Shown here: positions 1 through 64,000 of the stretch, in pieces
Layout: each line of letters begins with the position of its first letter
How positions within the stretch are numbered: position 1 is the first letter of the stretch
Source: Synechococcus sp. JA-2-3B'a(2-13)
GTDB taxonomy: Bacteria > Cyanobacteriota > Cyanobacteriia > Thermostichales > Thermostichaceae
DNA: 64,000 nucleotides
Direction of reading: 5' to 3'
Assembly: GCF_000013225.1 (NCBI RefSeq)
Contig: NC_007776.1
Span: 1,135,277 to 1,199,276 of the forward strand
Translations under genes and position numbers: made by a program
The notes under the pieces: model-generated
Databases searched by the model: none
What the model saw: only the letters and a program-made list of their open reading frames with translations
What the model was told of the DNA's origin: nothing

Positions 1-573
1 GGCTGGGCCTGGCTCCTCCAGGGTTTTCAACAAAGCATTGGCAGCGCTTTCCGCCAAGGTTTCGGCTCCCTCCAGCACCACCACCGCTCCCGTTCGCGTA
101 AGCGGGACGGAGTCCTTTAGCGGGGCGGAGCCCTTTCGCTGGGCTCGAATCGGCTTGCGGGCACAGAAGCGGGATACCCCCTGCACCTGCTCCAGGCGAA
201 TTTGGGGCGGCGAGCGCCGTTGCAAGGTTTGCGCCTCCGGGGAGTCTGCCGCAATTAGGCGGCCTTGGTGCAGGTAGGTGGGGCTGACCCAGTGGAGATC
301 GGGATGGTTGCCCGCCAGCAGCCAACGGCAGTGGGAGCACTTGCCGCAAGGGATCCCGGAGCTGGATTCGCACAAGAGGGCCTGGGCAAACCAACGGGCC
401 ATCAGCTTCCGCCCCACCCCTTGGGGGCCCAAGAAGCAGTAGCTGGAAGTCACCCGCTCCTTCTCCAGGGCCGCCACAAGCAGTCGTGCCGCCATCTCCT
501 GCCCGACAATGTGCTGTGGAGGCAAGACCTTCATCCGCTTGACGGTCTCGGCGCTCGGACGGAGTTCTGGCAT
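1..573 (-). CDS. holB: DNA polymerase III delta' subunit, 3' end beyond window
   Basis: Clamp-loader subunit of the replicative polymerase. Reading from ATG at 573, the protein has an AAA+ N-terminus with a degenerate P-loop (GPQGVGRK, about residues 44-51), a cysteine cluster of the delta'/tau zinc module (CGKCSHC), and the motif ANALLKTLEEPG near the window edge. The C-terminal domain lies outside the window. A 16-codon stretch (residues around RKGSAPLKDSVPLTRT) sits just before the conserved AVVVLEGAE strand, where family members are normally shorter. It is made of two tandem 24-bp dispersed repeats. A small ORF ends 3 nt upstream, so the two are probably co-transcribed. Confidence 0.88.
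   Translation of the reverse strand, partial: MPELRPSAETVKRMKVLPPQHIVGQEMAARLLVAALEKERVTSSYCFLGPQGVGRKLMARWFAQALLCESSSGIPCGKCSHCRWLLAGNHPDLHWVSPTYLHQGRLIAADSPEAQTLQRRSPPQIRLEQVQGVSRFCARKPIRAQRKGSAPLKDSVPLTRTGAVVVLEGAETLAESAANALLKTLEEPGPA
93..140. repeat. two tandem 24-bp dispersed repeats inside holB
   Basis: The stretch contains GCGTAAGCGGGACGGAGTCC followed by a second, diverged unit TTAGCGGGGCGGAGCCC. Together they account for 48 bp, or 16 codons, and keep the holB frame open. The same unit recurs through the window, in intergenic DNA and in other genes. Confidence 0.75.
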
Positions 574-576
574 ATC

Positions 577-756
577 TCAGCATCCGCTGGCAGAAGCTGG
601 CAGGAAATGTTTGCGAAAATACTGCAGCGTCTCCGGTCGCAATAACCCCCGCTCCACCAAGGGATCCCCCCAGTGGGGCGAAGATTCATCCATCGGCGGC
701 AAGGACTCCAGCACTTCAGCAGCCAACAAGTCGGCAGCCTTGAGGAACTGATACAT
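577..756 (-). CDS. 59-codon ORF upstream of holB, start inside repeated element
   Basis: The ORF begins MYQFLKAADLLAAEVLESLP and ends 3 nt before the holB ATG. It is acidic and leucine-rich with no domain I recognise. The first three codons (ATG TAT CAG) lie inside the end of the 306-bp repeated element (748-1053). The element therefore supplies the present start codon, and the original 5' end may have been lost or displaced. It could be the remnant of a longer protein or a small protein coupled to holB. Even codon use and tight spacing to holB favour translation, but I cannot assign a function. Confidence 0.5.
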   Translation of the reverse strand: MYQFLKAADLLAAEVLESLPPMDESSPHWGDPLVERGLLRPETLQYFRKHFLPASASGC

Positions 757-1053
757 TTACGCTGAACACTGCTGAACATCACTGTTCAACTATGCAGCGA
801 TAGCATTCTGTTTGTTTCCATTCGCGTTAGCGGGACGGAGTCCAAACAGAATGGCGGTATCCCGCAAAGCTTTGAGTAGAATACCCAAAGCGCAGTTTCC
901 GTGTCGTCTTACTACCAATTTTCTGCTTTGCTTTGGCTACCATGTTGGCAGACTCGAAAGTAAACAGAAAGATCAACTGGTAGTAATCCGTACTGAACAT
1001 ATTATACATTATTTTCAGTATAGTTGAGCTTATTATTGACTAGAGTCATGCTC
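748..1053. repeat. 306-bp repeated element, copy 1 (filled form)
   Basis: Near-identical to 33769-34050, sharing everything from CTGATACATTTACGC to GAGTCATGCTC. The only length difference is a 24-bp unit at 821-844 in this copy. Ends are sharp: flanks on both sides are unrelated between copies. Related inverted motifs (GTTCAACTAT on the left, GCTCAACTAT on the right in reverse) and several TGAACA/TGTTCA words sit near the ends. I see no clear target-site duplication. It abuts two gene fragments, upstream of the 59-codon ORF and downstream of the 1033-1512 reading frame. A small non-autonomous mobile element is the likeliest explanation. Confidence 0.85.
821..844. repeat. 24-bp dispersed repeat inserted in element copy 1
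   Basis: This unit contains GCGTTAGCGGGACGGAGTCC and is absent at the corresponding point of the other element copy (after GTTTCCA near 33841). It puts a TAA stop into the element's minus-strand ORF, which ends at 827 in this copy but continues to 33800 in the other. Confidence 0.9.
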
Positions 1054-1512
1054 TCCCACCGTGCGGCACCCCGACAAACGGGCAGAATACCCCCCATCCG
1101 CAAAGAACTTGAAAGTGCTATGCCTCCGGCACCCTACCGGGAACCGCACCGCTACCGCGACCGTGGTTGCCTTCAGGCCGGTACACTCGCCAATGACCGC
1201 GGTCAGCTTGCCCCCCGACTGTTGCCAGCGGCTGAGGATGTCTTGGATCTGGGGCCGATCCAGCAAGCCCGCTGCCTGCAAGTTTTGGAACAGATGCCTG
1301 GCCCATGGGGTGAGTTCTGCCAACAAGGGATCCGTCGGCGTATCCTCAGGAGTGTCGGCGTCGGTCTCGGGTTCCTCCGGTCTCCCCGTAAGGACTGCGT
1401 TTCGCTCACGCAAGCGTGCTGGCTCATCTTTGGCGGTTGAACCAGAGAAGTTGGCTGCTCTCAACTGAGCCTGCGCTGCCTCGGCGATCAGCTTTTGCTG
1501 TTCGTAACTCAC
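1033..1512 (-). pseudogene. distal fragment of the MshEN/coiled-coil gene, cut off by a stop codon
   Basis: The open frame (159 codons from a GTG at 1512) is in the same frame as the gene at 1537-3303 and is separated from it only by the 24-bp repeat at 1531-1554, which carries TAA. Removing that unit joins ...NLKIEQK to RNRLLQVSYEQQ... without a break. The fragment has a glutamine-rich start, an acidic linker (PEEPETDADTPEDTP) and a compact region around LLDRPQIQDILSRWQQSGG. A second repeat-like insertion (about 42 bp, around 1119-1160) precedes the C-terminus. The last codons, GEHDSSQ, come from the 306-bp element. Independent translation from the GTG is possible but unproven. Confidence 0.7.
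1119..1160. repeat. compound, diverged copy of the 24-bp repeat
   Basis: Contains AGTGCTATGCCTCCGGCACC followed by CCGCACCGCTACCGCGA. This reads as an expanded or doubled version of AGTGCTCCGCACCGCTAACG. It adds about 14 codons (AVAVRFPVGCRRHST region) to the distal fragment without breaking its frame. Confidence 0.5.
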
Positions 1513-1530
1513 CTGCAGCAGACGGTTGCG

Positions 1531-1554
1531 ATCGCGTTAGCGGTGCGGAGCACT
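1531..1554. repeat. 24-bp dispersed repeat carrying an in-frame stop
   Basis: On the minus strand this reads AGTGCTCCGCACCGCTAACG plus CGAT, translated S-A-P-H-R-stop-R-D in the frame of the coiled-coil gene. The sequence on both sides stays in one reading frame. Confidence 0.85.
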
Positions 1555-3303
1555 TTTCTGCTCAATCTTGAGATTCTCCTGTAAAGTCTCCAGGCTCTGC
1601 CGATAGGCCGCTAGCAGCTCTCGCGCGTCTCGCAGTTCCACCGTCAAGTTGGCCTGCTGCTGTTGAAGGGCGCTGAGGCGGGATCCCGTGGTTTTCAGTT
1701 GTTGTTGAGCTTGCTCCAAGGCTTCTTGGCGGGCTTGCAGGGATCCCTCCAGTTGGACAATGCGCTGGTCGGCTTCGGCCTGTTCTGTCCTGAGCTGAAG
1801 GATCAGGGCTTGGCTCTGCTGTAGTTGCTCCTCCAGTTGGGCAATGTGCGCTTCGTAGTCACGGTTGGCTGCCATCAGCCGCGCCATTTCCGCTTGCAGT
1901 TGTTGTAGCTGCACCTGTAAGCTTTCCACCTGCTCTGGGGGAACATAGCCGGAAAGCCGCGCCATTTGGGCCTCGTGCTCTTGCTGTAACTGAGCGTAGC
2001 GCTCTTGCCACATCTGCAAAGCGGCCCTCAGCTCCGCAATCTGTTGCTCCAAGGCGGCAACCTGCTCTGGCCAGAAGGAATCCAGATGCCGGGATAGAGC
2101 AGCCTCTGACTCTGCAGCTTGCTGGGCAAGTTGGGCCTGCAACTGATCCCGCTCCGATCGGAGCTGCTGGATTTGATGAAGCGCTGCCTCCAATTGGGCG
2201 CGTAGGTCAGCCACAACGCTGCTGGGCACCGAGTCCAACTGGCGTTTCTGCAGAATCTGGATTTGCTCTTGCAACTGCTCCAGTTCCGACTGATAGCAAT
2301 CTCGCTGGGTTTGCAACTGCCGCTGCGCCTTCTGCTCGGCAGCGCGGGCAAGGGCCAGCTCCGTTTCTAGACGTTGCAGTTGTTCCCGCCAAACCCGCAA
2401 ATCCTGCTGCAGCGTAGCCTGGTGCTGGAGCTCCGCCTGCTGGAGACGAATGGTGGCTTCCAGTTTTTGAATGCGCTGCTGATACTGGTTTTGAAAATCG
2501 GCAATCTGCTGGTTCATGTTGGCCAGGATCCGATCCCATTCCTGTTCCTGGAGCTCGATTTGTAGCTGCAAGGCTTCCACTTGCTTGCGGTAGTCGGCCA
2601 AGGTGGCCGGTTGAGGCTCATCGGCAAAGGGATCCGAGGCCGCCGCAGCCAATGTTCCAGGGATGGGATCTCCCCCAACTGCGGATTCGAGACTCGATGG
2701 CTGAATTGTTCCCTCGCAAGGGATCTTGGCCTCTTCGGGTACAGCCAAATCCTGGGCCAGAGCTTCTCGGCCAGGAGTTGCCGCTCTTTGGGGGGTAAGC
2801 TGAACCTCGGGTTTGGGATCCCTGGCCAAAAAAGGCTGCAGCGCCTCCCACGCATTGGGGGAAGCCATCCGCTGCAGTTGCACCTGGACATCCAAGGCGC
2901 GATCCAAAATGGCGGGCTGTACCCAACCTTTCCAGGTGAGGATTTCCCCCAATTTCCGCCCATAGCGACGCTGTTGAGCCAGAGCAACCCGCAATTGCTC
3001 GAAATCCAAATGGCCCAGTGCCACCAAAATCTCTCCCAGAGAAAGAGACTGGCTGGGCAGGAAGCGGTAGAGATCAGCCAGAGTGAGCCAGCCGCGCTCG
3101 AGACACACTTCTCCCAACTTGAGGTGGTTTTGCTGTTGCTCTCGCAGAGCCTGAGCCAACTGGGATTGGGAGATCAGACCCGCCCGCAGCAAACGCTGTC
3201 CCAGCGGTAAGCTCGACTCAGCCCCGTCGGCAGCAGCACCCCGCCCCTCCAGAAAGGGGAATGGGGTAGAGCCACTCTGGGAGGAAGAGGAGCGCGGAGG
3301 CAT
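1537..3303 (-). CDS. MshEN-domain protein with long coiled coil, C-terminus truncated
   Basis: Residues about 33-135 contain four copies of an LG-x-x-L-x-x-x-G-x-(L/I/V) pattern (LGQRLLRAGLIS, LGEVCLERGWLT, LGEILVALGHLD, LGEILTWKGWVQ), as in two MshEN / type II secretion ATPase N-terminal domains. In other bacteria these domains bind cyclic di-GMP. A proline-rich linker follows, then roughly 350 residues of glutamine/glutamate-rich coiled coil to the end. No ATPase domain is present. The reading frame stops in a 24-bp repeat (C-terminus KSAPHR). The same frame reopens just downstream, so the ancestral protein was longer. I chose ATG at 3303; a TTG precedes it. Function is unknown; a cyclic-di-GMP-responsive scaffold is inference. 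Confidence 0.78.
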   Translation of the reverse strand: MPPRSSSSQSGSTPFPFLEGRGAAADGAESSLPLGQRLLRAGLISQSQLAQALREQQQNHLKLGEVCLERGWLTLADLYRFLPSQSLSLGEILVALGHLDFEQLRVALAQQRRYGRKLGEILTWKGWVQPAILDRALDVQVQLQRMASPNAWEALQPFLARDPKPEVQLTPQRAATPGREALAQDLAVPEEAKIPCEGTIQPSSLESAVGGDPIPGTLAAAASDPFADEPQPATLADYRKQVEALQLQIELQEQEWDRILANMNQQIADFQNQYQQRIQKLEATIRLQQAELQHQATLQQDLRVWREQLQRLETELALARAAEQKAQRQLQTQRDCYQSELEQLQEQIQILQKRQLDSVPSSVVADLRAQLEAALHQIQQLRSERDQLQAQLAQQAAESEAALSRHLDSFWPEQVAALEQQIAELRAALQMWQERYAQLQQEHEAQMARLSGYVPPEQVESLQVQLQQLQAEMARLMAANRDYEAHIAQLEEQLQQSQALILQLRTEQAEADQRIVQLEGSLQARQEALEQAQQQLKTTGSRLSALQQQQANLTVELRDARELLAAYRQSLETLQENLKIEQKSAPHR

Positions 3304-3686
3304 CAATAAAGTTCCCAGTTTAGGACTGTGTTGTTGCTGTACTTTAGCTTATCGCCCCTCAGGATAAAGCACAAAGAGATGCCAACGCCACATTGACCAG
3401 AAAACTGGGTTACAAGCCCCGCCCTTTATGACGGCTTCTTGATACAGTAACTGCGAACTCCGCCAGCTTGTTCGCCTGCGGCGGCACTGAGTGCTTCGTG
3501 GTGCAGTACCTCTTACTAGAGGGACATTAGAGGGACAAAGTATCTGGGAGTCTCTTCCCAGTAATTAGGGCGGCGGCATCCCTCTTCGTGCATAGGGATG
3601 GAGCAGTACAGCCTGTTAAGGAATCAAGGGGCACAGTAGCAACACCTAGCAAACCAACTTCGGAAGCAGAATGGATTGATGAGTAG
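3304..3686. other. intergenic stretch beside IS630 remnant
   Basis: No gene is visible. It holds a GC-rich patch (GCCAGCTTGTTCGCCTGCGG, around 3459-3480) and a short word, AGGGGCACAGTAGCAACAC at about 3627-3645, that recurs almost exactly near 34294-34313. Confidence 0.5.
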
Positions 3687-4534
3687 TCAAGAGGTCTCTG
3701 CTATCTGCTCCATCCCATACTTCCCGGCTCTGGAAAACTGCCGGATAAAAGGCTTCAATACCGACCACATCCTCTCAATCGGATTCAACTCTGGTGCATA
3801 CACGGGCAGGTCTATGATCCGCGCACCTGTTCCTTGAATCAAACCCTCCACTTCCGAACTCTAATCACCACCTTCCGCGCATCCAGTTCCGGACATGAGT
3901 CACTTTGCAAAAACTCCAGAAAATTGCTCTTCCGCATTCCACCCTTGATAACACAACAGCCTACTGCCTCTCTCCAGGAAATAGCTTCAATAATCTTATG
4001 TTTTTTCCCTTTGCATCTCTGACGGTAACTGTAAGCTCTTCGACTGCGTAAACTCCGAGATACCCCTCCGTTCCATTGCCTCTCACACCCTTGTCTGGTC
4101 TAGAATAGCTATATCTTCCACTGGTATATTCTTGACTTCTTAACTATAGGCTAATTGTTGCCTTTGCACCTCCTCTTCTCTGATTTTTACACTGCGGTAA
4201 TTCTTTTTAGCGTCATTCCTCGCTTTTTTAAAAAGTTGTCTATCGTAACAGCACTCACATCAGTATCCAGTTGCTCTCGTAGCAGTTCTTGATACTACCA
4301 CGGATAATAGTTCAGGCGCCTTTCAATGACCGTCATAACTTCTTGCCGGTGTTGTTCCAGAATACCTACTCGCTTTGTGCCGACTTTCTTGGGGGATAAA
4401 TCCTGAGTTTGTTGATACTGATGCACCCAGTGGTGCAGTGTTCTTTGGGTTACCATGAACTGTTCCGCTACCTGGCAAGTGGAGGTCTTGCCTGCCTGAT
4501 AAGCTGCCACAACTCTTTGGGATAAATCTAACAA
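3687..4534 (-). pseudogene. IS630-family transposase, decayed
   Basis: The N-terminal helix-turn-helix part is intact at 4295-4534 (starts MLDLSQRVVAAYQAG; includes VTQRTLHHWVHQYQQT). Downstream, pieces such as DVSAVTIDNFLKKRGMTLKR, VEDIAILDQT and EAISWREAVGCCVIKGGMRK lie in different frames with stops between them. The C-terminal DDE segment DLPVYAPELNPIERMWSVLK survives, ending at 3687. Frameshifts and internal stops make it non-functional as a single protein. AT-rich decay contrasts with the GC-rich neighbours. Confidence 0.9.
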
Positions 4535-4724
4535 ATAGGTTGGTATATATCTCTCTTTTCTCTTGGATACTTGTATCCTAATTCATAGGCTGTAATCGGT
4601 GAATTGCCAAAAATGATTCTGATTCTTGTTTCAGCATCGTTGCTGAGCAACCGCTAGGGTGTAGAGACGCGGATCTTCGACAAGAGGATCCCTAGGAAAA
4701 AACGAGAAAGAAGGAGAGAAAATC

Positions 4725-4892
4725 ATGTCTGCCAGCACCCTTGTCCGTTGCGCCTGTGAACACTGCAACTGCAGCTTCGAGAGCAGCCAAGGCTATCGCT
4801 ACGAAGGTCAACTCTACTGCAGCGAAGCCTGTGCCACCCACAATCACGAGCACCCTTCCGCCTGCTGTGTGGCTTCTCACTGCTGCCAGTAG
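4725..4892 (+). CDS. smtA: bacterial metallothionein SmtA
   Basis: A 55-residue zinc-binding protein. It has ten cysteines in the SmtA pattern (CACEHCNC near the N-terminus, YCSEACA in the middle, CC and CC at the C-terminus) and several histidines. It closely follows the layout of Synechococcus SmtA, which sequesters Zn and Cd in the cytosol. The ATG is preceded by AAGGAG at good spacing. No smtB repressor gene is adjacent, and I could not identify a convincing SmtB operator. Upstream lies a short inverted repeat, CAGCATCGTTGCTG. Confidence 0.92.
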   Translation: MSASTLVRCACEHCNCSFESSQGYRYEGQLYCSEACATHNHEHPSACCVASHCCQ

Positions 4893-4996
4893 GGTTCAAG
4901 GTAGCCCATCATCCCCAGCCCTTTCCTCTGGGATCCATTTCCCCCCTGGGCCGTTTTTGATAGGCTCCTAGGAACCTTTATCCCTGTCGAGCTTGC

Positions 4997-7273
4997 ATGG
5001 AATACCGCTGGGAGCTGCTGCCCACTCCCCCCCAGTTCAATCCGCAACTGAGCCGGGAATATGGCAAGTATGCGGCCAAGGTGATGGCTCTGCGGGGTCT
5101 GCACACCTGGGAGCAGGCGCAGGCCTTCGTGGATCCCGAACACTATTCCCCCACACCACCAGCATCCCTGCCGGATCTGGAGCGGGCGGTGGCGCGGCTG
5201 CTGCAGGCACGGGAAAGGGAAGAGACCCTGTGCATTTGGGGGGACTTTGACTGCGATGGTGTCACCAGTACCAGTCTCCTCCTCTCGGCGTTACAACCCT
5301 TGGGCTTCCGAGTCCAGTTCTCCATACCGCTGCGCAGCACCGAGGGGCACGGGCTCAATCCTCAACGGCTACAGCAGGTGCTGGCCCAGGGCTGCCAAGT
5401 GATCCTGACGGTGGATTGCGGGGTGGGCAATGCTGCCGAAATTGCCATGGCCCAAGCCCAGGGGGTGGACGTGATCGTGACGGATCACCACATGCTGCCG
5501 GATCCCTTGCCCGCTGCCTATGCGGTGGTCAACCCCTTGCGATTGCCGGCTGAACATCCGCTGCGCTTCTTGCCGGGGGTGGGAGTGGCCTACAAGTTGG
5601 CGGAGGCGCTCTACCAAGCCCTAGGGATCCCTGGTGTCGAGCAGCACCTGGATCTGGTGGCGGTGGGAATTGTGGCCGATGTGGCGGTGTTGCAGCGGGA
5701 GTGCCGCTACTTGGTGCAGCGGGGCCTGCCGGTGCTGGCCAGTACGCAGCCCAGTACGCAGCGTCCGGGGCTGCAGGCTCTCCTGGCTCGGGTTGACAAC
5801 GGCCAATCCCAGGGGGTGCCGACAGCCCAGGATATTGCTTTTCGCATCGCCCCCAAGTTGAACGTCATTGGCCGCTTGGAAGACGCCAGCTTAGCAGTGG
5901 AGCTGCTGACCACCTCCGATCCAGAGCGGGCCCAGGCGCTGGTGCAACGGTTTGTTGCCCTTGACGAAGAGCGCCGGCAGCTCACCCAGCAAGTGATCCA
6001 AGAGGCCAGCCAACAGGTAGAGAGCTTGGATCTGACCCGGGAAGGAGCCATTGTTCTGGCGGAAGCCGGCTGGAACCCAGGGGTTCTAGGGATCGCGGCG
6101 GCGCACTTGGTGGAGCAGTATAACTGCCCAACGGTGTTGATCGCCAAAGACGAAGCGGCGGGACGGGGCTATGGGTCGGGCCGTTCCCTGCCAGGGGTGA
6201 ACCTGGTGGAGGCCATCGAGGCCGTGCGCCCCCTCTTGCGGCGGGGAGGCGGACACCCCATGGCCGCCAGGATCCAAGTGGATCTGGCTTGCCTGGCCGC
6301 TGTGCAACTGGCGTTGCAGCGGGAGCTGGCCGCGCGGGTTAGCCCGGATCAGCAGGCTCGCGCCTTGGCGGTGGAGATTATCCTCGACTGGGAGCTACTG
6401 GTCTCTCAGGATCGGGATGGGGTGGCAGAGCTGGATGAGGTGTATCGGCAATTGCAGCTTCTGCAGCCCTTTGGGCACGGCAACCCCAACCCCGTCGTTG
6501 CCTTGATGAACTTCCGTCCCAATAGCTCCAACCTGGGAGTCTCCCGCAATGGCCGCCACCTCAAGTTTGAACTCCAAGGCTCGCCGGGATCCCGTACCCT
6601 GTGGTTTTGGCAGGCCGGAGAAGAGCTGGAGCGTTGGCAAAAATGCCAAGCTTTGGACATCGCCCTCCAGTTGGAAGCGGATGACCGGGGCAAACAGCCT
6701 TGGCAGGGCAAGGTGCTGGCAGTGCGCCCTTCGGGAGAGTGGCAGGCACCCACCCTTTCTGCTCCCCCCATAGAGATCCAAGATTTTCGGCAGAAACCCC
6801 TGCCGGATTCGCTGAAAGGGGCCATCTGTTACGACGGGCAGGAGGCCGAGAACCTTGTTCCACCACCAAAAGGGGCAAAGCTGGTGCTGGCCCGCTGGCC
6901 CTGGCTACCGGCGGACTTGGCCCAACTGCTGCAACAGGTACAGCCCCGAACCCTGATCCTGGCCGCTTCTGCCTCCCCCTGGGATCAGATCCCCGCCCGA
7001 GTCAACTGGCTGATGCAACAGTGGCAGGCAGGCCGACGGGATCCCGACGAGCTGGCTGCGGCAACCGGCTTTCCCCGGCAGTGGCTGGCGGAACTGGACA
7101 GTCCGGAGCAGATCCCCACGCTGCTGATGGGCCGCCTTCAGGAATCCCAAGCCTTTCACCGCTGGCTGGACGAGGCTAGCCTCACCCAGATTGCCCAACT
7201 GTGTCAGCGGCTAATGCAATCGGATCCCCTCTCAAGAGAGACAAGAGAGAAAAGAGAAAAGAACGGAGAGTAG
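4997..7273 (+). CDS. recJ: single-strand DNA 5'-3' exonuclease RecJ
   Basis: 758 residues. Motif I is GDFDCDG (82-88), the DHH motif is TDHH (162-165), and a DHHA1-type GGGHPMAA motif sits near residue 416. An OB-fold region follows, then a cyanobacterial-type C-terminal extension. RecJ resects 5' ends in recombination and mismatch repair. sbcC follows on the same strand, so the pair forms a DNA end-processing block. The ATG is preceded only by a weak ribosome-binding site. Confidence 0.93.
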   Translation: MEYRWELLPTPPQFNPQLSREYGKYAAKVMALRGLHTWEQAQAFVDPEHYSPTPPASLPDLERAVARLLQAREREETLCIWGDFDCDGVTSTSLLLSALQPLGFRVQFSIPLRSTEGHGLNPQRLQQVLAQGCQVILTVDCGVGNAAEIAMAQAQGVDVIVTDHHMLPDPLPAAYAVVNPLRLPAEHPLRFLPGVGVAYKLAEALYQALGIPGVEQHLDLVAVGIVADVAVLQRECRYLVQRGLPVLASTQPSTQRPGLQALLARVDNGQSQGVPTAQDIAFRIAPKLNVIGRLEDASLAVELLTTSDPERAQALVQRFVALDEERRQLTQQVIQEASQQVESLDLTREGAIVLAEAGWNPGVLGIAAAHLVEQYNCPTVLIAKDEAAGRGYGSGRSLPGVNLVEAIEAVRPLLRRGGGHPMAARIQVDLACLAAVQLALQRELAARVSPDQQARALAVEIILDWELLVSQDRDGVAELDEVYRQLQLLQPFGHGNPNPVVALMNFRPNSSNLGVSRNGRHLKFELQGSPGSRTLWFWQAGEELERWQKCQALDIALQLEADDRGKQPWQGKVLAVRPSGEWQAPTLSAPPIEIQDFRQKPLPDSLKGAICYDGQEAENLVPPPKGAKLVLARWPWLPADLAQLLQQVQPRTLILAASASPWDQIPARVNWLMQQWQAGRRDPDELAAATGFPRQWLAELDSPEQIPTLLMGRLQESQAFHRWLDEASLTQIAQLCQRLMQSDPLSRETREKREKNGE

Positions 7274-7407
7274 TGAGAAGGGAGTATCCTCACTCCTCTC
7301 TCCTCACTTCTCACTCCTCATTGTTGCTCCCCACCGCTGACGCGATACTCTGGATCAAATGGCTCAACCTCATTTTTTCCAGCAACCAGAGCCCCTCAGA
7401 GTTTTCT

Positions 7408-10400
7408 GTGATCCCGGTTCGCCTAACCTTGCACAATTTTCTCTGTTACGCTCACGCCGTTTTGGATCTGCGCGGGATCCACACCGCCTGTATCTGTGGC
7501 CCCAATGGGGCAGGCAAGTCCGCCCTGCTCGACGCCCTCACCTGGGGCCTCTGGGGGCAAAGCCGGGCCAGCAACGATAGCGATCTCATCCGCAAGGGGG
7601 CCAGCGAAGCCTGGGTAGAGGTGATCTACCGCTCGCGAGGACAAACCTACCGCATCCTGCGCAGCCGTCATCTATCGGGCGAGGGATCCCTGGAGTGGCA
7701 AATTCAAACCGGAGAAACCGACGGCCAACCTCGCTGGCGTAGCTTGACCCGCCGCGGCATGCGCGCCACCCAACAGGCCATTCAAAGTCAGCTCAGCCTC
7801 GACTACGAGACCTTTATTCACTCCGCCTATCTGCGACAAGGACAAGCGGATGCCTTCACTCTGAAGCGTCCCGGCGAGCGCAAGCAGATCTTGGCCGACA
7901 TGCTCAAGTTGGGGCAGTACGATTTGCTGGCCGAGCGCTGTCGGGAACGGGCACGCAGCGCCAAGCTCAAAGCCGATCTGCTCCAAGAGCGCCTGCAGCA
8001 GCTTGACCAACAACAGGCCCACCTTGGCCAAATTCAAGCCGAGCTGGAGCGACTCCAACAACGGCAAACTCATCTGCAGCAGCTCCTAGCCCAGCAACAG
8101 CAGGAATTGCAAGCCCTAGAGCGCCTCTACGAACATCGCTGCATCCTGCAGGAGCGCCACCAACACCTTACCCAACACTTGCAAAAGCTCGGCACCAACC
8201 TACAGCACACCGAGCAACAGTGGCGTGCCCAGCGACAGCACCTGCTCCAGTTGGAAGAGCTGATCGCCCAGAGTGAAGACATCCTGGCGGGTTACGAACG
8301 CTACCAAGCCCTGATGGCCCAAGATCGCCATCTCCACCACCTCTTCGAGCAACAGCAGCATCTGCTCCAAGAACGCCAAAAGCTGCAAGCCCAGCAAGCA
8401 GAGCAGCAACAGCAGCAACTGCGCAAGATGCAACGGCTGCAACAGGAGTTGGCCACCTGCCAAGCCCAGGCCCAAGCCGATGCCCAATTGCTGGCAGAAC
8501 AGGAGCGCATCGAAATCGGCCTGCGCCACTACCAGCAAGCTCAAGAGCGTCTCCAGGCCTTGAACCAAGCCCAAGCGCAAGCCGCCATCCTTCTCCAGCA
8601 GCAACAGCATTGGCAAGAGCAAATCCGCCGCGAGCGGGAACGTCTGCAAGCCCGCCTCCAGCTTCTCAGCCAGCAACTGCAAAGCCAGGAAACTCTAGCC
8701 CAGCAGCAGCAGCACCTGGAGCAGAAAATTGCCGAAGGAGAGGCCGCCCTGGCAGAGCTGGAGCGACGGCGTCTCTACCAGCAGCGGGTGTTGGAAAAAG
8801 TCCAAGAACGGCGGCTGTTCGTGCAAAAGCTCCAGGAACGCCAGCGGGTTCTCCAGCAACAGTGGCAACAGGAGGAAGAACGCTGCCGCCTGTTGGTGAC
8901 CACCTGGGAGGAAGGTCAAGAGGTGTTTTCCGCTCAAAGTGCTCCGCGCAGCGAACGAGATCAGGTCACCCCCACTTTGGCGAGGGTGACAGCCCTTGTC
9001 GAGGAGACAGCCCTTGTCGAGGAGACAGCCGAACAAGAGAAGGGATCCCTGGCCCTATCTTCCGCCGGTCAACCTGCCGAGTCATCCCCCGCAACGCCAA
9101 CACCAGAGCCGCAGGGATCCAGCCTTATGGCTCCGCAGCGCCGTCGCCACTGGACTTGCCCCCTCTGTAGCCGTCCCCTCAGCCTGCGCCTGCGGGATGT
9201 GGTGCTGAAAAAACACCGCGAGCGTCAAGAAGAAATTGCCGGCGAACTGTTTGTTATCCGCGAACAACTGGCGGTGGCCGACCGGGAGATTGAACTCTTG
9301 CAAGCAGAATACCGCCGTCTCAGCCAAGAACTGGCCACCTGGGATGAGCGCCTGCATCTGCAAGGGCGATTGCAACAGCAGTGGGAAGCCGAGCAGGAAC
9401 GCCGCCGGCAAATCCAGCTCTGGCAAGCAGAAGCGGCAGAGTTGAGGGAAATCCTTGACCGGGAAGCTTACGCTCAAGAAGCTCGGCAACAGCTCCAGCA
9501 GATCCAGCAGGCCCTGCAACAACTGGGCTATGACGAGCGCGAGCACGCCTTACAACGAGGAGAACTGGAGCGCTGGCGCTGGGCACTGGGCCGCTCTCAG
9601 GAACTCCGCAAGGCCCAGGAGCGCCGCTCTCACCTATGGGAGCAAATCGCCTCCCTACAGGCACAACTGGAAACCCTGCAACAGGTGGGATCCAAGGACT
9701 CCGTCCCGCCAGTGGGATCGGATTCTCCCCTGGCGGAGCGGTTGGCTCAGGTGGAACAGGCGTTAAACCACCTGGGCTACGATGGATCCCTGCACCAGCA
9801 GGTGAAAGCCGAACTGGCCCAAGCGCAACTCTGGCCGGTGCGCCTGCAAGCCCTACAGGTGGCCCGCCAGGAACTGCCGGAGGTGGCAGCCCGCACCCAA
9901 GCCTTATCCCAACGCCTACAGGAAAGCCGCCAGCACTTTGCCCAGGCCACCCAAGAGTTGGAACGGCTTCAGCAACAACTGGCGGAGCATCCCGAGGTTT
10001 TGCCTGCTCAGCTGGAAGGGATCCGCCAAACCCTGCGGGAGCACCGCCGGCGGCTGGATGAGGTGCTGTCTCAGATAGGGGCCGCCCAACAACGGCTACA
10101 ACAGGCGGTTCAACAGCAAGCGGAACAGGCCGAGCTGGAACAGCAACTGCAACAGGCCCGCCGCCAGCAGCAGGTGTACCAAGAGCTGGCCAATGCCTAC
10201 GGCCGCAACGGCATCCCCGCCCTGATCGTCGAAAATGTCCTGCCCGAGCTGGAAGCCCAGGCCAACCAGATCCTGGCCCGCCTTACCCAACACCGCCTGC
10301 ACCTGCAATTGGTTACCCAGCGCTCCGGGCGACGCTATTGCTCACCGGCCAAGCTGTCCTCCGTAGCGGGACGGAGTCCCTATGACACCCTCGACATTCT

Positions 10401-10725
10401 CATTGCCGATCCCCACGGCACCCGCCCCTACGAGACTTACTCCGGTGGAGAAGCCTTCCGCATCAACTTCGCCATTCGCCTGGCCTTGTCCCGCCTGCTC
10501 ACCCAGCGCTCGGGATCCGACCTGCAAACCTTAATCATCGACGAGGGGTTTGGATCCCAGGATGCCACCGGACGCGCCCAACTGCTGGCTGCCATCAACG
10601 CCATCGCCCCGGACTTTGCCTGCATCTTGGTGATTACCCACATCCCCAGCCTGCAGGATGCTTTCCCCCACCGCATCGAGATACAGCCCTCTCCCCAGGG
10701 ATCCCGCCTCTCCATTCGCGGCTAG
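7408..10725 (+). CDS. sbcC: SbcC/Rad50-type DNA repair ATPase
   Basis: About 1105 residues from GTG at 7408. The frame is open from 7201, but homology begins at VIPVRLTLHNFLCY. Walker A is GPNGAGKS (31-38), the zinc hook is CPLC near residue 585 between two glutamine-rich coiled-coil arms, the ABC signature is YSGGEAFR near 1010 and Walker B is TLIIDEGFG near 1041. With SbcD (not in this window) it forms a nuclease that processes hairpins and blocked ends. Three 24-bp dispersed repeats lie inside the gene without breaking frame. Near 8990-9040 an 18-bp duplication gives LVEETALVEETA beside the zinc hook. Confidence 0.92.
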   Translation: MIPVRLTLHNFLCYAHAVLDLRGIHTACICGPNGAGKSALLDALTWGLWGQSRASNDSDLIRKGASEAWVEVIYRSRGQTYRILRSRHLSGEGSLEWQIQTGETDGQPRWRSLTRRGMRATQQAIQSQLSLDYETFIHSAYLRQGQADAFTLKRPGERKQILADMLKLGQYDLLAERCRERARSAKLKADLLQERLQQLDQQQAHLGQIQAELERLQQRQTHLQQLLAQQQQELQALERLYEHRCILQERHQHLTQHLQKLGTNLQHTEQQWRAQRQHLLQLEELIAQSEDILAGYERYQALMAQDRHLHHLFEQQQHLLQERQKLQAQQAEQQQQQLRKMQRLQQELATCQAQAQADAQLLAEQERIEIGLRHYQQAQERLQALNQAQAQAAILLQQQQHWQEQIRRERERLQARLQLLSQQLQSQETLAQQQQHLEQKIAEGEAALAELERRRLYQQRVLEKVQERRLFVQKLQERQRVLQQQWQQEEERCRLLVTTWEEGQEVFSAQSAPRSERDQVTPTLARVTALVEETALVEETAEQEKGSLALSSAGQPAESSPATPTPEPQGSSLMAPQRRRHWTCPLCSRPLSLRLRDVVLKKHRERQEEIAGELFVIREQLAVADREIELLQAEYRRLSQELATWDERLHLQGRLQQQWEAEQERRRQIQLWQAEAAELREILDREAYAQEARQQLQQIQQALQQLGYDEREHALQRGELERWRWALGRSQELRKAQERRSHLWEQIASLQAQLETLQQVGSKDSVPPVGSDSPLAERLAQVEQALNHLGYDGSLHQQVKAELAQAQLWPVRLQALQVARQELPEVAARTQALSQRLQESRQHFAQATQELERLQQQLAEHPEVLPAQLEGIRQTLREHRRRLDEVLSQIGAAQQRLQQAVQQQAEQAELEQQLQQARRQQQVYQELANAYGRNGIPALIVENVLPELEAQANQILARLTQHRLHLQLVTQRSGRRYCSPAKLSSVAGRSPYDTLDILIADPHGTRPYETYSGGEAFRINFAIRLALSRLLTQRSGSDLQTLIIDEGFGSQDATGRAQLLAAINAIAPDFACILVITHIPSLQDAFPHRIEIQPSPQGSRLSIRG
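8938..8961. repeat. 24-bp dispersed repeat in sbcC (unit 1)
   Basis: AGTGCTCCGCGCAGCGAACG plus AGAT, translated SAPRSERD. It is in the same frame as the copy at 1531-1554, but TAA is GAA here, so the frame stays open. Confidence 0.75.
9697..9720. repeat. 24-bp dispersed repeat in sbcC (unit 2)
   Basis: GGACTCCGTCCCGCCAGTGG plus GATC. It is in reverse orientation to the holB units and encodes KDSVPPVGSD within the second coiled-coil arm. Confidence 0.55.
10357..10380. repeat. 24-bp dispersed repeat in sbcC (unit 3)
   Basis: CCGTAGCGGGACGGAGTCCC inserts SSVAGRSP just before DTLDILIADPHGT, close to the C-terminal ATPase lobe. Confidence 0.6.
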
Positions 10726-10730
10726 TCCCT

Positions 10731-11123
10731 TCAGGAGTTGCCGGCACGATTTTGCAGCCACTGCTGCAACAGGGGCACCAGAGTCTCGCTGAGTTGGTTC
10801 CACTGGTCGGGCTTCTGGACGGTGGTCAGCAGCTCCACTCGCTCGCCTCGGATCACCAGAAAGCCAACTGGCTCGATGCGCACCCCACCCCCCGCTCCCC
10901 CGAACAGACTGGCCGGATCCCCGCCGTTGCCGCGACAGCCAGGAGCAGTCTTTCCAAAGTTACCCCCTCCCCCACCCAAGCCAAAATGCAAGGACATGTA
11001 AGGGACAATAATCGTCTCACCAATAGTGATCGGCTGACCAAAGGTTTGTCCCGTTTCCGCCAAAACCTTCAGCTTGCCGAGCACCGCCTCCAGCACCGAT
11101 TCCACGTTGAAGTCGGATCCCAT
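10731..11123 (-). CDS. YtfJ/GerW-family protein
   Basis: 130 residues. N-terminal VESVLEAVLGKLKVLAETGQ and the block GETIIVPYMSLHFGLGGGGG are typical of the YtfJ (GerW) family, originally named from spore formers but widespread in non-sporulating bacteria. A glycine-rich middle and a C-terminal FLVIRGERVELL strand follow. Function in cyanobacteria is not established. It ends convergently with sbcC, 5 nt apart. Confidence 0.8.
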   Translation of the reverse strand: MGSDFNVESVLEAVLGKLKVLAETGQTFGQPITIGETIIVPYMSLHFGLGGGGGNFGKTAPGCRGNGGDPASLFGGAGGGVRIEPVGFLVIRGERVELLTTVQKPDQWNQLSETLVPLLQQWLQNRAGNS

Positions 11124-11221
11124 CTCCGTTGACTAGCCCACCAGACGCTCGGGCAAATGGCGCGCAGTACCTTCCCAGGCTAGTGCAGCCACGCCCAAGA
11201 GAGAAAGCCCAAGAAACTCCC

Positions 11222-11485
11222 CTAATCTTCGTCCGGCGAGCCGGAATAGAGATCTTCCAAACGGCTGCGAGCTTCTTCCAAGCTGGCCGAGCGAATCACC
11301 AGTAGAGGCTCCTCGGTGAGGTTGCCATCTTCATCCAGCAGCTCTGGGTGAGGGATCCGCTTGCGGGCACGACGAGGAGAGGCCTTGCGCTCTTCCACGC
11401 CCAACGTGATGACATTGGCAACCAAGTTGCGCAGGGCCAAAAAGGCAATGGCCACAAAAGCGATGAGGTAGAGAATCTGCAGCAT
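11222..11485 (-). CDS. DUF2973 small membrane protein
   Basis: 87 residues from ATG at 11485. An N-terminal transmembrane helix (LQILYLIAFVAIAFLALRNL) is followed by a cytosolic tail with PHPELLDEDG and EEPLLVIRSASLEEARSRL, as in cyanobacterial DUF2973 proteins. Its start codon overlaps the stop of the upstream DUF2605 gene by one base (TAATG), so translation is likely coupled. The frame extends upstream to 11560, but the overlap and the family start favour 11485. Confidence 0.85.
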   Translation of the reverse strand: MLQILYLIAFVAIAFLALRNLVANVITLGVEERKASPRRARKRIPHPELLDEDGNLTEEPLLVIRSASLEEARSRLEDLYSGSPDED

Positions 11486-11796
11486 TACAGGTCGGGGGAG
11501 GGGTGAATCTGGCGAAATTGACGGCCCAATTCGGCACATTTCATCAGCAGGCGATGCCATTTTGCCATCAGCCCAGGGTCGATGCCAACCTCTTGATCAG
11601 AGGCCTGATAAAGCGCTTTGGCTACCTGTAGCTCCGCCTGGGCAGCCAAAACCTCTTCCAGCAAGGACTGCTGCTCTTCTGGGCTGATCAATTCCAGGGT
11701 CTCTTCCTGCAAAAAGCGGCGAGAACGCTCAAACCAGTAGCGGTAGTCCTCCAACAGTGGCCCCAGAATCTCTCGCAACAGCTCAGATTTGCTCAT
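11485..11796 (-). CDS. DUF2605 protein
   Basis: 103 residues starting MSKSELLREILGPLLEDYRY. It is mostly helical, acidic and soluble. DUF2605 and DUF2973 genes commonly occur side by side in cyanobacteria, and here they overlap by one base. No function is known; a soluble partner of the DUF2973 membrane protein is the obvious inference. Confidence 0.85.
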   Translation of the reverse strand: MSKSELLREILGPLLEDYRYWFERSRRFLQEETLELISPEEQQSLLEEVLAAQAELQVAKALYQASDQEVGIDPGLMAKWHRLLMKCAELGRQFRQIHPSPDL

Positions 11797-11846
11797 GGCC
11801 TGGGATCCCTCCACAACTGGTTTGGATGAAAAAATCTTAGCAGAAC

Positions 11847-13343
11847 TTAACCTTCTCTCGCCACGGGAGAGCGGGATTCCAGGTAGGCTTCCATCTCCAG
11901 CATCAGGGCTTCGATCTGAGGCAGCAATTCCAGGGCCTGCTCTTGCCAGTAGCCCCGCTGGTGGGCTTCCAGCAGCCGCTCGCTCATGTCCCGCAGCGCC
12001 CAGGGGTTGCGGGATCGCAGGAACTGCTGGACTTGGGGATCCAATAGGTAGGCGCGGGCCAGGCCGGCGTACATGAAATCCGGCACAGCATGGGTGGTGA
12101 CGTCGTAGGCAAAGAGGTAGTCCAGGGTGGCGGCCATCTCGAAAGCGCCTTTGTAGCCGTGGCGCATCACGCCGGCAATCCACTTGGGGTTGATCACGCG
12201 GGCGCGATAGACGCGGTCAATTTCTTCGGCCAGGGTGCGGATCTTAGGGTTGTGGGGACGGGCGTGATCCCCGAAGTAAATCCGCGGGTTGCGGCCCTGG
12301 AGCGTTCGCACTGCCGCCACCATCCCCCCTTGAAACTGGTAGTAGTCATCGGAGTCCAGCAGGTCGTGCTCGCGGTTGTCTTGGTTGTGGAGCACAATTT
12401 GCAGGTGGGCCAATTGCCGCCGCAGGGCTTCGGGGGCCGGCTCTCCCTCGCCATCGGCCCGGTAGGCGTAGCTGCTCCAGTTGAGGTAGGCGCGGGCCAG
12501 ATCCGCTTCTGTTTCCCAGTTTTGCGCCTCGATCAGCCCCTGTAGGCCGGCCCCGTAGGCCCCTGGCTTGGAACCGAAGATGCGCAGCCGCGCCCGCTCC
12601 GCCGCTGCTTGCGTTGGGATCCCTTGCTCCTGCCAGTACTGGGTATCGGCCAGCACGTGGGCCCGCAGGGGATTGTCGGCTTCTGGCTCCTCCAGGTCAG
12701 CCACGGCCTGCACGGCCCGGTCAAACAGGGCAATCAGATTGGGAAAGGCATCGCGAAAGAAGCCAGAAATGCGCAGGGTTACATCCACACGGGGGCGGCC
12801 CAAAACCGCTACAGGCAGGATCTCGATGTCCACCACCCGTCCTCCATCCCAGCGGGGTTTGACCCCCAAGAGCGCCAGGGCCTCGGCCCAATCGTCGCCG
12901 CCAGTTCTTAGAGTTGAAGTGCCCCAAACGGATAGGCCCAGGCGACGGGGATATTCCCCCTGCTCTTGCACGTAGCGCTCCACCAGCCGCTCGGCGGCCA
13001 GTGAGCCGACCTGCCAGGCGGTGGGGGTGGGGATGGCGCGAATATCCACCGAGTAAAAGTTGCGCCCCGTGGGCAACACGTCCACTCGGCCTCGGGTGGG
13101 GGCGCCGGAAGGGCCGCTGGGCACATAGCCGCCCCCTAGCCCATGCAGCAGGTTCTCCAGCTCCTGGGGGGTTTGCTGCAGGCGCGGCAGCAGATCCGTC
13201 TCGATCCAATACAGCACCTGCCTGGCTGCTGGCCCCGGCGGCGGATCGTAAGGGATCCCTTGCAGCCGCTGGGCAATCCACAGGCGGGCTTGTGCCTCCA
13301 GGGCGGCCACCCCGTCTCCGATGTGGCGAAAGTTCTCGCCCAT
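11847..13343 (-). CDS. cobN: CobN-like cobaltochelatase, C-terminal portion only
   Basis: 498 residues matching only the C-terminal part of CobN/ChlH-type chelatases (full CobN is about 1250-1400 residues). Conserved blocks include PTRGRVDVLPTGRNFYSVD, SVWGTSTLRTGGDD, LGRPRVDVTLRISGFFRDA, IFGSKPGAYGAGL, NQDNREHDLLDSDDYYQF and NPKWIAGVMRHGYKGAFEM. The first in-frame ATG opens at a point internal to full-length CobN. Only 35 nt separate it from the intact transaldolase gene, so the N-terminal half is not adjacent. It is either a truncated relic or one half of a split chelatase. The absence of internal stops over 1.5 kb suggests recent breakage or retained function. Confidence 0.75.
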   Translation of the reverse strand: MGENFRHIGDGVAALEAQARLWIAQRLQGIPYDPPPGPAARQVLYWIETDLLPRLQQTPQELENLLHGLGGGYVPSGPSGAPTRGRVDVLPTGRNFYSVDIRAIPTPTAWQVGSLAAERLVERYVQEQGEYPRRLGLSVWGTSTLRTGGDDWAEALALLGVKPRWDGGRVVDIEILPVAVLGRPRVDVTLRISGFFRDAFPNLIALFDRAVQAVADLEEPEADNPLRAHVLADTQYWQEQGIPTQAAAERARLRIFGSKPGAYGAGLQGLIEAQNWETEADLARAYLNWSSYAYRADGEGEPAPEALRRQLAHLQIVLHNQDNREHDLLDSDDYYQFQGGMVAAVRTLQGRNPRIYFGDHARPHNPKIRTLAEEIDRVYRARVINPKWIAGVMRHGYKGAFEMAATLDYLFAYDVTTHAVPDFMYAGLARAYLLDPQVQQFLRSRNPWALRDMSERLLEAHQRGYWQEQALELLPQIEALMLEMEAYLESRSPVAREG

Positions 13344-13378
13344 AGACCTTGAGGTTTTCCCAGGCCGGCTGCCAGCGG

Positions 13379-14557
13379 CTAATTCTTCAGATAGACCGCC
13401 GCCCCTAGGCCGACCAACATTTCCTCAGGGGTAATTTTGCCATCTTGGTTGGTATCCAGGGCATCGAAAACGCGATCTGCCCCCATCCACTCCTCGCGGG
13501 TGATGAAGCCATCCCCATCCAGGTCGTAGAGGCGGAAGACATCCTGGGCGGCGTGGGTAATGGTTTCCTTGGCACCCTCCAGCTTCTGCAGCCGCTCGGT
13601 GAGCAGTTTTTCCAGCACCTCCAGCGCTTTGGAGAAGCCCTGGATCCCTTCTTCCAGCTTTTCTGAGGCCATGCGGTTTTCCCGGTGCATCTGGTCGAAG
13701 GTAGCTCGATCCATCACCAGGCGCGGGATGTCCATTTTCTTGGCTTTTTCCGGATCCAGTTTGCGCTCCAGGTAACCCTCGGTGTTTTGCAGCTCCGCCA
13801 GCAAGGCGGGCGAGATGGTCAGGAGATCACAGCCGGCCAACTCGATGATCTCCCCGATGTTGCGGAAGCTGGCCCCCATCACTTCCGTCGGAAAATCGTA
13901 TTTGCGGAAGTAGTTGTAAATCTGGGTCACCGACTGCACCCCCGGATCTTCGGCAGGAGGGTAGCTCTCCCGGCCCGTGTGTTTCTTGTACCAATCCAAG
14001 ATGCGGCCCACAAAGGGCGAGATCAGCTTCACCCCCGCTTCGGCGCAGGCGATGGCCTGGTGCAAGCCAAACAACAGGGTGAGGTTGCAATGGATCCCTT
14101 CTTTTTCCAGGATCTCGGCAGCTCGGATCCCTTCCCAAGTCGAGGCAATTTTAATCAGCACCCGCTTGGGATCCGCTCCTGCCGCCTTGTAGAGCTCGAT
14201 CAAATGGCGGGCTTTGGCAACTGTGGCTTCTGTGTCGTAAGAGAGGCGGGCATCCACCTCCGTCGAGACCCGGCCAGGAATGATGGACAAAATGCGCACG
14301 CCAAAGGCCACGGCCAGTTGATCGATGGCGTGGGCCACCACGGTTTTGATGTCGGCTTTGGATCCCAGTTCTTGGCGGGCCTTGAGCAAGGTTTCATCGA
14401 CAATGCCCTGGTACTGGGGCATTTGGGCAGCCGCTGTGATCAAAGAGGGATTGGTGGTGGCATCCTGCGGCTTAAAGCTCTCGATGGCGTTGATATCCCC
14501 CGTATCGGCGACCACGACAGTCATCTGTCGCAATTGCTCCAGCAAGCTCTTGCTCAT
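13379..14557 (-). CDS. tal: transaldolase with C-terminal EF-hand pair
   Basis: 392 residues. The TalB-type barrel occupies about 1-325: [20 protein letters not shown] at the N-terminus and the Schiff-base lysine in [12 protein letters not shown] near residue 135. Two canonical EF-hand calcium loops follow ([12 protein letters not shown] and [12 protein letters not shown]). The enzyme moves dihydroxyacetone units between sugar phosphates in the pentose phosphate pathway. A fused EF-hand is known in some cyanobacterial transaldolases and would make calcium control possible. Confidence 0.95.
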
Positions 14558-14671
14558 GTTCGGCTCCTTGAGATTGCGCTACGCGCCGCTTCTGCGACCT
14601 AGTTTCAGTGTTACCCATCCCATTCAGGGATCCCGGTAGACATGAGATTGTCTTAATTCTCTTCTCTGGCC

Positions 14672-14700
14672 GGGTTCACCCCCACGGGTGTGGGGACAAC
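14672..14700. other. solitary hairpin resembling a type I-E CRISPR repeat
   Basis: GGTTCACCCCCACGGGTGTG continuing GGGACAAC has the CCCCAC-GGGT-GTGGGG stem and length of type I-E repeats. No second copy follows at one-spacer distance and no cas gene is nearby. It lies in the leader of the transaldolase gene. Confidence 0.4.
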
Positions 14701-14740
14701 TGGGCATACTCGTTTCAAACAAGATGAAGACCCTTCGCCG

Positions 14741-14774
14741 CTGACCCTCACCCCTTGTGGGCGAGGGGAGCTGG
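14741..14774. repeat. C-rich palindromic intergenic repeat
   Basis: CTCACCCCTTGTGGGCGAGG followed by GGAGCTGGGG. One of several copies of a CTCACCCCCAGCCCCTCTCC-type palindrome in this window. Confidence 0.5.
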
Positions 14775-14847
14775 GGATCAACCAACCAGCTGTTCCACAG
14801 CCGTTTGCAATGACCAGGCAAAGCAAGGGGGAAACCCCAGAGGCTGC

Positions 14848-15834
14848 CTAGCCCGCCTGGCTGCGCAACTGCCGCAAGAGCCGCTCAAACTCCTCCGGCA
14901 GGGGAGCGGTAAACTGCAGCGGCTGGCCTGTGCGCGGCTGAACAAAGGAGAGCTTCCAGGCATGGAGAGCTTGGCCGCCCAGCTTAACAGGGCTGGTTTT
15001 GCTCTGGGTGTAGAGGGGATCCCCGACAATCGGCAGGCGCAAATGGGCAGCATGAACCCGAATTTGATGGGTGCGCCCCGTCTCCAGCTCAAACTGCATC
15101 AGGGTGTAGTTGCCCAGCCGCTCCAACACTTGCCAGTGGGTTACCGCCACTCGCCCTTGGCCAGGGGTCAGGACGGCCATCTTTTGCCGATCCACCGGGT
15201 GCCTCCCAATGGGGGCAGAGACGGTGCCCTGACTTTGAGCCGGACGACCGAACACCACCCCCAAATAGAGGCGCCGGGCAGTTTTGGCTTGAATTTGGGC
15301 TTGCAGATGCTGGTGGGCTTGATCGTGTTTGGCGATCACCAGCGCGCCGGTGGTGTCTTTGTCGAGGCGATGCACAATGCCCGGACGCTGTTCGCCGTTG
15401 ATGCCCGACAGGCGGGGACAATGGGCCAGCAGCGCGTGAACCAGTGTGCCGCTGGCGTGGCCGGGGGCGGGGTGCACCACCAAACCGCGGGGCTTGTTGA
15501 TCACAAGCAAATCGTCATCTTCGTAAAGAATGTCCAAGGGGATCGGCTCCGGCTGCAGGGCAGTCGGGGTGGCTGGCGGGATCCGCACCTCGACTTCATC
15601 CCCAGCTTGCAGGGGGCGATCCTTATCCCGGCAGGGCTGCCCATTGAGCCAAACCTGGCCCTGGCGGATAAGCTGCTGCAGGCGCGACCGCGACAGCTCC
15701 GGCAGTTGCTCTGCCAATCCTCGATCCAGCCGCAAGCCCTGCTGTTTTTCCGTCACCCTGATCTGGCGAATGTCTGCTGCAGCCTCCTTGTGGCCCTCCA
15801 TGCCGTTGTTGCCCAAATTGCCTTCTTTGACCAT
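14848..15834 (-). CDS. RluD-like 23S rRNA pseudouridine synthase
   Basis: 328 residues. An N-terminal S4 RNA-binding domain (GLRLDRGLAEQLPELSRSRL, about residues 33-95) is followed by an RluA-family catalytic domain with the signature GIVHRLDKDTTGALVIAK, which holds the catalytic aspartate, and the substrate strand ETGRTHQIRVH. The family isomerises uridines in 23S rRNA helix 69. The exact target uridines cannot be read from sequence. Confidence 0.9.
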   Translation of the reverse strand: MVKEGNLGNNGMEGHKEAAADIRQIRVTEKQQGLRLDRGLAEQLPELSRSRLQQLIRQGQVWLNGQPCRDKDRPLQAGDEVEVRIPPATPTALQPEPIPLDILYEDDDLLVINKPRGLVVHPAPGHASGTLVHALLAHCPRLSGINGEQRPGIVHRLDKDTTGALVIAKHDQAHQHLQAQIQAKTARRLYLGVVFGRPAQSQGTVSAPIGRHPVDRQKMAVLTPGQGRVAVTHWQVLERLGNYTLMQFELETGRTHQIRVHAAHLRLPIVGDPLYTQSKTSPVKLGGQALHAWKLSFVQPRTGQPLQFTAPLPEEFERLLRQLRSQAG

Positions 15835-16138
15835 TGTGGCAGCCCGGCTACTTTTGCACTGAGTAAAAAAGGTCGAAGATTTGCAGCAACTTCCGCAGGC
15901 AGGTGGTGGGGGGATCTGCCTTGTCTCATCGCCTTCTAAGCCTTCTTGGGGGGATCCCTGGGCAATTTTAAGGGGCAGAAAATCCTGACTAGAGTGAGGC
16001 TATGGCCCACCAAGAATGAGTTGGGCCGAGTGTTGGCATAGGAGAGCCGGGAGCGATCCCAAGCCGACAACACAGCACACCCCAGCAATTGGCGTTGGCT
16101 CAATGGATCGCTCAATGGATCTAAGAAGGAGGTAAGGC
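15835..16138 (+). promoter_or_regulatory. rluD/ppsA divergent region
   Basis: Contains a strong Shine-Dalgarno (AGGAGG, 16127-16132) for ppsA. Immediately upstream is a perfect tandem 12-bp duplication, GCTCAATGGATC at 16098-16109 and 16110-16121. I could not place -35/-10 boxes with confidence. Confidence 0.5.
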
Positions 16139-18604
<2,466 letters not shown>

Positions 18605-18685
18605 GCCCAAAGCCGGCCCAGGGACGTGCGCGGGGATCCCGTCTCCTGGGTTACAATCTCTTCTGCTGTGTTCCCATCCCCATCG

Positions 18686-19960
18686 ATGATCCACGAACTC
18701 TCCATGCCGGCCCTCAGCTCCACCATGGAAACGGGCAAGATCGTCACCTGGCTGAAAAACCCCGGCGACCGCGTGGAGAAAGGAGAAAACATCCTGGTGG
18801 TGGAGTCCGACAAAGCGGACATGGACGTGGAGTCCTTCCACAGCGGCATCCTGGCCAGTATCCTGGTGCCGGCAGGGGAATCAGCCCCGGTGGGCGCCCC
18901 CATTGCCCTGATTGCCGAAAGCGAAGCGGAAGTGGCCCAAGCTCAGGAAAAAGCCAAAGCCCTCGCTGCTGGCGTTACCCCTGCGGCTCCACCTAGCGCA
19001 GACCGCGCCTCTGCAGCTCAGCCGACAAGTCCTGCCCCTGCGGCAACCCCCACCTCTACACTGCCAAATGGATCGGATGGCGCCGGATCCCAGCGGATCG
19101 TGGCTTCCCCGCGGGCGAAAAAATTGGCGGAAAGCCTGGGGATCGATCTGCGCACCGTGCGCGGCTCCGGCCCCAACGGTCGCATCATAGCCGAAGACGT
19201 GGAGCGAGCTGCGGCCCTTTCCGCTCCTGCAGTGGCTGCCCCCTCTGCTCCAGCCCCCGCGCCTCCAACTCCTGTAGCTGTCCCCTTGGGAGAAACGGTT
19301 CCCCTCAGCACTTTACAAGCGGCGGTGGTGCGCAACATGAACGCCAGCCTTGGCGTGCCGGTGTTCCACGTGGGCTACACCATCACCACCGATAGCCTGG
19401 ATCACCTCTACCAACAGGTAAAGCCTAAGGGGGTGACCCTGACGGCCCTCTTGGTCAAAGCCGTGGCCATGACCCTGGAGAAGCATCCCCTTTTGAATGC
19501 CAGCTACACAGAAGGCGGGATCCATTACAAATCGGATATCAACATCGCCGTGGCCGTGGCCATGGAGGATGGCGGGCTGATCACCCCTGTCCTAAAGCAA
19601 GCCAACCGGCTCGATCTGTACGAGATCTCCCGCCGCTGGAAGGATCTGGTGGAGCGGGCGCGGCGCAAGCAACTGCAGCCGGAAGAGTACAATAGCGGCA
19701 CCTTCACCCTCTCCAACCTGGGCATGTTCGGGGTGGATCGCTTCGATGCCATTTTGCCCCCCAACCAGGGATCCATTTTGGCCATCGGCGCTTCTCGCCC
19801 CACGGTGGTGGCGACGCCGGAAAAAGCCATTGCCATCCGTTCCCAAATGCAGGTGAACCTCACCTGTGATCACCGTGTCATCTACGGCGCCCATGCAGCG
19901 GCTTTCCTGCAGGATCTGGCGCAGCTCATAGAGCACAAGGTGGGATCCCTGACGTTGTAG
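18686..19960 (+). CDS. dihydrolipoamide acetyltransferase (E2) of pyruvate dehydrogenase
   Basis: 424 residues from ATG 18686. The lipoyl domain has VVESDKADMDVES (lipoyl-lysine about residue 43). A proline/alanine linker follows, then an E3/E1-binding domain (ASPRAKKLAESLGIDLRTV, about 138) and the catalytic acyltransferase domain ending with DHRVIYGAHAAAFL near 394. The frame is open further upstream, but homology begins at MIHELSMPAL. It transfers acetyl groups to CoA. Lipoyl synthase lies convergently downstream, fitting its need for lipoylation. Confidence 0.93.
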   Translation: MIHELSMPALSSTMETGKIVTWLKNPGDRVEKGENILVVESDKADMDVESFHSGILASILVPAGESAPVGAPIALIAESEAEVAQAQEKAKALAAGVTPAAPPSADRASAAQPTSPAPAATPTSTLPNGSDGAGSQRIVASPRAKKLAESLGIDLRTVRGSGPNGRIIAEDVERAAALSAPAVAAPSAPAPAPPTPVAVPLGETVPLSTLQAAVVRNMNASLGVPVFHVGYTITTDSLDHLYQQVKPKGVTLTALLVKAVAMTLEKHPLLNASYTEGGIHYKSDINIAVAVAMEDGGLITPVLKQANRLDLYEISRRWKDLVERARRKQLQPEEYNSGTFTLSNLGMFGVDRFDAILPPNQGSILAIGASRPTVVATPEKAIAIRSQMQVNLTCDHRVIYGAHAAAFLQDLAQLIEHKVGSLTL

Positions 19961-20051
19961 CCGCCCTGAAACCCGGCCTTGAGCCAATCTCAGAGTAGGG
20001 TTCTTCTCTCGCGCAACCCACAAGGTCGGGCAGCCGGCGAGGCCCCAGCGC

Positions 20052-20957
20052 TCAGGAGCTCCTCCTGGGAAAGCGCTGCATCAACTCTTGCACAGCCTCG
20101 GCATGGTAGGAGCTGCGGGTTAGGGGCGAAGACACCACCTGCAAAAAGCCCAGTTCCTCTCCCACCCGTCGCCAATGGTCGAACTCTTCGGGGGGAACGT
20201 AGCGCTCCACCGGCAGGTGTTTGGGGCTGGGCGCCAGGTATTGGCCGAGCGTGAGGATGTCACACCCTGCCCGGCGCAGATCCCGCATCACCTGCAAGAT
20301 CTCCTCGGCAGTTTCTCCCAGGCCCAACATCACCCCCGACTTGGTGTACAGGCCAGGATCCCATTGCCGTGCCAACTCCAACAGTTTGAGGGAGCGCTCG
20401 TAATTCCCCTGCGGGCGTACACGGCGATAGAGGCGGGGCACCGTTTCGGTATTGTGGTTGAGCACCGTCGGTCGGGCGGCCAAGATCTGCTGCAGCGCCT
20501 GCCAGTTACCACATAGGTCTGGGATCAAGACCTCGATGGTGGTCTGGGGCATGCGGCGGCGGATTTCCGCAATGCAGGCCACAAACTGGCTGGCTCCCCC
20601 ATCGGGCAGGTCGTCCCGATTCACCGACGTAATCACCGCATGGCGCAATCCCAAGCGTTCCACTGCTTCTGCCACCCGCCGGGGTTCAGTGGCATCCAGG
20701 GGCAGAGGGCGTTTGGTGAAGTCGATATCGCAGTAGGGGCAGGCGCGGGTACAGGCCGGGCCCATGATCAAAAAGGTGGCGGTGCCGTTGGCAAAACACT
20801 CCCCCAGGTTGGGACAGGAAGCCTCTTCGCAAACCGTGTTCAGGCCCAAGTCCCGCAGCAGTTGTTTGACGGATCCCACCCGTTGAGGGGCCTTGGCCCG
20901 CAGCCAGGAGGGTTTGCTACCAGAAGAAACAACGGTCAAAGAAGTGCTCCAACACAA
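20052..20957 (-). CDS. lipA: lipoyl synthase
   Basis: About 301 residues. Auxiliary cluster cysteines are in [12 protein letters not shown] (43, 48, 54) and the radical-SAM cluster is CTRACPYC (69, 73, 76). The C-terminal RSSYHAEAV holds the conserved serine ligand. LipA inserts sulfurs at C6 and C8 of protein-bound octanoate. The start is uncertain: the longest frame begins with TTG at 20957, with another TTG six codons in. Conservation begins near [10 protein letters not shown]. Confidence 0.93.
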
Positions 20958-21114
20958 AACAGCAGCGACGGTATCACTCAGCTTAGCCTGCCATTTGGCC
21001 CCGTTGGAATTTGGACAAAGCCAATTTCCCGGCCCAATTGATCCCTAGCGCCTCGGAAGCAAGACCCAAAACACGGCATACTGGAAAGCAAATGTCGAGC
21101 GATAGGGATCCCAC

Positions 21115-23115
21115 ATGGTTGTTGCTGCTCCTCCCTCTCTGGAACAACTTGCCATCAATACGATTCGCTTTTTGGCGGTGGATGCTGTTCAGAAGGCCAA
21201 CTCCGGCCACCCTGGCCTGCCGATGGGAGCAGCACCCATGGCCTATGTGTTGTGGCAGCAGTTCATGAAGTTCAACCCCCGCAACCCCAAGTGGGTGGAT
21301 CGGGATCGCTTTGTGCTCTCGGCGGGGCATGGCTGCATGCTGCAGTACGCGCTGCTGCACCTAACCGGCTTCGATGTAAGCCTGGAGGACATTAAGCAGT
21401 TCCGCCAGTGGGGCTCCAAAACCCCCGGCCACCCGGAAAACTTTGAAACTCCGGGGGTGGAGGTGACCACCGGCCCGCTGGGGCAAGGGGTGGGCAATGC
21501 GGTAGGGTTGGCCATTGCCGAGGCCCATCTGGCCGCCCGCTTCAACAAGCCCGGCCACACCATTGTGGATCACTACACTTACGTGATCTTGGGCGATGGC
21601 TGCAACATGGAAGGGGTGGCTTCTGAAGCAGCTTCTCTGGCCGGCCACCTGCAACTGGGCAAGCTGATCATGCTTTACGACAGCAACCACATCTCCATCG
21701 ACGGCAGAACGGAAATCGCCTTTACGGAAGATGTGGGCAAACGCTATGAAGCCTACGGCTGGCACGTGCAAAAGGTAGACGACGGCAACCACGACCTGAA
21801 GGGGATCGCCGAGGCCATCCAGAGAGCCAAGGAAGTCACCAACAAGCCGTCCTTGATTATTGTCGAGACCACCATCGGCTACGGATCCCCCAACAAGGCC
21901 GGCAGCGAGAGCGTCCATGGGGCACCCCTGGGGCCGGAAGAGGTGAAGCTCACCAAACAAAACCTGGGCTGGCCGCTGGAGCCGGAGTTTTACATTCCCG
22001 ACGAGGTGCTGGCCCACTTCCGCCAGGCCATCGAAAAAGGGGCCAAGGCCGAGGCCGAGTGGAACGAGCGCTTCGCCGCCTACGAGAAGGCTTACCCCGA
22101 AGAGGCCGCCGAGTTCAAGCGCATCATGGCCGGGGAGCTGCCGGTGGGCTGGAAAGAAGCGCTGGCCCCCATTGCCGAAACCGGCAGAGAATCCACCCGC
22201 AACCTCTCCAAGTTTTGTCTGAATGCCTTGGCCAAAGCGGTGCCGGAACTGCTGGGGGGATCCGCAGATCTCGCCCACTCCAACATGACTTATCTAAAGG
22301 GGATCCCAGAGTTTCAGGCCGGCTCTTACGAGGGGCGTAACTTCCGCTTTGGGGTGCGGGAACACGGCATGGGAGCCATTGCCAACGGCATGGCGCTTCA
22401 TGGAGGTCTCATCCCTTACGACGCCACCTTTTTGATCTTCACAGACTACATGCGGCCTGCCATCCGCCTATCGGCCCTCTCGCAAGTGCGGGTGCTGCAC
22501 GTCATGACCCACGACTCCGTCGCCTTGGGAGAAGATGGCCCCACCCACCAGCCGGTGGAAACTTTGGCCTCCCTGCGGGCCATTCCCAATCTCTATGTGC
22601 TGCGCCCGGCAGATGCCCGCGAAACGGTGGGATCCTACCAGGTGGCCCTAGAAGCCAAGACCACCCCTTCTGTGCTGGTGTTCACCCGGCAGGCGGTCAA
22701 CCCGGTGGAGGGCACCTCTGTTGAAGGCGTAGCCAAAGGGGCCTATGTGGTGGTGGATGCCCCCAACCCAGAGCTGATCTTGATCGCCACCGGCTCTGAA
22801 CTGGAGCTGGCAGTGAAAGCTGCAGCCCAACTGAAGCAGGAAGGCCGGGCCGTGCGGGTGGTCTCTATGCCCTGTATGGAGCTGTTTGAGGCCCAGCCCC
22901 AGAGCTACCGCGATTCCGTTCTGCCCCCCAACGTCACCAAGCGCGTCTCCGTCGAGGCAGGCTGCACCTTCGGCTGGCACAAGTACCTGGGGTTTGAGGG
23001 GGTGGCCATTGGCATCGATCGCTTTGGCGCCTCTGCCCCCGGCCCGGTGTGCATGGAGAAGTTCGGCTTCACGGTGGAAAACGTGGTCAACACTGCCCGC
23101 CGGCTGCTGGGCTGA
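21115..23115 (+). CDS. tkt: transketolase
   Basis: 666 residues. [20 protein letters not shown] opens the TPP-binding domain, [19 protein letters not shown] (about 160) is the diphosphate/Mg motif, and the pyrimidine domain carries [19 protein letters not shown]. It exchanges two-carbon units in the Calvin-Benson and pentose phosphate pathways. A rho-independent terminator follows at 23150. Its substrates link it to transaldolase and phosphoketolase in the same window. Confidence 0.96.
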
Positions 23116-23149
23116 GGGCACTTTACCCCTTCCTCGGCGCTTTCAAGGG

Positions 23150-23184
23150 GCTCAGCAGGGATCCCTTCTCTGCTGGGCTTTTTT
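23150..23184 (+). terminator. rho-independent terminator after transketolase
   Basis: GCTCAGCAG pairs with CTGCTGGGC (one G-U) around a loop containing GGATCC, followed by a run of six T. Confidence 0.8.
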
Positions 23185-23240
23185 CCCTGTTGAGCCTGCT
23201 GCCCAGCGGCGTGACCCGGACAGGCGTAGCGAACCTCGCA

Positions 23241-23500
23241 TCAACCAATCAGCAGGACTTCCAAAGCATCCGGATCTGCTTCTTTCTGTAGGGCAGCCAT
23301 GGCGGAGAACGCAGTCGAGGGCGGCTTCCTGCCCCGCAGACAACACCTTTGCCTTGAGGACATCTTCAACCATGGCGGGGATGATCCTTGAAGGCAAGTT
23401 GGAAGTCGAGCAGGCTGCCACCATCGCCTTGAAATCGCCTTGAAGAAGAAACTTTGGCTTCCGCCGCCGTGCTGAGGTGCTTGTGCCGGCTGCAGACACA
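23241..23500 (-). pseudogene. small conserved-looking ORF with frameshift
   Basis: One frame reads MVEDVLKAKVLSAGQEAALD. After a shift near 23300 another frame ends naturally with MAALQKEADPDALEVLLIG and a stop. Joined, they look like a short helical regulatory-type protein; separately neither looks complete. I do not recognise a family. It could be a frameshifted relic or a coincidence in GC-rich DNA. Confidence 0.35.
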
Positions 23501-23522
23501 AACAGCTTTGCCTACTGTTTGC

Positions 23523-23657
23523 CTACTGTAGGAACCCCGCCAGTAAAATCACCGCGGCTCCCACGGCAGCCAAAATCGTCAGCGCCCGGCCCGCGTCGGC
23601 ACTGCCCTTCCACGAGAAGTTTTTCTCCGACTTTTTCGGTTCTGCTGGCATGGCCAT
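23523..23657 (-). CDS. 44-residue single-pass membrane protein
   Basis: Starts MAMPAEPKKSEKNFSWKGSA and ends with one hydrophobic helix, ALTILAAVGAAVILLAGFLQ. A strong AAAGGGAGG ribosome-binding site lies upstream. It is too close (1 nt) to the first ATG and ideally spaced (7 nt) for the second ATG, at 23651, so the real protein is probably 42 residues. Short positively charged N-terminal tail plus one C-terminal helix is typical of small subunits of thylakoid complexes, but I do not recognise this one. Confidence 0.65.
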   Translation of the reverse strand: MAMPAEPKKSEKNFSWKGSADAGRALTILAAVGAAVILLAGFLQ

Positions 23658-23835
23658 GCCTCCCTTTGCATTGCCAACTCTAACTTAACTTCCCCCCCAC
23701 GGGATCTTAGCTGGTTGGGGCATACCCTGGAAAAAACAGCAGCCATCTGGCCCGGCCAGCCGTTTTTGGGAACAATACAAGCAGGCAAGGGATCCAACTC
23801 CCACCAGTCTGGAAGCACATCCTGAGGCGAAAGCC

Positions 23836-24321
23836 ATGAGCTATGCAGAACGGAGCAAAAGAATGGTTTTGACGTTGGCGACTCTGCTGGGCGGCTGGGT
23901 TGGCGGAGGGTTGTTGCAGGGATCCCTCTGGGTTGCCGCTCAGCCTACCTTTCAGACAGTGCCGTTGCCGCGCTTACCGGTGGGTGTCGATCAATTGGTT
24001 TTTGATCGCCCAGTGGCCCGCTTCAACCCCGACCTGCCGGCAGAGCTGGTGATCCGCAATCGCACCGGTCTGCCTTTGGAATACGGCTTTACCGATCCCC
24101 GCCAGAAAGTCTCGGAACTGCCTGCCGGCGAAACGTTGCGCCTGAGCAACCTGTTGATCCCCAATTGCATGGCCATCAACACGCCGATGTTGGCTCCTGT
24201 GGGCTACCAGGTGAGCGTGGATCCCTTGAATGTGATCACCGTAGAGGTGCGGCTGGTCAACGATGTCTCCGGCGATCATTGCCTCGATCTGCAAGAGACA
24301 GGGGCTATTTTTGTGAATTGA
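23836..24321 (+). CDS. exported hypothetical protein
   Basis: 161 residues. The N-terminus has basic residues then a hydrophobic stretch (VLTLATLLGGWVGGGLLQGSL) and a likely signal peptidase site after VAAQ. The mature part is rich in beta-strand pattern, with two cysteines (PNC, DHC) that could form a disulfide. No family is recognised. A periplasmic or lumenal location is inferred from the signal. Confidence 0.7.
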   Translation: MSYAERSKRMVLTLATLLGGWVGGGLLQGSLWVAAQPTFQTVPLPRLPVGVDQLVFDRPVARFNPDLPAELVIRNRTGLPLEYGFTDPRQKVSELPAGETLRLSNLLIPNCMAINTPMLAPVGYQVSVDPLNVITVEVRLVNDVSGDHCLDLQETGAIFVN

Positions 24322-24666
24322 TATCAATAAACTGACATAAATCGATCGGCGATCGGCGGTCACGACACAAGTTAGTTGATCAAAGGGATCCCTTACATCC
24401 TCACCTACAGTCATCTTCTGGATTTTGCCAGGATGGACATGGGATCCCACACGGTAGATGGCAGTTGACTTTGCCCGGTTTTGACGCTGGGATTGAGTCT
24501 ATTGGAGAGCCGATCAGAGGTTTAGGCGTATCGACAGGGGCCATCCCCTGTGACAGGATTCGAACAGGATATCGAGGCCGATGTTCTGCCGGACTCTGTT
24601 TAGCCTTTCTCTGGGCTTGTTGCCTGTGTAGTCTGTCTGTAGTCTATCTTTTTCTTGGATGGTCTC
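24322..24666. other. intergenic stretch with perfect 7-bp hairpin
   Basis: ACAGGGG (24534-24540), loop CCAT, CCCCTGT (24545-24551) forms a perfect stem about 115 bp before the next gene. No T-run follows, so it looks like a leader structure or operator rather than a terminator. No gene is visible. Confidence 0.5.
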
Positions 24667-25716
24667 ATGAGCGATAACTTGTATTCCTGGTTTCCCCGGG
24701 CCTTGGTGATTGGCGCTGCGGTTGTGGGGTTGTCGAGCTTGCCTGCAAGGGCTCAGCAAATTACGGATCCCAGCCCAGCTCAAGCGGCCACCAATGTTGA
24801 ACCTACCTCCCCAATCTCGGCTTCTTTTCGCAGCCAAGATGGAGTCAGCGTGCGTCCGGAAACGGTGAGGGTTTTCCTGGATGGCCAAGACGTCACTTCC
24901 CAGTCGGTGATTACCCGCGATTTCTTCACCTATCGCCCTGCCCAACCTCTGCCGCCGGGGCGTCGGGAAGTCTTGCTGGAGTTCACCAATACCCAGGGGG
25001 TGACCCGCCGCGTGACTTGGAGCTTCACCGTGGGTAGCCCTGTCCGCGCTTCCATCGACTTAGTGGATCACAATGCCGGCAGTCGCCCTTTGGCAGCGGG
25101 AGAAATCCTGTTGGTCACCGTCAAAGGTACCCCTTCCAGCCGGGTAACGGTTTACCTCATCCAGGATGGACGGCAAGTGCAAACCTTGCCGGCTCAGGAA
25201 GTTTCCAGCGGCACCTATGTAGTGAACGCCCTAATCGAGGCGAAAGATACCACCCGGGAAGGGATCGTCGTCGCCCGCCTGGAAAATGGCGGCCAAGTGC
25301 GCTTCATGACCGCCGAACAACCGGCCCGCCTGATCGAAGGGGCCACCGGGGGCATCCAGCGGCTGACCACCCAAGAGGTTTCCGCTACAGTCAGCGCCCC
25401 CAGCCCCCTCTTGCCTCAAATCACCAACCTGCAGGATGGGGATCGGGTTTCCGGTTCTTCGTTTACGCTGCAGGGCACTACAGCTCCCAATGCTTCGGTG
25501 CGGGTGAATGTAACGGCTTCGACCTCTCTGGGGGGCATCATCAGCGCCCAACAGACCGTGACCAACCAAACGGTGCAGGCAGATGCCCAGGGCCGTTTCA
25601 CCATCACCGTTCGGCCTCCCATTCCGGCCTCTGGCACGGTGTATCAGGTGAATCTCACGGCCACTTCCGGCAACCAAACCAGCCCAACGGTAACCCTGCG
25701 CCTTACCCAGCAGTAG
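24667..25716 (+). CDS. secreted protein with Ig-like beta-sandwich domains
   Basis: 349 residues. A signal peptide (hydrophobic core ALVIGAAVVGLSSLPARA, cleavage near AQQ) is followed by an Ig-like domain opening ITDPSPAQAATNVEPTSPIS (Big_5/CopC-like pattern). A middle region follows, then a C-terminal bacterial Ig-like repeat around ITNLQDGDRVSGSSFTLQG. The C-terminal part is threonine/serine-rich. Likely extracytoplasmic and surface-associated. No enzyme motif is visible. A TTG lies four codons upstream, but ATG 24667 is preferred. Confidence 0.75.
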   Translation: MSDNLYSWFPRALVIGAAVVGLSSLPARAQQITDPSPAQAATNVEPTSPISASFRSQDGVSVRPETVRVFLDGQDVTSQSVITRDFFTYRPAQPLPPGRREVLLEFTNTQGVTRRVTWSFTVGSPVRASIDLVDHNAGSRPLAAGEILLVTVKGTPSSRVTVYLIQDGRQVQTLPAQEVSSGTYVVNALIEAKDTTREGIVVARLENGGQVRFMTAEQPARLIEGATGGIQRLTTQEVSATVSAPSPLLPQITNLQDGDRVSGSSFTLQGTTAPNASVRVNVTASTSLGGIISAQQTVTNQTVQADAQGRFTITVRPPIPASGTVYQVNLTATSGNQTSPTVTLRLTQQ

Positions 25717-25797
25717 GGGTTCAAGGGATCCCAGCCCATCCCGATAGACTTCCCCCCACCCATCAAGGGATCTGGGCAGCCTTCCATGTCCAGCAGT

Positions 25798-26085
25798 TCA
25801 GACTTCCCTCTCTCCCCTGGGAGAAGGGCTGGGGGTGAAGGCTCTATCATCTTCAATTCCCAGGGATCCCTTGCCGGCTTGTAGGGGAGTTTTGGATAGA
25901 GGAGACTGCATTTGCCAGCGCCACAGGATCCCGGCCATGATCAAGGTGGGCAAAACGATCATCCCGACCACCACTGGCATTTGCTCCGGCAAGGCCAAGT
26001 AAGGGCCACCATACTTGATGGCTGTGCTGATCCCGGCAGCAGCCAGCATCAATTTTAGGGCAAACCAGACTGTTTTTCGATCCAT
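25798..26085 (-). CDS. small two-helix membrane protein
   Basis: 95 residues. Two hydrophobic segments (VWFALKLMLAAAGISTA and MPVVVGMIVLPTLIMAGILW) are separated by a short loop containing YGGPYLALPEQ. The last residues (FTPSPSPRGEREV) are encoded by a copy of the C-rich palindromic repeat, so the C-terminus was remodelled by that repeat. Function unknown. Confidence 0.65.
   Translation of the reverse strand: MDRKTVWFALKLMLAAAGISTAIKYGGPYLALPEQMPVVVGMIVLPTLIMAGILWRWQMQSPLSKTPLQAGKGSLGIEDDRAFTPSPSPRGEREV
25806..25840. repeat. C-rich palindromic repeat at a gene 3' end
   Basis: CCCTCTCTCCCCTGGGAGAA followed by GGGCTGGGGGTGAAG. It lies inside the last codons of the two-helix membrane protein. 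Confidence 0.6.
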
Positions 26086-26112
26086 GACTTACTTTTAATT
26101 CACGCTTTTAAT

Positions 26113-26730
26113 TCACGATGGGCTGGGGTTGCTGACCATGGCAGTGAGAATGCCGGCAATGGTTTCTAGCTCCTCAGGTACCCGATACAGCGTTAAGTCT
26201 TGTTTGATCACCTGCTGATGGGCAAGAATTTGTCCGAACTGCCAGATAGACCCCATCGTCACTGCACCGTAGATCTGAGCCTGCTGCTCCACCTGCGCCA
26301 GGGCAATCATTTCTACAGCCATTTGCACAAAGGCCCGCGTTAGATCGTCCTTTTTGGCTTCAACCACCAGCAGGATGTTCTTCCCTCGCAACAGATAATC
26401 GAGGCTGCCCTTCAACCAATTGTTGACCATCAGGGGATACTCCAGCCGCAAAGGAACTCGACAATGGAGAGCCACTTCGGTCAGCACAGGAGCCACCAGC
26501 AATTCCCGCCGCGCTGTTTCGCTGGTGAGGCTAACCAAAGGTAACAATTGTCGGATCCGATCTTTCAAAACTGGGGTTTGCGGCGGCGCAGGGGCAACAG
26601 GCCATGTCCACTCCCCAATTTCCAGTTGATAGCCGAACTGAGCCAAGATTTCATCTGGCTCGTAGGGCATCTCAAAATAAGAGCGAAAAGTATAGGATTC
26701 GTCTTCTTTAAGAATGGAGATGTTCAGCAT
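26113..26730 (-). CDS. PD-(D/E)XK nuclease-fold protein
   Basis: 205 residues. The core GSLDYLLRGKNILLVVEAKK matches the restriction-endonuclease-like pattern: an aspartate in the GxxDY strand, then E-x-K in VVEAKK (near residue 124). Helices rich in MAVEMIALAQ follow. Such proteins are common in cyanobacteria as stand-alone genes of unknown role. The apparent catalytic triad is intact, so DNA cleavage is plausible. No methyltransferase or transposon gene is next to it. Confidence 0.72.
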   Translation of the reverse strand: MLNISILKEDESYTFRSYFEMPYEPDEILAQFGYQLEIGEWTWPVAPAPPQTPVLKDRIRQLLPLVSLTSETARRELLVAPVLTEVALHCRVPLRLEYPLMVNNWLKGSLDYLLRGKNILLVVEAKKDDLTRAFVQMAVEMIALAQVEQQAQIYGAVTMGSIWQFGQILAHQQVIKQDLTLYRVPEELETIAGILTAMVSNPSPS

Positions 26731-26751
26731 CGGGTTCAGGAGAAGCCACGC

Positions 26752-28581
26752 TCAGTCCGGCACAGCTAGGGCTGCTTCAATCCGCTCTTTCAGGGTAGTC
26801 ACCACTTCTTCAATGGGAATTTCCGTGGCTTGGCCGCTGGCCCGCTCGGTGAGTTCCACCTTGCCCTGTTTGAGGCTGCGCCCTGTGGTGATGCGGTAAG
26901 GGATCCCGATCAGATCCGCATCTTTGAATTTCACCCCGGCCCGCTCGTCCCGGTCATCCCAGAGGGTCTCGATGCCGGCAGTAGCGAGATCTTGCACCAG
27001 TTTTTCCGCCACGCTCATCTGCTCGGGGTCGGAGATGTTGGGCACTACCACCACCACATGATAGGGGGCAATGGCCACGGGCCAGATGATCCCGTTGGCA
27101 TCGTGGGACTGTTCCACCGCCGCCTGGGCCAAGCGGGATACCCCAATGCCATAACAGCCCATCCAGAGGGGCTGCTCGGATCCCTGTTCGTCGGTAAAGG
27201 TGGCCCGCATTGGCAGCGAGAACTTGAGGCCTAGCTGAAAGATATGGCCGATCTCGATGCCACGGGCCGTTTCCAGGATCTGGTCGGGGTTGAGCAAACA
27301 CCGATCCCCCGCCTGTGCCTTGCGCACATCCACCACTTCCGGCAGGGGATATTGCTCGCCCCAGTTGGCCCCCACCACGTGCTGCCCCACCTGGTTGCCG
27401 CCGGTTACGAAGTTCTGCAGCAGGGCTGCCGTCTGGTCGGCCAAGCGCAGGATCTGGGGGGCAAGGTTTTTTTGCCGGCCCAGACAGCTATCCGGCAAGT
27501 CGGGGGCAATGTAGCCCACCGGGATGGGATCCCCCTGCCAACTGTTTTGGATCTCGGCATCGGCCAAGGCGAGCTTGAGCAATTTGCTGGCTTGGTAGCG
27601 CTCTGCCAGGCGGCTGAGGTGGTTGGCCAGTTTGACCTCATTGACTTCTTGATCCCCGCGGATGCTGAGCAGCACTGCCACCCGCAGGCCGTTGTCGTAA
27701 AGGGCTTGGTAGAGGACGTTTTTAACGATCAGGGTAGAGGAGATTTTTAGGAAAGCGGCCAGCTTCTCGATGGTTTCGGTTCCCGGCGTATCCAGAACCT
27801 GGAAGGCGGTGTAGGGAGACTCTGCCGCTGGCGGCGGGATGGAGACGGCCTTCTCCACATTGGCAGCATAGGAGCCATCGGGCGTGTAGAGGATCTCATC
27901 TTCTCCCGCAGAGGCCAGCACCATAAACTCCTGCGAGGCCGCCGATGGACCCCCGATTGCCCCCGCATCGGCATCCACCACTCGAAACTCCAGCCCACAG
28001 CGCCTGAGGATGCGGCTATAGGCTCGGTACATATCTTGGTAGGTCTGGCGCAGGCTTTCCTCGTTGGCGTGGAAGGAATAGGCGTCTTTCATGATGAATT
28101 CCCGCCCTCGCATTAGGCCAAAGCGGGGCCGAATCTCATCCCGAAACTTGGTCTGGATCTGATAGAGGGTTTGGGGCAATTGCCGGTAAGAACGGATCAG
28201 GTCGCGGGCCAGTAGGGTGATCACCTCTTCGTGGGTGGGGCCGAGGCTCTGTTCCCGCCCCTGCCTGTCCTTGAGGGCAAACATGATCCCCTCGGCTTGG
28301 GTGTACACATCCCATCGCCCCGATTCCCGCCAGATCTCCGCCGGCTGCAACTGGGGCAGCAGACACTCTTGCCCACCGATGGCGTTCATCTCCTGGCGAA
28401 CGATCTCCGAGATCTTTTGCAGCACCCGCCAGAGGAGCGGCAGATAGGTGTAGATCCCTGGGGAGAGCCGCCGGATAAAGCAGCCCCGCAGCAGCAATTT
28501 GTGGCTGGGCAACTCGGCCTCGACGGGATCCTCCCGCAGCGTTACAAACAGCATCTGGCTCAGTCTCTGGCTTTGTTGCAT
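26752..28581 (-). CDS. proS: prolyl-tRNA synthetase
   Basis: 609 residues from ATG 28581, preceded by GGAGGGAAGGG; an upstream in-frame start at 28617 is less likely. Bacterial-type ProRS with class II motifs (motif 2 around [23 protein letters not shown], motif 3 [17 protein letters not shown]). The INS-type editing insertion lies between motifs 2 and 3 and the anticodon-binding domain is C-terminal. Charges tRNA-Pro; one tRNA-Pro gene is at 53.5 kb. Confidence 0.96.
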
Positions 28582-28707
28582 CCCTTCCCTCCCTCTGAGG
28601 ACTCCTCCCGCTCGCACGATCAGCTCAAACTTTCCCGCCCTGTTTGGGATCCCCTGCCCGAGAACACAGGCCTGACCGGCAGGCCAACCTGAAGTGCCTT
28701 GATGAAG

Positions 28708-31700
28708 CTAGACAGAGGCCAGCGTCCGCCGCTTGGTGACCATCTGGTACACCTCGATGATGTCGCCTTCCTGCCAGGATTGGAACTTGTCGATGCCGAT
28801 CCCACACTCGAAGCCCGCAGCCACTTCCCGCACATCGTCCTTGAAGCGCTTCAGGGAGTCTAGACGTCCCTCGTAAACTACCTCCCCTCTGCGGCGAACT
28901 CGCACCAGAGCATTGCGCTGCACCTTGCCCGAGAGCACATAGCTGCCGGCAACCGCACCGCGCCCGATGGGGATCACCAGGCGCACTTCCGCTTGGCCCA
29001 GCGGCTCCTCCACTTCTTCCGGCTCCAGCAAGCCCTCCATCGCTGCCCGCAGATCGTCCAGCAGGTTGTAGATGATGTCGTACTCCCGCACGTCCACACC
29101 CTTGTCATCGGCAGCCTGACGGGCGCCGGGGGCCAGGGTGGTGTTGAAACCGAGGATGATGGCGTCGCTGGCCGCAGCCAAATCCACATCGGTTTCCGTG
29201 ATCTCGCCAGGGGCCGCCAGCAGAACCCGCAACTGGACTTCCTCTTGGGGCAAATCCCGCAACGCTGTCTGGATGGCTTCGGCGGATCCCTGGACATCCG
29301 TCTTGATGATCAAGTTCAACTCCTTGAGCTGACCTTCTTGGGCTTTAGCGGAAACGCTACCCAAGCTCACGCGACGAGACAGCAGCGCCTGTTGTAGACG
29401 GGTTTGCCGCAGCACCTCCGCCCGCTCTTGGGCAATGCGACGGGCCTCTTTTTCGTCGGTGTAAACCTGAAACTCATCCCCGGCTGCCGGGACTTCATCC
29501 AAGCCCAGCAGTTGTACCGCCGAAGACGGCCCAGCTTCCTGCAACCGCTGGCCGCGGTCGTCCATCATCGCTTTGACCCGGCCCAGCACTGCGCCGGCCA
29601 CCAGGGTATCCCCCACCCGCAGGGTGCCGTTTTGCACCAACAAAGTGGCCACTGGCCCGCGAGCTTTGTCCAGGTGGGCCTCGATCACCGTGCCGCGAGC
29701 GGGACGATTGGGGTTGGCCTGCAGCTCCGCCACATCGGCCACCAATAGGATCATCTCCAGCAGAGCATCCAGGTTACGGCGGGTGAGAGCGCTCACCTCC
29801 ACCATCGGGGTATCCCCACCCCACTCCTCTGGCAATAGGCCGTGCTCCGCCAACTGCTGCTTGATGCGCTCTGGCTGGCTGCCGGGCTTGTCGATCTTGT
29901 TAATGGCCACGATGATCGGCACCTGAGCCGCCCGCGCATGGCTGATCGCTTCCAGAGTTTGCGGTTGTACCCCATCGTCGGCGGCCACCACCAAAACCGC
30001 AATGTCGGTGACGCGGGCTCCCCGGGCGCGCATGGCGGTAAAAGCCTGGTGGCCAGGAGTATCCAGGAAAACGATGCGCCGCTTCTGGCCTTCAAAGTTC
30101 ACATCCACATGGTAGGCACCGATGCGCTGGGTGATCCCGCCAGCCTCTCCCTGCGCCACTTTGGTGTCGCGGATGGCATCGAGGAGGGTGGTTTTGCCGT
30201 GGTCCACGTGGCCCATGATGGTTACCACCGGCGGACGCGAGACCAGATGGTCGATGTCCTCCACGTCCAGCATTTCGGTTTTTTTAGCCTCGGGTTCTGC
30301 CTTGGGCCGGCGAATCTCGTAGCCCAACTCTTTGGCCACCGACTCGGCCAGCGACTCATCCAAGACCTGGTTGATGGTCACCATCACCCCCTTGAAAAAG
30401 AGGGTTTTGATGATCTCAGTTTCGGCCACGCGCAGGCGATGGGCCAATTCCTGAACGGTGAGGCTGCCATCCAAGAGCAACACCTTCTCTTCGGGCAAGG
30501 GCTCTGTCCCGCTAGCGCGATCGGCAGCACCAGCCTCAGCGGAGGTGGGTTGCTGCTGCAAACGGGCAGCAGGGCGGGGGCGGGCAGGGGGAGCAGCCGT
30601 TGCCGCGGGTGGGCGATAGGAAGGAGGCTTGGCGGTGGGGCGAGCCAAGGGCTTGAGGGCGTTCAGCTCAGCCTGCTTGACCGCTGAAATGATGGTCATG
30701 GGATCCAAATCCAAACCATCTCCATCTCCTTCCCCCCGTCTCCGACTGCGTTTGCGTTTGGCTTGGACGCGGGCAGCCCGCCGACTGAGAGCTTGTAGCT
30801 CGTCGTCCTCTTCTTCTTCCGTTTTGCGCTTGACCTTGGGTGGGGTAGGTCTTACAGGAGCCTCTACCAACACCGGGCTGGGACGTTCCCCAGGGATTCT
30901 TTCTGGCAAGGGAGAGGCGGCATCTGGCTCAGGGGGAGCCGGCTTGGCCACAGGACGGGTAGGGGGCCCCACCAATTCCATCCGCCGCTGCGGACGAGGG
31001 GCTTCACCGGCTTTGCCGCTGCTGACACTGTCTTCTTTGGTTGCCGGGGAGCGCGTGCCAGGGCGAACGGGTGCGCTCACCAGTTGTGGACGGGGGCGCT
31101 GCGCAGGTGGAGGAGAAGGAGCTTTTTCTTCCGCAGGCTGAGGAACGCGGGCGTGGCTGGGGGATGGTGCTTCTGAGGGGCTGGGGCGACTGGGCTCGGG
31201 AGCTTTTTGCGGCGGTTCAGGCCGCTCTGCCGGCGGTTTTGTCCCGGAGGTAGCTCGTTGAGGGGGCGAGAGTACGATTGGGCGCTTGGCCACAGGACTG
31301 GGCTCCGAGCCGCTGGCTTTGGCCGCGGCAGACTCAGAGGGAGTGGGAGGGGTTGCCGGTTGAGAAACAGTCTCCGGCTTTTGGGTGGCCTCAGACGAGC
31401 GGACAAGAGGGGTAACCTGCCGCCGCGGTGGGCCTATGAGCTGAGCACCACCAGCAGATCCCTTTTCGGGGGAGACTCGCTCAGGTCGAGACAGCGAGGG
31501 CTTGGCAGCCGGCAGAGTTTCAGCAGTCTTGGCTTCGCCAACTGGAGCTGGCTGCTGAGCAGGCGCGGGCCGACGAATGCCGACGATCGCGCTGGCGGTG
31601 CCGGGAACTTTCTGCTGAGGGCGCTCACCGACTTTGGCTTCAGCAGGAGGCTCCGGCGGCAGGCTTTCAGATGGGGGTTTGGGCCGGGGTCGAGGAGGTT

Positions 31701-31872
31701 TCACAATGTGGGGGGCGCCCAGCTTGCTGCGCACCAACTCAGCTTGCTCCGGAGAAATGGTGCTGCTGTGGGTTTTGAAAGGGATCCCCAGTTGCTCACA
31801 AACCTCCAGCACATCCCGACTGTCACGCCCCATCTCACGGGCAATATCATAAATTCGAACTTTATCGGTCAT
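28708..31872 (-). CDS. infB: translation initiation factor IF-2
   Basis: 1054 residues. A short N-terminal IF2-N domain ([20 protein letters not shown]) is followed by a very long proline/lysine/alanine-rich linker (about 60-440), a second IF2-N type domain, then the G domain with GHVDHGKTT (about 553), DTPGHQAF and NKID. Domains II-IV follow to the C-terminus. It delivers initiator tRNA to the 30S subunit. The ylxR gene lies upstream after a gap of nearly 400 bp. Confidence 0.96.
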
Positions 31873-32268
31873 TCGTCTGCTAGCCTCTGCTCCTTTACTT
31901 CTCGTCAGTTTTACTATCCAAACTCAATGGGAACCAAGTTATTGGGTTGAGCCGAACCTTTCGGGCTTGCGGGGGCTTCCTCCGGCGCATCGAGAACAGC
32001 TCGGCAATCCTCCGGGGATCCGGCCTGAAGGGAACCCAGGTCTGAAGCTGCTCTGGCAACATCCACAGGGGACATCCAGTAAAGCAACCGAGGAAGAACG
32101 AGCAAATGTCAACAGCGCCTCCAGAATAACCTCTCTGCAGTTCATCCCACTTGGCCTCAGTTTTCCAGCCAACTCCCATTCTGACAGTTGAGAGGGGCTG
32201 CCGTGTGGTTCGCAACTTAGCGAACCTGAAGAGGCGCTTTGAATATCTTACCTACATTGGGAATACCT
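31873..32268. other. infB leader / ylxR-infB gap
   Basis: No confident gene. On the minus strand, fragments MNCREVILEALLTFARSS and MSPVDVARAASDLGSLQAGS lie in different frames and could be a frameshifted small ORF. A perfect inverted repeat, GGTTCGC-AACTTA-GCGAACC, lies at about 32208-32227 just after ylxR. Confidence 0.4.
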
Positions 32269-32559
32269 CTAAGGCTCAGGCTTTTGGAGGAGATGTCCCT
32301 GGGAATCTTGCTCAAGAGAATCCAGCAGCCGTTGGAACAACGAGTCAGGCACAGGTGCCTTGAGGGCTCGGTTTATCTGTTGCTTGCGCCGGGCTGCTTG
32401 CAGACATTCCAGCCGCCGACAGACATAGGCAGAGCGCCCCATACCCCCGCCCAAAAGCACTTGGTGGGAATCAAATTGTCTGACCAGCCGCCACAGTTGT
32501 GAGCGAGGAAACAACTGGCGACACCCTACACAACGACGCAGCGGATCGGCACCCGGCAA
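32269..32559 (-). CDS. ylxR: YlxR-family RNA-binding protein
   Basis: 96 residues. RRCVGCRQLFPRSQLWRLVR and GGGMGRSAYVCRRLECLQAA match the YlxR (DUF448) fold. YlxR usually sits between nusA and infB. Here infB is downstream but nusA is not upstream; an HD-GYP gene is instead. The longest frame starts with TTG at 32559, and no stronger start is evident. Confidence 0.88.
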   Translation of the reverse strand: MPGADPLRRCVGCRQLFPRSQLWRLVRQFDSHQVLLGGGMGRSAYVCRRLECLQAARRKQQINRALKAPVPDSLFQRLLDSLEQDSQGHLLQKPEP

Positions 32560-32603
32560 GAGACTCTATCCTGCTGGTACACTACAAGTAAGCCCTATCT
32601 AGC

Positions 32604-33671
32604 CTACTCCAAATCCAGCGCCCGCGATCGCAGAAACTCAAAGAAATACTCCACCAACTGGGGATCCCGCCAACCCCTGTCTGTTTCTTCCCGCAAGATG
32701 CTTATGGCCTCTTGAACGGTGAACGCTCGCTTGTAAGGTCGCTCCGAGGTGAGGGCGTCGTAGATGTCGATGATCTGGAAGATACGGGCCACCAGAGGGA
32801 TCTCTTCCCCCTTGAGGCCGTCGGGATAACCGCTGCCATCCCAACGCTCGTGGTGGTGACGGATGAGGGGCAACACCTCTTTCATGGTGCGTAGTGGGCG
32901 GCAGATTTGCTCCCCGATCAAGACATGGGATTTCATCACCTCCCACTCTTCCGGCGTATGCTTGCCTGTTTTACCCAAAATGGCATCGGGTATGCCCACT
33001 TTGCCGATGTCGTGCAGGTAACCTCCCCACATCAGCACCTTGATCAGGGGACGGGGCAGATGCAAAAACTCGCCGAAGCTCTTGGCCATTTGTGCCAGGC
33101 GCTCACAGTGATCCCCGGTGGTGGGATCCCGGCTTTCCACACTGCGGGCAATGGCGAACAGAACCTGAGCAGCATGATCCAAGTCTTCATTGAGGTGCTT
33201 TTGGCGAACGAGGGAACGCACCCGCGCCAACAATTCCGACTCGTCAAAGGGCTTGCTCAAGAAATCATCTGCCCCAGCTTCAATACCGCGCACGCGATTT
33301 TTGTGATCGCTGGCCGCTGTAACCAATACCACCGGGATCAAGCGTGTCTCGTCATTCGCTTTGATGCGTCGACAGACCTCGAACCCATCTAACCCCGGCA
33401 TCATGACATCCAGCAAGATCAGATCCGGCTGGAAGGTTTTCAACATTTGCAGGGCTTGATTGCCGCTTTCGGCCTCGCTGACCCGATAGCCAATGCTCTG
33501 CAGCAGATCCCCCAGCAGCAGGCGGCTGTTGGGCTGATCATCGACGATCAAAAGATGACCGATCTCTGTCTCATCCGCCTCATCCGCAGAAGGTGTGACA
33601 GGGATCCCAACTGTCACGGGCATCTTGGGCATCTCGAGTTTGGCGAGTTGGGCACAGGAAAAGCTGGTCAC
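32604..33671 (-). CDS. response regulator with HD-GYP phosphodiesterase domain
   Basis: 355 residues. The receiver domain (about 37-155) has phospho-acceptor Asp88 (LILLDVMMPG) and Lys139. The HD-GYP domain has HDIGK (220-224), HHHERWDGSGYPDGL (the GYP triad is intact, near 281-283) and downstream IIDIYDALTS. The family hydrolyses cyclic di-GMP to GMP when phosphorylated. The longest frame starts with GTG 33671; an internal ATG (MPKMPVTVG) is an alternative. No histidine kinase is nearby. Confidence 0.92.
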   Translation of the reverse strand: MTSFSCAQLAKLEMPKMPVTVGIPVTPSADEADETEIGHLLIVDDQPNSRLLLGDLLQSIGYRVSEAESGNQALQMLKTFQPDLILLDVMMPGLDGFEVCRRIKANDETRLIPVVLVTAASDHKNRVRGIEAGADDFLSKPFDESELLARVRSLVRQKHLNEDLDHAAQVLFAIARSVESRDPTTGDHCERLAQMAKSFGEFLHLPRPLIKVLMWGGYLHDIGKVGIPDAILGKTGKHTPEEWEVMKSHVLIGEQICRPLRTMKEVLPLIRHHHERWDGSGYPDGLKGEEIPLVARIFQIIDIYDALTSERPYKRAFTVQEAISILREETDRGWRDPQLVEYFFEFLRSRALDLE

Positions 33672-33768
33672 TGCAGGATCCCAGTAGCAACACCTCTACG
33701 GTAATCCCATCAGAGAAAAAAGAGCATCAGGCTTTACACTGAGCTGCTCCGGGAAAGGGAAGGGTTTT

Positions 33769-34050
33769 CTGATACATTTACGCTGAACACTGCTGAACAT
33801 CACTGTTCAACTATGCAGCGATAGCATTCTGTTTGTTTCCAACCAGAATGGCGGTATCCCGCAAAGCTTTGAGTAGAATACCCAAAGCGCAGTTTCCGTG
33901 TCGTCTTACTACCAATTTTCTGCTTTGCTTTGGCTACCATGTTGGCAGACTCGAAAGTAAACAGAAAGATCAACTGGTAGTAATCCGTACTGAACATATT
34001 ATACATTATTTTCAGTATAGTTGAGCTTATTATTGACTAGAGTCATGCTC
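33769..34050. repeat. 282-bp repeated element, copy 2 (empty form)
   Basis: Same element as 748-1053 but lacking the 24-bp unit, so the two copies form a filled/empty pair. Apart from that unit they are almost base-for-base identical, implying recent duplication or gene conversion. It lies between the HD-GYP gene and the SPFH gene. Confidence 0.85.
33800..34006 (-). CDS. 68-codon ORF filling the repeated element
   Basis: Starts MYNMFSTDYYQLIFLFTFES and continues with a basic segment (KAKQKIGSKTTRKLRFGYST). It spans most of the element. It resembles no family I know. In copy 1 the same ORF is ended early by the 24-bp insertion. It may encode a mobility or regulatory peptide or be a fortuitous frame. 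Confidence 0.3.
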   Translation of the reverse strand: MYNMFSTDYYQLIFLFTFESANMVAKAKQKIGSKTTRKLRFGYSTQSFAGYRHSGWKQTECYRCIVEQ

Positions 34051-34417
34051 CCATCAACCCAGGGCTTTGTGAGCAATTGTACAAAGCCTAGATATCCTGG
34101 CAGCCTCCTTCTGTTTAGTCTGATACAGATGCTCCGGAGAGTGGATGCCCCAGTCAACTCCCCAGGCTCCTACGTCAGCTTGCCAGTTGAGTGTCGGGCC
34201 CGGTATTTGGCCCCCGGAGTACCGGAGAGTGCTGGGTTCTCTATGAATGCAAAATGAATGCAAAGGCCGAGAATTACGGCCCATCAAGAAATTAAGGGGC
34301 ACAGCAGCAACACTTCTCTGGGAGAGGGGCTGGGGCTGATGGTCTGTTGAGAACGGGCTTGGAGTGGATGCACCTGAACTGGATGGATCCAATCCTAACT
34401 TGGGACTCTCGAATCGA
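34051..34417. other. intergenic stretch, repeat-rich
   Basis: No gene supported. It holds AGGGGCACAGCAGCAACAC (about 34295-34313, matching one near 3627) and a C-rich palindromic repeat at about 34313-34340 (CTCTGGGAGAGGGGCTGGGG). Confidence 0.45.
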
Positions 34418-35287
34418 TTACTTGTTGAGAAAGTCCCCCAGATTGAGGATGGTGTTTTGCTCGCTGACGATGGCTTGGATGTCGTCGGGCAAGTTGCGGA
34501 CATACTCGAGCTGGATGACGTTCGGGTTGCTGCGCAGCGCTTCCCCTTTGAGGGCGATGGCTTGGGCCTCACCGCTGGCTTTGACAATCATTCGTTGTTT
34601 GATGAGTTGAGCCTGCTCTACGCGAAACACTTCTCTTTGCTTCTCTTGCTCGGCAATTTGTTTGGCTTCGATGGCCGACTGAAACTCTTTGGAAAATTCC
34701 ACATTGCGCAAGAGCAAGCTCTGCAGCACCAGCCCTTCTGGCTGCATTAGGCGAGAGAGCTCAGCGGCAATTTGTTCTTGGATTTCAGCTCGTTGCTCAG
34801 AATAAACGCCAATGGCCGAATAGCGGGCGATAACATTGCGCACCACGGCTTGGGAGGCGGGGCGAATAATTTTGTTCAGGTAATCGGGGCCTACATTGCG
34901 ATGGATTTCGGGAACCCGATCCGGATCCAGGCGATAGCGCACCGAAACATCCAGATCCACCCGTTGCCCATCGGCAGTGAGAGCGGTGAGGGTATCGTCG
35001 GCTTTGACGCTGCGCTCTTCACTTCGGCTGGTCATGTTGTAGGTTTGGGTGCGCACATCGTAAAGGGTGGGGAACTGCAGCACCGGAATCAGCAGATGGA
35101 TCCCCTCGCGGCGGGGAGTCATTTCCACTCCCGTGAGGCGGTTGAAGATGACGGCTTCGTAGCCGGGTTGGACAACCAGCAGACAACGGGGCAGGAGGGT
35201 CAGCAGCGCCAAAAGCAGGCCCAGCAGAGGCAGAAAGCGCGAAGTCTTGCGGTCAAGACTAAATGGTCTAGGGCGTCGCATGCGCAT
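34418..35287 (-). CDS. prohibitin-like SPFH membrane protein
   Basis: 289 residues. An N-terminal transmembrane helix (FLPLLGLLLALLTLLPRCLL) is followed by the SPFH/band 7 domain (VVQPGYEAVIFNRLTGVEM... IHLLIPVLQFPTLYDVRTQT, about 45-220). A charged coiled coil (AIEAKQIAEQEKQREVFRVE) and a C-terminal assembly segment complete it. Prohibitins form large membrane rings that chaperone membrane proteins and regulate FtsH-type proteases. ATG 35287 is chosen; a TTG lies two codons upstream. Confidence 0.92.
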   Translation of the reverse strand: MRMRRPRPFSLDRKTSRFLPLLGLLLALLTLLPRCLLVVQPGYEAVIFNRLTGVEMTPRREGIHLLIPVLQFPTLYDVRTQTYNMTSRSEERSVKADDTLTALTADGQRVDLDVSVRYRLDPDRVPEIHRNVGPDYLNKIIRPASQAVVRNVIARYSAIGVYSEQRAEIQEQIAAELSRLMQPEGLVLQSLLLRNVEFSKEFQSAIEAKQIAEQEKQREVFRVEQAQLIKQRMIVKASGEAQAIALKGEALRSNPNVIQLEYVRNLPDDIQAIVSEQNTILNLGDFLNK

Positions 35288-35338
35288 GGGCAAGGGCTCC
35301 GGGATCCAAGAGCTTTTTTATCTTAAGGGGTGTGCTGG

Positions 35339-35623
35339 CTAGCTCAGCACCCAGCGCTGCAGGGCAATGCCCAGCAGCAGGCCAAGGCCGCCGAAGCGTA
35401 CCACCTGCCAAAAGGTAGCGGGGACAGGATTAAACACCTCTAGCACATAAGCCTGCAGGCGTTGCTCCAGTTGACTGGCTTCAGCTTGGATTTCGGCCCA
35501 TTGTTCAGGGGAAAGCTGGGCTATGCGCTCCAATTCTCTGAGGTCGGCAAGACGAGCCTGGAGACTCTGGAGTTTTTCCTGCAGAGCCTCGAGAGGATCA
35601 AAGGGATCGGGATTGGCCGTCAC
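35339..35623 (-). CDS. tail-anchored coiled-coil protein
   Basis: 94 residues from GTG 35623, whose GTGA overlaps the stop of the upstream gene by 4 nt. The N-terminal coiled coil (LEALQEKLQSLQARLADLRE) is followed by a single C-terminal hydrophobic helix (VVRFGGLGLLLGIALQRWVL) with almost nothing after it. This is the topology of a tail-anchored protein. It is encoded near a Get3-like ATPase and an SPFH protein. No family name is known to me. Confidence 0.72.
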   Translation of the reverse strand: MTANPDPFDPLEALQEKLQSLQARLADLRELERIAQLSPEQWAEIQAEASQLEQRLQAYVLEVFNPVPATFWQVVRFGGLGLLLGIALQRWVLS

Positions 35624-36186
35624 GGCTGGGCTTTTGTGGGGGGGTAGGCTTGGGGAGAACGGGATCCGGCAAATCCGGTTTGGATCTCGTTGAAGGGTTT
35701 GGCTTTGATCAGCCCTGGGGGAACGGGATCCAACTTGAAGAGGGCGCGAATAGCGTTTTCCACCTCGGTGATGGGGCGGTTGCCGACGGATTGATAGACG
35801 ATATTTCCCTCTGGGTCGAAGAGGAGGGTTTGAGGCACTTGTCCGGTGTAGTATTGGCCGCGCTCGTCGCCGGGCAGGAGGGAATCGACGGAATAGGGGA
35901 TGAAATAGACCCCCAGCCCGTAGCGAACCTGCAGGTTGGCAATGGTGGCGGCGTATTTTTTGCAATCGCTACTGTCATCGATGTAATACACGAGGAGGGC
36001 CGGGATCCCTTGCTCTTTCGCCTGCTTCAAGGAAACGCGGGGGGGGATCATGCCGCCATTGGCCCCGTAGAGGGCAAAGATGTTGCCATCGTAACGGTCG
36101 TCGTTGAGCAGGGCGCTGGCGGGAGGGGAAAACCAACCTGTCAAAGCGATGAGCAGAGCCACCAGGAAGATACGAAGCAACAGCAT
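35620..36186 (-). CDS. exported thioredoxin-fold protein
   Basis: 188 residues with a signal peptide or anchor (LLRIFLVALLIALTGWFSPPASA). The body has a thioredoxin-like layout: PALLVYYIDDSSDCKKYA at the active-site position with a single cysteine rather than CxxC, cis-proline strand QVPQTLLFDPEGNIVYQSVG, and a C-terminal proline-rich tail. A classical disulfide reductase role is therefore unlikely. Thylakoid or periplasmic location is inferred. It overlaps the tail-anchored protein gene, suggesting coupled synthesis. Confidence 0.75.
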   Translation of the reverse strand: MLLLRIFLVALLIALTGWFSPPASALLNDDRYDGNIFALYGANGGMIPPRVSLKQAKEQGIPALLVYYIDDSSDCKKYAATIANLQVRYGLGVYFIPYSVDSLLPGDERGQYYTGQVPQTLLFDPEGNIVYQSVGNRPITEVENAIRALFKLDPVPPGLIKAKPFNEIQTGFAGSRSPQAYPPTKAQP

Positions 36187-36319
36187 GATCTCATCCTCTT
36201 CTGAGAAGGGATCCTCGGCGATCCATCTTTAGAAGTAGGGAACACCCTCATTGTGCCATCTGGCGCTGACGCTGCCCCGTTGCCGTTCAACACTGACGCA
36301 ACCAAGAGCAGCTACAGCC

Positions 36320-37498
36320 TCAAGCAGCAAAATGAATGCGCAGGTAGTCTTCTTCCATCTTGGCGCGGGCCGGGGTCATGGCCGCTAAAGTCTGGGGCAG
36401 AACCAAGTTGCGGCGGTGGTTGCCGATGCGGATGTTCAGCTCATCCCCGGTTTTGGTCAATTCCACCTGCTCTTTCGGGATCCCGGGCAAGTAAAGATCC
36501 AGCCGGTACTGGCCGTTGTCGGTTACCACATTCAGGGTTTGCTCGGCATAGAGCACGTCCGCCGGGTTGCGATCCCCCCAGAGGTCTTTTTTCAGGCGGG
36601 CTAGGGCGTCCCATCCCACCAACTCCTCGGAGTACAGCGGGATCTCGAAGACCGGCAGGGGGGCAAAGTTTTCGTGGATTTCCTGGCGATATTTCTGTTG
36701 GGCTGCCTTCCAGGCGGCAAAGTAGGGATCCACCACTCCATCCGGCAAAATGCGGTTGGCGATCACCAAATCGGTGGCCACCCCGTAGAGGCTGAGGTAG
36801 GCGTGGGCCCGCAGCGATTCTTTGATCACCATCTTTTCCGGGTTGGTGACCAGCCGCACGGAGGTGATGCGGTTATCGGTGAGGATGCGCTCCAGCCGCT
36901 CAATCTTCTGATAGAACTCATAGGGGGCATCCAGCACCTGGTCATTGGGCAGCGGGATCCCGGTCAGCCCCTTCACAATCGGCTCGGCAATAGGACGCAG
37001 CATTTGCGCCAGCCCCTGCAGGGGTTTGTAGAACCTGCGCATGTACCAGCCAGAAACATCCGGCAGGCTCAAGAGGCGCAGGGCCGTGCCTGTAGGGGCC
37101 GAGTCGATGATCAACACATCGAACTTGCCTTCGTCGTAATGGCGATTCACCCGCACTAGGGCAAAGATCTCATCCATCCCTGGCAAAATCGCCAGCTCCT
37201 GTGCCTGCACCCCATCTAGCCCTCGCGCCTGCAACACCTGGGTAATGTAGGTTTTGACGGATCCCCAATTCAGCTCCAGTTCGTTGAGGGCGTCCAACTC
37301 CGCTCCCCAAAGGTTAGGTTTGACCTCGACCGGCTCATGGCCCAAGGGCTGATCGAAGCTATCGGCCAAAGAGTGGGCCGGATCTGTGCTCAGCACCAAA
37401 GTTTTCAGGCCAATCTCGGCACAACGCCAGCCGGTCGCCGCCGCCATCGAGGTTTTGCCGACTCCACCCTTGCCGGTCATGAGGATGATGCGTTGCAT
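36320..37498 (-). CDS. Get3/ArsA-type ATPase with HSP20-like C-terminal domain
   Basis: 392 residues. Deviant P-loop GKGGVGKTS (9-17), switch I/II regions [17 protein letters not shown] and [18 protein letters not shown]. No arsenite-binding cysteine cluster is evident. The last 80 residues (from about 310) resemble an alpha-crystallin/HSP20 sandwich ([35 protein letters not shown]). Eukaryotic Get3 targets tail-anchored membrane proteins; cyanobacterial and plastid relatives with this fused domain exist, but their clients are not settled. Confidence 0.9.
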
Positions 37499-37600
37499 GA
37501 GAGTGCCATTTACATTCTTTTACATCCCTAGCCTAACCGATTTGCTGTGCTCTTCGAGAGGCAGCCAAGGGGCTGAGGTGCAGCCAGCGGGTAAACTATT

Positions 37601-37617
37601 CATTTGATTACCAAATG
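37601..37617. promoter_or_regulatory. palindrome upstream of psbQ
   Basis: CATTTG-ATTAC-CAAATG is a perfect 6-bp inverted repeat about 70 bp before the chosen psbQ start. It could be an operator or a leader hairpin. Confidence 0.35.
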
Positions 37618-37686
37618 ATTGCCAAAAAGCTGATGGCAATCATGGCCAAGAAGTCAAGCCTGTTGCAGGCATGTGGGAGGTATGTG

Positions 37687-38085
37687 ATGATCTGTCGCTG
37701 GCGGAGTGTGTTGCTGGTTGCCATCCTGACATTGGGGCTGTGGCTGGGATCCCTTTCTGTGCAAGCGGCTGCTGGCCTGCCCCGAGAGCTGCAACAACTG
37801 GAGCAACAGGTAGAGCGGCTGCAAAGCCTGGTGGAGGCGGAGGACTGGTTGGAGATCCGCTCCTACATCCACGGGCCGATGGGACTCACTCGTAAGACCT
37901 TGACCGGCCTGGCGGCTACCCTGCCAGATAAACAAAAGCGGGAAGTGCTGCGCCTGGCTAAGGAGATGGGCCGCAGCTTAGAACAACTAGACTTTGCCGC
38001 CAAAGCCTATGACCAACCCGAGGTGGAGGCAGCCCAGGCCAAGGTGAAAAAGACCTTGCAGGCGCTGGAGGCTGTGTTTTCCTAG
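37687..38085 (+). CDS. psbQ: photosystem II extrinsic protein PsbQ (CyanoQ)
   Basis: 132 residues from ATG 37687, which has GGGAGG six bases upstream; the frame opens earlier at 37615. A hydrophobic signal (SVLLVAILTLGLWLGSLSVQ) precedes a four-helix body with the CyanoQ landmark SYIHGPMGLTRKTLTGLAATL and LAKEMGRSLEQLDFAAKAY. In Synechocystis the protein is a lipoprotein on the lumenal side of photosystem II. Here I see no lipobox cysteine, so a soluble lumenal form is likely. Confidence 0.85.
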   Translation: MICRWRSVLLVAILTLGLWLGSLSVQAAAGLPRELQQLEQQVERLQSLVEAEDWLEIRSYIHGPMGLTRKTLTGLAATLPDKQKREVLRLAKEMGRSLEQLDFAAKAYDQPEVEAAQAKVKKTLQALEAVFS

Positions 38086-38438
38086 TGAGGATCCCTTCTC
38101 TCTTTGGCGAATAGCGTCGTTTCAGGTTAGGGTGAGACGCCTGGGCCACTGATCGCGCCAGCGGGACGGAGTCCTTGAAAAGCCTTCTGGCCCTGCGCAT
38201 TCAAGGTTTTGGGTGCGGATGCAGGGCCCTAGTTTGAATCGAAAACGCAGTCATTTCAAGTAGTGTAGTCATTTTTTAAACAGGTAATGAAACATTTCTG
38301 TCGCATTGGTCTCTAACTCCCCTCTCCCTCTGGGAGAGGAGCTGGGGGTGGTCGCGGCAGCGGCGCGGAGCGTTTGGGGAGTGTCTCAATCTAGTTTGAA
38401 ATGACTGTAATTTACAAACAGGCTGTAACGGCTGCTAC
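38086..38438. other. intergenic stretch with three dispersed repeats
   Basis: Contains a 24-bp repeat at about 38151-38174 (GCCAGCGGGACGGAGTCC), a C-rich palindromic repeat at about 38317-38350 (CCCCTCTCCCTCTGGGAGAG), and a second diverged 24-bp unit at about 38351-38374 (CGGCAGCGGCGCGGAGCG). No gene is visible. Confidence 0.6.
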
Positions 38439-39320
38439 TTACAGCGGATGTTGCATCAGCCAGAAGCCGGCGAAAGACTGGGCCCTGAGATCGGTTTGAA
38501 TGGCAAGAAAGTGGAGCCCCTGGGCCTGCTGCTGGCGCTGGGCAAAGACTTCTGCCTCTGTTCGCAGTGTTTCATCTCTCAATTGTGCAAACAGATAACA
38601 ATCGTTGAGGCCCGCCTCGAGCAGTAGCCGTCCGTCTGCCACACTCAAGTAGGCGGGTTCCATACCGCTCATCCAGGCTGCCATCGGCAAAGCCCGCTGC
38701 GAGGTAATCACCAAGCCGGGAATGAGGGTGCTCCGCACCACTGGTGCCAATGTGTCGGGCGTCAAAGTGTCCCAGGCAACCGGAAAAAGCTCGCCAAATT
38801 CTATCGGCCAGGCGTCGGCTTCCCGCAGATCCTCAGCTCGCAAGGTCACGAAGGCCCAGCGTTCTCCCTGCAACTTGTCCGGCAGACGGATGGGATCCGG
38901 CGGATCCGGATCCACAGGAGGTTCGGGGCTGTAGGTAAACTGAGTCTCTTGAGGGTAAACCTGCTCTGCCCGTTCTCGCATCCAAGCTTTGAGGGTGTAA
39001 ACGCGACGACTGGGCAGCATCGGGATCCCAACCGCATCGCAGGCCCGTTGCAGGATGGAACTCATGCGGGCTCGAAACACACGAATGGCCGAGGGAGGCT
39101 GGGGAGCCGCTTCGAGGTAGCTCCGCAACTGTCGTGCCACCCAGGTGCTATTCACCTCTTGGTTACTGCAATACTGCGCTTGGCGAAACCGGCCGGTGGG
39201 ATCGCATACCAACAGCTCCCAAACCCTTCGGTTCTGCTCATCCCGCAGGGGGACGGCGTTGAAATCCATCTGCCAGATAGGGCCGCGCGCAGGGCCAGAA
39301 CGCAGGGGTTGAGTGGCCAA
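38439..39320 (-). CDS. Tab2/Atab2-family RNA-binding protein
   Basis: 293 residues. IWQMDFNAVPLRDEQNRRVW and WELLVCDPTG open the DUF1092 (Tab2) domain. Further blocks are VFRARMSSILQRACDAVGI, PSRRVYTLKAWMRERAE and LPDKLQGERWAFVTL. In plants and algae Tab2 activates translation of photosystem I psaB mRNA. The start is TTG at 39320, preceded by a perfect AGGAGG at about 6 nt, which decides it over internal starts. Confidence 0.88.
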   Translation of the reverse strand: MATQPLRSGPARGPIWQMDFNAVPLRDEQNRRVWELLVCDPTGRFRQAQYCSNQEVNSTWVARQLRSYLEAAPQPPSAIRVFRARMSSILQRACDAVGIPMLPSRRVYTLKAWMRERAEQVYPQETQFTYSPEPPVDPDPPDPIRLPDKLQGERWAFVTLRAEDLREADAWPIEFGELFPVAWDTLTPDTLAPVVRSTLIPGLVITSQRALPMAAWMSGMEPAYLSVADGRLLLEAGLNDCYLFAQLRDETLRTEAEVFAQRQQQAQGLHFLAIQTDLRAQSFAGFWLMQHPL

Positions 39321-39338
39321 AGGTTCCTCCTGTTTGCA

Positions 39339-39815
39339 CTACATGCCACTTGAGCGGGCCGGGGATCGTTCGCGCGAGCGGTGGGAAGCACTGTCCCCGA
39401 CCAAGGCCAACTCCCGCTCCCCAAAAATGGCGGAAGCGTGGCGGTAGTACTTAAACTCCAGCAGGTTGTAGAAGGGATCCTGCAAAAAGAAGGTGCCATG
39501 CTCCAAGGGGGTGCCAACAAAGCGCCAGCGCGGCTCTTGATAAAAGGGCAAGGCCCGCGCCAAGGCACGGTCGGCCAGCGCCTGCCAATCCCCTTGGGTA
39601 GGGAAGATCAGGCCAAAATGACGAGGGTAGATGCCCCGCTGGGGCGTCAGCTCTTCGTGGGTGAGGTGTGCCACCAGTTGATGGCCGTACAGGTTAAAAA
39701 TAACGGCAGCAGAGGTTTCTCGACCGATCTCACAGCCCAAGCCATCGCCGTAGTAGGCCTTGGCCAAGGCAATATCGGCAACTGGAAAGGCCAGATGAAA
39801 GCGGATGGGTTCCAT
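39339..39815 (-). CDS. VOC-family (glyoxalase-fold) protein
   Basis: 158 residues. MEPIRFHLAFPVADIALAKA and the second half GTPLEHGTFFLQDPFYNLLE follow the vicinal oxygen chelate pattern, with possible metal ligands His7, His63 and Glu near LLEFKYY. Substrate is unknown. The last residues (GDSASHRSRERSPARSSGM) are encoded largely by a diverged 24-bp dispersed repeat at 39368-39392, extending the protein beyond the fold. The gene sits 18 nt upstream of tab2 on the same strand. Confidence 0.82.
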   Translation of the reverse strand: MEPIRFHLAFPVADIALAKAYYGDGLGCEIGRETSAAVIFNLYGHQLVAHLTHEELTPQRGIYPRHFGLIFPTQGDWQALADRALARALPFYQEPRWRFVGTPLEHGTFFLQDPFYNLLEFKYYRHASAIFGERELALVGDSASHRSRERSPARSSGM

Positions 39816-40114
39816 AACGTCGCTCCTAAAAAGCCACCAAAAGTGCCCCACCAGCCAACATCAGAGCCAGCACCCCGAGCTGTGGGGCTTTTCCCCGGCT
39901 AATGGGATCCCCGCTCTTTTCAAGGTAGGCGATCTTAGAGCTGCTGCAAGGTGGGATCCCTTCCCGAGCCCGAGATAGACTATACGCCTTTGCGCAGGAG
40001 TGCCAACTGCTCGGATGCTATAACACTAGCTGGGGTGTTACCCCCGTGGCCCAGTCTGCAACAGACAACTCGGTGTGTTGAGAGCGTTGAAGAAAGGAAA
40101 GGGCAATCTTGGCT
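39816..40114. other. divergent VOC/tonB intergenic region
   Basis: Holds a CCCC-GAGCTGT-GGGG hairpin followed by CTTTTCC near 39873-39895, and promoter sequence for tonB that I cannot pinpoint. A hydrophobic reading frame on the minus strand lacks a start codon. Confidence 0.35.
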
Positions 40115-41254
40115 ATGACCAGCATCTGGATTGAGCAGCGCCGCCGCGAGGATGAATCTCGCAACTTTTTTTGGATGGTGGCGCTGTCGCTGCTGCTGCA
40201 CGTGCTGGTGCTGCTGGGATTGCTCCACTTGGGGCGGCTTTGGCTCACTCGCGAGCCAGAACAAGAAGCCATTGAGTTTATCCTTCTGGATCCAGAAGAT
40301 CTGCAGCCCCCAGAGGAAGCAGATCTGGTTTCAGAAGTTGATTCCCGCGATGGGGGTGAGCGGGTAGAAGCCCCTCCGTCTCAAGGCAGTCCACCTCAAT
40401 CTCAGGCCGCCCCTCCCCAGGAGGCCCCTCCGCCGCCGCCGCCAAGACCCCAACCACCGCCACCGCCTGCCCCTGTTCCACCACCACCTGCCCCGGCTGC
40501 AGTTGCCCTGGCAACCCCAACTCCAACCCCTCCACCCAAGCCCACGCCTACCCCAACCCCCGCTCCCCCTCAGCCCACCGCGACCCCGACTGCGGCACCG
40601 CCCCCTCCCACGCCTGTCCCCAGACCTACTCCGACCCAAACTCCACCGCCTGTGGCGGCTGCTCCCTCCCCAAGGCCCACTCCCCCGCCAACTGCGGAGC
40701 CCTTGCCCATACAGCCAAGCGAGCGGGTTTCGGATCCCAGCCAATTGGCTCCCGTTCCGCCCGCTCCGCAACCGGTGACAGAGGTTCTTCCCGCCCAGCG
40801 GCCCTCTGATTCTTCCCAGTTGGGACCTCCGGTCAGTGCTTCTGCTCCCAGCAATGGAGCCGGGATCCAGGGCAGTGGAGCCAGTGGATTGGCCAACCCC
40901 ACCCAATCCGCTCCCAATCCCCCCAGTGTGGCAGCGCGGGCCGATGTGGATTGGGGCCCCTGGCTGGCCGCTTTGCAGCGGAAAGTGGAGCAAAATTGGA
41001 TCCCTGGGCAGACCGGTACCTCGCGCCGCACAGTGGTGATCTTTACAGTGGGTCGAGCTGGCGATCTGCAGAGCATTCGCCTGGGGCGCACGTCCGGCAG
41101 CCAACAAACAGACGATGCGGCGCTGACGGCTATCCAGAGGGCAGCTCCCTTCCTGCCCCTGCCTGAGGCTTATGAGGGCAACTCGGTGACAATTAATTTC
41201 ACCTTTGATATCAACGTGCTGGGCCAGTTGACTGTAGGGGGATCCGCCAAGTAA
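40115..41254 (+). CDS. tonB: TonB-family energy transducer
   Basis: About 379 residues. A single N-terminal membrane helix (FFWMVALSLLLHVLVLLGLL) is followed by a long proline/threonine-rich periplasmic spacer (about 95-210). The C-terminal TonB domain has VEQNWIPGQ, VVIFTVGRAGDLQSIRLGRT and SGSQQTDDAALTAIQRAAPF. It couples the proton gradient to outer-membrane transporters with ExbBD (not in this window). The TAA stop is formed by the terminal bases of an inserted IS element (GTAAACTACCC at 41251), so the original 3' end was altered. Confidence 0.85.
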   Translation: MTSIWIEQRRREDESRNFFWMVALSLLLHVLVLLGLLHLGRLWLTREPEQEAIEFILLDPEDLQPPEEADLVSEVDSRDGGERVEAPPSQGSPPQSQAAPPQEAPPPPPPRPQPPPPPAPVPPPPAPAAVALATPTPTPPPKPTPTPTPAPPQPTATPTAAPPPPTPVPRPTPTQTPPPVAAAPSPRPTPPPTAEPLPIQPSERVSDPSQLAPVPPAPQPVTEVLPAQRPSDSSQLGPPVSASAPSNGAGIQGSGASGLANPTQSAPNPPSVAARADVDWGPWLAALQRKVEQNWIPGQTGTSRRTVVIFTVGRAGDLQSIRLGRTSGSQQTDDAALTAIQRAAPFLPLPEAYEGNSVTINFTFDINVLGQLTVGGSAK

Positions 41255-41414
41255 ACTACCCGACCCTGACTGCTTCGCGGTACAGAGTAGGCTTTTAGTA
41301 GCCCTGCAGTTAGTAAACTAACCACGGACCTCTGGGATGGTTTACGACACCCCCAATCGACCGTTACCAGTGCCTTAAACAACCGTTCCTGGTGTCCGCA
41401 GTATTATTATTATA

Positions 41415-42122
41415 TCACAAGGCAAGTGAAGTTGTGTATTCCTCCCGATACTGACTTAATCTGCGCTGGTGCTGCTTTAACCTCCTTTCGCTGCGTCTGA
41501 GAAACTTTGGACACTCTACAGAGTTGCCGTTCTGGTCGGTGTAGAAAGCCTTCCAGCCCAAGTCAATGCCAATAACATTGCCTGTGTATTCTCCCTGCTC
41601 CTTGCGCTCCACATCCAAGCAGAACTGGGCATAGTACCCATCTGCCCTGCGTATCACCCGCACCCGATTGATTTTGGAGTTTAGGATATGGTGTCTTGCC
41701 TCACCATTGCAGTACAAGGCAAATGTTCCTGCGTTGAAGCCGTCGGTGAACGTGATGGACATGCCGTCAGGAGACAGCTTCCAGCCGGACAGCTTGTACT
41801 CGACCGACCGACAGTTCTTCTTGAACTGCGGATAGCCTTTCCTTGGCTCTTTGTTCTTGCAACGGCGGTAGAAGTTGGAGAGGGCAGACCAAGCTCTTTC
41901 GGCACTAGCTTGACGGGCGGCAGAATTGAGCTGGCGGGCGAAGGGGAACTCTTTGGCCAAGTCCTTGCAGAGGGAATACAGAACCGCTTTGGTCGCGCCC
42001 CGGTTATCCATCCAGTACCGCAGACACTTGTTTTGCACAAACTGCGCAGTGCGAATGGCTTCATCCAGAGCTTGGTACTGCTCTGCTGTGCCGTTGAGCA
42101 GCTTGGCTTCTCTGACCAACAT
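41415..42122 (-). pseudogene. truncated TnpB nuclease
   Basis: 235 codons. The N-terminal and wedge regions are present (LRYWMDNRGATKAVLYSLCK, FARQLNSAARQASAERAWSA) through the first RuvC aspartate (IGIDLGWKAFYTDQNG). The frame then ends at YREEYTTSLAL. The later catalytic Glu/Asp and the zinc finger are missing, so nuclease activity is not expected. About 150 bp of right-end sequence remains beyond the stop. Confidence 0.88.
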
Positions 42123-42134
42123 ATTGCTATTTTA

Positions 42135-42160
42135 AAGTGCTACGCACCGCTACCGCGAAC
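42135..42160. repeat. 24-bp dispersed repeat in the left end of the IS element
   Basis: AAGTGCTACGCACCGCTACC plus GCGAAC, just upstream of the truncated tnpB start. Confidence 0.65.
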
Positions 42161-42392
42161 AGCGTTCCTGAAGGGATAAAACGGTCTGCGCCTTACATCC
42201 CTGCCCTCAAGGGCAGGGCTTTACGGCGTTTTTTCGGTAAAACCGCAGGGATCCCTACAGGTTGCCAACGCAGCTCAGGGTGTGGAGAAGACCCAGGGTA
42301 CCAGCTCCCACCGTCGTCGATGGACAGGATCCCCAAAATGCGCGACGGTGAGTTTATTCTGGTCGTTACGCTGGACGCCAAAGGGATCCCTG

Positions 42393-43517
42393 ATGAGTTC
42401 AACCCCGCTGCAGCGCACCCCCTTGTTCCCCCTTCATCAAGCTTTGGGGGCGCGATTTGTCTCTTTTGCCGGCTGGGAAATGCCGCTGCAGTATCGGGGA
42501 GTGATAGCAGAACATCGGGCAGTGCGGGAGAGGGTGGGGACATTCGACATTTCCCACATGGGCAAGTTCACCCTCTGGGGGCCGGAGCTGGGATCCCACC
42601 TCAGCCGTCTGGTTCCCAGCGATCTGAGCGCTGTTCCTGTGGGATCCGGTCGCTACACCGTCCTGCTCAATCCGCTGGGGGGCATTTTGGATGATGTCAT
42701 CTTCTACCGGCATCCACCGGAGGGTGAGCTGGAGCACTGGAGCGTGATCGTCAATGCAGCTACCCGGCAGAAGGATTGGGATTGGCTCAACCACCACTTC
42801 CAAGGGATCCCCGGAGTCAACCTTCAGGATCACTCCGACACTCGGGTCTTGTTGGCGGTGCAGGGGCCGGCAGCCGAGGAGGTTCTCCAGCCCTTTTTAG
42901 AGGGATCCCTGAAGGCTTTGCGCCGGTTTCAGCACGGTCGGTTTGCCACAGCAGCGGGAACCTCGGGAGAGACTATCTTTGTGGCCCGCACCGGCTACAC
43001 CGGAGAAGATGGCTTTGAAGTTATGCTCAGCCCCGAAGACGGCATCCGCCTTTGGGAGCAACTGATCCAGGCCGGCGTGCAACCCTGTGGGCTGGGCTGC
43101 CGCGATACCCTACGTCTGGAGGCCGCGCTCCATCTCTACGGGCAGGACATGGACGAGAGCACCACTCCCTTAGAAGCCGGCTTGGGCTGGTTGGTGAACA
43201 ACCCAGGGGACTACATCGGCAAGCCCGCCATCGAAAGCCAACGGCAGCAAGGGATCCCTCGCCACCTGGTGGGGTTTCGCATGCTGCATCCGGCCATCCC
43301 CCGCAGCGGCTATGCCATCTACGCTCCCAACTCCCCTGAGCCGATCGGACGGGTAACCAGCGGCACCCATTCTCCCAGTTTGGGCTACGGCATCGGCTTG
43401 GGCTATGTCGCTCCGGCTTGGGCCAAGGTGGGATCCCGGCTGGAAATTGAAATTCGGGGGCAGCGCCAGCCTGCCGAAGTGGTGAAAAAACCTTTCTACA
43501 GTGCTGCGCACCGCTGA
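42393..43517 (+). CDS. gcvT: glycine cleavage system T protein (aminomethyltransferase)
   Basis: 374 residues. TPLFPLHQALGARFVSFAGW opens the folate-binding fold. FDISHMGKFTLWG, ARTGYTGEDGFEVML and LEAALHLYGQDMDESTTPLE are family blocks. It moves the aminomethyl carbon from H protein to tetrahydrofolate. The frame opens upstream, but ATG 42393 fits the family. The C-terminus (YSAAHR, stop TGA) is supplied by a 24-bp dispersed repeat. The IS element lies just upstream, and no glycine riboswitch is visible. Confidence 0.94.
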   Translation: MSSTPLQRTPLFPLHQALGARFVSFAGWEMPLQYRGVIAEHRAVRERVGTFDISHMGKFTLWGPELGSHLSRLVPSDLSAVPVGSGRYTVLLNPLGGILDDVIFYRHPPEGELEHWSVIVNAATRQKDWDWLNHHFQGIPGVNLQDHSDTRVLLAVQGPAAEEVLQPFLEGSLKALRRFQHGRFATAAGTSGETIFVARTGYTGEDGFEVMLSPEDGIRLWEQLIQAGVQPCGLGCRDTLRLEAALHLYGQDMDESTTPLEAGLGWLVNNPGDYIGKPAIESQRQQGIPRHLVGFRMLHPAIPRSGYAIYAPNSPEPIGRVTSGTHSPSLGYGIGLGYVAPAWAKVGSRLEIEIRGQRQPAEVVKKPFYSAAHR

Positions 43518-43523
43518 CGCAAA
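43500..43523. repeat. 24-bp dispersed repeat ending gcvT
   Basis: AGTGCTGCGCACCGCTGACG plus CAAA, translated S-A-A-H-R-stop. The frame is the same as in the copy at 1531-1554. Confidence 0.75.
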
Positions 43524-43526
43524 CGG

Positions 43527-44486
43527 TTACAGGTTCCCGTTAACCCAGGGTTTGGCAGCTTTGGGCGTGGAGTATTCCTGTTGCAGCCGCCGCAATTTCC
43601 GCAAGGCCCGCCGCTCAATTTGTCGGACTCGCTCTCGCGAAAGGCCGATGTGCTCCCCAATTTCCCGCAGCGTTAGGCCCCTCGATCCATCCAGCCCATA
43701 GCGAGCCACGATCACCTGTCGTTCTCGTTCACTCAGTTGGCCCACCAGCGCGCGGACTTCCTCTCGACGGGCAAGCTGGGTTAGGTGTTCAACAGGGTCG
43801 TTGTCTTCATCTGGGATGAAGTGCTGCAGCTCGGTGCCGTCTTCATCCCCTACCCCCACATTCAAAGACCGCATCTCTGCCATGTGGCGGGTGATCAGCT
43901 CCCGGTAGTTATCGCCAATATCCAGAGAATCAAAAACTTCTTCCGCTTGGGGACGGGATCCCCTTTCGGCAGATAACTCGCGGTAGCGCCGCTTCACCTG
44001 GGAGACCTTTTCGTACATGTGGGCCGGCAGACGGATCATCCGCCCCTTGTTTTGGATGCCCCGGTTCACGCTTTGCCGGATCCACCAAGTGGCATAGGTG
44101 GAGAACTTGTAGCCACGGGTGGGATCGAACTTTTCCACGGCGCGGGTGAGGCCGATGGTGCCTTCCTGAATCAGATCCAGAAACGGCAAGCCTCGATTGC
44201 GATAGCGCTTGGCAATCGACACCACCAAGCGGAGGTTACACTCCACCATTCGTTTCTTGGCTGCTTCCCCCTGCCGCAGGATCTGCTGCAGCTCTGCTAA
44301 AGGGATCCCCAGCCGCTGGCTCCAACCTTCCACAGACTCATGGGGCTGCCGTTGCTCCAAGAGCGTCACCATCCGCTGCACCTGGTGAGCCAGGCGGAGC
44401 TCTTCTTCAGCGGTGAGCAACGAGTAGCGGCCAATCGTCTTTAAGAAACGCCCCACCGCATCTTGCAAGTCAAGACTTTCTGACAT
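43527..44486 (-). CDS. group 2-type sigma-70 factor
   Basis: 319 residues from ATG 44486 (a GTG lies four codons earlier). Region 1.2 is LQDAVGRFLKTIGRYSLLT. Region 2 includes NLRLVVSIAKRYRNRGLPFL, LIQEGTIGLTRAVEKFDPTR and YATWWIRQSVNRGI. Region 3 follows, and region 4.2 is LTLREIGEHIGLSRERVRQI. Region 1.1 is absent, as in cyanobacterial group 2 factors, which act in stress, nitrogen and circadian responses. The exact paralogue (SigB/C/D/E) is not assignable by eye. It is convergent with gcvT. Confidence 0.92.
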   Translation of the reverse strand: MSESLDLQDAVGRFLKTIGRYSLLTAEEELRLAHQVQRMVTLLEQRQPHESVEGWSQRLGIPLAELQQILRQGEAAKKRMVECNLRLVVSIAKRYRNRGLPFLDLIQEGTIGLTRAVEKFDPTRGYKFSTYATWWIRQSVNRGIQNKGRMIRLPAHMYEKVSQVKRRYRELSAERGSRPQAEEVFDSLDIGDNYRELITRHMAEMRSLNVGVGDEDGTELQHFIPDEDNDPVEHLTQLARREEVRALVGQLSERERQVIVARYGLDGSRGLTLREIGEHIGLSRERVRQIERRALRKLRRLQQEYSTPKAAKPWVNGNL

Positions 44487-45409
44487 ATCAAACCCCACAC
44501 CATAAATTCATGTCCTGTCAGAATCTCTACTTCTCCTGCTGCATCGGGCCCTCTTCCTACACACGAAGCTGACCTTTCTGCAAACAGCACCTTATTCATA
44601 CCAGCACAAAAGCCTTTTCGTAAAGGCTTTGACTTCGAAAAATCTGATCCAGAACTCGGTGTTTGACTCACTAAATTTATTGAGGCTGCTTCACTAGACA
44701 CTACCGGCAGTGCTTTAAGTCCTTTTTTATTGAGTAGTAACTCTACCTTAAGTAGGAGGGAAGAGATCAACTATTTTATAAACTCAATCTTAAGTTCTAG
44801 ATAGATTGAAAAAATTATTCCACTTGCTTGACCAGTTTTTGGTACCAAATCAGATCTTCAAGAGACAAAAAAGCAATTTTTTCATCCAATTTGTGGGACT
44901 AGAGATGAGTATTTTTGTTCGCAGAGCCATCGGAAAAGCTTACTTGGCAAGGCACAGCAAGGGTCATCGGCGGGTTTTTGGAACGGCTTGGGGCTGGTTT
45001 GGTACCTCATCGCCGGCAATTCCAGCCGGAGACAGACGAGAACAGATCCCTGTGGGACAGATTTTTGCTGCTGCCTCCAAACATAGTGGAGACTATCGTC
45101 AATTCTTGACTTTAGACGCTAGATGTAGATCCAAGATTTCTGTGTTACCGAACACGCCAGGCGCGGATGCCTCAGCCTTGGTGCTCCGTACCGCTATCGC
45201 GAATGCCGCAGCGCGCGCCTACATAAGAAGGCAGGTCAGGCCAGCCCAGCGACCCTCCAGGCCCAGGTGTGTTGCACTCCTGCGGGAGAAAGGGGGAGCT
45301 GCGTTCCGCTCGCTCGACCCACCGCAGGATGGTTTACATTTCTTCCACCACCCCAAGGGCGCTTTATAGTGAGGATCCGGTCTCCATCGGTCAAAGGATT
45401 GGAAGGGCC
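44487..45409. other. long AT-richer intergenic region with hairpin and 24-bp repeat
   Basis: The sigma-factor leader holds a perfect 9-bp stem, AAAGCCTTT-TCGT-AAAGGCTTT (44609-44630). On the plus strand there is a TTG-started frame at 44915-45109 ending NIVETIVNS, and an overlapping 187-codon frame from 44806; neither looks convincingly coding. A 24-bp repeat (GTGCTCCGTACCGCTATCGC) is at about 45180-45204. The base composition of 44500-44920 is clearly more AT-rich than its surroundings. Confidence 0.55.
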
Positions 45410-45784
45410 ATGTCTCACTTCACCACCCTGCAAGTGCAAATCAAAGACGCCGATCTCCTGGAAGAGACTCTGAAGGAATTGGGCTACGCTGTGCAGCGGA
45501 ATGCCAGCCTGCGGGGCTATCTCTGGAACCGCACCCGCGCCGATCTGGTGATCCGGCAAAAGAATGGCTTCGACATCGGGTTTCGTCGCAACGGGGATCA
45601 CTACGAGCTGGTGGCCGATCTGTGGGGGGCGGGCATCGATCCCAAGACCTTCCTGGAGCCGATTTTGCAGCGCTACGCCCACAAAAGTTTGCTGCGCTCA
45701 GCCCGTGAGCAGGGCTATACCATCGAGGCCGAAGAAGTGCTGGAGGATGGCACCATCCGCGTGGTGGTGGGGCGTTGGCTATAA
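45410..45784 (+). CDS. ycf35: Ycf35 / DUF1257 protein
   Basis: 124 residues, MSHFTTLQVQIKDADLLEET with LKELGYAVQ, YLWNRTRADLVIRQKNGFDI and LQRYAHKSLLRSAREQGYTI. This is the conserved plastid/cyanobacterial Ycf35 family. Its role is unproven. The ATG is preceded by GGAAGGG; the frame is open upstream, but homology starts here. Confidence 0.9.
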   Translation: MSHFTTLQVQIKDADLLEETLKELGYAVQRNASLRGYLWNRTRADLVIRQKNGFDIGFRRNGDHYELVADLWGAGIDPKTFLEPILQRYAHKSLLRSAREQGYTIEAEEVLEDGTIRVVVGRWL

Positions 45785-45807
45785 GCCAGGTTCATCGGGA
45801 TCTGCCC

Positions 45808-46923
45808 ATGGTAGGTAAGCCTCAGCCGGCTGTCAGAACTGGCCAGGGATCCCGGCCCCAACCTTGGGATCTGGTGTTGGGGGGGCAAATGGCAACCGGG
45901 AGCGCCCCTGCCCACGCCTTGGTGTTGGGAGGTATCGAGGGGGCGCGGAGACGACTCGCCCATAGCGATGAAGCCGTGCGCTTAGCCACGCTATCCCAGT
46001 TGCTGCAGTACGGGTCGGCGGGCCTGGCCGAACTCATTGCAGCCCTCGCCGGCAACAGCTCTTGGGCGGTGCGGCTGGAAGCTTGGCGGCTGTTGTCTCA
46101 GCTTGGCCAGCCGGAGGCAGAACAGGCCTGTTGCACCTACAGCCCCTTTCGCCCGGTGGGGGGAGCGCAAGGGGTGATCGTGGCCTATCGGCGTGGGGAG
46201 CGGAACTTTGCCTACGCCGACCTGGAGGGAGTGGATCTGCAAGAGGCGCGGCTAGGGGGCGTTAACCTCTACGAAGCCAATTTGAGAAAGGCCAACCTGC
46301 GCCTTTGCAACTTCAACGGCGCCCACCTGCGCCGGGCGGATCTGCGCCAGGCCAATTTGCAAGAGGCCAAGCTAAGCGGCGCCGTCCTCGAAGGAGCCGA
46401 TCTGCGGGGATCCGACCTCAGAGGGGCCAAGGTCAGCGGCACCAGCCTGCGGGGATCCCGGCTTTCGGAAGAGACCCACCTGGAAGAACGGGTGCGCCAC
46501 ATCTGGCAGTTGCAGAACTGGGGGGGACAGGGACAGGATTTCTCCGGCCAAGACCTGAGCAAAGCCGATCTGCGGGAACTGGTGCTCTGTCAGATCCGGC
46601 TGAGGGGAGCGGATCTGAACCGGGCCGATCTGCGCGGATCCAACCTAGAGGGAGCGGACTTGGGGGGAGCCAACCTACAGCGAGCGGACTTGCGGGGGGC
46701 CAACTTGCAAAATGCCGACCTGGAAGGGGCCAATCTCAGCGGCGCCGAGCTGCGTCAGGCCCAGTTTCAGGGGGCTAACCTGCGGCGGGCCGATGTCAGC
46801 GGGGCCAACCTAACCCAAGCCAACCTGGAAGGAGCTCAGATCGAAGGGTTAAAGCACAGCGGATCCCGGATTGCCGGCCTGATCTTTCCCGACGGCACCC
46901 CGATCAAGCCCTGGTGGTGGTAA
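45808..46923 (+). CDS. pentapeptide-repeat protein with HEAT-like N-terminus
   Basis: About 371 residues. Residues about 35-110 form a short HEAT-like helical unit (VRLATLSQLLQYGSAGLAEL, WAVRLEAWRLLSQLG). From about 135 there are two blocks of A(D/N)Lxx pentapeptides that build a right-handed beta helix, split by an acidic linker (SEETHLEERVRHIWQLQNWG). Cyanobacteria carry many such proteins with mostly unknown roles. It starts 24 nt after ycf35 and is probably co-transcribed. Confidence 0.88.
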   Translation: MVGKPQPAVRTGQGSRPQPWDLVLGGQMATGSAPAHALVLGGIEGARRRLAHSDEAVRLATLSQLLQYGSAGLAELIAALAGNSSWAVRLEAWRLLSQLGQPEAEQACCTYSPFRPVGGAQGVIVAYRRGERNFAYADLEGVDLQEARLGGVNLYEANLRKANLRLCNFNGAHLRRADLRQANLQEAKLSGAVLEGADLRGSDLRGAKVSGTSLRGSRLSEETHLEERVRHIWQLQNWGGQGQDFSGQDLSKADLRELVLCQIRLRGADLNRADLRGSNLEGADLGGANLQRADLRGANLQNADLEGANLSGAELRQAQFQGANLRRADVSGANLTQANLEGAQIEGLKHSGSRIAGLIFPDGTPIKPWWW

Positions 46924-47034
46924 CAGGTGCCTACCGCTCACCCAATGAGCCAAATCCAAAGGAATCCCAAGATCCCCCGGCAATTGGGCAAACCCGGATC
47001 ACCATAGGAGTAGAGATACCTATGGGGTACAGCT

Positions 47035-49410
47035 ATGGTTCTGGCAGAACAGCTCTCGACAAAACCGCTCACCGCCGACGAGCTTCGCAAAATGGATGCC
47101 TACTGGCGGGCCGCCAACTATCTGTCGGTCGGGCAAATCTATTTGATGGACAACCCGCTGCTGCGAGAACCCCTAAAACTGGAACATGTGAAGCCACGCC
47201 TGCTGGGGCACTGGGGCACCACACCCGGGTTGAACTTCATCTACGTGCATCTCAACCGCATCATCAAACGGGAAAACCTCAACATCCTCTACATCACCGG
47301 CCCCGGCCACGGTGGCCCTGCTCTGGTGGCCAACACCTACTTGGAAGGCACCTACAGCGAGGTGTATCCCAACATCGGCCAAGACGCCGAAGGCATGCGC
47401 AAGCTCTTCAAGCAATTCTCCTTCCCCGGCGGCGTGCCCAGCCACGTGGCTCCGGAAACCCCTGGCTCCATCCACGAGGGGGGAGAACTGGGCTATGCCC
47501 TGGCCCACGCCTTTGGGGCTGCCTTTGATAACCCCGATCTGCTGGTGGCCTGTGTGGTGGGGGATGGAGAAGCGGAAACCGGCCCCTTGGCCGCTTCCTG
47601 GCATTCCAACAAGTTCCTCAACCCCATCCACGACGGAGCAGTGCTGCCGATTCTGCACCTGAACGGCTACAAGATCGCCAATCCCACCGTTTTGGCCCGC
47701 CTCAGCCGTGACGAGCTGCAAAGCCTGTTTGTGGGCTACGGCTACAAGCCCTACTTCGTAGAAGGCTGCGAGCCGGCAGAGATGCACCAGTTGATGGCCG
47801 CCACTTTGGACACGGTGATCCACGAGATCCAAGAAATCCAGCAGCATGCCCGCAGCAAAGGGGATCCCACTCGTCCCCAATGGCCGATGATCATCCTGCG
47901 CACCCCCAAAGGCTGGACCGGCCCCAAAGAGGTGGACGGCAAAAAGGTGGAAGATTTCTGGCGCTCCCACCAAGTGCCCCTGGCGGATCTGGCCAAAAAA
48001 CCGGAGCACCTCAAGGCTCTGGAGGACTGGATGCGCAGCTACAAGCCGGAAGAACTCTTCGATGAAAATGGCCGTCTGCTGCCGGAGCTGCAAGAGCTGG
48101 CCCCCAAAGGGGAAAAACGCATGGGGGCTTTGCCCCACGCCAACGGCGGCCTGCTGACGCGGGAGCTGAAAATGCCGGATTTCCGTCGCTACGCCGTGCC
48201 TGTCCCCCGCCCCGGCACCACCGAAGCCGAAGCCACCCGAGTGCTGGGGCAATTTCTGCGGGATGTGATGAAGCTCAACCCCCACAACTTCCGCCTCTTT
48301 GGCCCCGATGAAACCGCTTCCAACCGCTTGGATGCTGTGTTTGAGGCCAGCGACCGCACCTGGGTAGCTCCCATCTACGATTGCGACGAGCACCTCTCCC
48401 CAGATGGACGGGTGATGGAGATCCTCAGCGAGCACGTCTGTCAGGGCTGGCTAGAAGGCTACCTGTTGACCGGGCGACACGGGTTCTTTTCCTGTTACGA
48501 AGCCTTCATCCACCTGGTGGACTCGATGTTCAACCAACACGCCAAATGGTTGAAAACCACCCGGCACATTCCTTGGCGGCGGCCCATTCCTTCCCTCAAC
48601 TACCTGCTGACTTCCCATGTGTGGCGGCAGGATCACAACGGCTTCAGCCACCAGGATCCCGGCTTTTTGGATCACGTGGTCAACAAAAAGGCCGAAATCA
48701 TCCGCGTCTACCTGCCCCCGGATACCAATACTTTGCTCTCGGTGGCCGACCACTGTCTGCGCAGTCGCCACTACGTGAACGTGATCGTGGCAGGCAAACA
48801 GCCGGCCCTGCAGTACCTGGACATGGATGCGGCCATCAAACACTGCACCCAGGGCTTGGGAATCTGGGAATGGGCCAGCAACGATCAGGGTTCAGAGCCG
48901 GATGTGGTGATGGCCTGCTGTGGCGATGTGCCGACGATGGAAACCCTGGCGGCGGTGGACTTTTTGCGGCAGCACCTGCCGGAGATCAAGATCCGGGTGG
49001 TGAACGTGGTGAACCTAATGAAGCTGCAGCCGCCCAGCGAACACCCCCACGGCATTAGCGACAAGGAGTTTGTCAGTATCTTCACCCCCGACAAGCCCAT
49101 CGTGTTTGCCTTCCACGGCTATCCTTGGCTCATCCACCGCCTCACCTACCGCCGTCCCAACCACCACAACCTGCACGTGCGCGGCTACAAGGAGGAAGGC
49201 ACCACCACCACCCCCTTCGACATGTGCGTTCTCAACCAGGTGGATCGCTTTAACTTGGCCAACGACGTCTTGGAGCGGGTGGATCGCTTCAAGTACCGGC
49301 GGGATCACGTCCAGCAGCTTATCCGGGACAAGCTGGTGGAGCACAAGCAGTACATCTGCAAACACGGGGAAGATCTGCCGGAGGTGCGCAACTGGAAGTG
49401 GCCCTATTGA
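47035..49410 (+). CDS. xfp: xylulose-5-phosphate/fructose-6-phosphate phosphoketolase
   Basis: 791 residues. N-terminal [39 protein letters not shown], the TPP motif [20 protein letters not shown] (near 180) and [20 protein letters not shown] identify the XFP family. It cleaves sugar phosphates to acetyl phosphate, bypassing decarboxylation at pyruvate dehydrogenase. It competes for transketolase and transaldolase substrates, whose genes are in the same window. Confidence 0.96.
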
Positions 49411-49486
49411 AGGGATCCCCACTCAACTAACTTTCGCCTCTGAGCTCTGGCAGGATAGAGTTTTTGAGGGTTTGGAGGTTGAGAGT

Positions 49487-50581
49487 GTGAGGGGTTCAGA
49501 AAGGGTGGATGCGGATACCCTTCCCGATCTGGAGGTGGAAGAAACAGAGTGGGGCGGGATGGCGCTCTCGCTGGGGCTGGGTTTAGCCCTCTCGGCCCTT
49601 GTGATCGGGATCCGCCCCCAGGTGGTCGTTCCTTTTGGATTGAGCGCGTTGGGTTCGGCCCTGCTGGGATCCCTGCTCATCCCTGGGTTGCGGCGCTGGA
49701 AGGCGGGGCAAGTGATCCGCCAGGAGGGGCCCCAATCCCACCAGAAAAAAGCAGGCACACCCACCATGGGCGGGATCAGCTTTTTGCCCGTGGGGCTACT
49801 GGTGGCCGGGATCTGGAGCGGCTGGGATCCCCATTGGCTGGCCGTCGCGCTGCTCACGCTGGCCTACAGCTTTGTCGGCTGGCTGGACGATTGGCTGGTG
49901 ATCCGACAGCAATCCAACAAGGGGTTGTCTCCCCAACACAAGCTGTTGCTCCAGGTGGGAGTTGCCCTTGGGTTTTGTGTCTACCTGGCCTGGCAGGGGA
50001 TCCCGACCAGTCTGACCTTGCCGGGGATAGGCACCCTCTCTCTGGGCTGGCTGTTCTGGCCCTTGGCCCTGTTTGTGTTGGTGGGCACCAATAATGCCGT
50101 AAACCTCACCGATGGTATGGACGGCTTGGCGGCAGGGGTGGTGGCCATCCTGCTGATTGGGCTGGGGCTCCTTCACAGGGATCCAGAGCTATCGGTGTTG
50201 GCTTTCACACTGAGCGGTGCCTGCTTGGGGTTCCTGGTTCACAACCACCACCGGGCGCGGCTGTTCATGGGCGATACCGGATCCCTGGGGTTGGGGGGCG
50301 CTCTGGCCGGGTTGGCGCTGCTGGGGGATCAGCTCTGGGCCTTGGCCCTGATGGGGGGCGTGCTGGTGGCCGAGGCGCTGTCGGTGATGCTGCAGGTGGG
50401 CTACTTCCAATACACCAAACGCAAAACCGGCACAGGCCAACGGCTGTTGCGCATGTCGCCCTTGCACCACCATCTGGAGCTGGGGGGCTGGTCGGAGGTG
50501 CAGGTGGTGGGATCCTTCTACGGGGTAACGGCGCTGCTGGTGGGGCTGGGCTGGGCCTGGTGGCACTGGACCGGAATGTGA
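49487..50581 (+). CDS. mraY: phospho-MurNAc-pentapeptide transferase
   Basis: 364 residues from GTG 49487, which has GGAGG eight bases upstream; ATG 49559 is an alternative. About ten transmembrane helices. Conserved loops: GTPTMGGI, GWLDDWLVI, NAVNLTDGMDGLAAG, FMGDTGSLGLGG and MSPLHHHLELGGWSE. It makes lipid I on the cytoplasmic face of the membrane, the first membrane step of peptidoglycan synthesis. It stands alone here rather than in a mur/fts cluster. Confidence 0.94.
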   Translation: MRGSERVDADTLPDLEVEETEWGGMALSLGLGLALSALVIGIRPQVVVPFGLSALGSALLGSLLIPGLRRWKAGQVIRQEGPQSHQKKAGTPTMGGISFLPVGLLVAGIWSGWDPHWLAVALLTLAYSFVGWLDDWLVIRQQSNKGLSPQHKLLLQVGVALGFCVYLAWQGIPTSLTLPGIGTLSLGWLFWPLALFVLVGTNNAVNLTDGMDGLAAGVVAILLIGLGLLHRDPELSVLAFTLSGACLGFLVHNHHRARLFMGDTGSLGLGGALAGLALLGDQLWALALMGGVLVAEALSVMLQVGYFQYTKRKTGTGQRLLRMSPLHHHLELGGWSEVQVVGSFYGVTALLVGLGWAWWHWTGM

Positions 50582-50876
50582 GTTCGAGCTGGGGATCCAC
50601 CGGGATTCCAATGGGGGCCTGACCTCAAACGGGTTGTTCGGCGTGGGAAATGGCCACCGGCAGATCGGCCCCCACCCGCTAAGTCCCGGGATCCCTTCTG
50701 TTGTGAGGAAAACGCAAAGATTACTGACCGATGTTTGTTCCCTGTCAAATTTCCAACTGAATCTTTTACATTCACCGTTGCAGATCGGGGATCGCTGTAA
50801 CGTATGGATATGAACTTAAGTTAACATTGCCTTCCCCTGTAACCCAGTTGGAGGCCTCTAAAAGGAGTGTAATCTC
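50582..50876 (+). promoter_or_regulatory. leader of the GH57 gene
   Basis: Contains the perfect palindrome AACTTAAGTT (50813-50822) and an AAAGGAG ribosome-binding site before ATG 50877. No gene is seen. Confidence 0.45.
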
Positions 50877-53468
50877 ATGATGCCGAGTGGCTCCAAAAAT
50901 TCCGATAGGCCAGCGGCACAGTCAGGGCACAGCGATTTGGTCTCCGACCCGCCGATGCAAGCGGCTCCTTCTCCGGCAGGTGCTGCTGAGCTTTCCTCTG
51001 CGCGGCCGTACGTGGTGTTGCACGGCCATTTCTATCAGCCGCCCCGAGAGGATCCCTGCCTCAACCGCATTCAGCGACAGCCGAGCGCCAGCCCCTTTCA
51101 CGACTGGAACGAACGCATTTGGGCGGAATGTTACCGCCCCAACGCCTTTGCCCGCGTTCTGGACGACCAAGGACGGGTGGTGCGCATTGTCAACAACTAT
51201 GAATTCTTGAGCTTTAACTTCGGCCCTACTCTCCTCTCTTGGCTAGAGGAGCATGACATTGAAGTTTACCAACGCATTTTGGCCGGCGACCGTCTCAGCG
51301 CTGAGCGGCTGGAGGGTCATGGCAATGCCATCGCCCAAGTCTACAACCACGTCATCCTGCCCCTGGCCAACGAGCGAGACAAGTACACCCAGATCCGCTG
51401 GGGAATTGCCGATTTTCAACACCGCTTTGGGCGCCATCCCCAGGGCATGTGGCTGGCCGAAACCGCCATTGATGCAGCAACGGTCACGGCCTTGGTCGAA
51501 TGTGGGATCCGCTTCGTCATTTTGGCCCCCAGCCAAGCGCAGCGCATTCGCCCCTTGGGACAAACGGAGTGGATCGAAGTTAGCCAAGGCCAGATCGATC
51601 CCCGTCGGCCCTACCGCTGCTTTACCCCCGATCGGGAGGGGTACTTGGATATTTTCTTTTTCGATGGCCCCATTTCCCGTGACTTGGGCTTTGGGGATAT
51701 CGTTTACAGTACTTATTCGCTGGCGGAGCGGATCCGTTCCGCTCTGCGCTCGGACAAAGAGGGGGAAGCCTATCTGATCAACTGTGCCACCGATGGAGAG
51801 ACTTTTGGCCACCACAAGCGGGGTGTAGAACGCACGCTGGCCTATGCCTTTTGCGAGGAATTTCCCCGCCGGGGCTGGCAGGTGGGCAACTACAGCCATT
51901 TTCTCAGCCAACATCCCCCCACTTGGGAGGTGCAACTGAAACCGGTCACCGCCTGGAGCTGCGCCCACGGGGTAGGACGGTGGTCGCGAGACTGTGGCTG
52001 CGGAGCGGTGGGAGGGTGGCACCAACGCTGGCGGCAACCGCTGCGGGAGGCCCTCAACTGGCTGCGGGATCAGCTGGCCGAGATCTACGAGACAGAAGCC
52101 AGAGCCTACCTGCGGGATCCCTGGCTGGCGCGGGATCGTTACATCGAGGTGATTTTGGATCGGGAGCGCTGTGATGCCTTTTTGCAGGAGCACCAAAGCC
52201 ACCGCCTCACCGCCGAAGATCGGGTGCAAGTGCTGCGCCTGTTGGAGATGCAGCGCTACAGCCAGTTGATGTTCACCAGTTGTGGCTGGTTTTTCGAGGA
52301 GCTATCCCGTCCTGAAGGGGTGCAGATCCTGCGTTACGCGGCACGGGCTATCCAGTTGGCAGCAGCAGTGGCGGATGTCAACCTAGAAGAGGAGTTTTTG
52401 CAGCGCCTGAGCAAGGCCCCCAGCAACCTCGACCTCTACAGAGACGGCAAGGGGGTCTATTGCGCCTTGGTGCGCCCCAGCTTGATCAGCCCGCAACGGC
52501 TGGTGGCTCAGCACGCCATGTTTTCCCTGTTTAACGGGATCCCCCGTTCCCAAGGATATGTGCTGGATCAGGTGGATCAAGAGCGCCTGAGGATAGGGGG
52601 ATCGACGCTGGCCATCGGGCGGGTGAAACTCACCTTTCCCACCACCCGCGAAGAGCACGACCTGATCTACGCCATGCTCCATCTCGGCGGTTGGGACTTT
52701 CAATGTGGGGTCAAGCCATTTGCCGGGCGGCGCCTCTATGAGCAGATAAAAGTGCGCCTACTGGCCGGATCCCACAGCCGGGTACAGATGATCCTGACTC
52801 TGCAAGAGCTGTTTGGGCCAGAGACCTTCGACCTCAACACCCTGAACGACGAAGATCGGCAGCAGATGATGCGCTGGCTCACCCAAGATACCCTAGACCG
52901 CCTAGGCCAGCTCTACCGCCAAACCTACCTGGACAATTACGGAGTCTTGATGGCCTTCCGAGCGGATGGCCTGCCGATCCCGGAAGAGTTGTTGGCTGCT
53001 GCCCAGATTACCCTCAACCAACGCCTGTTGAGCAGTTTGCGGGCAATGGAAATGGAAGAGGGCAAGCGGGATCATCTGCTGGAATTGCGGGCAATTGTGC
53101 GTGAGGCCGAGCAGTTGGGGTGCCAGTTGCGGCGGGAAGAAGCAGCCCGCGTTTTGGATCGGCTCCTACAGCGGGGGATGTGGCACCTTGCCCACGCTTT
53201 TGAGCCGGAGACCTTCGGCGAACAGCTCTACAACCTGGAAGAATGGCTGCAATTGGCTGCAGACCTGCGCCTGCCCATCAACTTGGATCGCCTGCAAGAG
53301 CTCTATCTGACAGCGCTGGAGCGTCAAATTGGCCCGCGTTGCCCAGCTTGGCCCCAAGAAGACTGCCGAGACATTTCTGCCGAAAACCTGCACCGCCTCT
53401 TACAGGTTGGGCAGCGAATTCGGGTCAACGTCAATGCCTGGCTGCGTCACCTACACCCCCAAAATTAA
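50877..53468 (+). CDS. glycoside hydrolase family 57 protein with DUF3536
   Basis: 863 residues. After a low-complexity N-terminus, VVLHGHFYQPPREDP opens the GH57 barrel. MWLAETAIDAATV holds the likely nucleophile glutamate and CATDGETFGHHKRGVERTL the likely acid aspartate. The large C-terminal half matches DUF3536 (helical). GH57 enzymes act on alpha-glucans; the exact substrate is unknown for this subfamily. Glycogen metabolism is inferred. Confidence 0.88.
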   Translation: MMPSGSKNSDRPAAQSGHSDLVSDPPMQAAPSPAGAAELSSARPYVVLHGHFYQPPREDPCLNRIQRQPSASPFHDWNERIWAECYRPNAFARVLDDQGRVVRIVNNYEFLSFNFGPTLLSWLEEHDIEVYQRILAGDRLSAERLEGHGNAIAQVYNHVILPLANERDKYTQIRWGIADFQHRFGRHPQGMWLAETAIDAATVTALVECGIRFVILAPSQAQRIRPLGQTEWIEVSQGQIDPRRPYRCFTPDREGYLDIFFFDGPISRDLGFGDIVYSTYSLAERIRSALRSDKEGEAYLINCATDGETFGHHKRGVERTLAYAFCEEFPRRGWQVGNYSHFLSQHPPTWEVQLKPVTAWSCAHGVGRWSRDCGCGAVGGWHQRWRQPLREALNWLRDQLAEIYETEARAYLRDPWLARDRYIEVILDRERCDAFLQEHQSHRLTAEDRVQVLRLLEMQRYSQLMFTSCGWFFEELSRPEGVQILRYAARAIQLAAAVADVNLEEEFLQRLSKAPSNLDLYRDGKGVYCALVRPSLISPQRLVAQHAMFSLFNGIPRSQGYVLDQVDQERLRIGGSTLAIGRVKLTFPTTREEHDLIYAMLHLGGWDFQCGVKPFAGRRLYEQIKVRLLAGSHSRVQMILTLQELFGPETFDLNTLNDEDRQQMMRWLTQDTLDRLGQLYRQTYLDNYGVLMAFRADGLPIPEELLAAAQITLNQRLLSSLRAMEMEEGKRDHLLELRAIVREAEQLGCQLRREEAARVLDRLLQRGMWHLAHAFEPETFGEQLYNLEEWLQLAADLRLPINLDRLQELYLTALERQIGPRCPAWPQEDCRDISAENLHRLLQVGQRIRVNVNAWLRHLHPQN

Positions 53469-53510
53469 ACCCCCAAGATTAAGTTGAGAGCTCAGTGAAC
53501 TTTAAAGCCA

Positions 53511-53584
<74 letters not shown>

Positions 53585-53727
53585 ACTGACAGGCCCCTTT
53601 AACCGCCCGCCGAAGCTCAACAAGTATAGCACGCCGGCTACGAACAATGAGGACAAGGGATCCCCAGCAGAGAAGGGGATCCGATCTGCGCTAAGCTGCA
53701 AAAATCCCCCCTCTCGTCAGCCCAAGT

Positions 53728-54183
53728 ATGAGTCAGTCTAAGGGTTTCCGCAAATCCAAGCCTGAGAAAAAACCGGCCAGCTCCAACACTGCCAAGCGCA
53801 AGGAAGCCGCCAAACGGTACGACGAGCTGAAAGCCAAGGGGATGCCGGAGTTCAACATCTTTGCCCGCCGTCGCCAGCCCGCGCCTGGCCAGCCCAACCC
53901 TTGGCTGCCGGTGGGATCCCTAGCAGTGGGGCGTTCCAGCGCCATTCACCAGGCCATTTTCCAAAATGAGGAAGAACTCAAAAAAGCAGCCGTCAGGCTG
54001 TTTCCCCGTCTCGGCAAGGTGAAAGATGACCTGGAGTTTGGGTTTCGCCTCAAGGACAAGGACTTTCAGGACGAGCCGATCCAGGTGGCGATCCGTCCCC
54101 AGCCTTCACCCCTTCAAGTCTGGATGGCCAAAATCCGAGGTTGGTTGGGCCTCTCCGGCAAAGGAACCTCTAAAAAAGGCTAG
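53728..54183 (+). CDS. HHL1-like protein
   Basis: 151 residues. A basic N-terminus ([20 protein letters not shown]) is followed by [45 protein letters not shown] and [20 protein letters not shown]. This pattern is conserved in cyanobacteria and in plant HHL1, a photosystem II repair factor. The cyanobacterial role is inferred. Its 3' end overlaps the convergent hydrolase gene by 4 nt. Confidence 0.82.
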
Positions 54184-55091
54184 ACTGCCGCAAAGGCTCT
54201 GGGCAGCCAGCTCAAAATCAGAGGGTTGACCACCTCTGGGCGCTCGTCGTGGGGGCAATGGCCTGTATTGGGAATGGGCAAGAACTGGTAGTCGATCCCT
54301 TTCACGTGGTTTTGAAAGCCGCGACCCCGTTGAATGGGCGTCCAGGGATCCCCTTCTCCCCAGAGCACCAACAGCGGGCAGCGCACCTGAGGCAATAGGG
54401 CTTCGGGAGTCGGGCCGGGGGGAGCGGTAAGAATCGAGGCAAACACCTGCTGAGCGCCCACATCACAGGAAGGGGCATACAGAATCTCCACCAGCTCATC
54501 GGTAATGGCGGCGGGGTTACGGTACACCTGCTTGAGAGTTGCGCGGATACGCTGCCGCTGCCGCACCCGATCAAACAAAAATGGCCCCGTCACCGGAGAA
54601 GCCGCCAGAGCGGTGAAAACACCCATGAAAAGGCGAAACATCGGGTTGAGCTCATGGGAGCGATGGTTCAATCCCCCGGCGCAGTTGAGCAGCACCGCCC
54701 CTGCTGTTAACTGGGGATGCCGGGCAGCCATCATCAAGCTGAGCAAGGCACCGATGGAATTGCCGATAAATACAGCAGGCTGCTGAATGTGCTGCTGCCA
54801 AAAATCCACCAGCAACTCCGCCCACAGATCCAAGGTGTAGGGGAGAACAGGCTTGGCCGAGCCGCCAAACCCCAGCAAATCCAGGGCATAGACCCGGTAT
54901 CCTGCCGCAGCCAGCACGGGGATGTTGTGCCGCCAATGGCCGATGGAAGCCCCAAATCCATGCACCAAGACCAGCGGGGATCCGGATCCCTGCACCACAT
55001 AGCGAATGGCATGTCCGCGCCAGCTCCAGACTTGGGGAGCAAAAGGAGCAATGGCATCAACCGCAGAACCGGCAGAAGAAGCAGTCAGCAC
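54180..55091 (-). CDS. alpha/beta hydrolase
   Basis: 303 residues from GTG 55091. The oxyanion strand PLVLVHGFGASIGHWRHNIP, nucleophile elbow GNSIGALLS (Ser in G-N-S-I-G), acid region LLVLWGEGDPWTPI and catalytic His in NTGHCPHDERP form the complete triad. The cap domain lies at about 140-220. Plant-like cyanobacterial hydrolases of this type include chlorophyll-derivative and galactolipid esterases. The substrate here is unknown. Confidence 0.88.
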   Translation of the reverse strand: MLTASSAGSAVDAIAPFAPQVWSWRGHAIRYVVQGSGSPLVLVHGFGASIGHWRHNIPVLAAAGYRVYALDLLGFGGSAKPVLPYTLDLWAELLVDFWQQHIQQPAVFIGNSIGALLSLMMAARHPQLTAGAVLLNCAGGLNHRSHELNPMFRLFMGVFTALAASPVTGPFLFDRVRQRQRIRATLKQVYRNPAAITDELVEILYAPSCDVGAQQVFASILTAPPGPTPEALLPQVRCPLLVLWGEGDPWTPIQRGRGFQNHVKGIDYQFLPIPNTGHCPHDERPEVVNPLILSWLPRAFAAV

Positions 55092-55381
55092 AGCCTGAAA
55101 ACAGACCCAGTTAAAGATGTAGGCAGAAACTCAGAGCCATCCCTGTTCATCATAGCTTCGGAATGCCTTTGTCTCCCGTCTCTACTGCCCTGCCTGCTGC
55201 TGCAGTTGCGGGTTCAGGTGCCGCCGAGGTGGGGTTGGGCCGGTCAACATGGGACGAAAGCATGCTGGACTTCTTGGGATCCCCGCCCTTGGCTGGATGG
55301 CATAGCACCCGGGGATCAGCTAGAAATCGCAGGAGCCCCGCACTGTACCCGTAGGGTCGGTGTCGGGAGGAATGCGCTTTG

Positions 55382-56593
55382 ATGAAGTACAATGAACTTA
55401 TGAGCCAAGTCCTGACCATATCCTGTAAGCTCAAGGTAGCCCAGTCGCAAGCCGCCAAATTGGACGCGACGATGGATGCCTTTGTACAGGCATTGAACTG
55501 GGTCAACCAAAACACACCAGAAAAAGTAGTCAACGCAGTCAAACTCCAATCCCTTTGCTACTACGAGATTCGAGCCCGGTTTGGCTTGTCCAGTAACTTG
55601 GCTCAACAGGTATGCAGACGGGTAGCGGGTTCCCGCAAAGTGGCTAAGCAGAAAAAGCGTCCCGTCAAGGAGTTTAAGAGCGGCTTTGTTACCTACGACG
55701 CCCGTATCTTTTCGTTCCGTCAAAAAGACTGGACGGTGTCGCTGACCACGGTGGAAGGGAGAGAACGCTTTGAACTGGCCATTGGCAACTACCAGCGTGG
55801 GATGCTGGCTGGTTCCAACCCCAAATCTGCCACCCTGGTCAAGCGCAAAGATGGCTCCTACTACATCCAGATTTGCGTAGAGAAAAAACCACCCAAGCAA
55901 CAAGATACCGACAAGGTGATCGGGGTGGACTTGGGGAGGACGGATATTGCCCATACGTCAGAGGGGGACAACTGGAATGGACAGCAGTTGAACCGAGTCC
56001 GCGACCACTACTCCAAGCTGAGGGCGGCACTCCAACGCAAAGCCAGTAAGGGCACACGCAGTTCGCGGCGCAGATGCCGTCAACTGCTGCAACGGCTGTC
56101 TGGCAAGGAGAGGCGCTTTCAGGCGTGGGTCAATCATCGCATCTCCAAAGCTATTGTCTCTAGGGCAAAGGCGACAAACAGCGCTATTGCCCTGGAAGAC
56201 CTGACAGGGATCCGGAAAAGAGTCAATCAACAGCCGCGCAGCAAAGCCGAGCGGCGCAGGGCCAACAGTTGGGCGTTCTACCAACTACGTCAATTTCTGG
56301 AATACAAGGCGAGGGCTGCAGGGGTTTCTCTGATTCTTGTGCCGCCTGCTTACACGTCGCAGACCTGCCACCGATGTTTGCACATCCATCCTGAGCAGGG
56401 CAAGTCCTACCGCAGTGGCAAGTCGTTCAAGTGTGGGCACTGTGGATGGGAAGGAGATGCGGATTTGAATGGTGCGAATGTGATTGCGCTTTTGGGGGCT
56501 GTCGTAAACCAGCCTAGAGGTTCGGGCCTGTTTTGTTCTCTGGTAGAGCAGAGCAGGCCCAGGGCTACTGAAAGCCCGCTCCGTACCGCTTAG
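55382..56593 (+). CDS. tnpB: TnpB RNA-guided nuclease, apparently intact
   Basis: 403 residues (ATG 55382; ATG 55400 also possible). RuvC-like catalytic residues are all present: Asp in IGVDLGRTDIAH (about 182), Glu in ALEDLTGI (about 271) and Asp in GDADLNGANVI (about 359). The zinc finger CHRC...CGHC lies between the last two. TnpB proteins cleave DNA using an RNA from the element's right end. The catalytic set suggests activity, unlike the copy at 41.4 kb. Confidence 0.93.
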   Translation: MKYNELMSQVLTISCKLKVAQSQAAKLDATMDAFVQALNWVNQNTPEKVVNAVKLQSLCYYEIRARFGLSSNLAQQVCRRVAGSRKVAKQKKRPVKEFKSGFVTYDARIFSFRQKDWTVSLTTVEGRERFELAIGNYQRGMLAGSNPKSATLVKRKDGSYYIQICVEKKPPKQQDTDKVIGVDLGRTDIAHTSEGDNWNGQQLNRVRDHYSKLRAALQRKASKGTRSSRRRCRQLLQRLSGKERRFQAWVNHRISKAIVSRAKATNSAIALEDLTGIRKRVNQQPRSKAERRRANSWAFYQLRQFLEYKARAAGVSLILVPPAYTSQTCHRCLHIHPEQGKSYRSGKSFKCGHCGWEGDADLNGANVIALLGAVVNQPRGSGLFCSLVEQSRPRATESPLRTA

Positions 56594-56615
56594 CGGTCGG
56601 AGCCGGGTAGTTTAC
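56478..56615 (+). ncRNA. candidate omega-RNA scaffold at the tnpB right end
   Basis: The tnpB 3' end and downstream bases to GGGTAGTTTAC hold stem-forming segments: CGGGCCTGTTTTGTTCTCTG with GAGCAGAGCAGGCCC, and CTCCG-TACCGCTTAGCGGT-CGGAG. By analogy with other TnpB systems the guide would be the host sequence just after 56615 (starts CTTTCGACCTC). The truncated element retains the equivalent region. Confidence 0.5.
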
Positions 56616-56828
56616 CTTTCGACCTCATTTCGACCTCATTATTTTGTAGATTTTGTAGCTCGGCTGGGTTGAGCAGAAAGAGCGCTGGGAAGCGCAACCC
56701 GTCCAAGGAGGTCGGAGCCGGAAGCCAGTTGGACAGGTTAAGGTGAAGAGACTGTTAAGATTCTTATGGTTTTGCTGTTGCCAAGGCAACACCGCACCAA
56801 CTAACATCTCGCTACACTGCGACCGCTC

Positions 56829-58256
56829 ATGATTCATCCTCTGCTGCAACGGCTGCACCAATCCACCCTGACCCCGCTGCGGGATATCCACTGGACGCCG
56901 GAATTGTTCGGAATCCTCTTGGTGTACTTTGTGCAGGGGGCGGTGGGGCTGGCACGGCTGGCCACCAGCTTTTACCTGAAGGATAGCTTGGGCCTCAGCC
57001 CGTCTCAGGTGGCGGCGTTGATGGGCGTTGCCATGAGCCCCTGGATCCTCAAGCCCCTCTACGGCCTGCTGTCGGATACCGTACCGGTGGCGGGCTATCG
57101 GCGTCGTCCCTACCTCTTGTTGTCAGGGCTTCTGGGGTGTGGGGCTTGGCTGGGGATGGCCCTGTGGGCACCGACGGCTGGTCTGGCCACCCTGTGGATG
57201 GTTTTGGGATCCCTGGCGGTGGCGGTAGGGGATGTAATCGTAGATTCGCTGGTGGTGGAGCGGGTACACGGCAGTGACTGGGCGGGGACGGGCACGCTGC
57301 AATCTTTAACTTGGGGAGCAACGGCCTTGGGATCCCTGCTCACCGCCTATTTGGGAGGAGCGCTCTTAGCCCATTATCCGCCGCAGGTGGTGTTTGGCCT
57401 GACAGCCTTGTTGCCGTTGTTCATCGCTTTGGCAGCTTGGGTTATTGCCGATCAACCGGTGGCGTTGTCCCAGGGCTGGGATCCCTTGCAACAACAGGTG
57501 GGGCAGGTGTGGCGGGCGCTGCGGCAACCCAGCATTTTGCTGCCGGTGCTGTTTGTGTTCGTTTGGCAGGCCACTCCCAGCGCCGATGCGGCTCTTTTTT
57601 ACTTTGTCACCAACGATCTCGGCTTTGGGCCGGAATTTTTGGGTCAGGTGCGCTTGGTTACCAGCATCGCCAGTTTGCTGGGGGTAGGGATCTTCCAAGT
57701 GTACCTGCGGCGGATCCCACTGCGGCCCCTGTTCGGCTGGATGACCGTGATCTCGGCAGGGTTGGGCCTGACCAGCCTTATCTTGGTCTATCACCTCAAC
57801 CGGGATTGGGGCATCGACGATCATTGGTTTAGCTTGGGGGACAGCCTGGTGCTGACGGTGGCAGGACAAATTGCCTTTATGCCAGTGCTGGTCTTGGCCG
57901 CCCGCCTCTGCCCCCCTGGGATCGAGGCCACCCTCTTTGCTCTGCTGATGTCGGCCTTTAATTTGGCGGGGTTTCTCTCCCAAGAGCTGGGATCCCTGCT
58001 GATGCATGGGCTGGGGGTAACGGAGACCGATTTCAGCCGGCTGGGGCTGCTGCTGATCCTGACCAACCTTTCCACCCTCTTGCCCCTGCCGTTTTTGGGC
58101 TGGCTGCCGGAAGAGAGCATAACCCTTGGCGGAGCAGAACTGGAGGCGGAAGCCCATGCCTCTCTGGAATCCTTTCTGCGGGATGTGCAGGCAGAAGAAG
58201 CGGAGACAGCCTTGGCGATGGAAGGGGTCTCTCTGGCCGAAACCGACCCAACCTAA
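56829..58256 (+). CDS. folate-biopterin transporter (BT1) family protein
   Basis: 475 residues with about 12 membrane helices. Conserved N-terminal blocks are ELFGILLVYFVQGAVGLARL, SPWILKPLYGLLSDTVPVAG and YRRRPYLLLSGLLG, as in the BT1 family. In Synechocystis and plastids, members transport folates. The C-terminal tail is acidic (ELEAEAHASLESFLRDVQAE). An inner or thylakoid membrane location is inferred. Confidence 0.9.
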   Translation: MIHPLLQRLHQSTLTPLRDIHWTPELFGILLVYFVQGAVGLARLATSFYLKDSLGLSPSQVAALMGVAMSPWILKPLYGLLSDTVPVAGYRRRPYLLLSGLLGCGAWLGMALWAPTAGLATLWMVLGSLAVAVGDVIVDSLVVERVHGSDWAGTGTLQSLTWGATALGSLLTAYLGGALLAHYPPQVVFGLTALLPLFIALAAWVIADQPVALSQGWDPLQQQVGQVWRALRQPSILLPVLFVFVWQATPSADAALFYFVTNDLGFGPEFLGQVRLVTSIASLLGVGIFQVYLRRIPLRPLFGWMTVISAGLGLTSLILVYHLNRDWGIDDHWFSLGDSLVLTVAGQIAFMPVLVLAARLCPPGIEATLFALLMSAFNLAGFLSQELGSLLMHGLGVTETDFSRLGLLLILTNLSTLLPLPFLGWLPEESITLGGAELEAEAHASLESFLRDVQAEEAETALAMEGVSLAETDPT

Positions 58257-58373
58257 AGAGACTCTGTCTGGCCTCGGGAAAGGCATACAGCCTCGGTGTC
58301 CAGCCGCTAAGATGGAGGGATGAGCTGGGTAGCCCCCACAACTCACTCGGATCTTTCACTTCAGGAGGGGACC

Positions 58374-58829
58374 GTGCTTCATCGTAGGATCTATCAACTC
58401 AGCCGCGAAGGCAAGGATGTGTGGATCTATCTGCGGGATCAGGGACGCTGGCTGGAACGGGCCAAGATCCTCGATATCGAAGGGGACACCATCCTAGTTC
58501 GCTACGAGACAGAAGATGAGGAGGAGATCTGCTCCTGGGAGGAGATGATTCGCCTGGAAAGCATTGGAGCTGTTGCTCAGCGCCTTTCCACCATTCCCAA
58601 GGGGATGCTCAGCACGTCAGATTTGCTCACCTCAGAAGACTGCCCTCCGGCTGAATTGCTGCATCCGCCACTGTTGCCTACCGAAGGAGAAGATCATCCC
58701 AGCAGCGAGCGCCTCGTGGAGGATTACTACCTGGATCGGGAGGCTCCTGCCGAGCTGCCGGTGCGCTCCAGTGGGGAAGATCTCAAACGGGCGGATCGTG
58801 CCCGGCACGATGCTGAAGGCACGGATTGA
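58374..58829 (+). CDS. DUF6679-like cyanobacterial protein
   Basis: 151 residues from GTG 58374, chosen because AGGAGG lies five bases upstream; an ATG at 58320 is in frame. The conserved core is HRRIYQLSREGKDVWIYLRD, WLERAKILDIEGDTILVRYE, EICSWEEMIRLESIGAVAQR. The rest is an acidic, disordered-looking tail. The core resembles a small beta barrel. No function is known. Confidence 0.75.
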   Translation: MLHRRIYQLSREGKDVWIYLRDQGRWLERAKILDIEGDTILVRYETEDEEEICSWEEMIRLESIGAVAQRLSTIPKGMLSTSDLLTSEDCPPAELLHPPLLPTEGEDHPSSERLVEDYYLDREAPAELPVRSSGEDLKRADRARHDAEGTD

Positions 58830-58980
58830 GTTCTCCGTTTGCCAGAGCGGCGCAGAAGAGCGCTTGACATCCTCAGGTTCAGACGCCAGCTCAGAAGCCT
58901 AGAGGTGGATGGCCCGGCCACGGCCAGAAAAGTTCTCTAGAGTTCACCTTGGCAGATGAAGGGGATCCCAAGGGCGGGAT

Positions 58981-59733
58981 CTACTTTGCCAGGCCCTCAG
59001 TTGTGCAGGGTCGGATGGTCAGTGGGCCGTAGAACTCCTCTTGGCACAGCTCCACCTGAGAGCGGGCAGCCATTAGCAGCAATGACCAGAAGACTTGAAT
59101 GGGGTGAATGGTCCCGCTGCTGCCGTTTTGATAGCTTTTTTGGCAAAAGTGTTGCTGGAGATCGGCAAAGCTGATCTGGGTCAGACCCTGCTGCCAAAGC
59201 TGAGCCAGCAGAGATTCTAGCTCGGCGGTGGTTTCCAAAAGGTTTTCCGGGTGGGCTAGCTGAGTGATGGCCGACAGCGCTTGCTGGCGAGAAATCCGTT
59301 GGGCCAGCGGCTTTGGGGCAGCTTCGGGCTGGTGTTCCAGCAGGGTTTCCAGCTCTTGCAGGTGGGCGATGAGTTCTTTGAGGGTGATGGGCCGGGTACG
59401 TTGAAGACGGGGTGCTGCCCTGGGTTGCAACACGCGATCCAAGTGCGCCAAAGACCAGCTTGGCCAGGGATCCACTTCTACCTCCACCGGGCTGGGCTCA
59501 CTTTCTTCTGCTTCTGGTTCTGCCAAAGCCATCGCCTTAAGATAGACCAACATGGCAGCGTGGAGCAGGGCTTGTCCCGACTCAGACAGGTCATGGCTGC
59601 TGCTGGTGGGAGCCATACGGGCCAGAAAGCGATCGATAACCTCGATGACCTGCACATCCCAGGGATCGATCTCGCCTCGTTCTGCCAAATCAATGAGCAG
59701 AGCAATTGCCTCTTCGGTCGGTGAGTAGGCCAT
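58981..59733 (-). CDS. scpA: segregation and condensation protein ScpA
   Basis: 250 residues. EEAIALLIDLAERGEIDPWD and the N-terminal helical bundle, an acidic linker (EPEAEESEPSPVEVEVDPWP), then a C-terminal winged-helix segment (VFWSLLLMAARSQVELCQEE). ScpA is the kleisin that bridges the SMC dimer. The N-terminus is shorter than in many families, starting directly at the bundle. ScpB is not adjacent. Confidence 0.88.
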   Translation of the reverse strand: MAYSPTEEAIALLIDLAERGEIDPWDVQVIEVIDRFLARMAPTSSSHDLSESGQALLHAAMLVYLKAMALAEPEAEESEPSPVEVEVDPWPSWSLAHLDRVLQPRAAPRLQRTRPITLKELIAHLQELETLLEHQPEAAPKPLAQRISRQQALSAITQLAHPENLLETTAELESLLAQLWQQGLTQISFADLQQHFCQKSYQNGSSGTIHPIQVFWSLLLMAARSQVELCQEEFYGPLTIRPCTTEGLAK

Positions 59734-59889
59734 AGCACCCCACAGCTCCCTGACCCTTACTGTAGCCCTCAGGCCGGATCCCGGCTATCTCTAGCCATCT
59801 CCCATGCCGATCCGAATCCTCTGGCTCAATCGCTGACGTGGTAATATAGAGATCCTGCTCTAGTCGATAGCTGCTAGAGTGGTATCTGC

Positions 59890-59961
<72 letters not shown>

Positions 59962-60193
59962 TACCCGCAAACCTGCTCCTGCAGCGAGCTTCAACAGTCC
60001 AAGTCCTTCTCCTGGAGGAGAGATACAGGCGGCTAGAAACGACTTTTTCCGCCCCGGGGTCTCCCTGAAGCGCGCCTTAGGGAGAGGGCTAATGGCTGTT
60101 GAGAACAACTCCGCTTGAGCTTCCAGCGTCTTTGCTGCCAGGCCAGTGGAGAAAGGGAAGAATGGTAGCCTAATAAAGGGTAGGGTTGAGGCC

Positions 60194-60700
60194 ATGCAAG
60201 AATTTCGTCCCGCTAACGCGATCAGAAACCTTCGCTTCATACTCCTGGGCTTGTGGATCTTGAGCCTGCTCGTTCTCCTCATCCAAAACTGGGGATCCCC
60301 GGCAAGGGTTGTGGTGGGTGGGCAATCGGGATCCCCGCTTCCTCTATCGTTGGTGCTATTGGCCTCTTATGGGGCAGGGATGGGGCTGGGATTTTTGTAT
60401 GTAGGCTCCTGGCGATTGCACGACCGGGTGTTCCAGCGACAGGCCATCCGTAAGTTAACTCAGTTGAGCGACCGAGTTCGCTTTTTGGAAGCCCAGCTGA
60501 TTCCCCCCGACCACTATTTGCCCCAAGATCTGCCGGAGTACGAGCCGGATCCCCAAGCAGGCCGCTATTCCTATTCCAATATCCCGCCGGAACGCATTCG
60601 CGATCCCGCTCCTGAGGACGACGATGCGGCAGCAGCTCCCAACTGGCGGATTGTCCAGCGGCCCTACGCCGACGAGGAGGAGGAAGGATGGGATTCCTAA
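60194..60700 (+). CDS. LapA-domain (DUF1049) membrane protein
   Basis: 168 residues from ATG 60194. Two membrane helices (FILLGLWILSLLVLLIQNWG and LSLVLLASYGAGMGLGFLYV), then a coiled segment (IRKLTQLSDRVRFLEAQLI) and an acidic cytosolic tail. In other bacteria LapA acts in envelope lipopolysaccharide regulation. Residues 6-11 (RPANAI) fall in a partial 24-bp dispersed repeat (CGTCCCGCTAACGCGATC). It overlaps the next gene by 13 nt. Confidence 0.8.
   Translation: MQEFRPANAIRNLRFILLGLWILSLLVLLIQNWGSPARVVVGGQSGSPLPLSLVLLASYGAGMGLGFLYVGSWRLHDRVFQRQAIRKLTQLSDRVRFLEAQLIPPDHYLPQDLPEYEPDPQAGRYSYSNIPPERIRDPAPEDDDAAAAPNWRIVQRPYADEEEEGWDS
60205..60223. repeat. partial 24-bp dispersed repeat at a gene 5' end
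   Basis: CGTCCCGCTAACGCGATC within codons 5-11 of the LapA-like gene. Confidence 0.5.
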
Positions 60701-61584
60701 ACTGGTGGAAATCGTCTGCCGCTCCTGCGTCTGAGCCCGACCCCCGCCCTGAACCGCGGGGACAGAACAACTATCTGCTCATCGTCCTAGACAGTTGCCG
60801 CTTCGACAGCCTGCTGGCGGCCAACCCCAAGCACTTGCTGAAGTTGGGCCCTCTGGAAAAGCGCTGGAGCTACGCTTCCTGGACGGCCCCTGCCCATTAC
60901 AACCTGCTCATGGGCCTGCTGCCCCACACCAGCCCCATCCACGTTTTTGCGTCCGAGCACTACAAGCAAGATTATCTGCGCTACAACGAGCGGCTCGGCA
61001 CCCGGCAACCCATTGAGTTCAAGCATCTGCTGCCTCATCTCTATTTGCCGACGCTGCTGAAGCATCAACTGGGCTACACCACCCACGCCATGGTCTCCAT
61101 GCCGGTGCTCAACCCCAGCACGCTGCTGAATCGGGATTTCGATTCCTACCGCCTCATGCCCCAGCACAACGATATGGCGGCCATGGTGGAACAGTTGCGC
61201 TTCGAGCCGGATCGCCCCAGCTTTTACCTGTTAAACGTGGGCGAAACTCACTATCCCTACGCGCTGCCCGATGAGGATCCCAGCTTGTGGCCCCGCATCT
61301 CGGGGGTGAATGGGGTGTTGAAGCGGCTGGATGAAGGAGAAGAGGACGGGATCCCCTTTTTCGATTCGGCCCAGTTGGAAGAGCTACGGCAGCGACAGAT
61401 CCAGGCGGTGCGCTACCTGGATGGGATCTTTGAACAGCTGTTCGACCTGGTTCCCAAAAACACCTACATCACGGTTACAGCCGATCACGGCGAACTGTTT
61501 GGGGAGGGAGGCTACTTCGGCCACGGCCCTATCCACCACGAAAAAGTGCTGGAGGTGCCTTTTATCGAGGGCAAGATTCGCTAG
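60688..61584 (+). CDS. sulfatase / alkaline phosphatase-superfamily protein
   Basis: 298 residues. LLIVLDSCRFDSLLA holds the N-terminal metal aspartate and a cysteine at the nucleophile-like position. SWTAPAHYNLLMGLLPH matches the superfamily strand, and TADHGELFGEGGYFGHG supplies the C-terminal metal ligands. It is shorter than typical sulfatases, lacks a signal peptide, and its substrate is unknown. It overlaps the LapA-like gene by 13 nt, with GAGGAGGAAGG before ATG, so the two are translationally linked. Confidence 0.82.
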   Translation: MGFLNWWKSSAAPASEPDPRPEPRGQNNYLLIVLDSCRFDSLLAANPKHLLKLGPLEKRWSYASWTAPAHYNLLMGLLPHTSPIHVFASEHYKQDYLRYNERLGTRQPIEFKHLLPHLYLPTLLKHQLGYTTHAMVSMPVLNPSTLLNRDFDSYRLMPQHNDMAAMVEQLRFEPDRPSFYLLNVGETHYPYALPDEDPSLWPRISGVNGVLKRLDEGEEDGIPFFDSAQLEELRQRQIQAVRYLDGIFEQLFDLVPKNTYITVTADHGELFGEGGYFGHGPIHHEKVLEVPFIEGKIR

Positions 61585-61588
61585 GATG

Positions 61589-61618
61589 AGGCCCTCACCC
61601 CCAGCCCCTCTCCCTGAG
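61589..61618. repeat. C-rich palindromic intergenic repeat
   Basis: GCCCTCACCCCCAGCCCCTC followed by TCCCTGAG, directly after the sulfatase-like gene. Further copies occur near 14741, 25806, 34313, 38317 and 63727. Confidence 0.65.
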
Positions 61619-61737
61619 GACAAGGGTGGCCATCGATAGCCCAGCAACTGGGCTTACCAGGATTGAGCCTCTGTTTGCCTGCCGGTTAACGCGATCGCCT
61701 GAATCGCATGGGCAGAGCCTCTTCCCTTTTGGAGCAG

Positions 61738-62886
61738 CTAGATCTGCTGGGTCTCCGGCTTGGGCAGGGTAGGATCCCGGCGGGGTTCGCCGTTGGCGCT
61801 ACTCGGACGGAGCCCTTGCGGGGATCCTTTTACACCGGAACCCAACTCATCTTCGGCGGCCAGGTCGGCAGAGCGGGCGATCTCGTAAAGGCTTTTCACC
61901 ACACTGCTGAGGGGAATGGCGACGATCACGCCCAGGATGCCCCCCAGTTGCGCCCCCACCAACAGGGCAATCAAGATCCACACTGGATTTAGCCCGATCA
62001 GCTCTCCCATCAGGCGGGGGGCGATGACCCGATCCTTCACCTGCTGCACGATCAGGGAAACCAGCACCACTTTAAGGCTGAGCCAAATGTCCTGAAAGGC
62101 CAGCAACACCGCCGCCGCCCCAATGCCAATCACCCCCCCCACCAGGGGGATGACCTCCAGCAGGCCGATCAGCAGGCCAAACAGGAGCCCGAAAGGTACC
62201 CGCAAAAACCCAAAAACCGGCACCAGCATCAGGGCCATGATGAACCCCAACACCAACTGGCTGATGAGGAAGTTCTGAAAGCTGAGGGCTAGGGCTTCGC
62301 CAATGCGCGGCCCCCAAGGTTTGGGGAAGAGGCTGAGCAACCCCTGCCAGAACTGGCCCCCGTAGAGCAGCATGTAGAGGGCCAACACCAGCACCAGCAC
62401 CAAGTCGATCACCTGGTTGAACGTACCCAGAAGGAGATCTAGGGATTGGCCGGCAATTTTCTCGGCGCTGGCCTGCAGGCGGTTGAGAAGGGTATTGACC
62501 AGCTCCGTCTGGCCAAGGTTGATGTTGCGCTCGGCGGCCCAAAGGCTAATCTGGTCGAGCCAATTTTGTAAGGTGTCCACCCACTCTGGGATCCGCGCCC
62601 CCAGCTGCACCACTTGCTTGGCCAAGACCGGCACCACGGCGATCCCCACCAAGACCAGCAGCACCACCGAGAGAGCAAAGACCAGGGTGACCGCCAAACC
62701 TCGACTGACCCGATAGCGCCGCAGCACCTGCACCGGGTAGTTGAGCAAAAAGGCCAGCACCGCCGCTGTCAGGATGGTGGTGAGCAAATGCCCAAACAGC
62801 CGACCCACCTGTATGGCCAGCCAGCCGCTGATGACGATCAAGATCCAGGTGAGCAGCAACCGCTGCAAGGGTGAGAAGCGATTCAT
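61738..62886 (-). CDS. AI-2E (PerM/YdiK) family transporter
   Basis: 382 residues from ATG 62886. About eight membrane helices, a central amphipathic region (ARIPEWVDTLQNWLDQISLW), and the family's C-terminal block GLLEVIPLVGGVIGIGAAAV with QQVKDRVIAPRLMGELIGLN. Members export various small molecules; specificity is unknown. The C-terminal tail (SPQGLRPSSANGEPRRDP) includes a diverged 24-bp dispersed repeat at about 61786-61815. Confidence 0.9.
   Translation of the reverse strand: MNRFSPLQRLLLTWILIVISGWLAIQVGRLFGHLLTTILTAAVLAFLLNYPVQVLRRYRVSRGLAVTLVFALSVVLLVLVGIAVVPVLAKQVVQLGARIPEWVDTLQNWLDQISLWAAERNINLGQTELVNTLLNRLQASAEKIAGQSLDLLLGTFNQVIDLVLVLVLALYMLLYGGQFWQGLLSLFPKPWGPRIGEALALSFQNFLISQLVLGFIMALMLVPVFGFLRVPFGLLFGLLIGLLEVIPLVGGVIGIGAAAVLLAFQDIWLSLKVVLVSLIVQQVKDRVIAPRLMGELIGLNPVWILIALLVGAQLGGILGVIVAIPLSSVVKSLYEIARSADLAAEDELGSGVKGSPQGLRPSSANGEPRRDPTLPKPETQQI
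61786..61815. repeat. diverged 24-bp dispersed repeat at a gene 3' end
   Basis: TTCGCCGTTGGCGCTACTCG followed by GACGGAGCCC. It encodes part of the AI-2E transporter tail. Confidence 0.5.
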
Positions 62887-62918
62887 GCCGGAGCCATCCC
62901 CAAGGGATCCCAAAGCGC

Positions 62919-63695
62919 TTAAAAACCCAGGATGCTATACCCACTATCCACGTAGATCACCTGGCCGGTAATGCCGCTGGCCAGGTCGCTGGCCAGAAAA
63001 GCCGCCACATTGCCCACCTCTATTTGAGTGACATTGCGCCGTAGGGGAGCTTTCTCCTCCACAGCATGCAGCATGGCATGAAAATCGGAAATGGCCGATG
63101 AGGCCAAGGTGCGGATTGGGCCGGCAGAAATGGCGTTCACCCGGATCCCGGCAGGGCCCAGCTCGGCAGCCAGGTAGCGGACACAGGTTTCCAGGCCCGC
63201 TTTGGTGACGGCAGCCATGTTGTAGTTGGGCACCACTCGCACTCCTCCCAAGTAGGTCAAGGTGAGGACACTGCTGCCGGATCTCAGTAGGGGCTTGGCA
63301 GCCCGGCAGAGGGCAATCAGGGAGTAGGTGCTCACATCCATGGCCAGGGCAAACCCCTCCCGCGAGATATCGCTGAAGTTGCCGCTCAGCTCCTCTTTTT
63401 TGACATAGGCCAGGCAGTGAACCAGAATATCGACCTGACCCCATTTTTCGGTTACCCCCTGAAACAGATCGCTGATCTGCTGATCGCTTTGCACGTCGCA
63501 GGGGAGAAGAAAATCTGGCTGCAAGGGATCCGTGAGTTGCTGAACTTTGGTTTTGAAGCGATCCCGCTCGTCCGGCAGATAGGTAACCCCTAGGCTGGCC
63601 CCCGCTTTGTGCAGTTGCTGAGCAATGCCCCAGGCAATGGAGCGCTCGTTGGCAATGCCGGTTACCAAGGCTTTCTTTCCCGTCAGCTGTAGCAT
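62919..63695 (-). CDS. fabI: enoyl-[acyl-carrier-protein] reductase (NADH)
   Basis: 258 residues from ATG 63695; the open frame extends upstream, but homology starts at MLQLTGKKALVTGIANERSI. The dinucleotide motif is GIANERSIAWGIA. The catalytic pair lies in the YNMAAVTKA segment (Tyr-x6-Lys). AGPIRTLASSAI precedes the substrate-binding helix. It completes each fatty-acid elongation cycle. Confidence 0.95.
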   Translation of the reverse strand: MLQLTGKKALVTGIANERSIAWGIAQQLHKAGASLGVTYLPDERDRFKTKVQQLTDPLQPDFLLPCDVQSDQQISDLFQGVTEKWGQVDILVHCLAYVKKEELSGNFSDISREGFALAMDVSTYSLIALCRAAKPLLRSGSSVLTLTYLGGVRVVPNYNMAAVTKAGLETCVRYLAAELGPAGIRVNAISAGPIRTLASSAISDFHAMLHAVEEKAPLRRNVTQIEVGNVAAFLASDLASGITGQVIYVDSGYSILGF

Positions 63696-63914
63696 GGCAA
63701 AAAAAGTAGGGGTGTATTCCTTTCTATCCTCCCACAGGTGGGAGCTGGGGCTGGGAGAAGGGATCCCAGGCACTCCTGAACTCCCGTTAAAAAGGCCCGG
63801 CTTCCACAATGAAAGTCCTTTTGGTTGAAAAGGAATATTGTCTGCTGGATCTCCGCAGCCCTGTTACCCGTGCCGAAATCATCGAGCACCCGTGGTCGTT
63901 GGAAGATACCTCCC
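63696..63914. other. fabI leader
   Basis: No gene supported. It holds a C-rich palindromic repeat near 63727-63760 (CCTCCCACAGGTGGGAGCTG). Confidence 0.4.
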
Positions 63915-64000
63915 TCAACCGGGCTGATAGGTGGAAGCAACGTGCAGTTCCTTGAGCTGCTTCGCCTCAACGCTGGAAGGAGCGCCGGTGAGCAAACATC
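63915..64000 (-). CDS. aspS: aspartyl-tRNA synthetase, last 27 codons
   Basis: The minus-strand frame entering from the window edge reads CLLTGAPSSVEAKQLKELHV and then ASTYQPG before TGA at 63915. This is the usual C-terminus of bacterial AspRS (LMTxAPSxVxxKQLxELHI). The rest lies outside the window. Confidence 0.72.
   Translation of the reverse strand, partial: CLLTGAPSSVEAKQLKELHVASTYQPG

Follow-up and report, generated by a model that had tools for sequence, protein, structure and literature searches.

Three 24-nt repeat units within sbcC and the small dispersed family to which they belong in a thermophilic Synechococcus-type genome

The sbcC gene and its repeat units

The window considered here is the whole stretch of DNA that was analysed, 64 kb in length, corresponding to bases 1135277-1199276 of a genome of 3,046,682 bp (G000) which is assembled as a single contig and whose GC skew shows no clear arms. 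Rfam matches within the window are limited to two tRNAs. The window includes an sbcC gene, whose product matches the Rad50 ATPase lobes and E. coli SbcC in a PDB search and which has matches in 19 of the 20 relatives searched. The gene and its features are as follows.

7201..10725, plus strand: sbcC / rad50-type SMC ATPase gene, an open frame of 1174 codons which hosts all three units
8920..9156, plus strand: hypervariable linker, as defined by alignment, which joins the coiled coil to the CPLC zinc-hook motif and has units in several members of the genus
8937..8960, minus strand: unit 1, TCTCGTTCGCTGCGCGGAGCACTT, score 17/22, a diverged GTGC-type member, read as SAPRSER
9694..9717, minus strand: unit 2, TCCCACTGGCGGGACGGAGTCCTT, score 19/22, a GGAC-stem member, giving the eight extra codons KDSVPPVG
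10358..10381, plus strand: unit 3, CCTCCGTAGCGGGACGGAGTCCCT, score 18/22, a GGAC-stem member, adding SSVAGRSP ahead of the ABC signature, between two predicted strands
10441..10458, plus strand: ABC signature SGGEAF, invariant (S1081-F1086), about 20 residues downstream of unit 3

An earlier note on this DNA had reported three repeat units inside the one gene, and an independent structural scan recovered exactly these three, against about 0.04 expected from a reversed-sequence control. Judged by score, unit 1 is the least secure of the three, with 41 real and 12 control hits at its level of 17; its left edge reads CTGA, the target context of the family, and it is also kept in the sister strain G004. 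From position 8938 its codons are AGT GCT CCG CGC AGC GAA CGA GAT, while the family consensus in the same frame would give CGC TAA CGC, so that the GAA in place of TAA, to which the note had drawn attention, was read correctly. Units 1 and 2 fold poorly on their own as single-stranded DNA.

In a structure model of SbcC of modest confidence (mean pLDDT 63.5), all three units are predicted to sit in loops, with unit 1 within an unstructured linker at 574-650, unit 2 at a gap between helices (830-842) and unit 3 in a loop between strands (1041-1062). The unit that had been placed near the ABC ATPase lobe is unit 3. The linker which carries unit 1 also contains an 18-nt tandem duplication, ACAGCCCTTGTCGAGGAG, at 8989-9024, which is present only here and is without counterpart in any relative.

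A 24-nt repeat family and its insertion sites

The family follows the plan TCGCG-NN-AGCG-stem4-G(G/T)A-stem4'-TT, extended to YYR-N-TCGCG-NN-AGCG-S4-G(G/T)A-S4'-TT when the left context is taken from 77 close copies. The sequence stretches analysed comprised 1.66 Mb of the own genome and 1.06 Mb of G004. A scan scoring fixed bases and pairing found 372 members in the 1.66 Mb, compared with 18 in the reversed control, and AGCGGGACGGAGTCC, with at most one mismatch, has 256 copies in the 3.05 Mb genome and one in the control. The same exact-core count (at most one mismatch) gives 233 copies in G004 and 36-71 in four other congeners; among three further genomes of the order, two have no copies and one has 3, two of them at contig ends. 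On a broader scale, many copies of a 17-base core are found in Geitlerinema sp. BBD 1991-9, and Baaleninema, a Gloeomargaritales genome and other cyanobacteria have one or two each; in most cases TTCGCG again lies upstream. Single matches of this core outside cyanobacteria are at about chance level for the size of the collection. Five genomes of another cyanobacterial family carry a core with a TCTC/GAGA stem, where loci follow the plan TTCGCG-NN-AGCG-TCTC-GTA-GAGA and the TTCGCG lead is found in most of those sampled.

Members differ in the stem, whose types include GGAC/GTCC, GTGC/GCAC, GGCC/GGCC, GCGC/GCGC, TCGC/GCGA and TTGC/GCAA. In a set of 345 hits picked by their flanking fixed bases only, with pairing disregarded, the two middle pairs of the stem are Watson-Crick in 284 and 299 cases, against 142 and 131 expected if the two sides were independent, and the excess persists when the commonest stem is left out. 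Canonical members fold into two adjacent hairpins as single-stranded DNA. Tandem copies have a period of exactly 24 nt, and nested copies occur, in which a TGCC-type unit sits within the GGA loop of its host unit.

Evidence of movement comes from a 506 kb alignment of G000 with G004 (91% identity), where gap lengths peak at 24 nt, with 40 gaps compared with 4 at 22 nt, 2 at 23 nt and 3 at 25 nt. Among these 40 gaps, 35 are family members with readable empty sites, and on the strength of these 35 clean empty/filled sites between two strains the family can be regarded as recently mobile. Counted by position, and with a slightly different threshold which gives 36 unit-type gaps instead of 35, 26 of the 36 lie inside genes predicted by a simple in-frame hexamer model rather than a standard caller. 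Since 24 nt correspond to eight codons, the reading frame survives insertion.

With the unit in a fixed register, empty alleles read YYRA up to the insertion point, and the base at -1 of the empty site is A in 29 of 35 cases (p=6e-15). The filled allele differs from the empty one at this position in 25 of 35 cases, compared with 2-7 of 35 at neighbouring positions. Where the empty site has A (29 cases), the filled allele shows an A at the right edge of the unit in 9 and at the left edge in 5, and the A is missing in 15. The base at the right edge tracks the subfamily, being A in TTGC, TCGC and TGCC types and T in most GGAC types; it therefore looks like part of the element, which would place about 25 nt where a single A had been. 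Ends are exact and no target duplication is present at the insertion sites. Taken together, an insertion usually seems to swap one A at YYRA for about 25 nt, with a net gain of 24 nt. Unit 2 had pointed to a HIP-like target, GGGATCCC, but as the 35 empty sites show YYRA this was not kept as a general rule. This HIP-type octamer, already described for such strains (PMC4390886), occurs 79 times in the window.

Movement of the element and known systems

The explanation that we favour, at a probability of about 0.82, sees in the units separate copies of a mobile DNA element of very small size and of the cyanobacterial SDR kind, neutral or selfish passengers which are moved in trans at the DNA level. 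The copies, 24-25 nt long and able to fold into two adjacent hairpins, enter at YYR-A with a net gain of 24 nt, often exchanging the A for their own edge base and leaving no target duplication; their eight codons keep the frame, and 26 of 36 polymorphic copies lie in predicted genes. The copies in sbcC, predicted to occupy the unstructured linker before the zinc hook, a helix break and the loop before the ABC signature, would be selfish or neutral passengers and not codons recruited for SbcC function, while copies which introduce stops or harm folded parts would be removed by selection. As the element encodes nothing, it would be moved in trans, by a DNA-level activity which may be an HUH (Y1) enzyme or another single-strand recombinase acting on the folded strand. 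The number of Y1 transposases does not track that of the units, with 2 Y1 for 256 units in G000 and 19 Y1 for 71 units in the congener G001. The only intact IS605-type (Y1) element found (L161, 1400-3210) has 24-nt units adjoining or inside its end hairpins. The ends of IS200/IS605 elements were considered as a source of the units and rejected, given that this case, examined by eye, looks like insertion into the element and not kinship.

Spread of the units via an RNA copy would suit the compact covarying hairpin, the exact ends and the lack of a target duplication, and retrotransposition is reportedly the route that Elhai and colleagues proposed in 2008 for the SDR elements of Nostoc. It is nevertheless rather unlikely here, because no match to the RVT_1 domain was found anywhere in this complete genome by a search which detected its controls, and this absence of any recognisable reverse transcriptase speaks against spread through RNA. 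A bolder version of the DNA-level reading, that a folded transposable DNA of about 25 nt replaces the single A at YYRA by an undescribed exchange, with neither target duplication nor reverse transcriptase, and continually adds eight-codon loops to host proteins, is offered tentatively, the odds being somewhat against it.

Elhai and colleagues are said to have described in 2008 the elements SDR4, SDR5 and SDR6 of Nostoc punctiforme and its relatives as dispersed, recently mobile repeats of 21-27 nt, reportedly forming hairpins with compensatory changes and nested copies. The family examined here, 24 nt long and with its 372 copies in 1.66 Mb against 18 in the control, resembles these high-copy repeats of 21-27 nt, and it shares with them the hairpin with compensatory changes, the empty and filled sites and the nested insertion. 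In SDR5 the insertion point is precisely defined, between nucleotides 3 and 4 of HIP1, GCG^ATCGC (PMC4390886); its cut falls just before an A preceded by CG, as in the present family, whereas a target confined to the HIP1 octamer is not shared, YYRA being used here in varied contexts. Further differences from the SDRs are the frequent exchange of the A, the different stems and a host belonging to a thermophilic Synechococcus-type lineage. By the features tested, and with the HIP1-only target of SDR5 excepted, the family is of the SDR kind, a comparison based on described features.

Two other groups of small repeats offer partial parallels. Rickettsia palindromic elements (RPE) are small repeats lying in frame within protein genes, where they are apparently tolerated (PMC3733652, PMC10969869), and in-frame insertion is equally seen here, where predicted open genes contain 121 deep internal units after deduplication. 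However, RPE are about 150 bp long and encode a conserved peptide, whereas the present units have 24 nt and are found in all six frame and orientation classes. REP/REPIN repeats associated with RAYT (Y1) are likewise short hairpin repeats in hundreds of copies which are thought to be moved in trans, but the family here is without a terminal GTAG/CGTC tag and Y1 number does not follow the units.

At 25 nt, the family ranks with the smallest elements for which there is evidence of movement. The strain pair supplies the target YYRA, the exact ends and the junction signature of A-exchange, which any mechanism must explain. This signature, together with a strain pair in which it can be read, is more interesting than the original question about stops. 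The units also represent a steady source of in-frame eight-residue insertions, even beside the ABC signature motif, and such loops are to be expected wherever these genomes are annotated or their protein structures studied.

Reading frames and related strains

The density of units is 0.14 per kb in genes and 0.51 per kb in intergenic DNA, a 3.6-fold deficit in genes which would be expected if many insertions are harmful. The earlier note had suggested that the stop in unit 1 was removed by selection, or that non-stop variants are used where a repeat lies in an essential frame. If such variants were specifically selected or mutated in coding frames, and the units retained on that account, the GAA of unit 1 would be accommodated, as would the observation that the sole TT-type deep members of this stop-prone frame are changed at the conserved A (TTG, TTC). 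Open frames guarantee a non-stop pattern anyway, and, if read in the frame of unit 1, about 42% of intergenic units would contain a stop. This frame is not depleted: it holds 20 deep units after deduplication, while 9.2 would be expected once copies with a stop are filtered out, and most of the units in it are natural stop-free variants (with TA, AC or CC as the variable dinucleotide). The conserved A is changed in 4 of 20 units there and in 26 of 226 elsewhere, which is no significant enrichment (Fisher p=0.28), and G004 has the same GAA, with no TAA ancestor seen. Specific selection for non-stop variants is thus improbable; active removal of a stop is not supported beyond a trivial survivor filter, and the survival of readable copies, a passive filter, is sufficient to explain the GAA in unit 1.

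An apparent excess of TA-type members in the frame of unit 1 (9/38) was set aside, since copies of one transposase-sized gene accounted for part of it and deduplication brought it down to 4/20 deep units. A transposase-sized gene family of about 1240 nt has seven copies with the same in-frame unit, TCGCGTAAGCGGGACGTAGTCCTT, in the own genome near 103015, 629688, 638836, 1083388, 1267960, 1359121 and 1522384, and looks like a putative insertion sequence which spreads this unit as part of its own gene.

Under an even spread, three units in one gene have p=0.014 for sbcC. Genes with at least three units number 19 in half the genome, against 1.5 expected, which indicates that tolerant genes collect units and that sbcC is not special.

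Alignment of SbcC from related strains, which the earlier note had recommended, reveals units 2 and 3 to be polymorphic, and the residues which they add were not found in repeat-free relatives. Unit 2 is a clean gain of 24 nt shared only by G000 and G004, being absent from G001, G002, G003, G005 and the outgroups L007-L009. Unit 3 is a clean gain of 24 nt at CTG(A) in this genome only, where relatives read CTG ATC or similar. At exactly this site G004 has a different insertion of 30 nt with further extra codons, so that the loop of unit 3 has been struck more than once. Unit 1 is common to G004, where the codons read GGC GAA CGA, and no clean empty site is readable for it because the linker is hypervariable; other unit-like stretches can be recognised by eye in the same linker in G001, G002 and G003. 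Independent insertion, as proposed in the earlier note, is thus supported, by clean empty sites in the case of units 2 and 3.

A comparison of two strains alone gives no direction, and the units might be ancestral and precisely excised in relatives. This is very improbable, as four or five congeners and three outgroups lack units 2 and 3, and a fourth 24-nt unit in sbcC, present in G004 only, is missing in all others, with A at that site in the outgroups. With polarity given by outgroups, which was established for a few events only, CTGA in relatives becomes CTGT plus the unit at the site of unit 3, and CTCGA in three relatives becomes TTCGT plus the unit at the fourth. Chance resemblance, or slippage between short repeats in a coiled-coil gene rich in Gln and Arg, suggested by its repeated coiled-coil codons (repeat family D2) and by the tandem duplication found only here, is hardly credible given three units where the control predicts 0.04, the same family genome-wide and the exact 24-nt empty sites which refute it for units 2 and 3, although it is conceivable for unit 1 alone.

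Other repeats are present in the window. A repeat of about 310 nt, at 748-1057 and 33769-34050 of the window, carries a 24-nt unit inside and looks like a MITE, with about seven copies at 99-100% identity and some fifteen more at about 91% in 1.66 Mb. A further family of dispersed repeats, about 50-150 nt long, is found at 41251-41306 and 56560-56615 of the window, and has about 20 relatives in the same 1.66 Mb.
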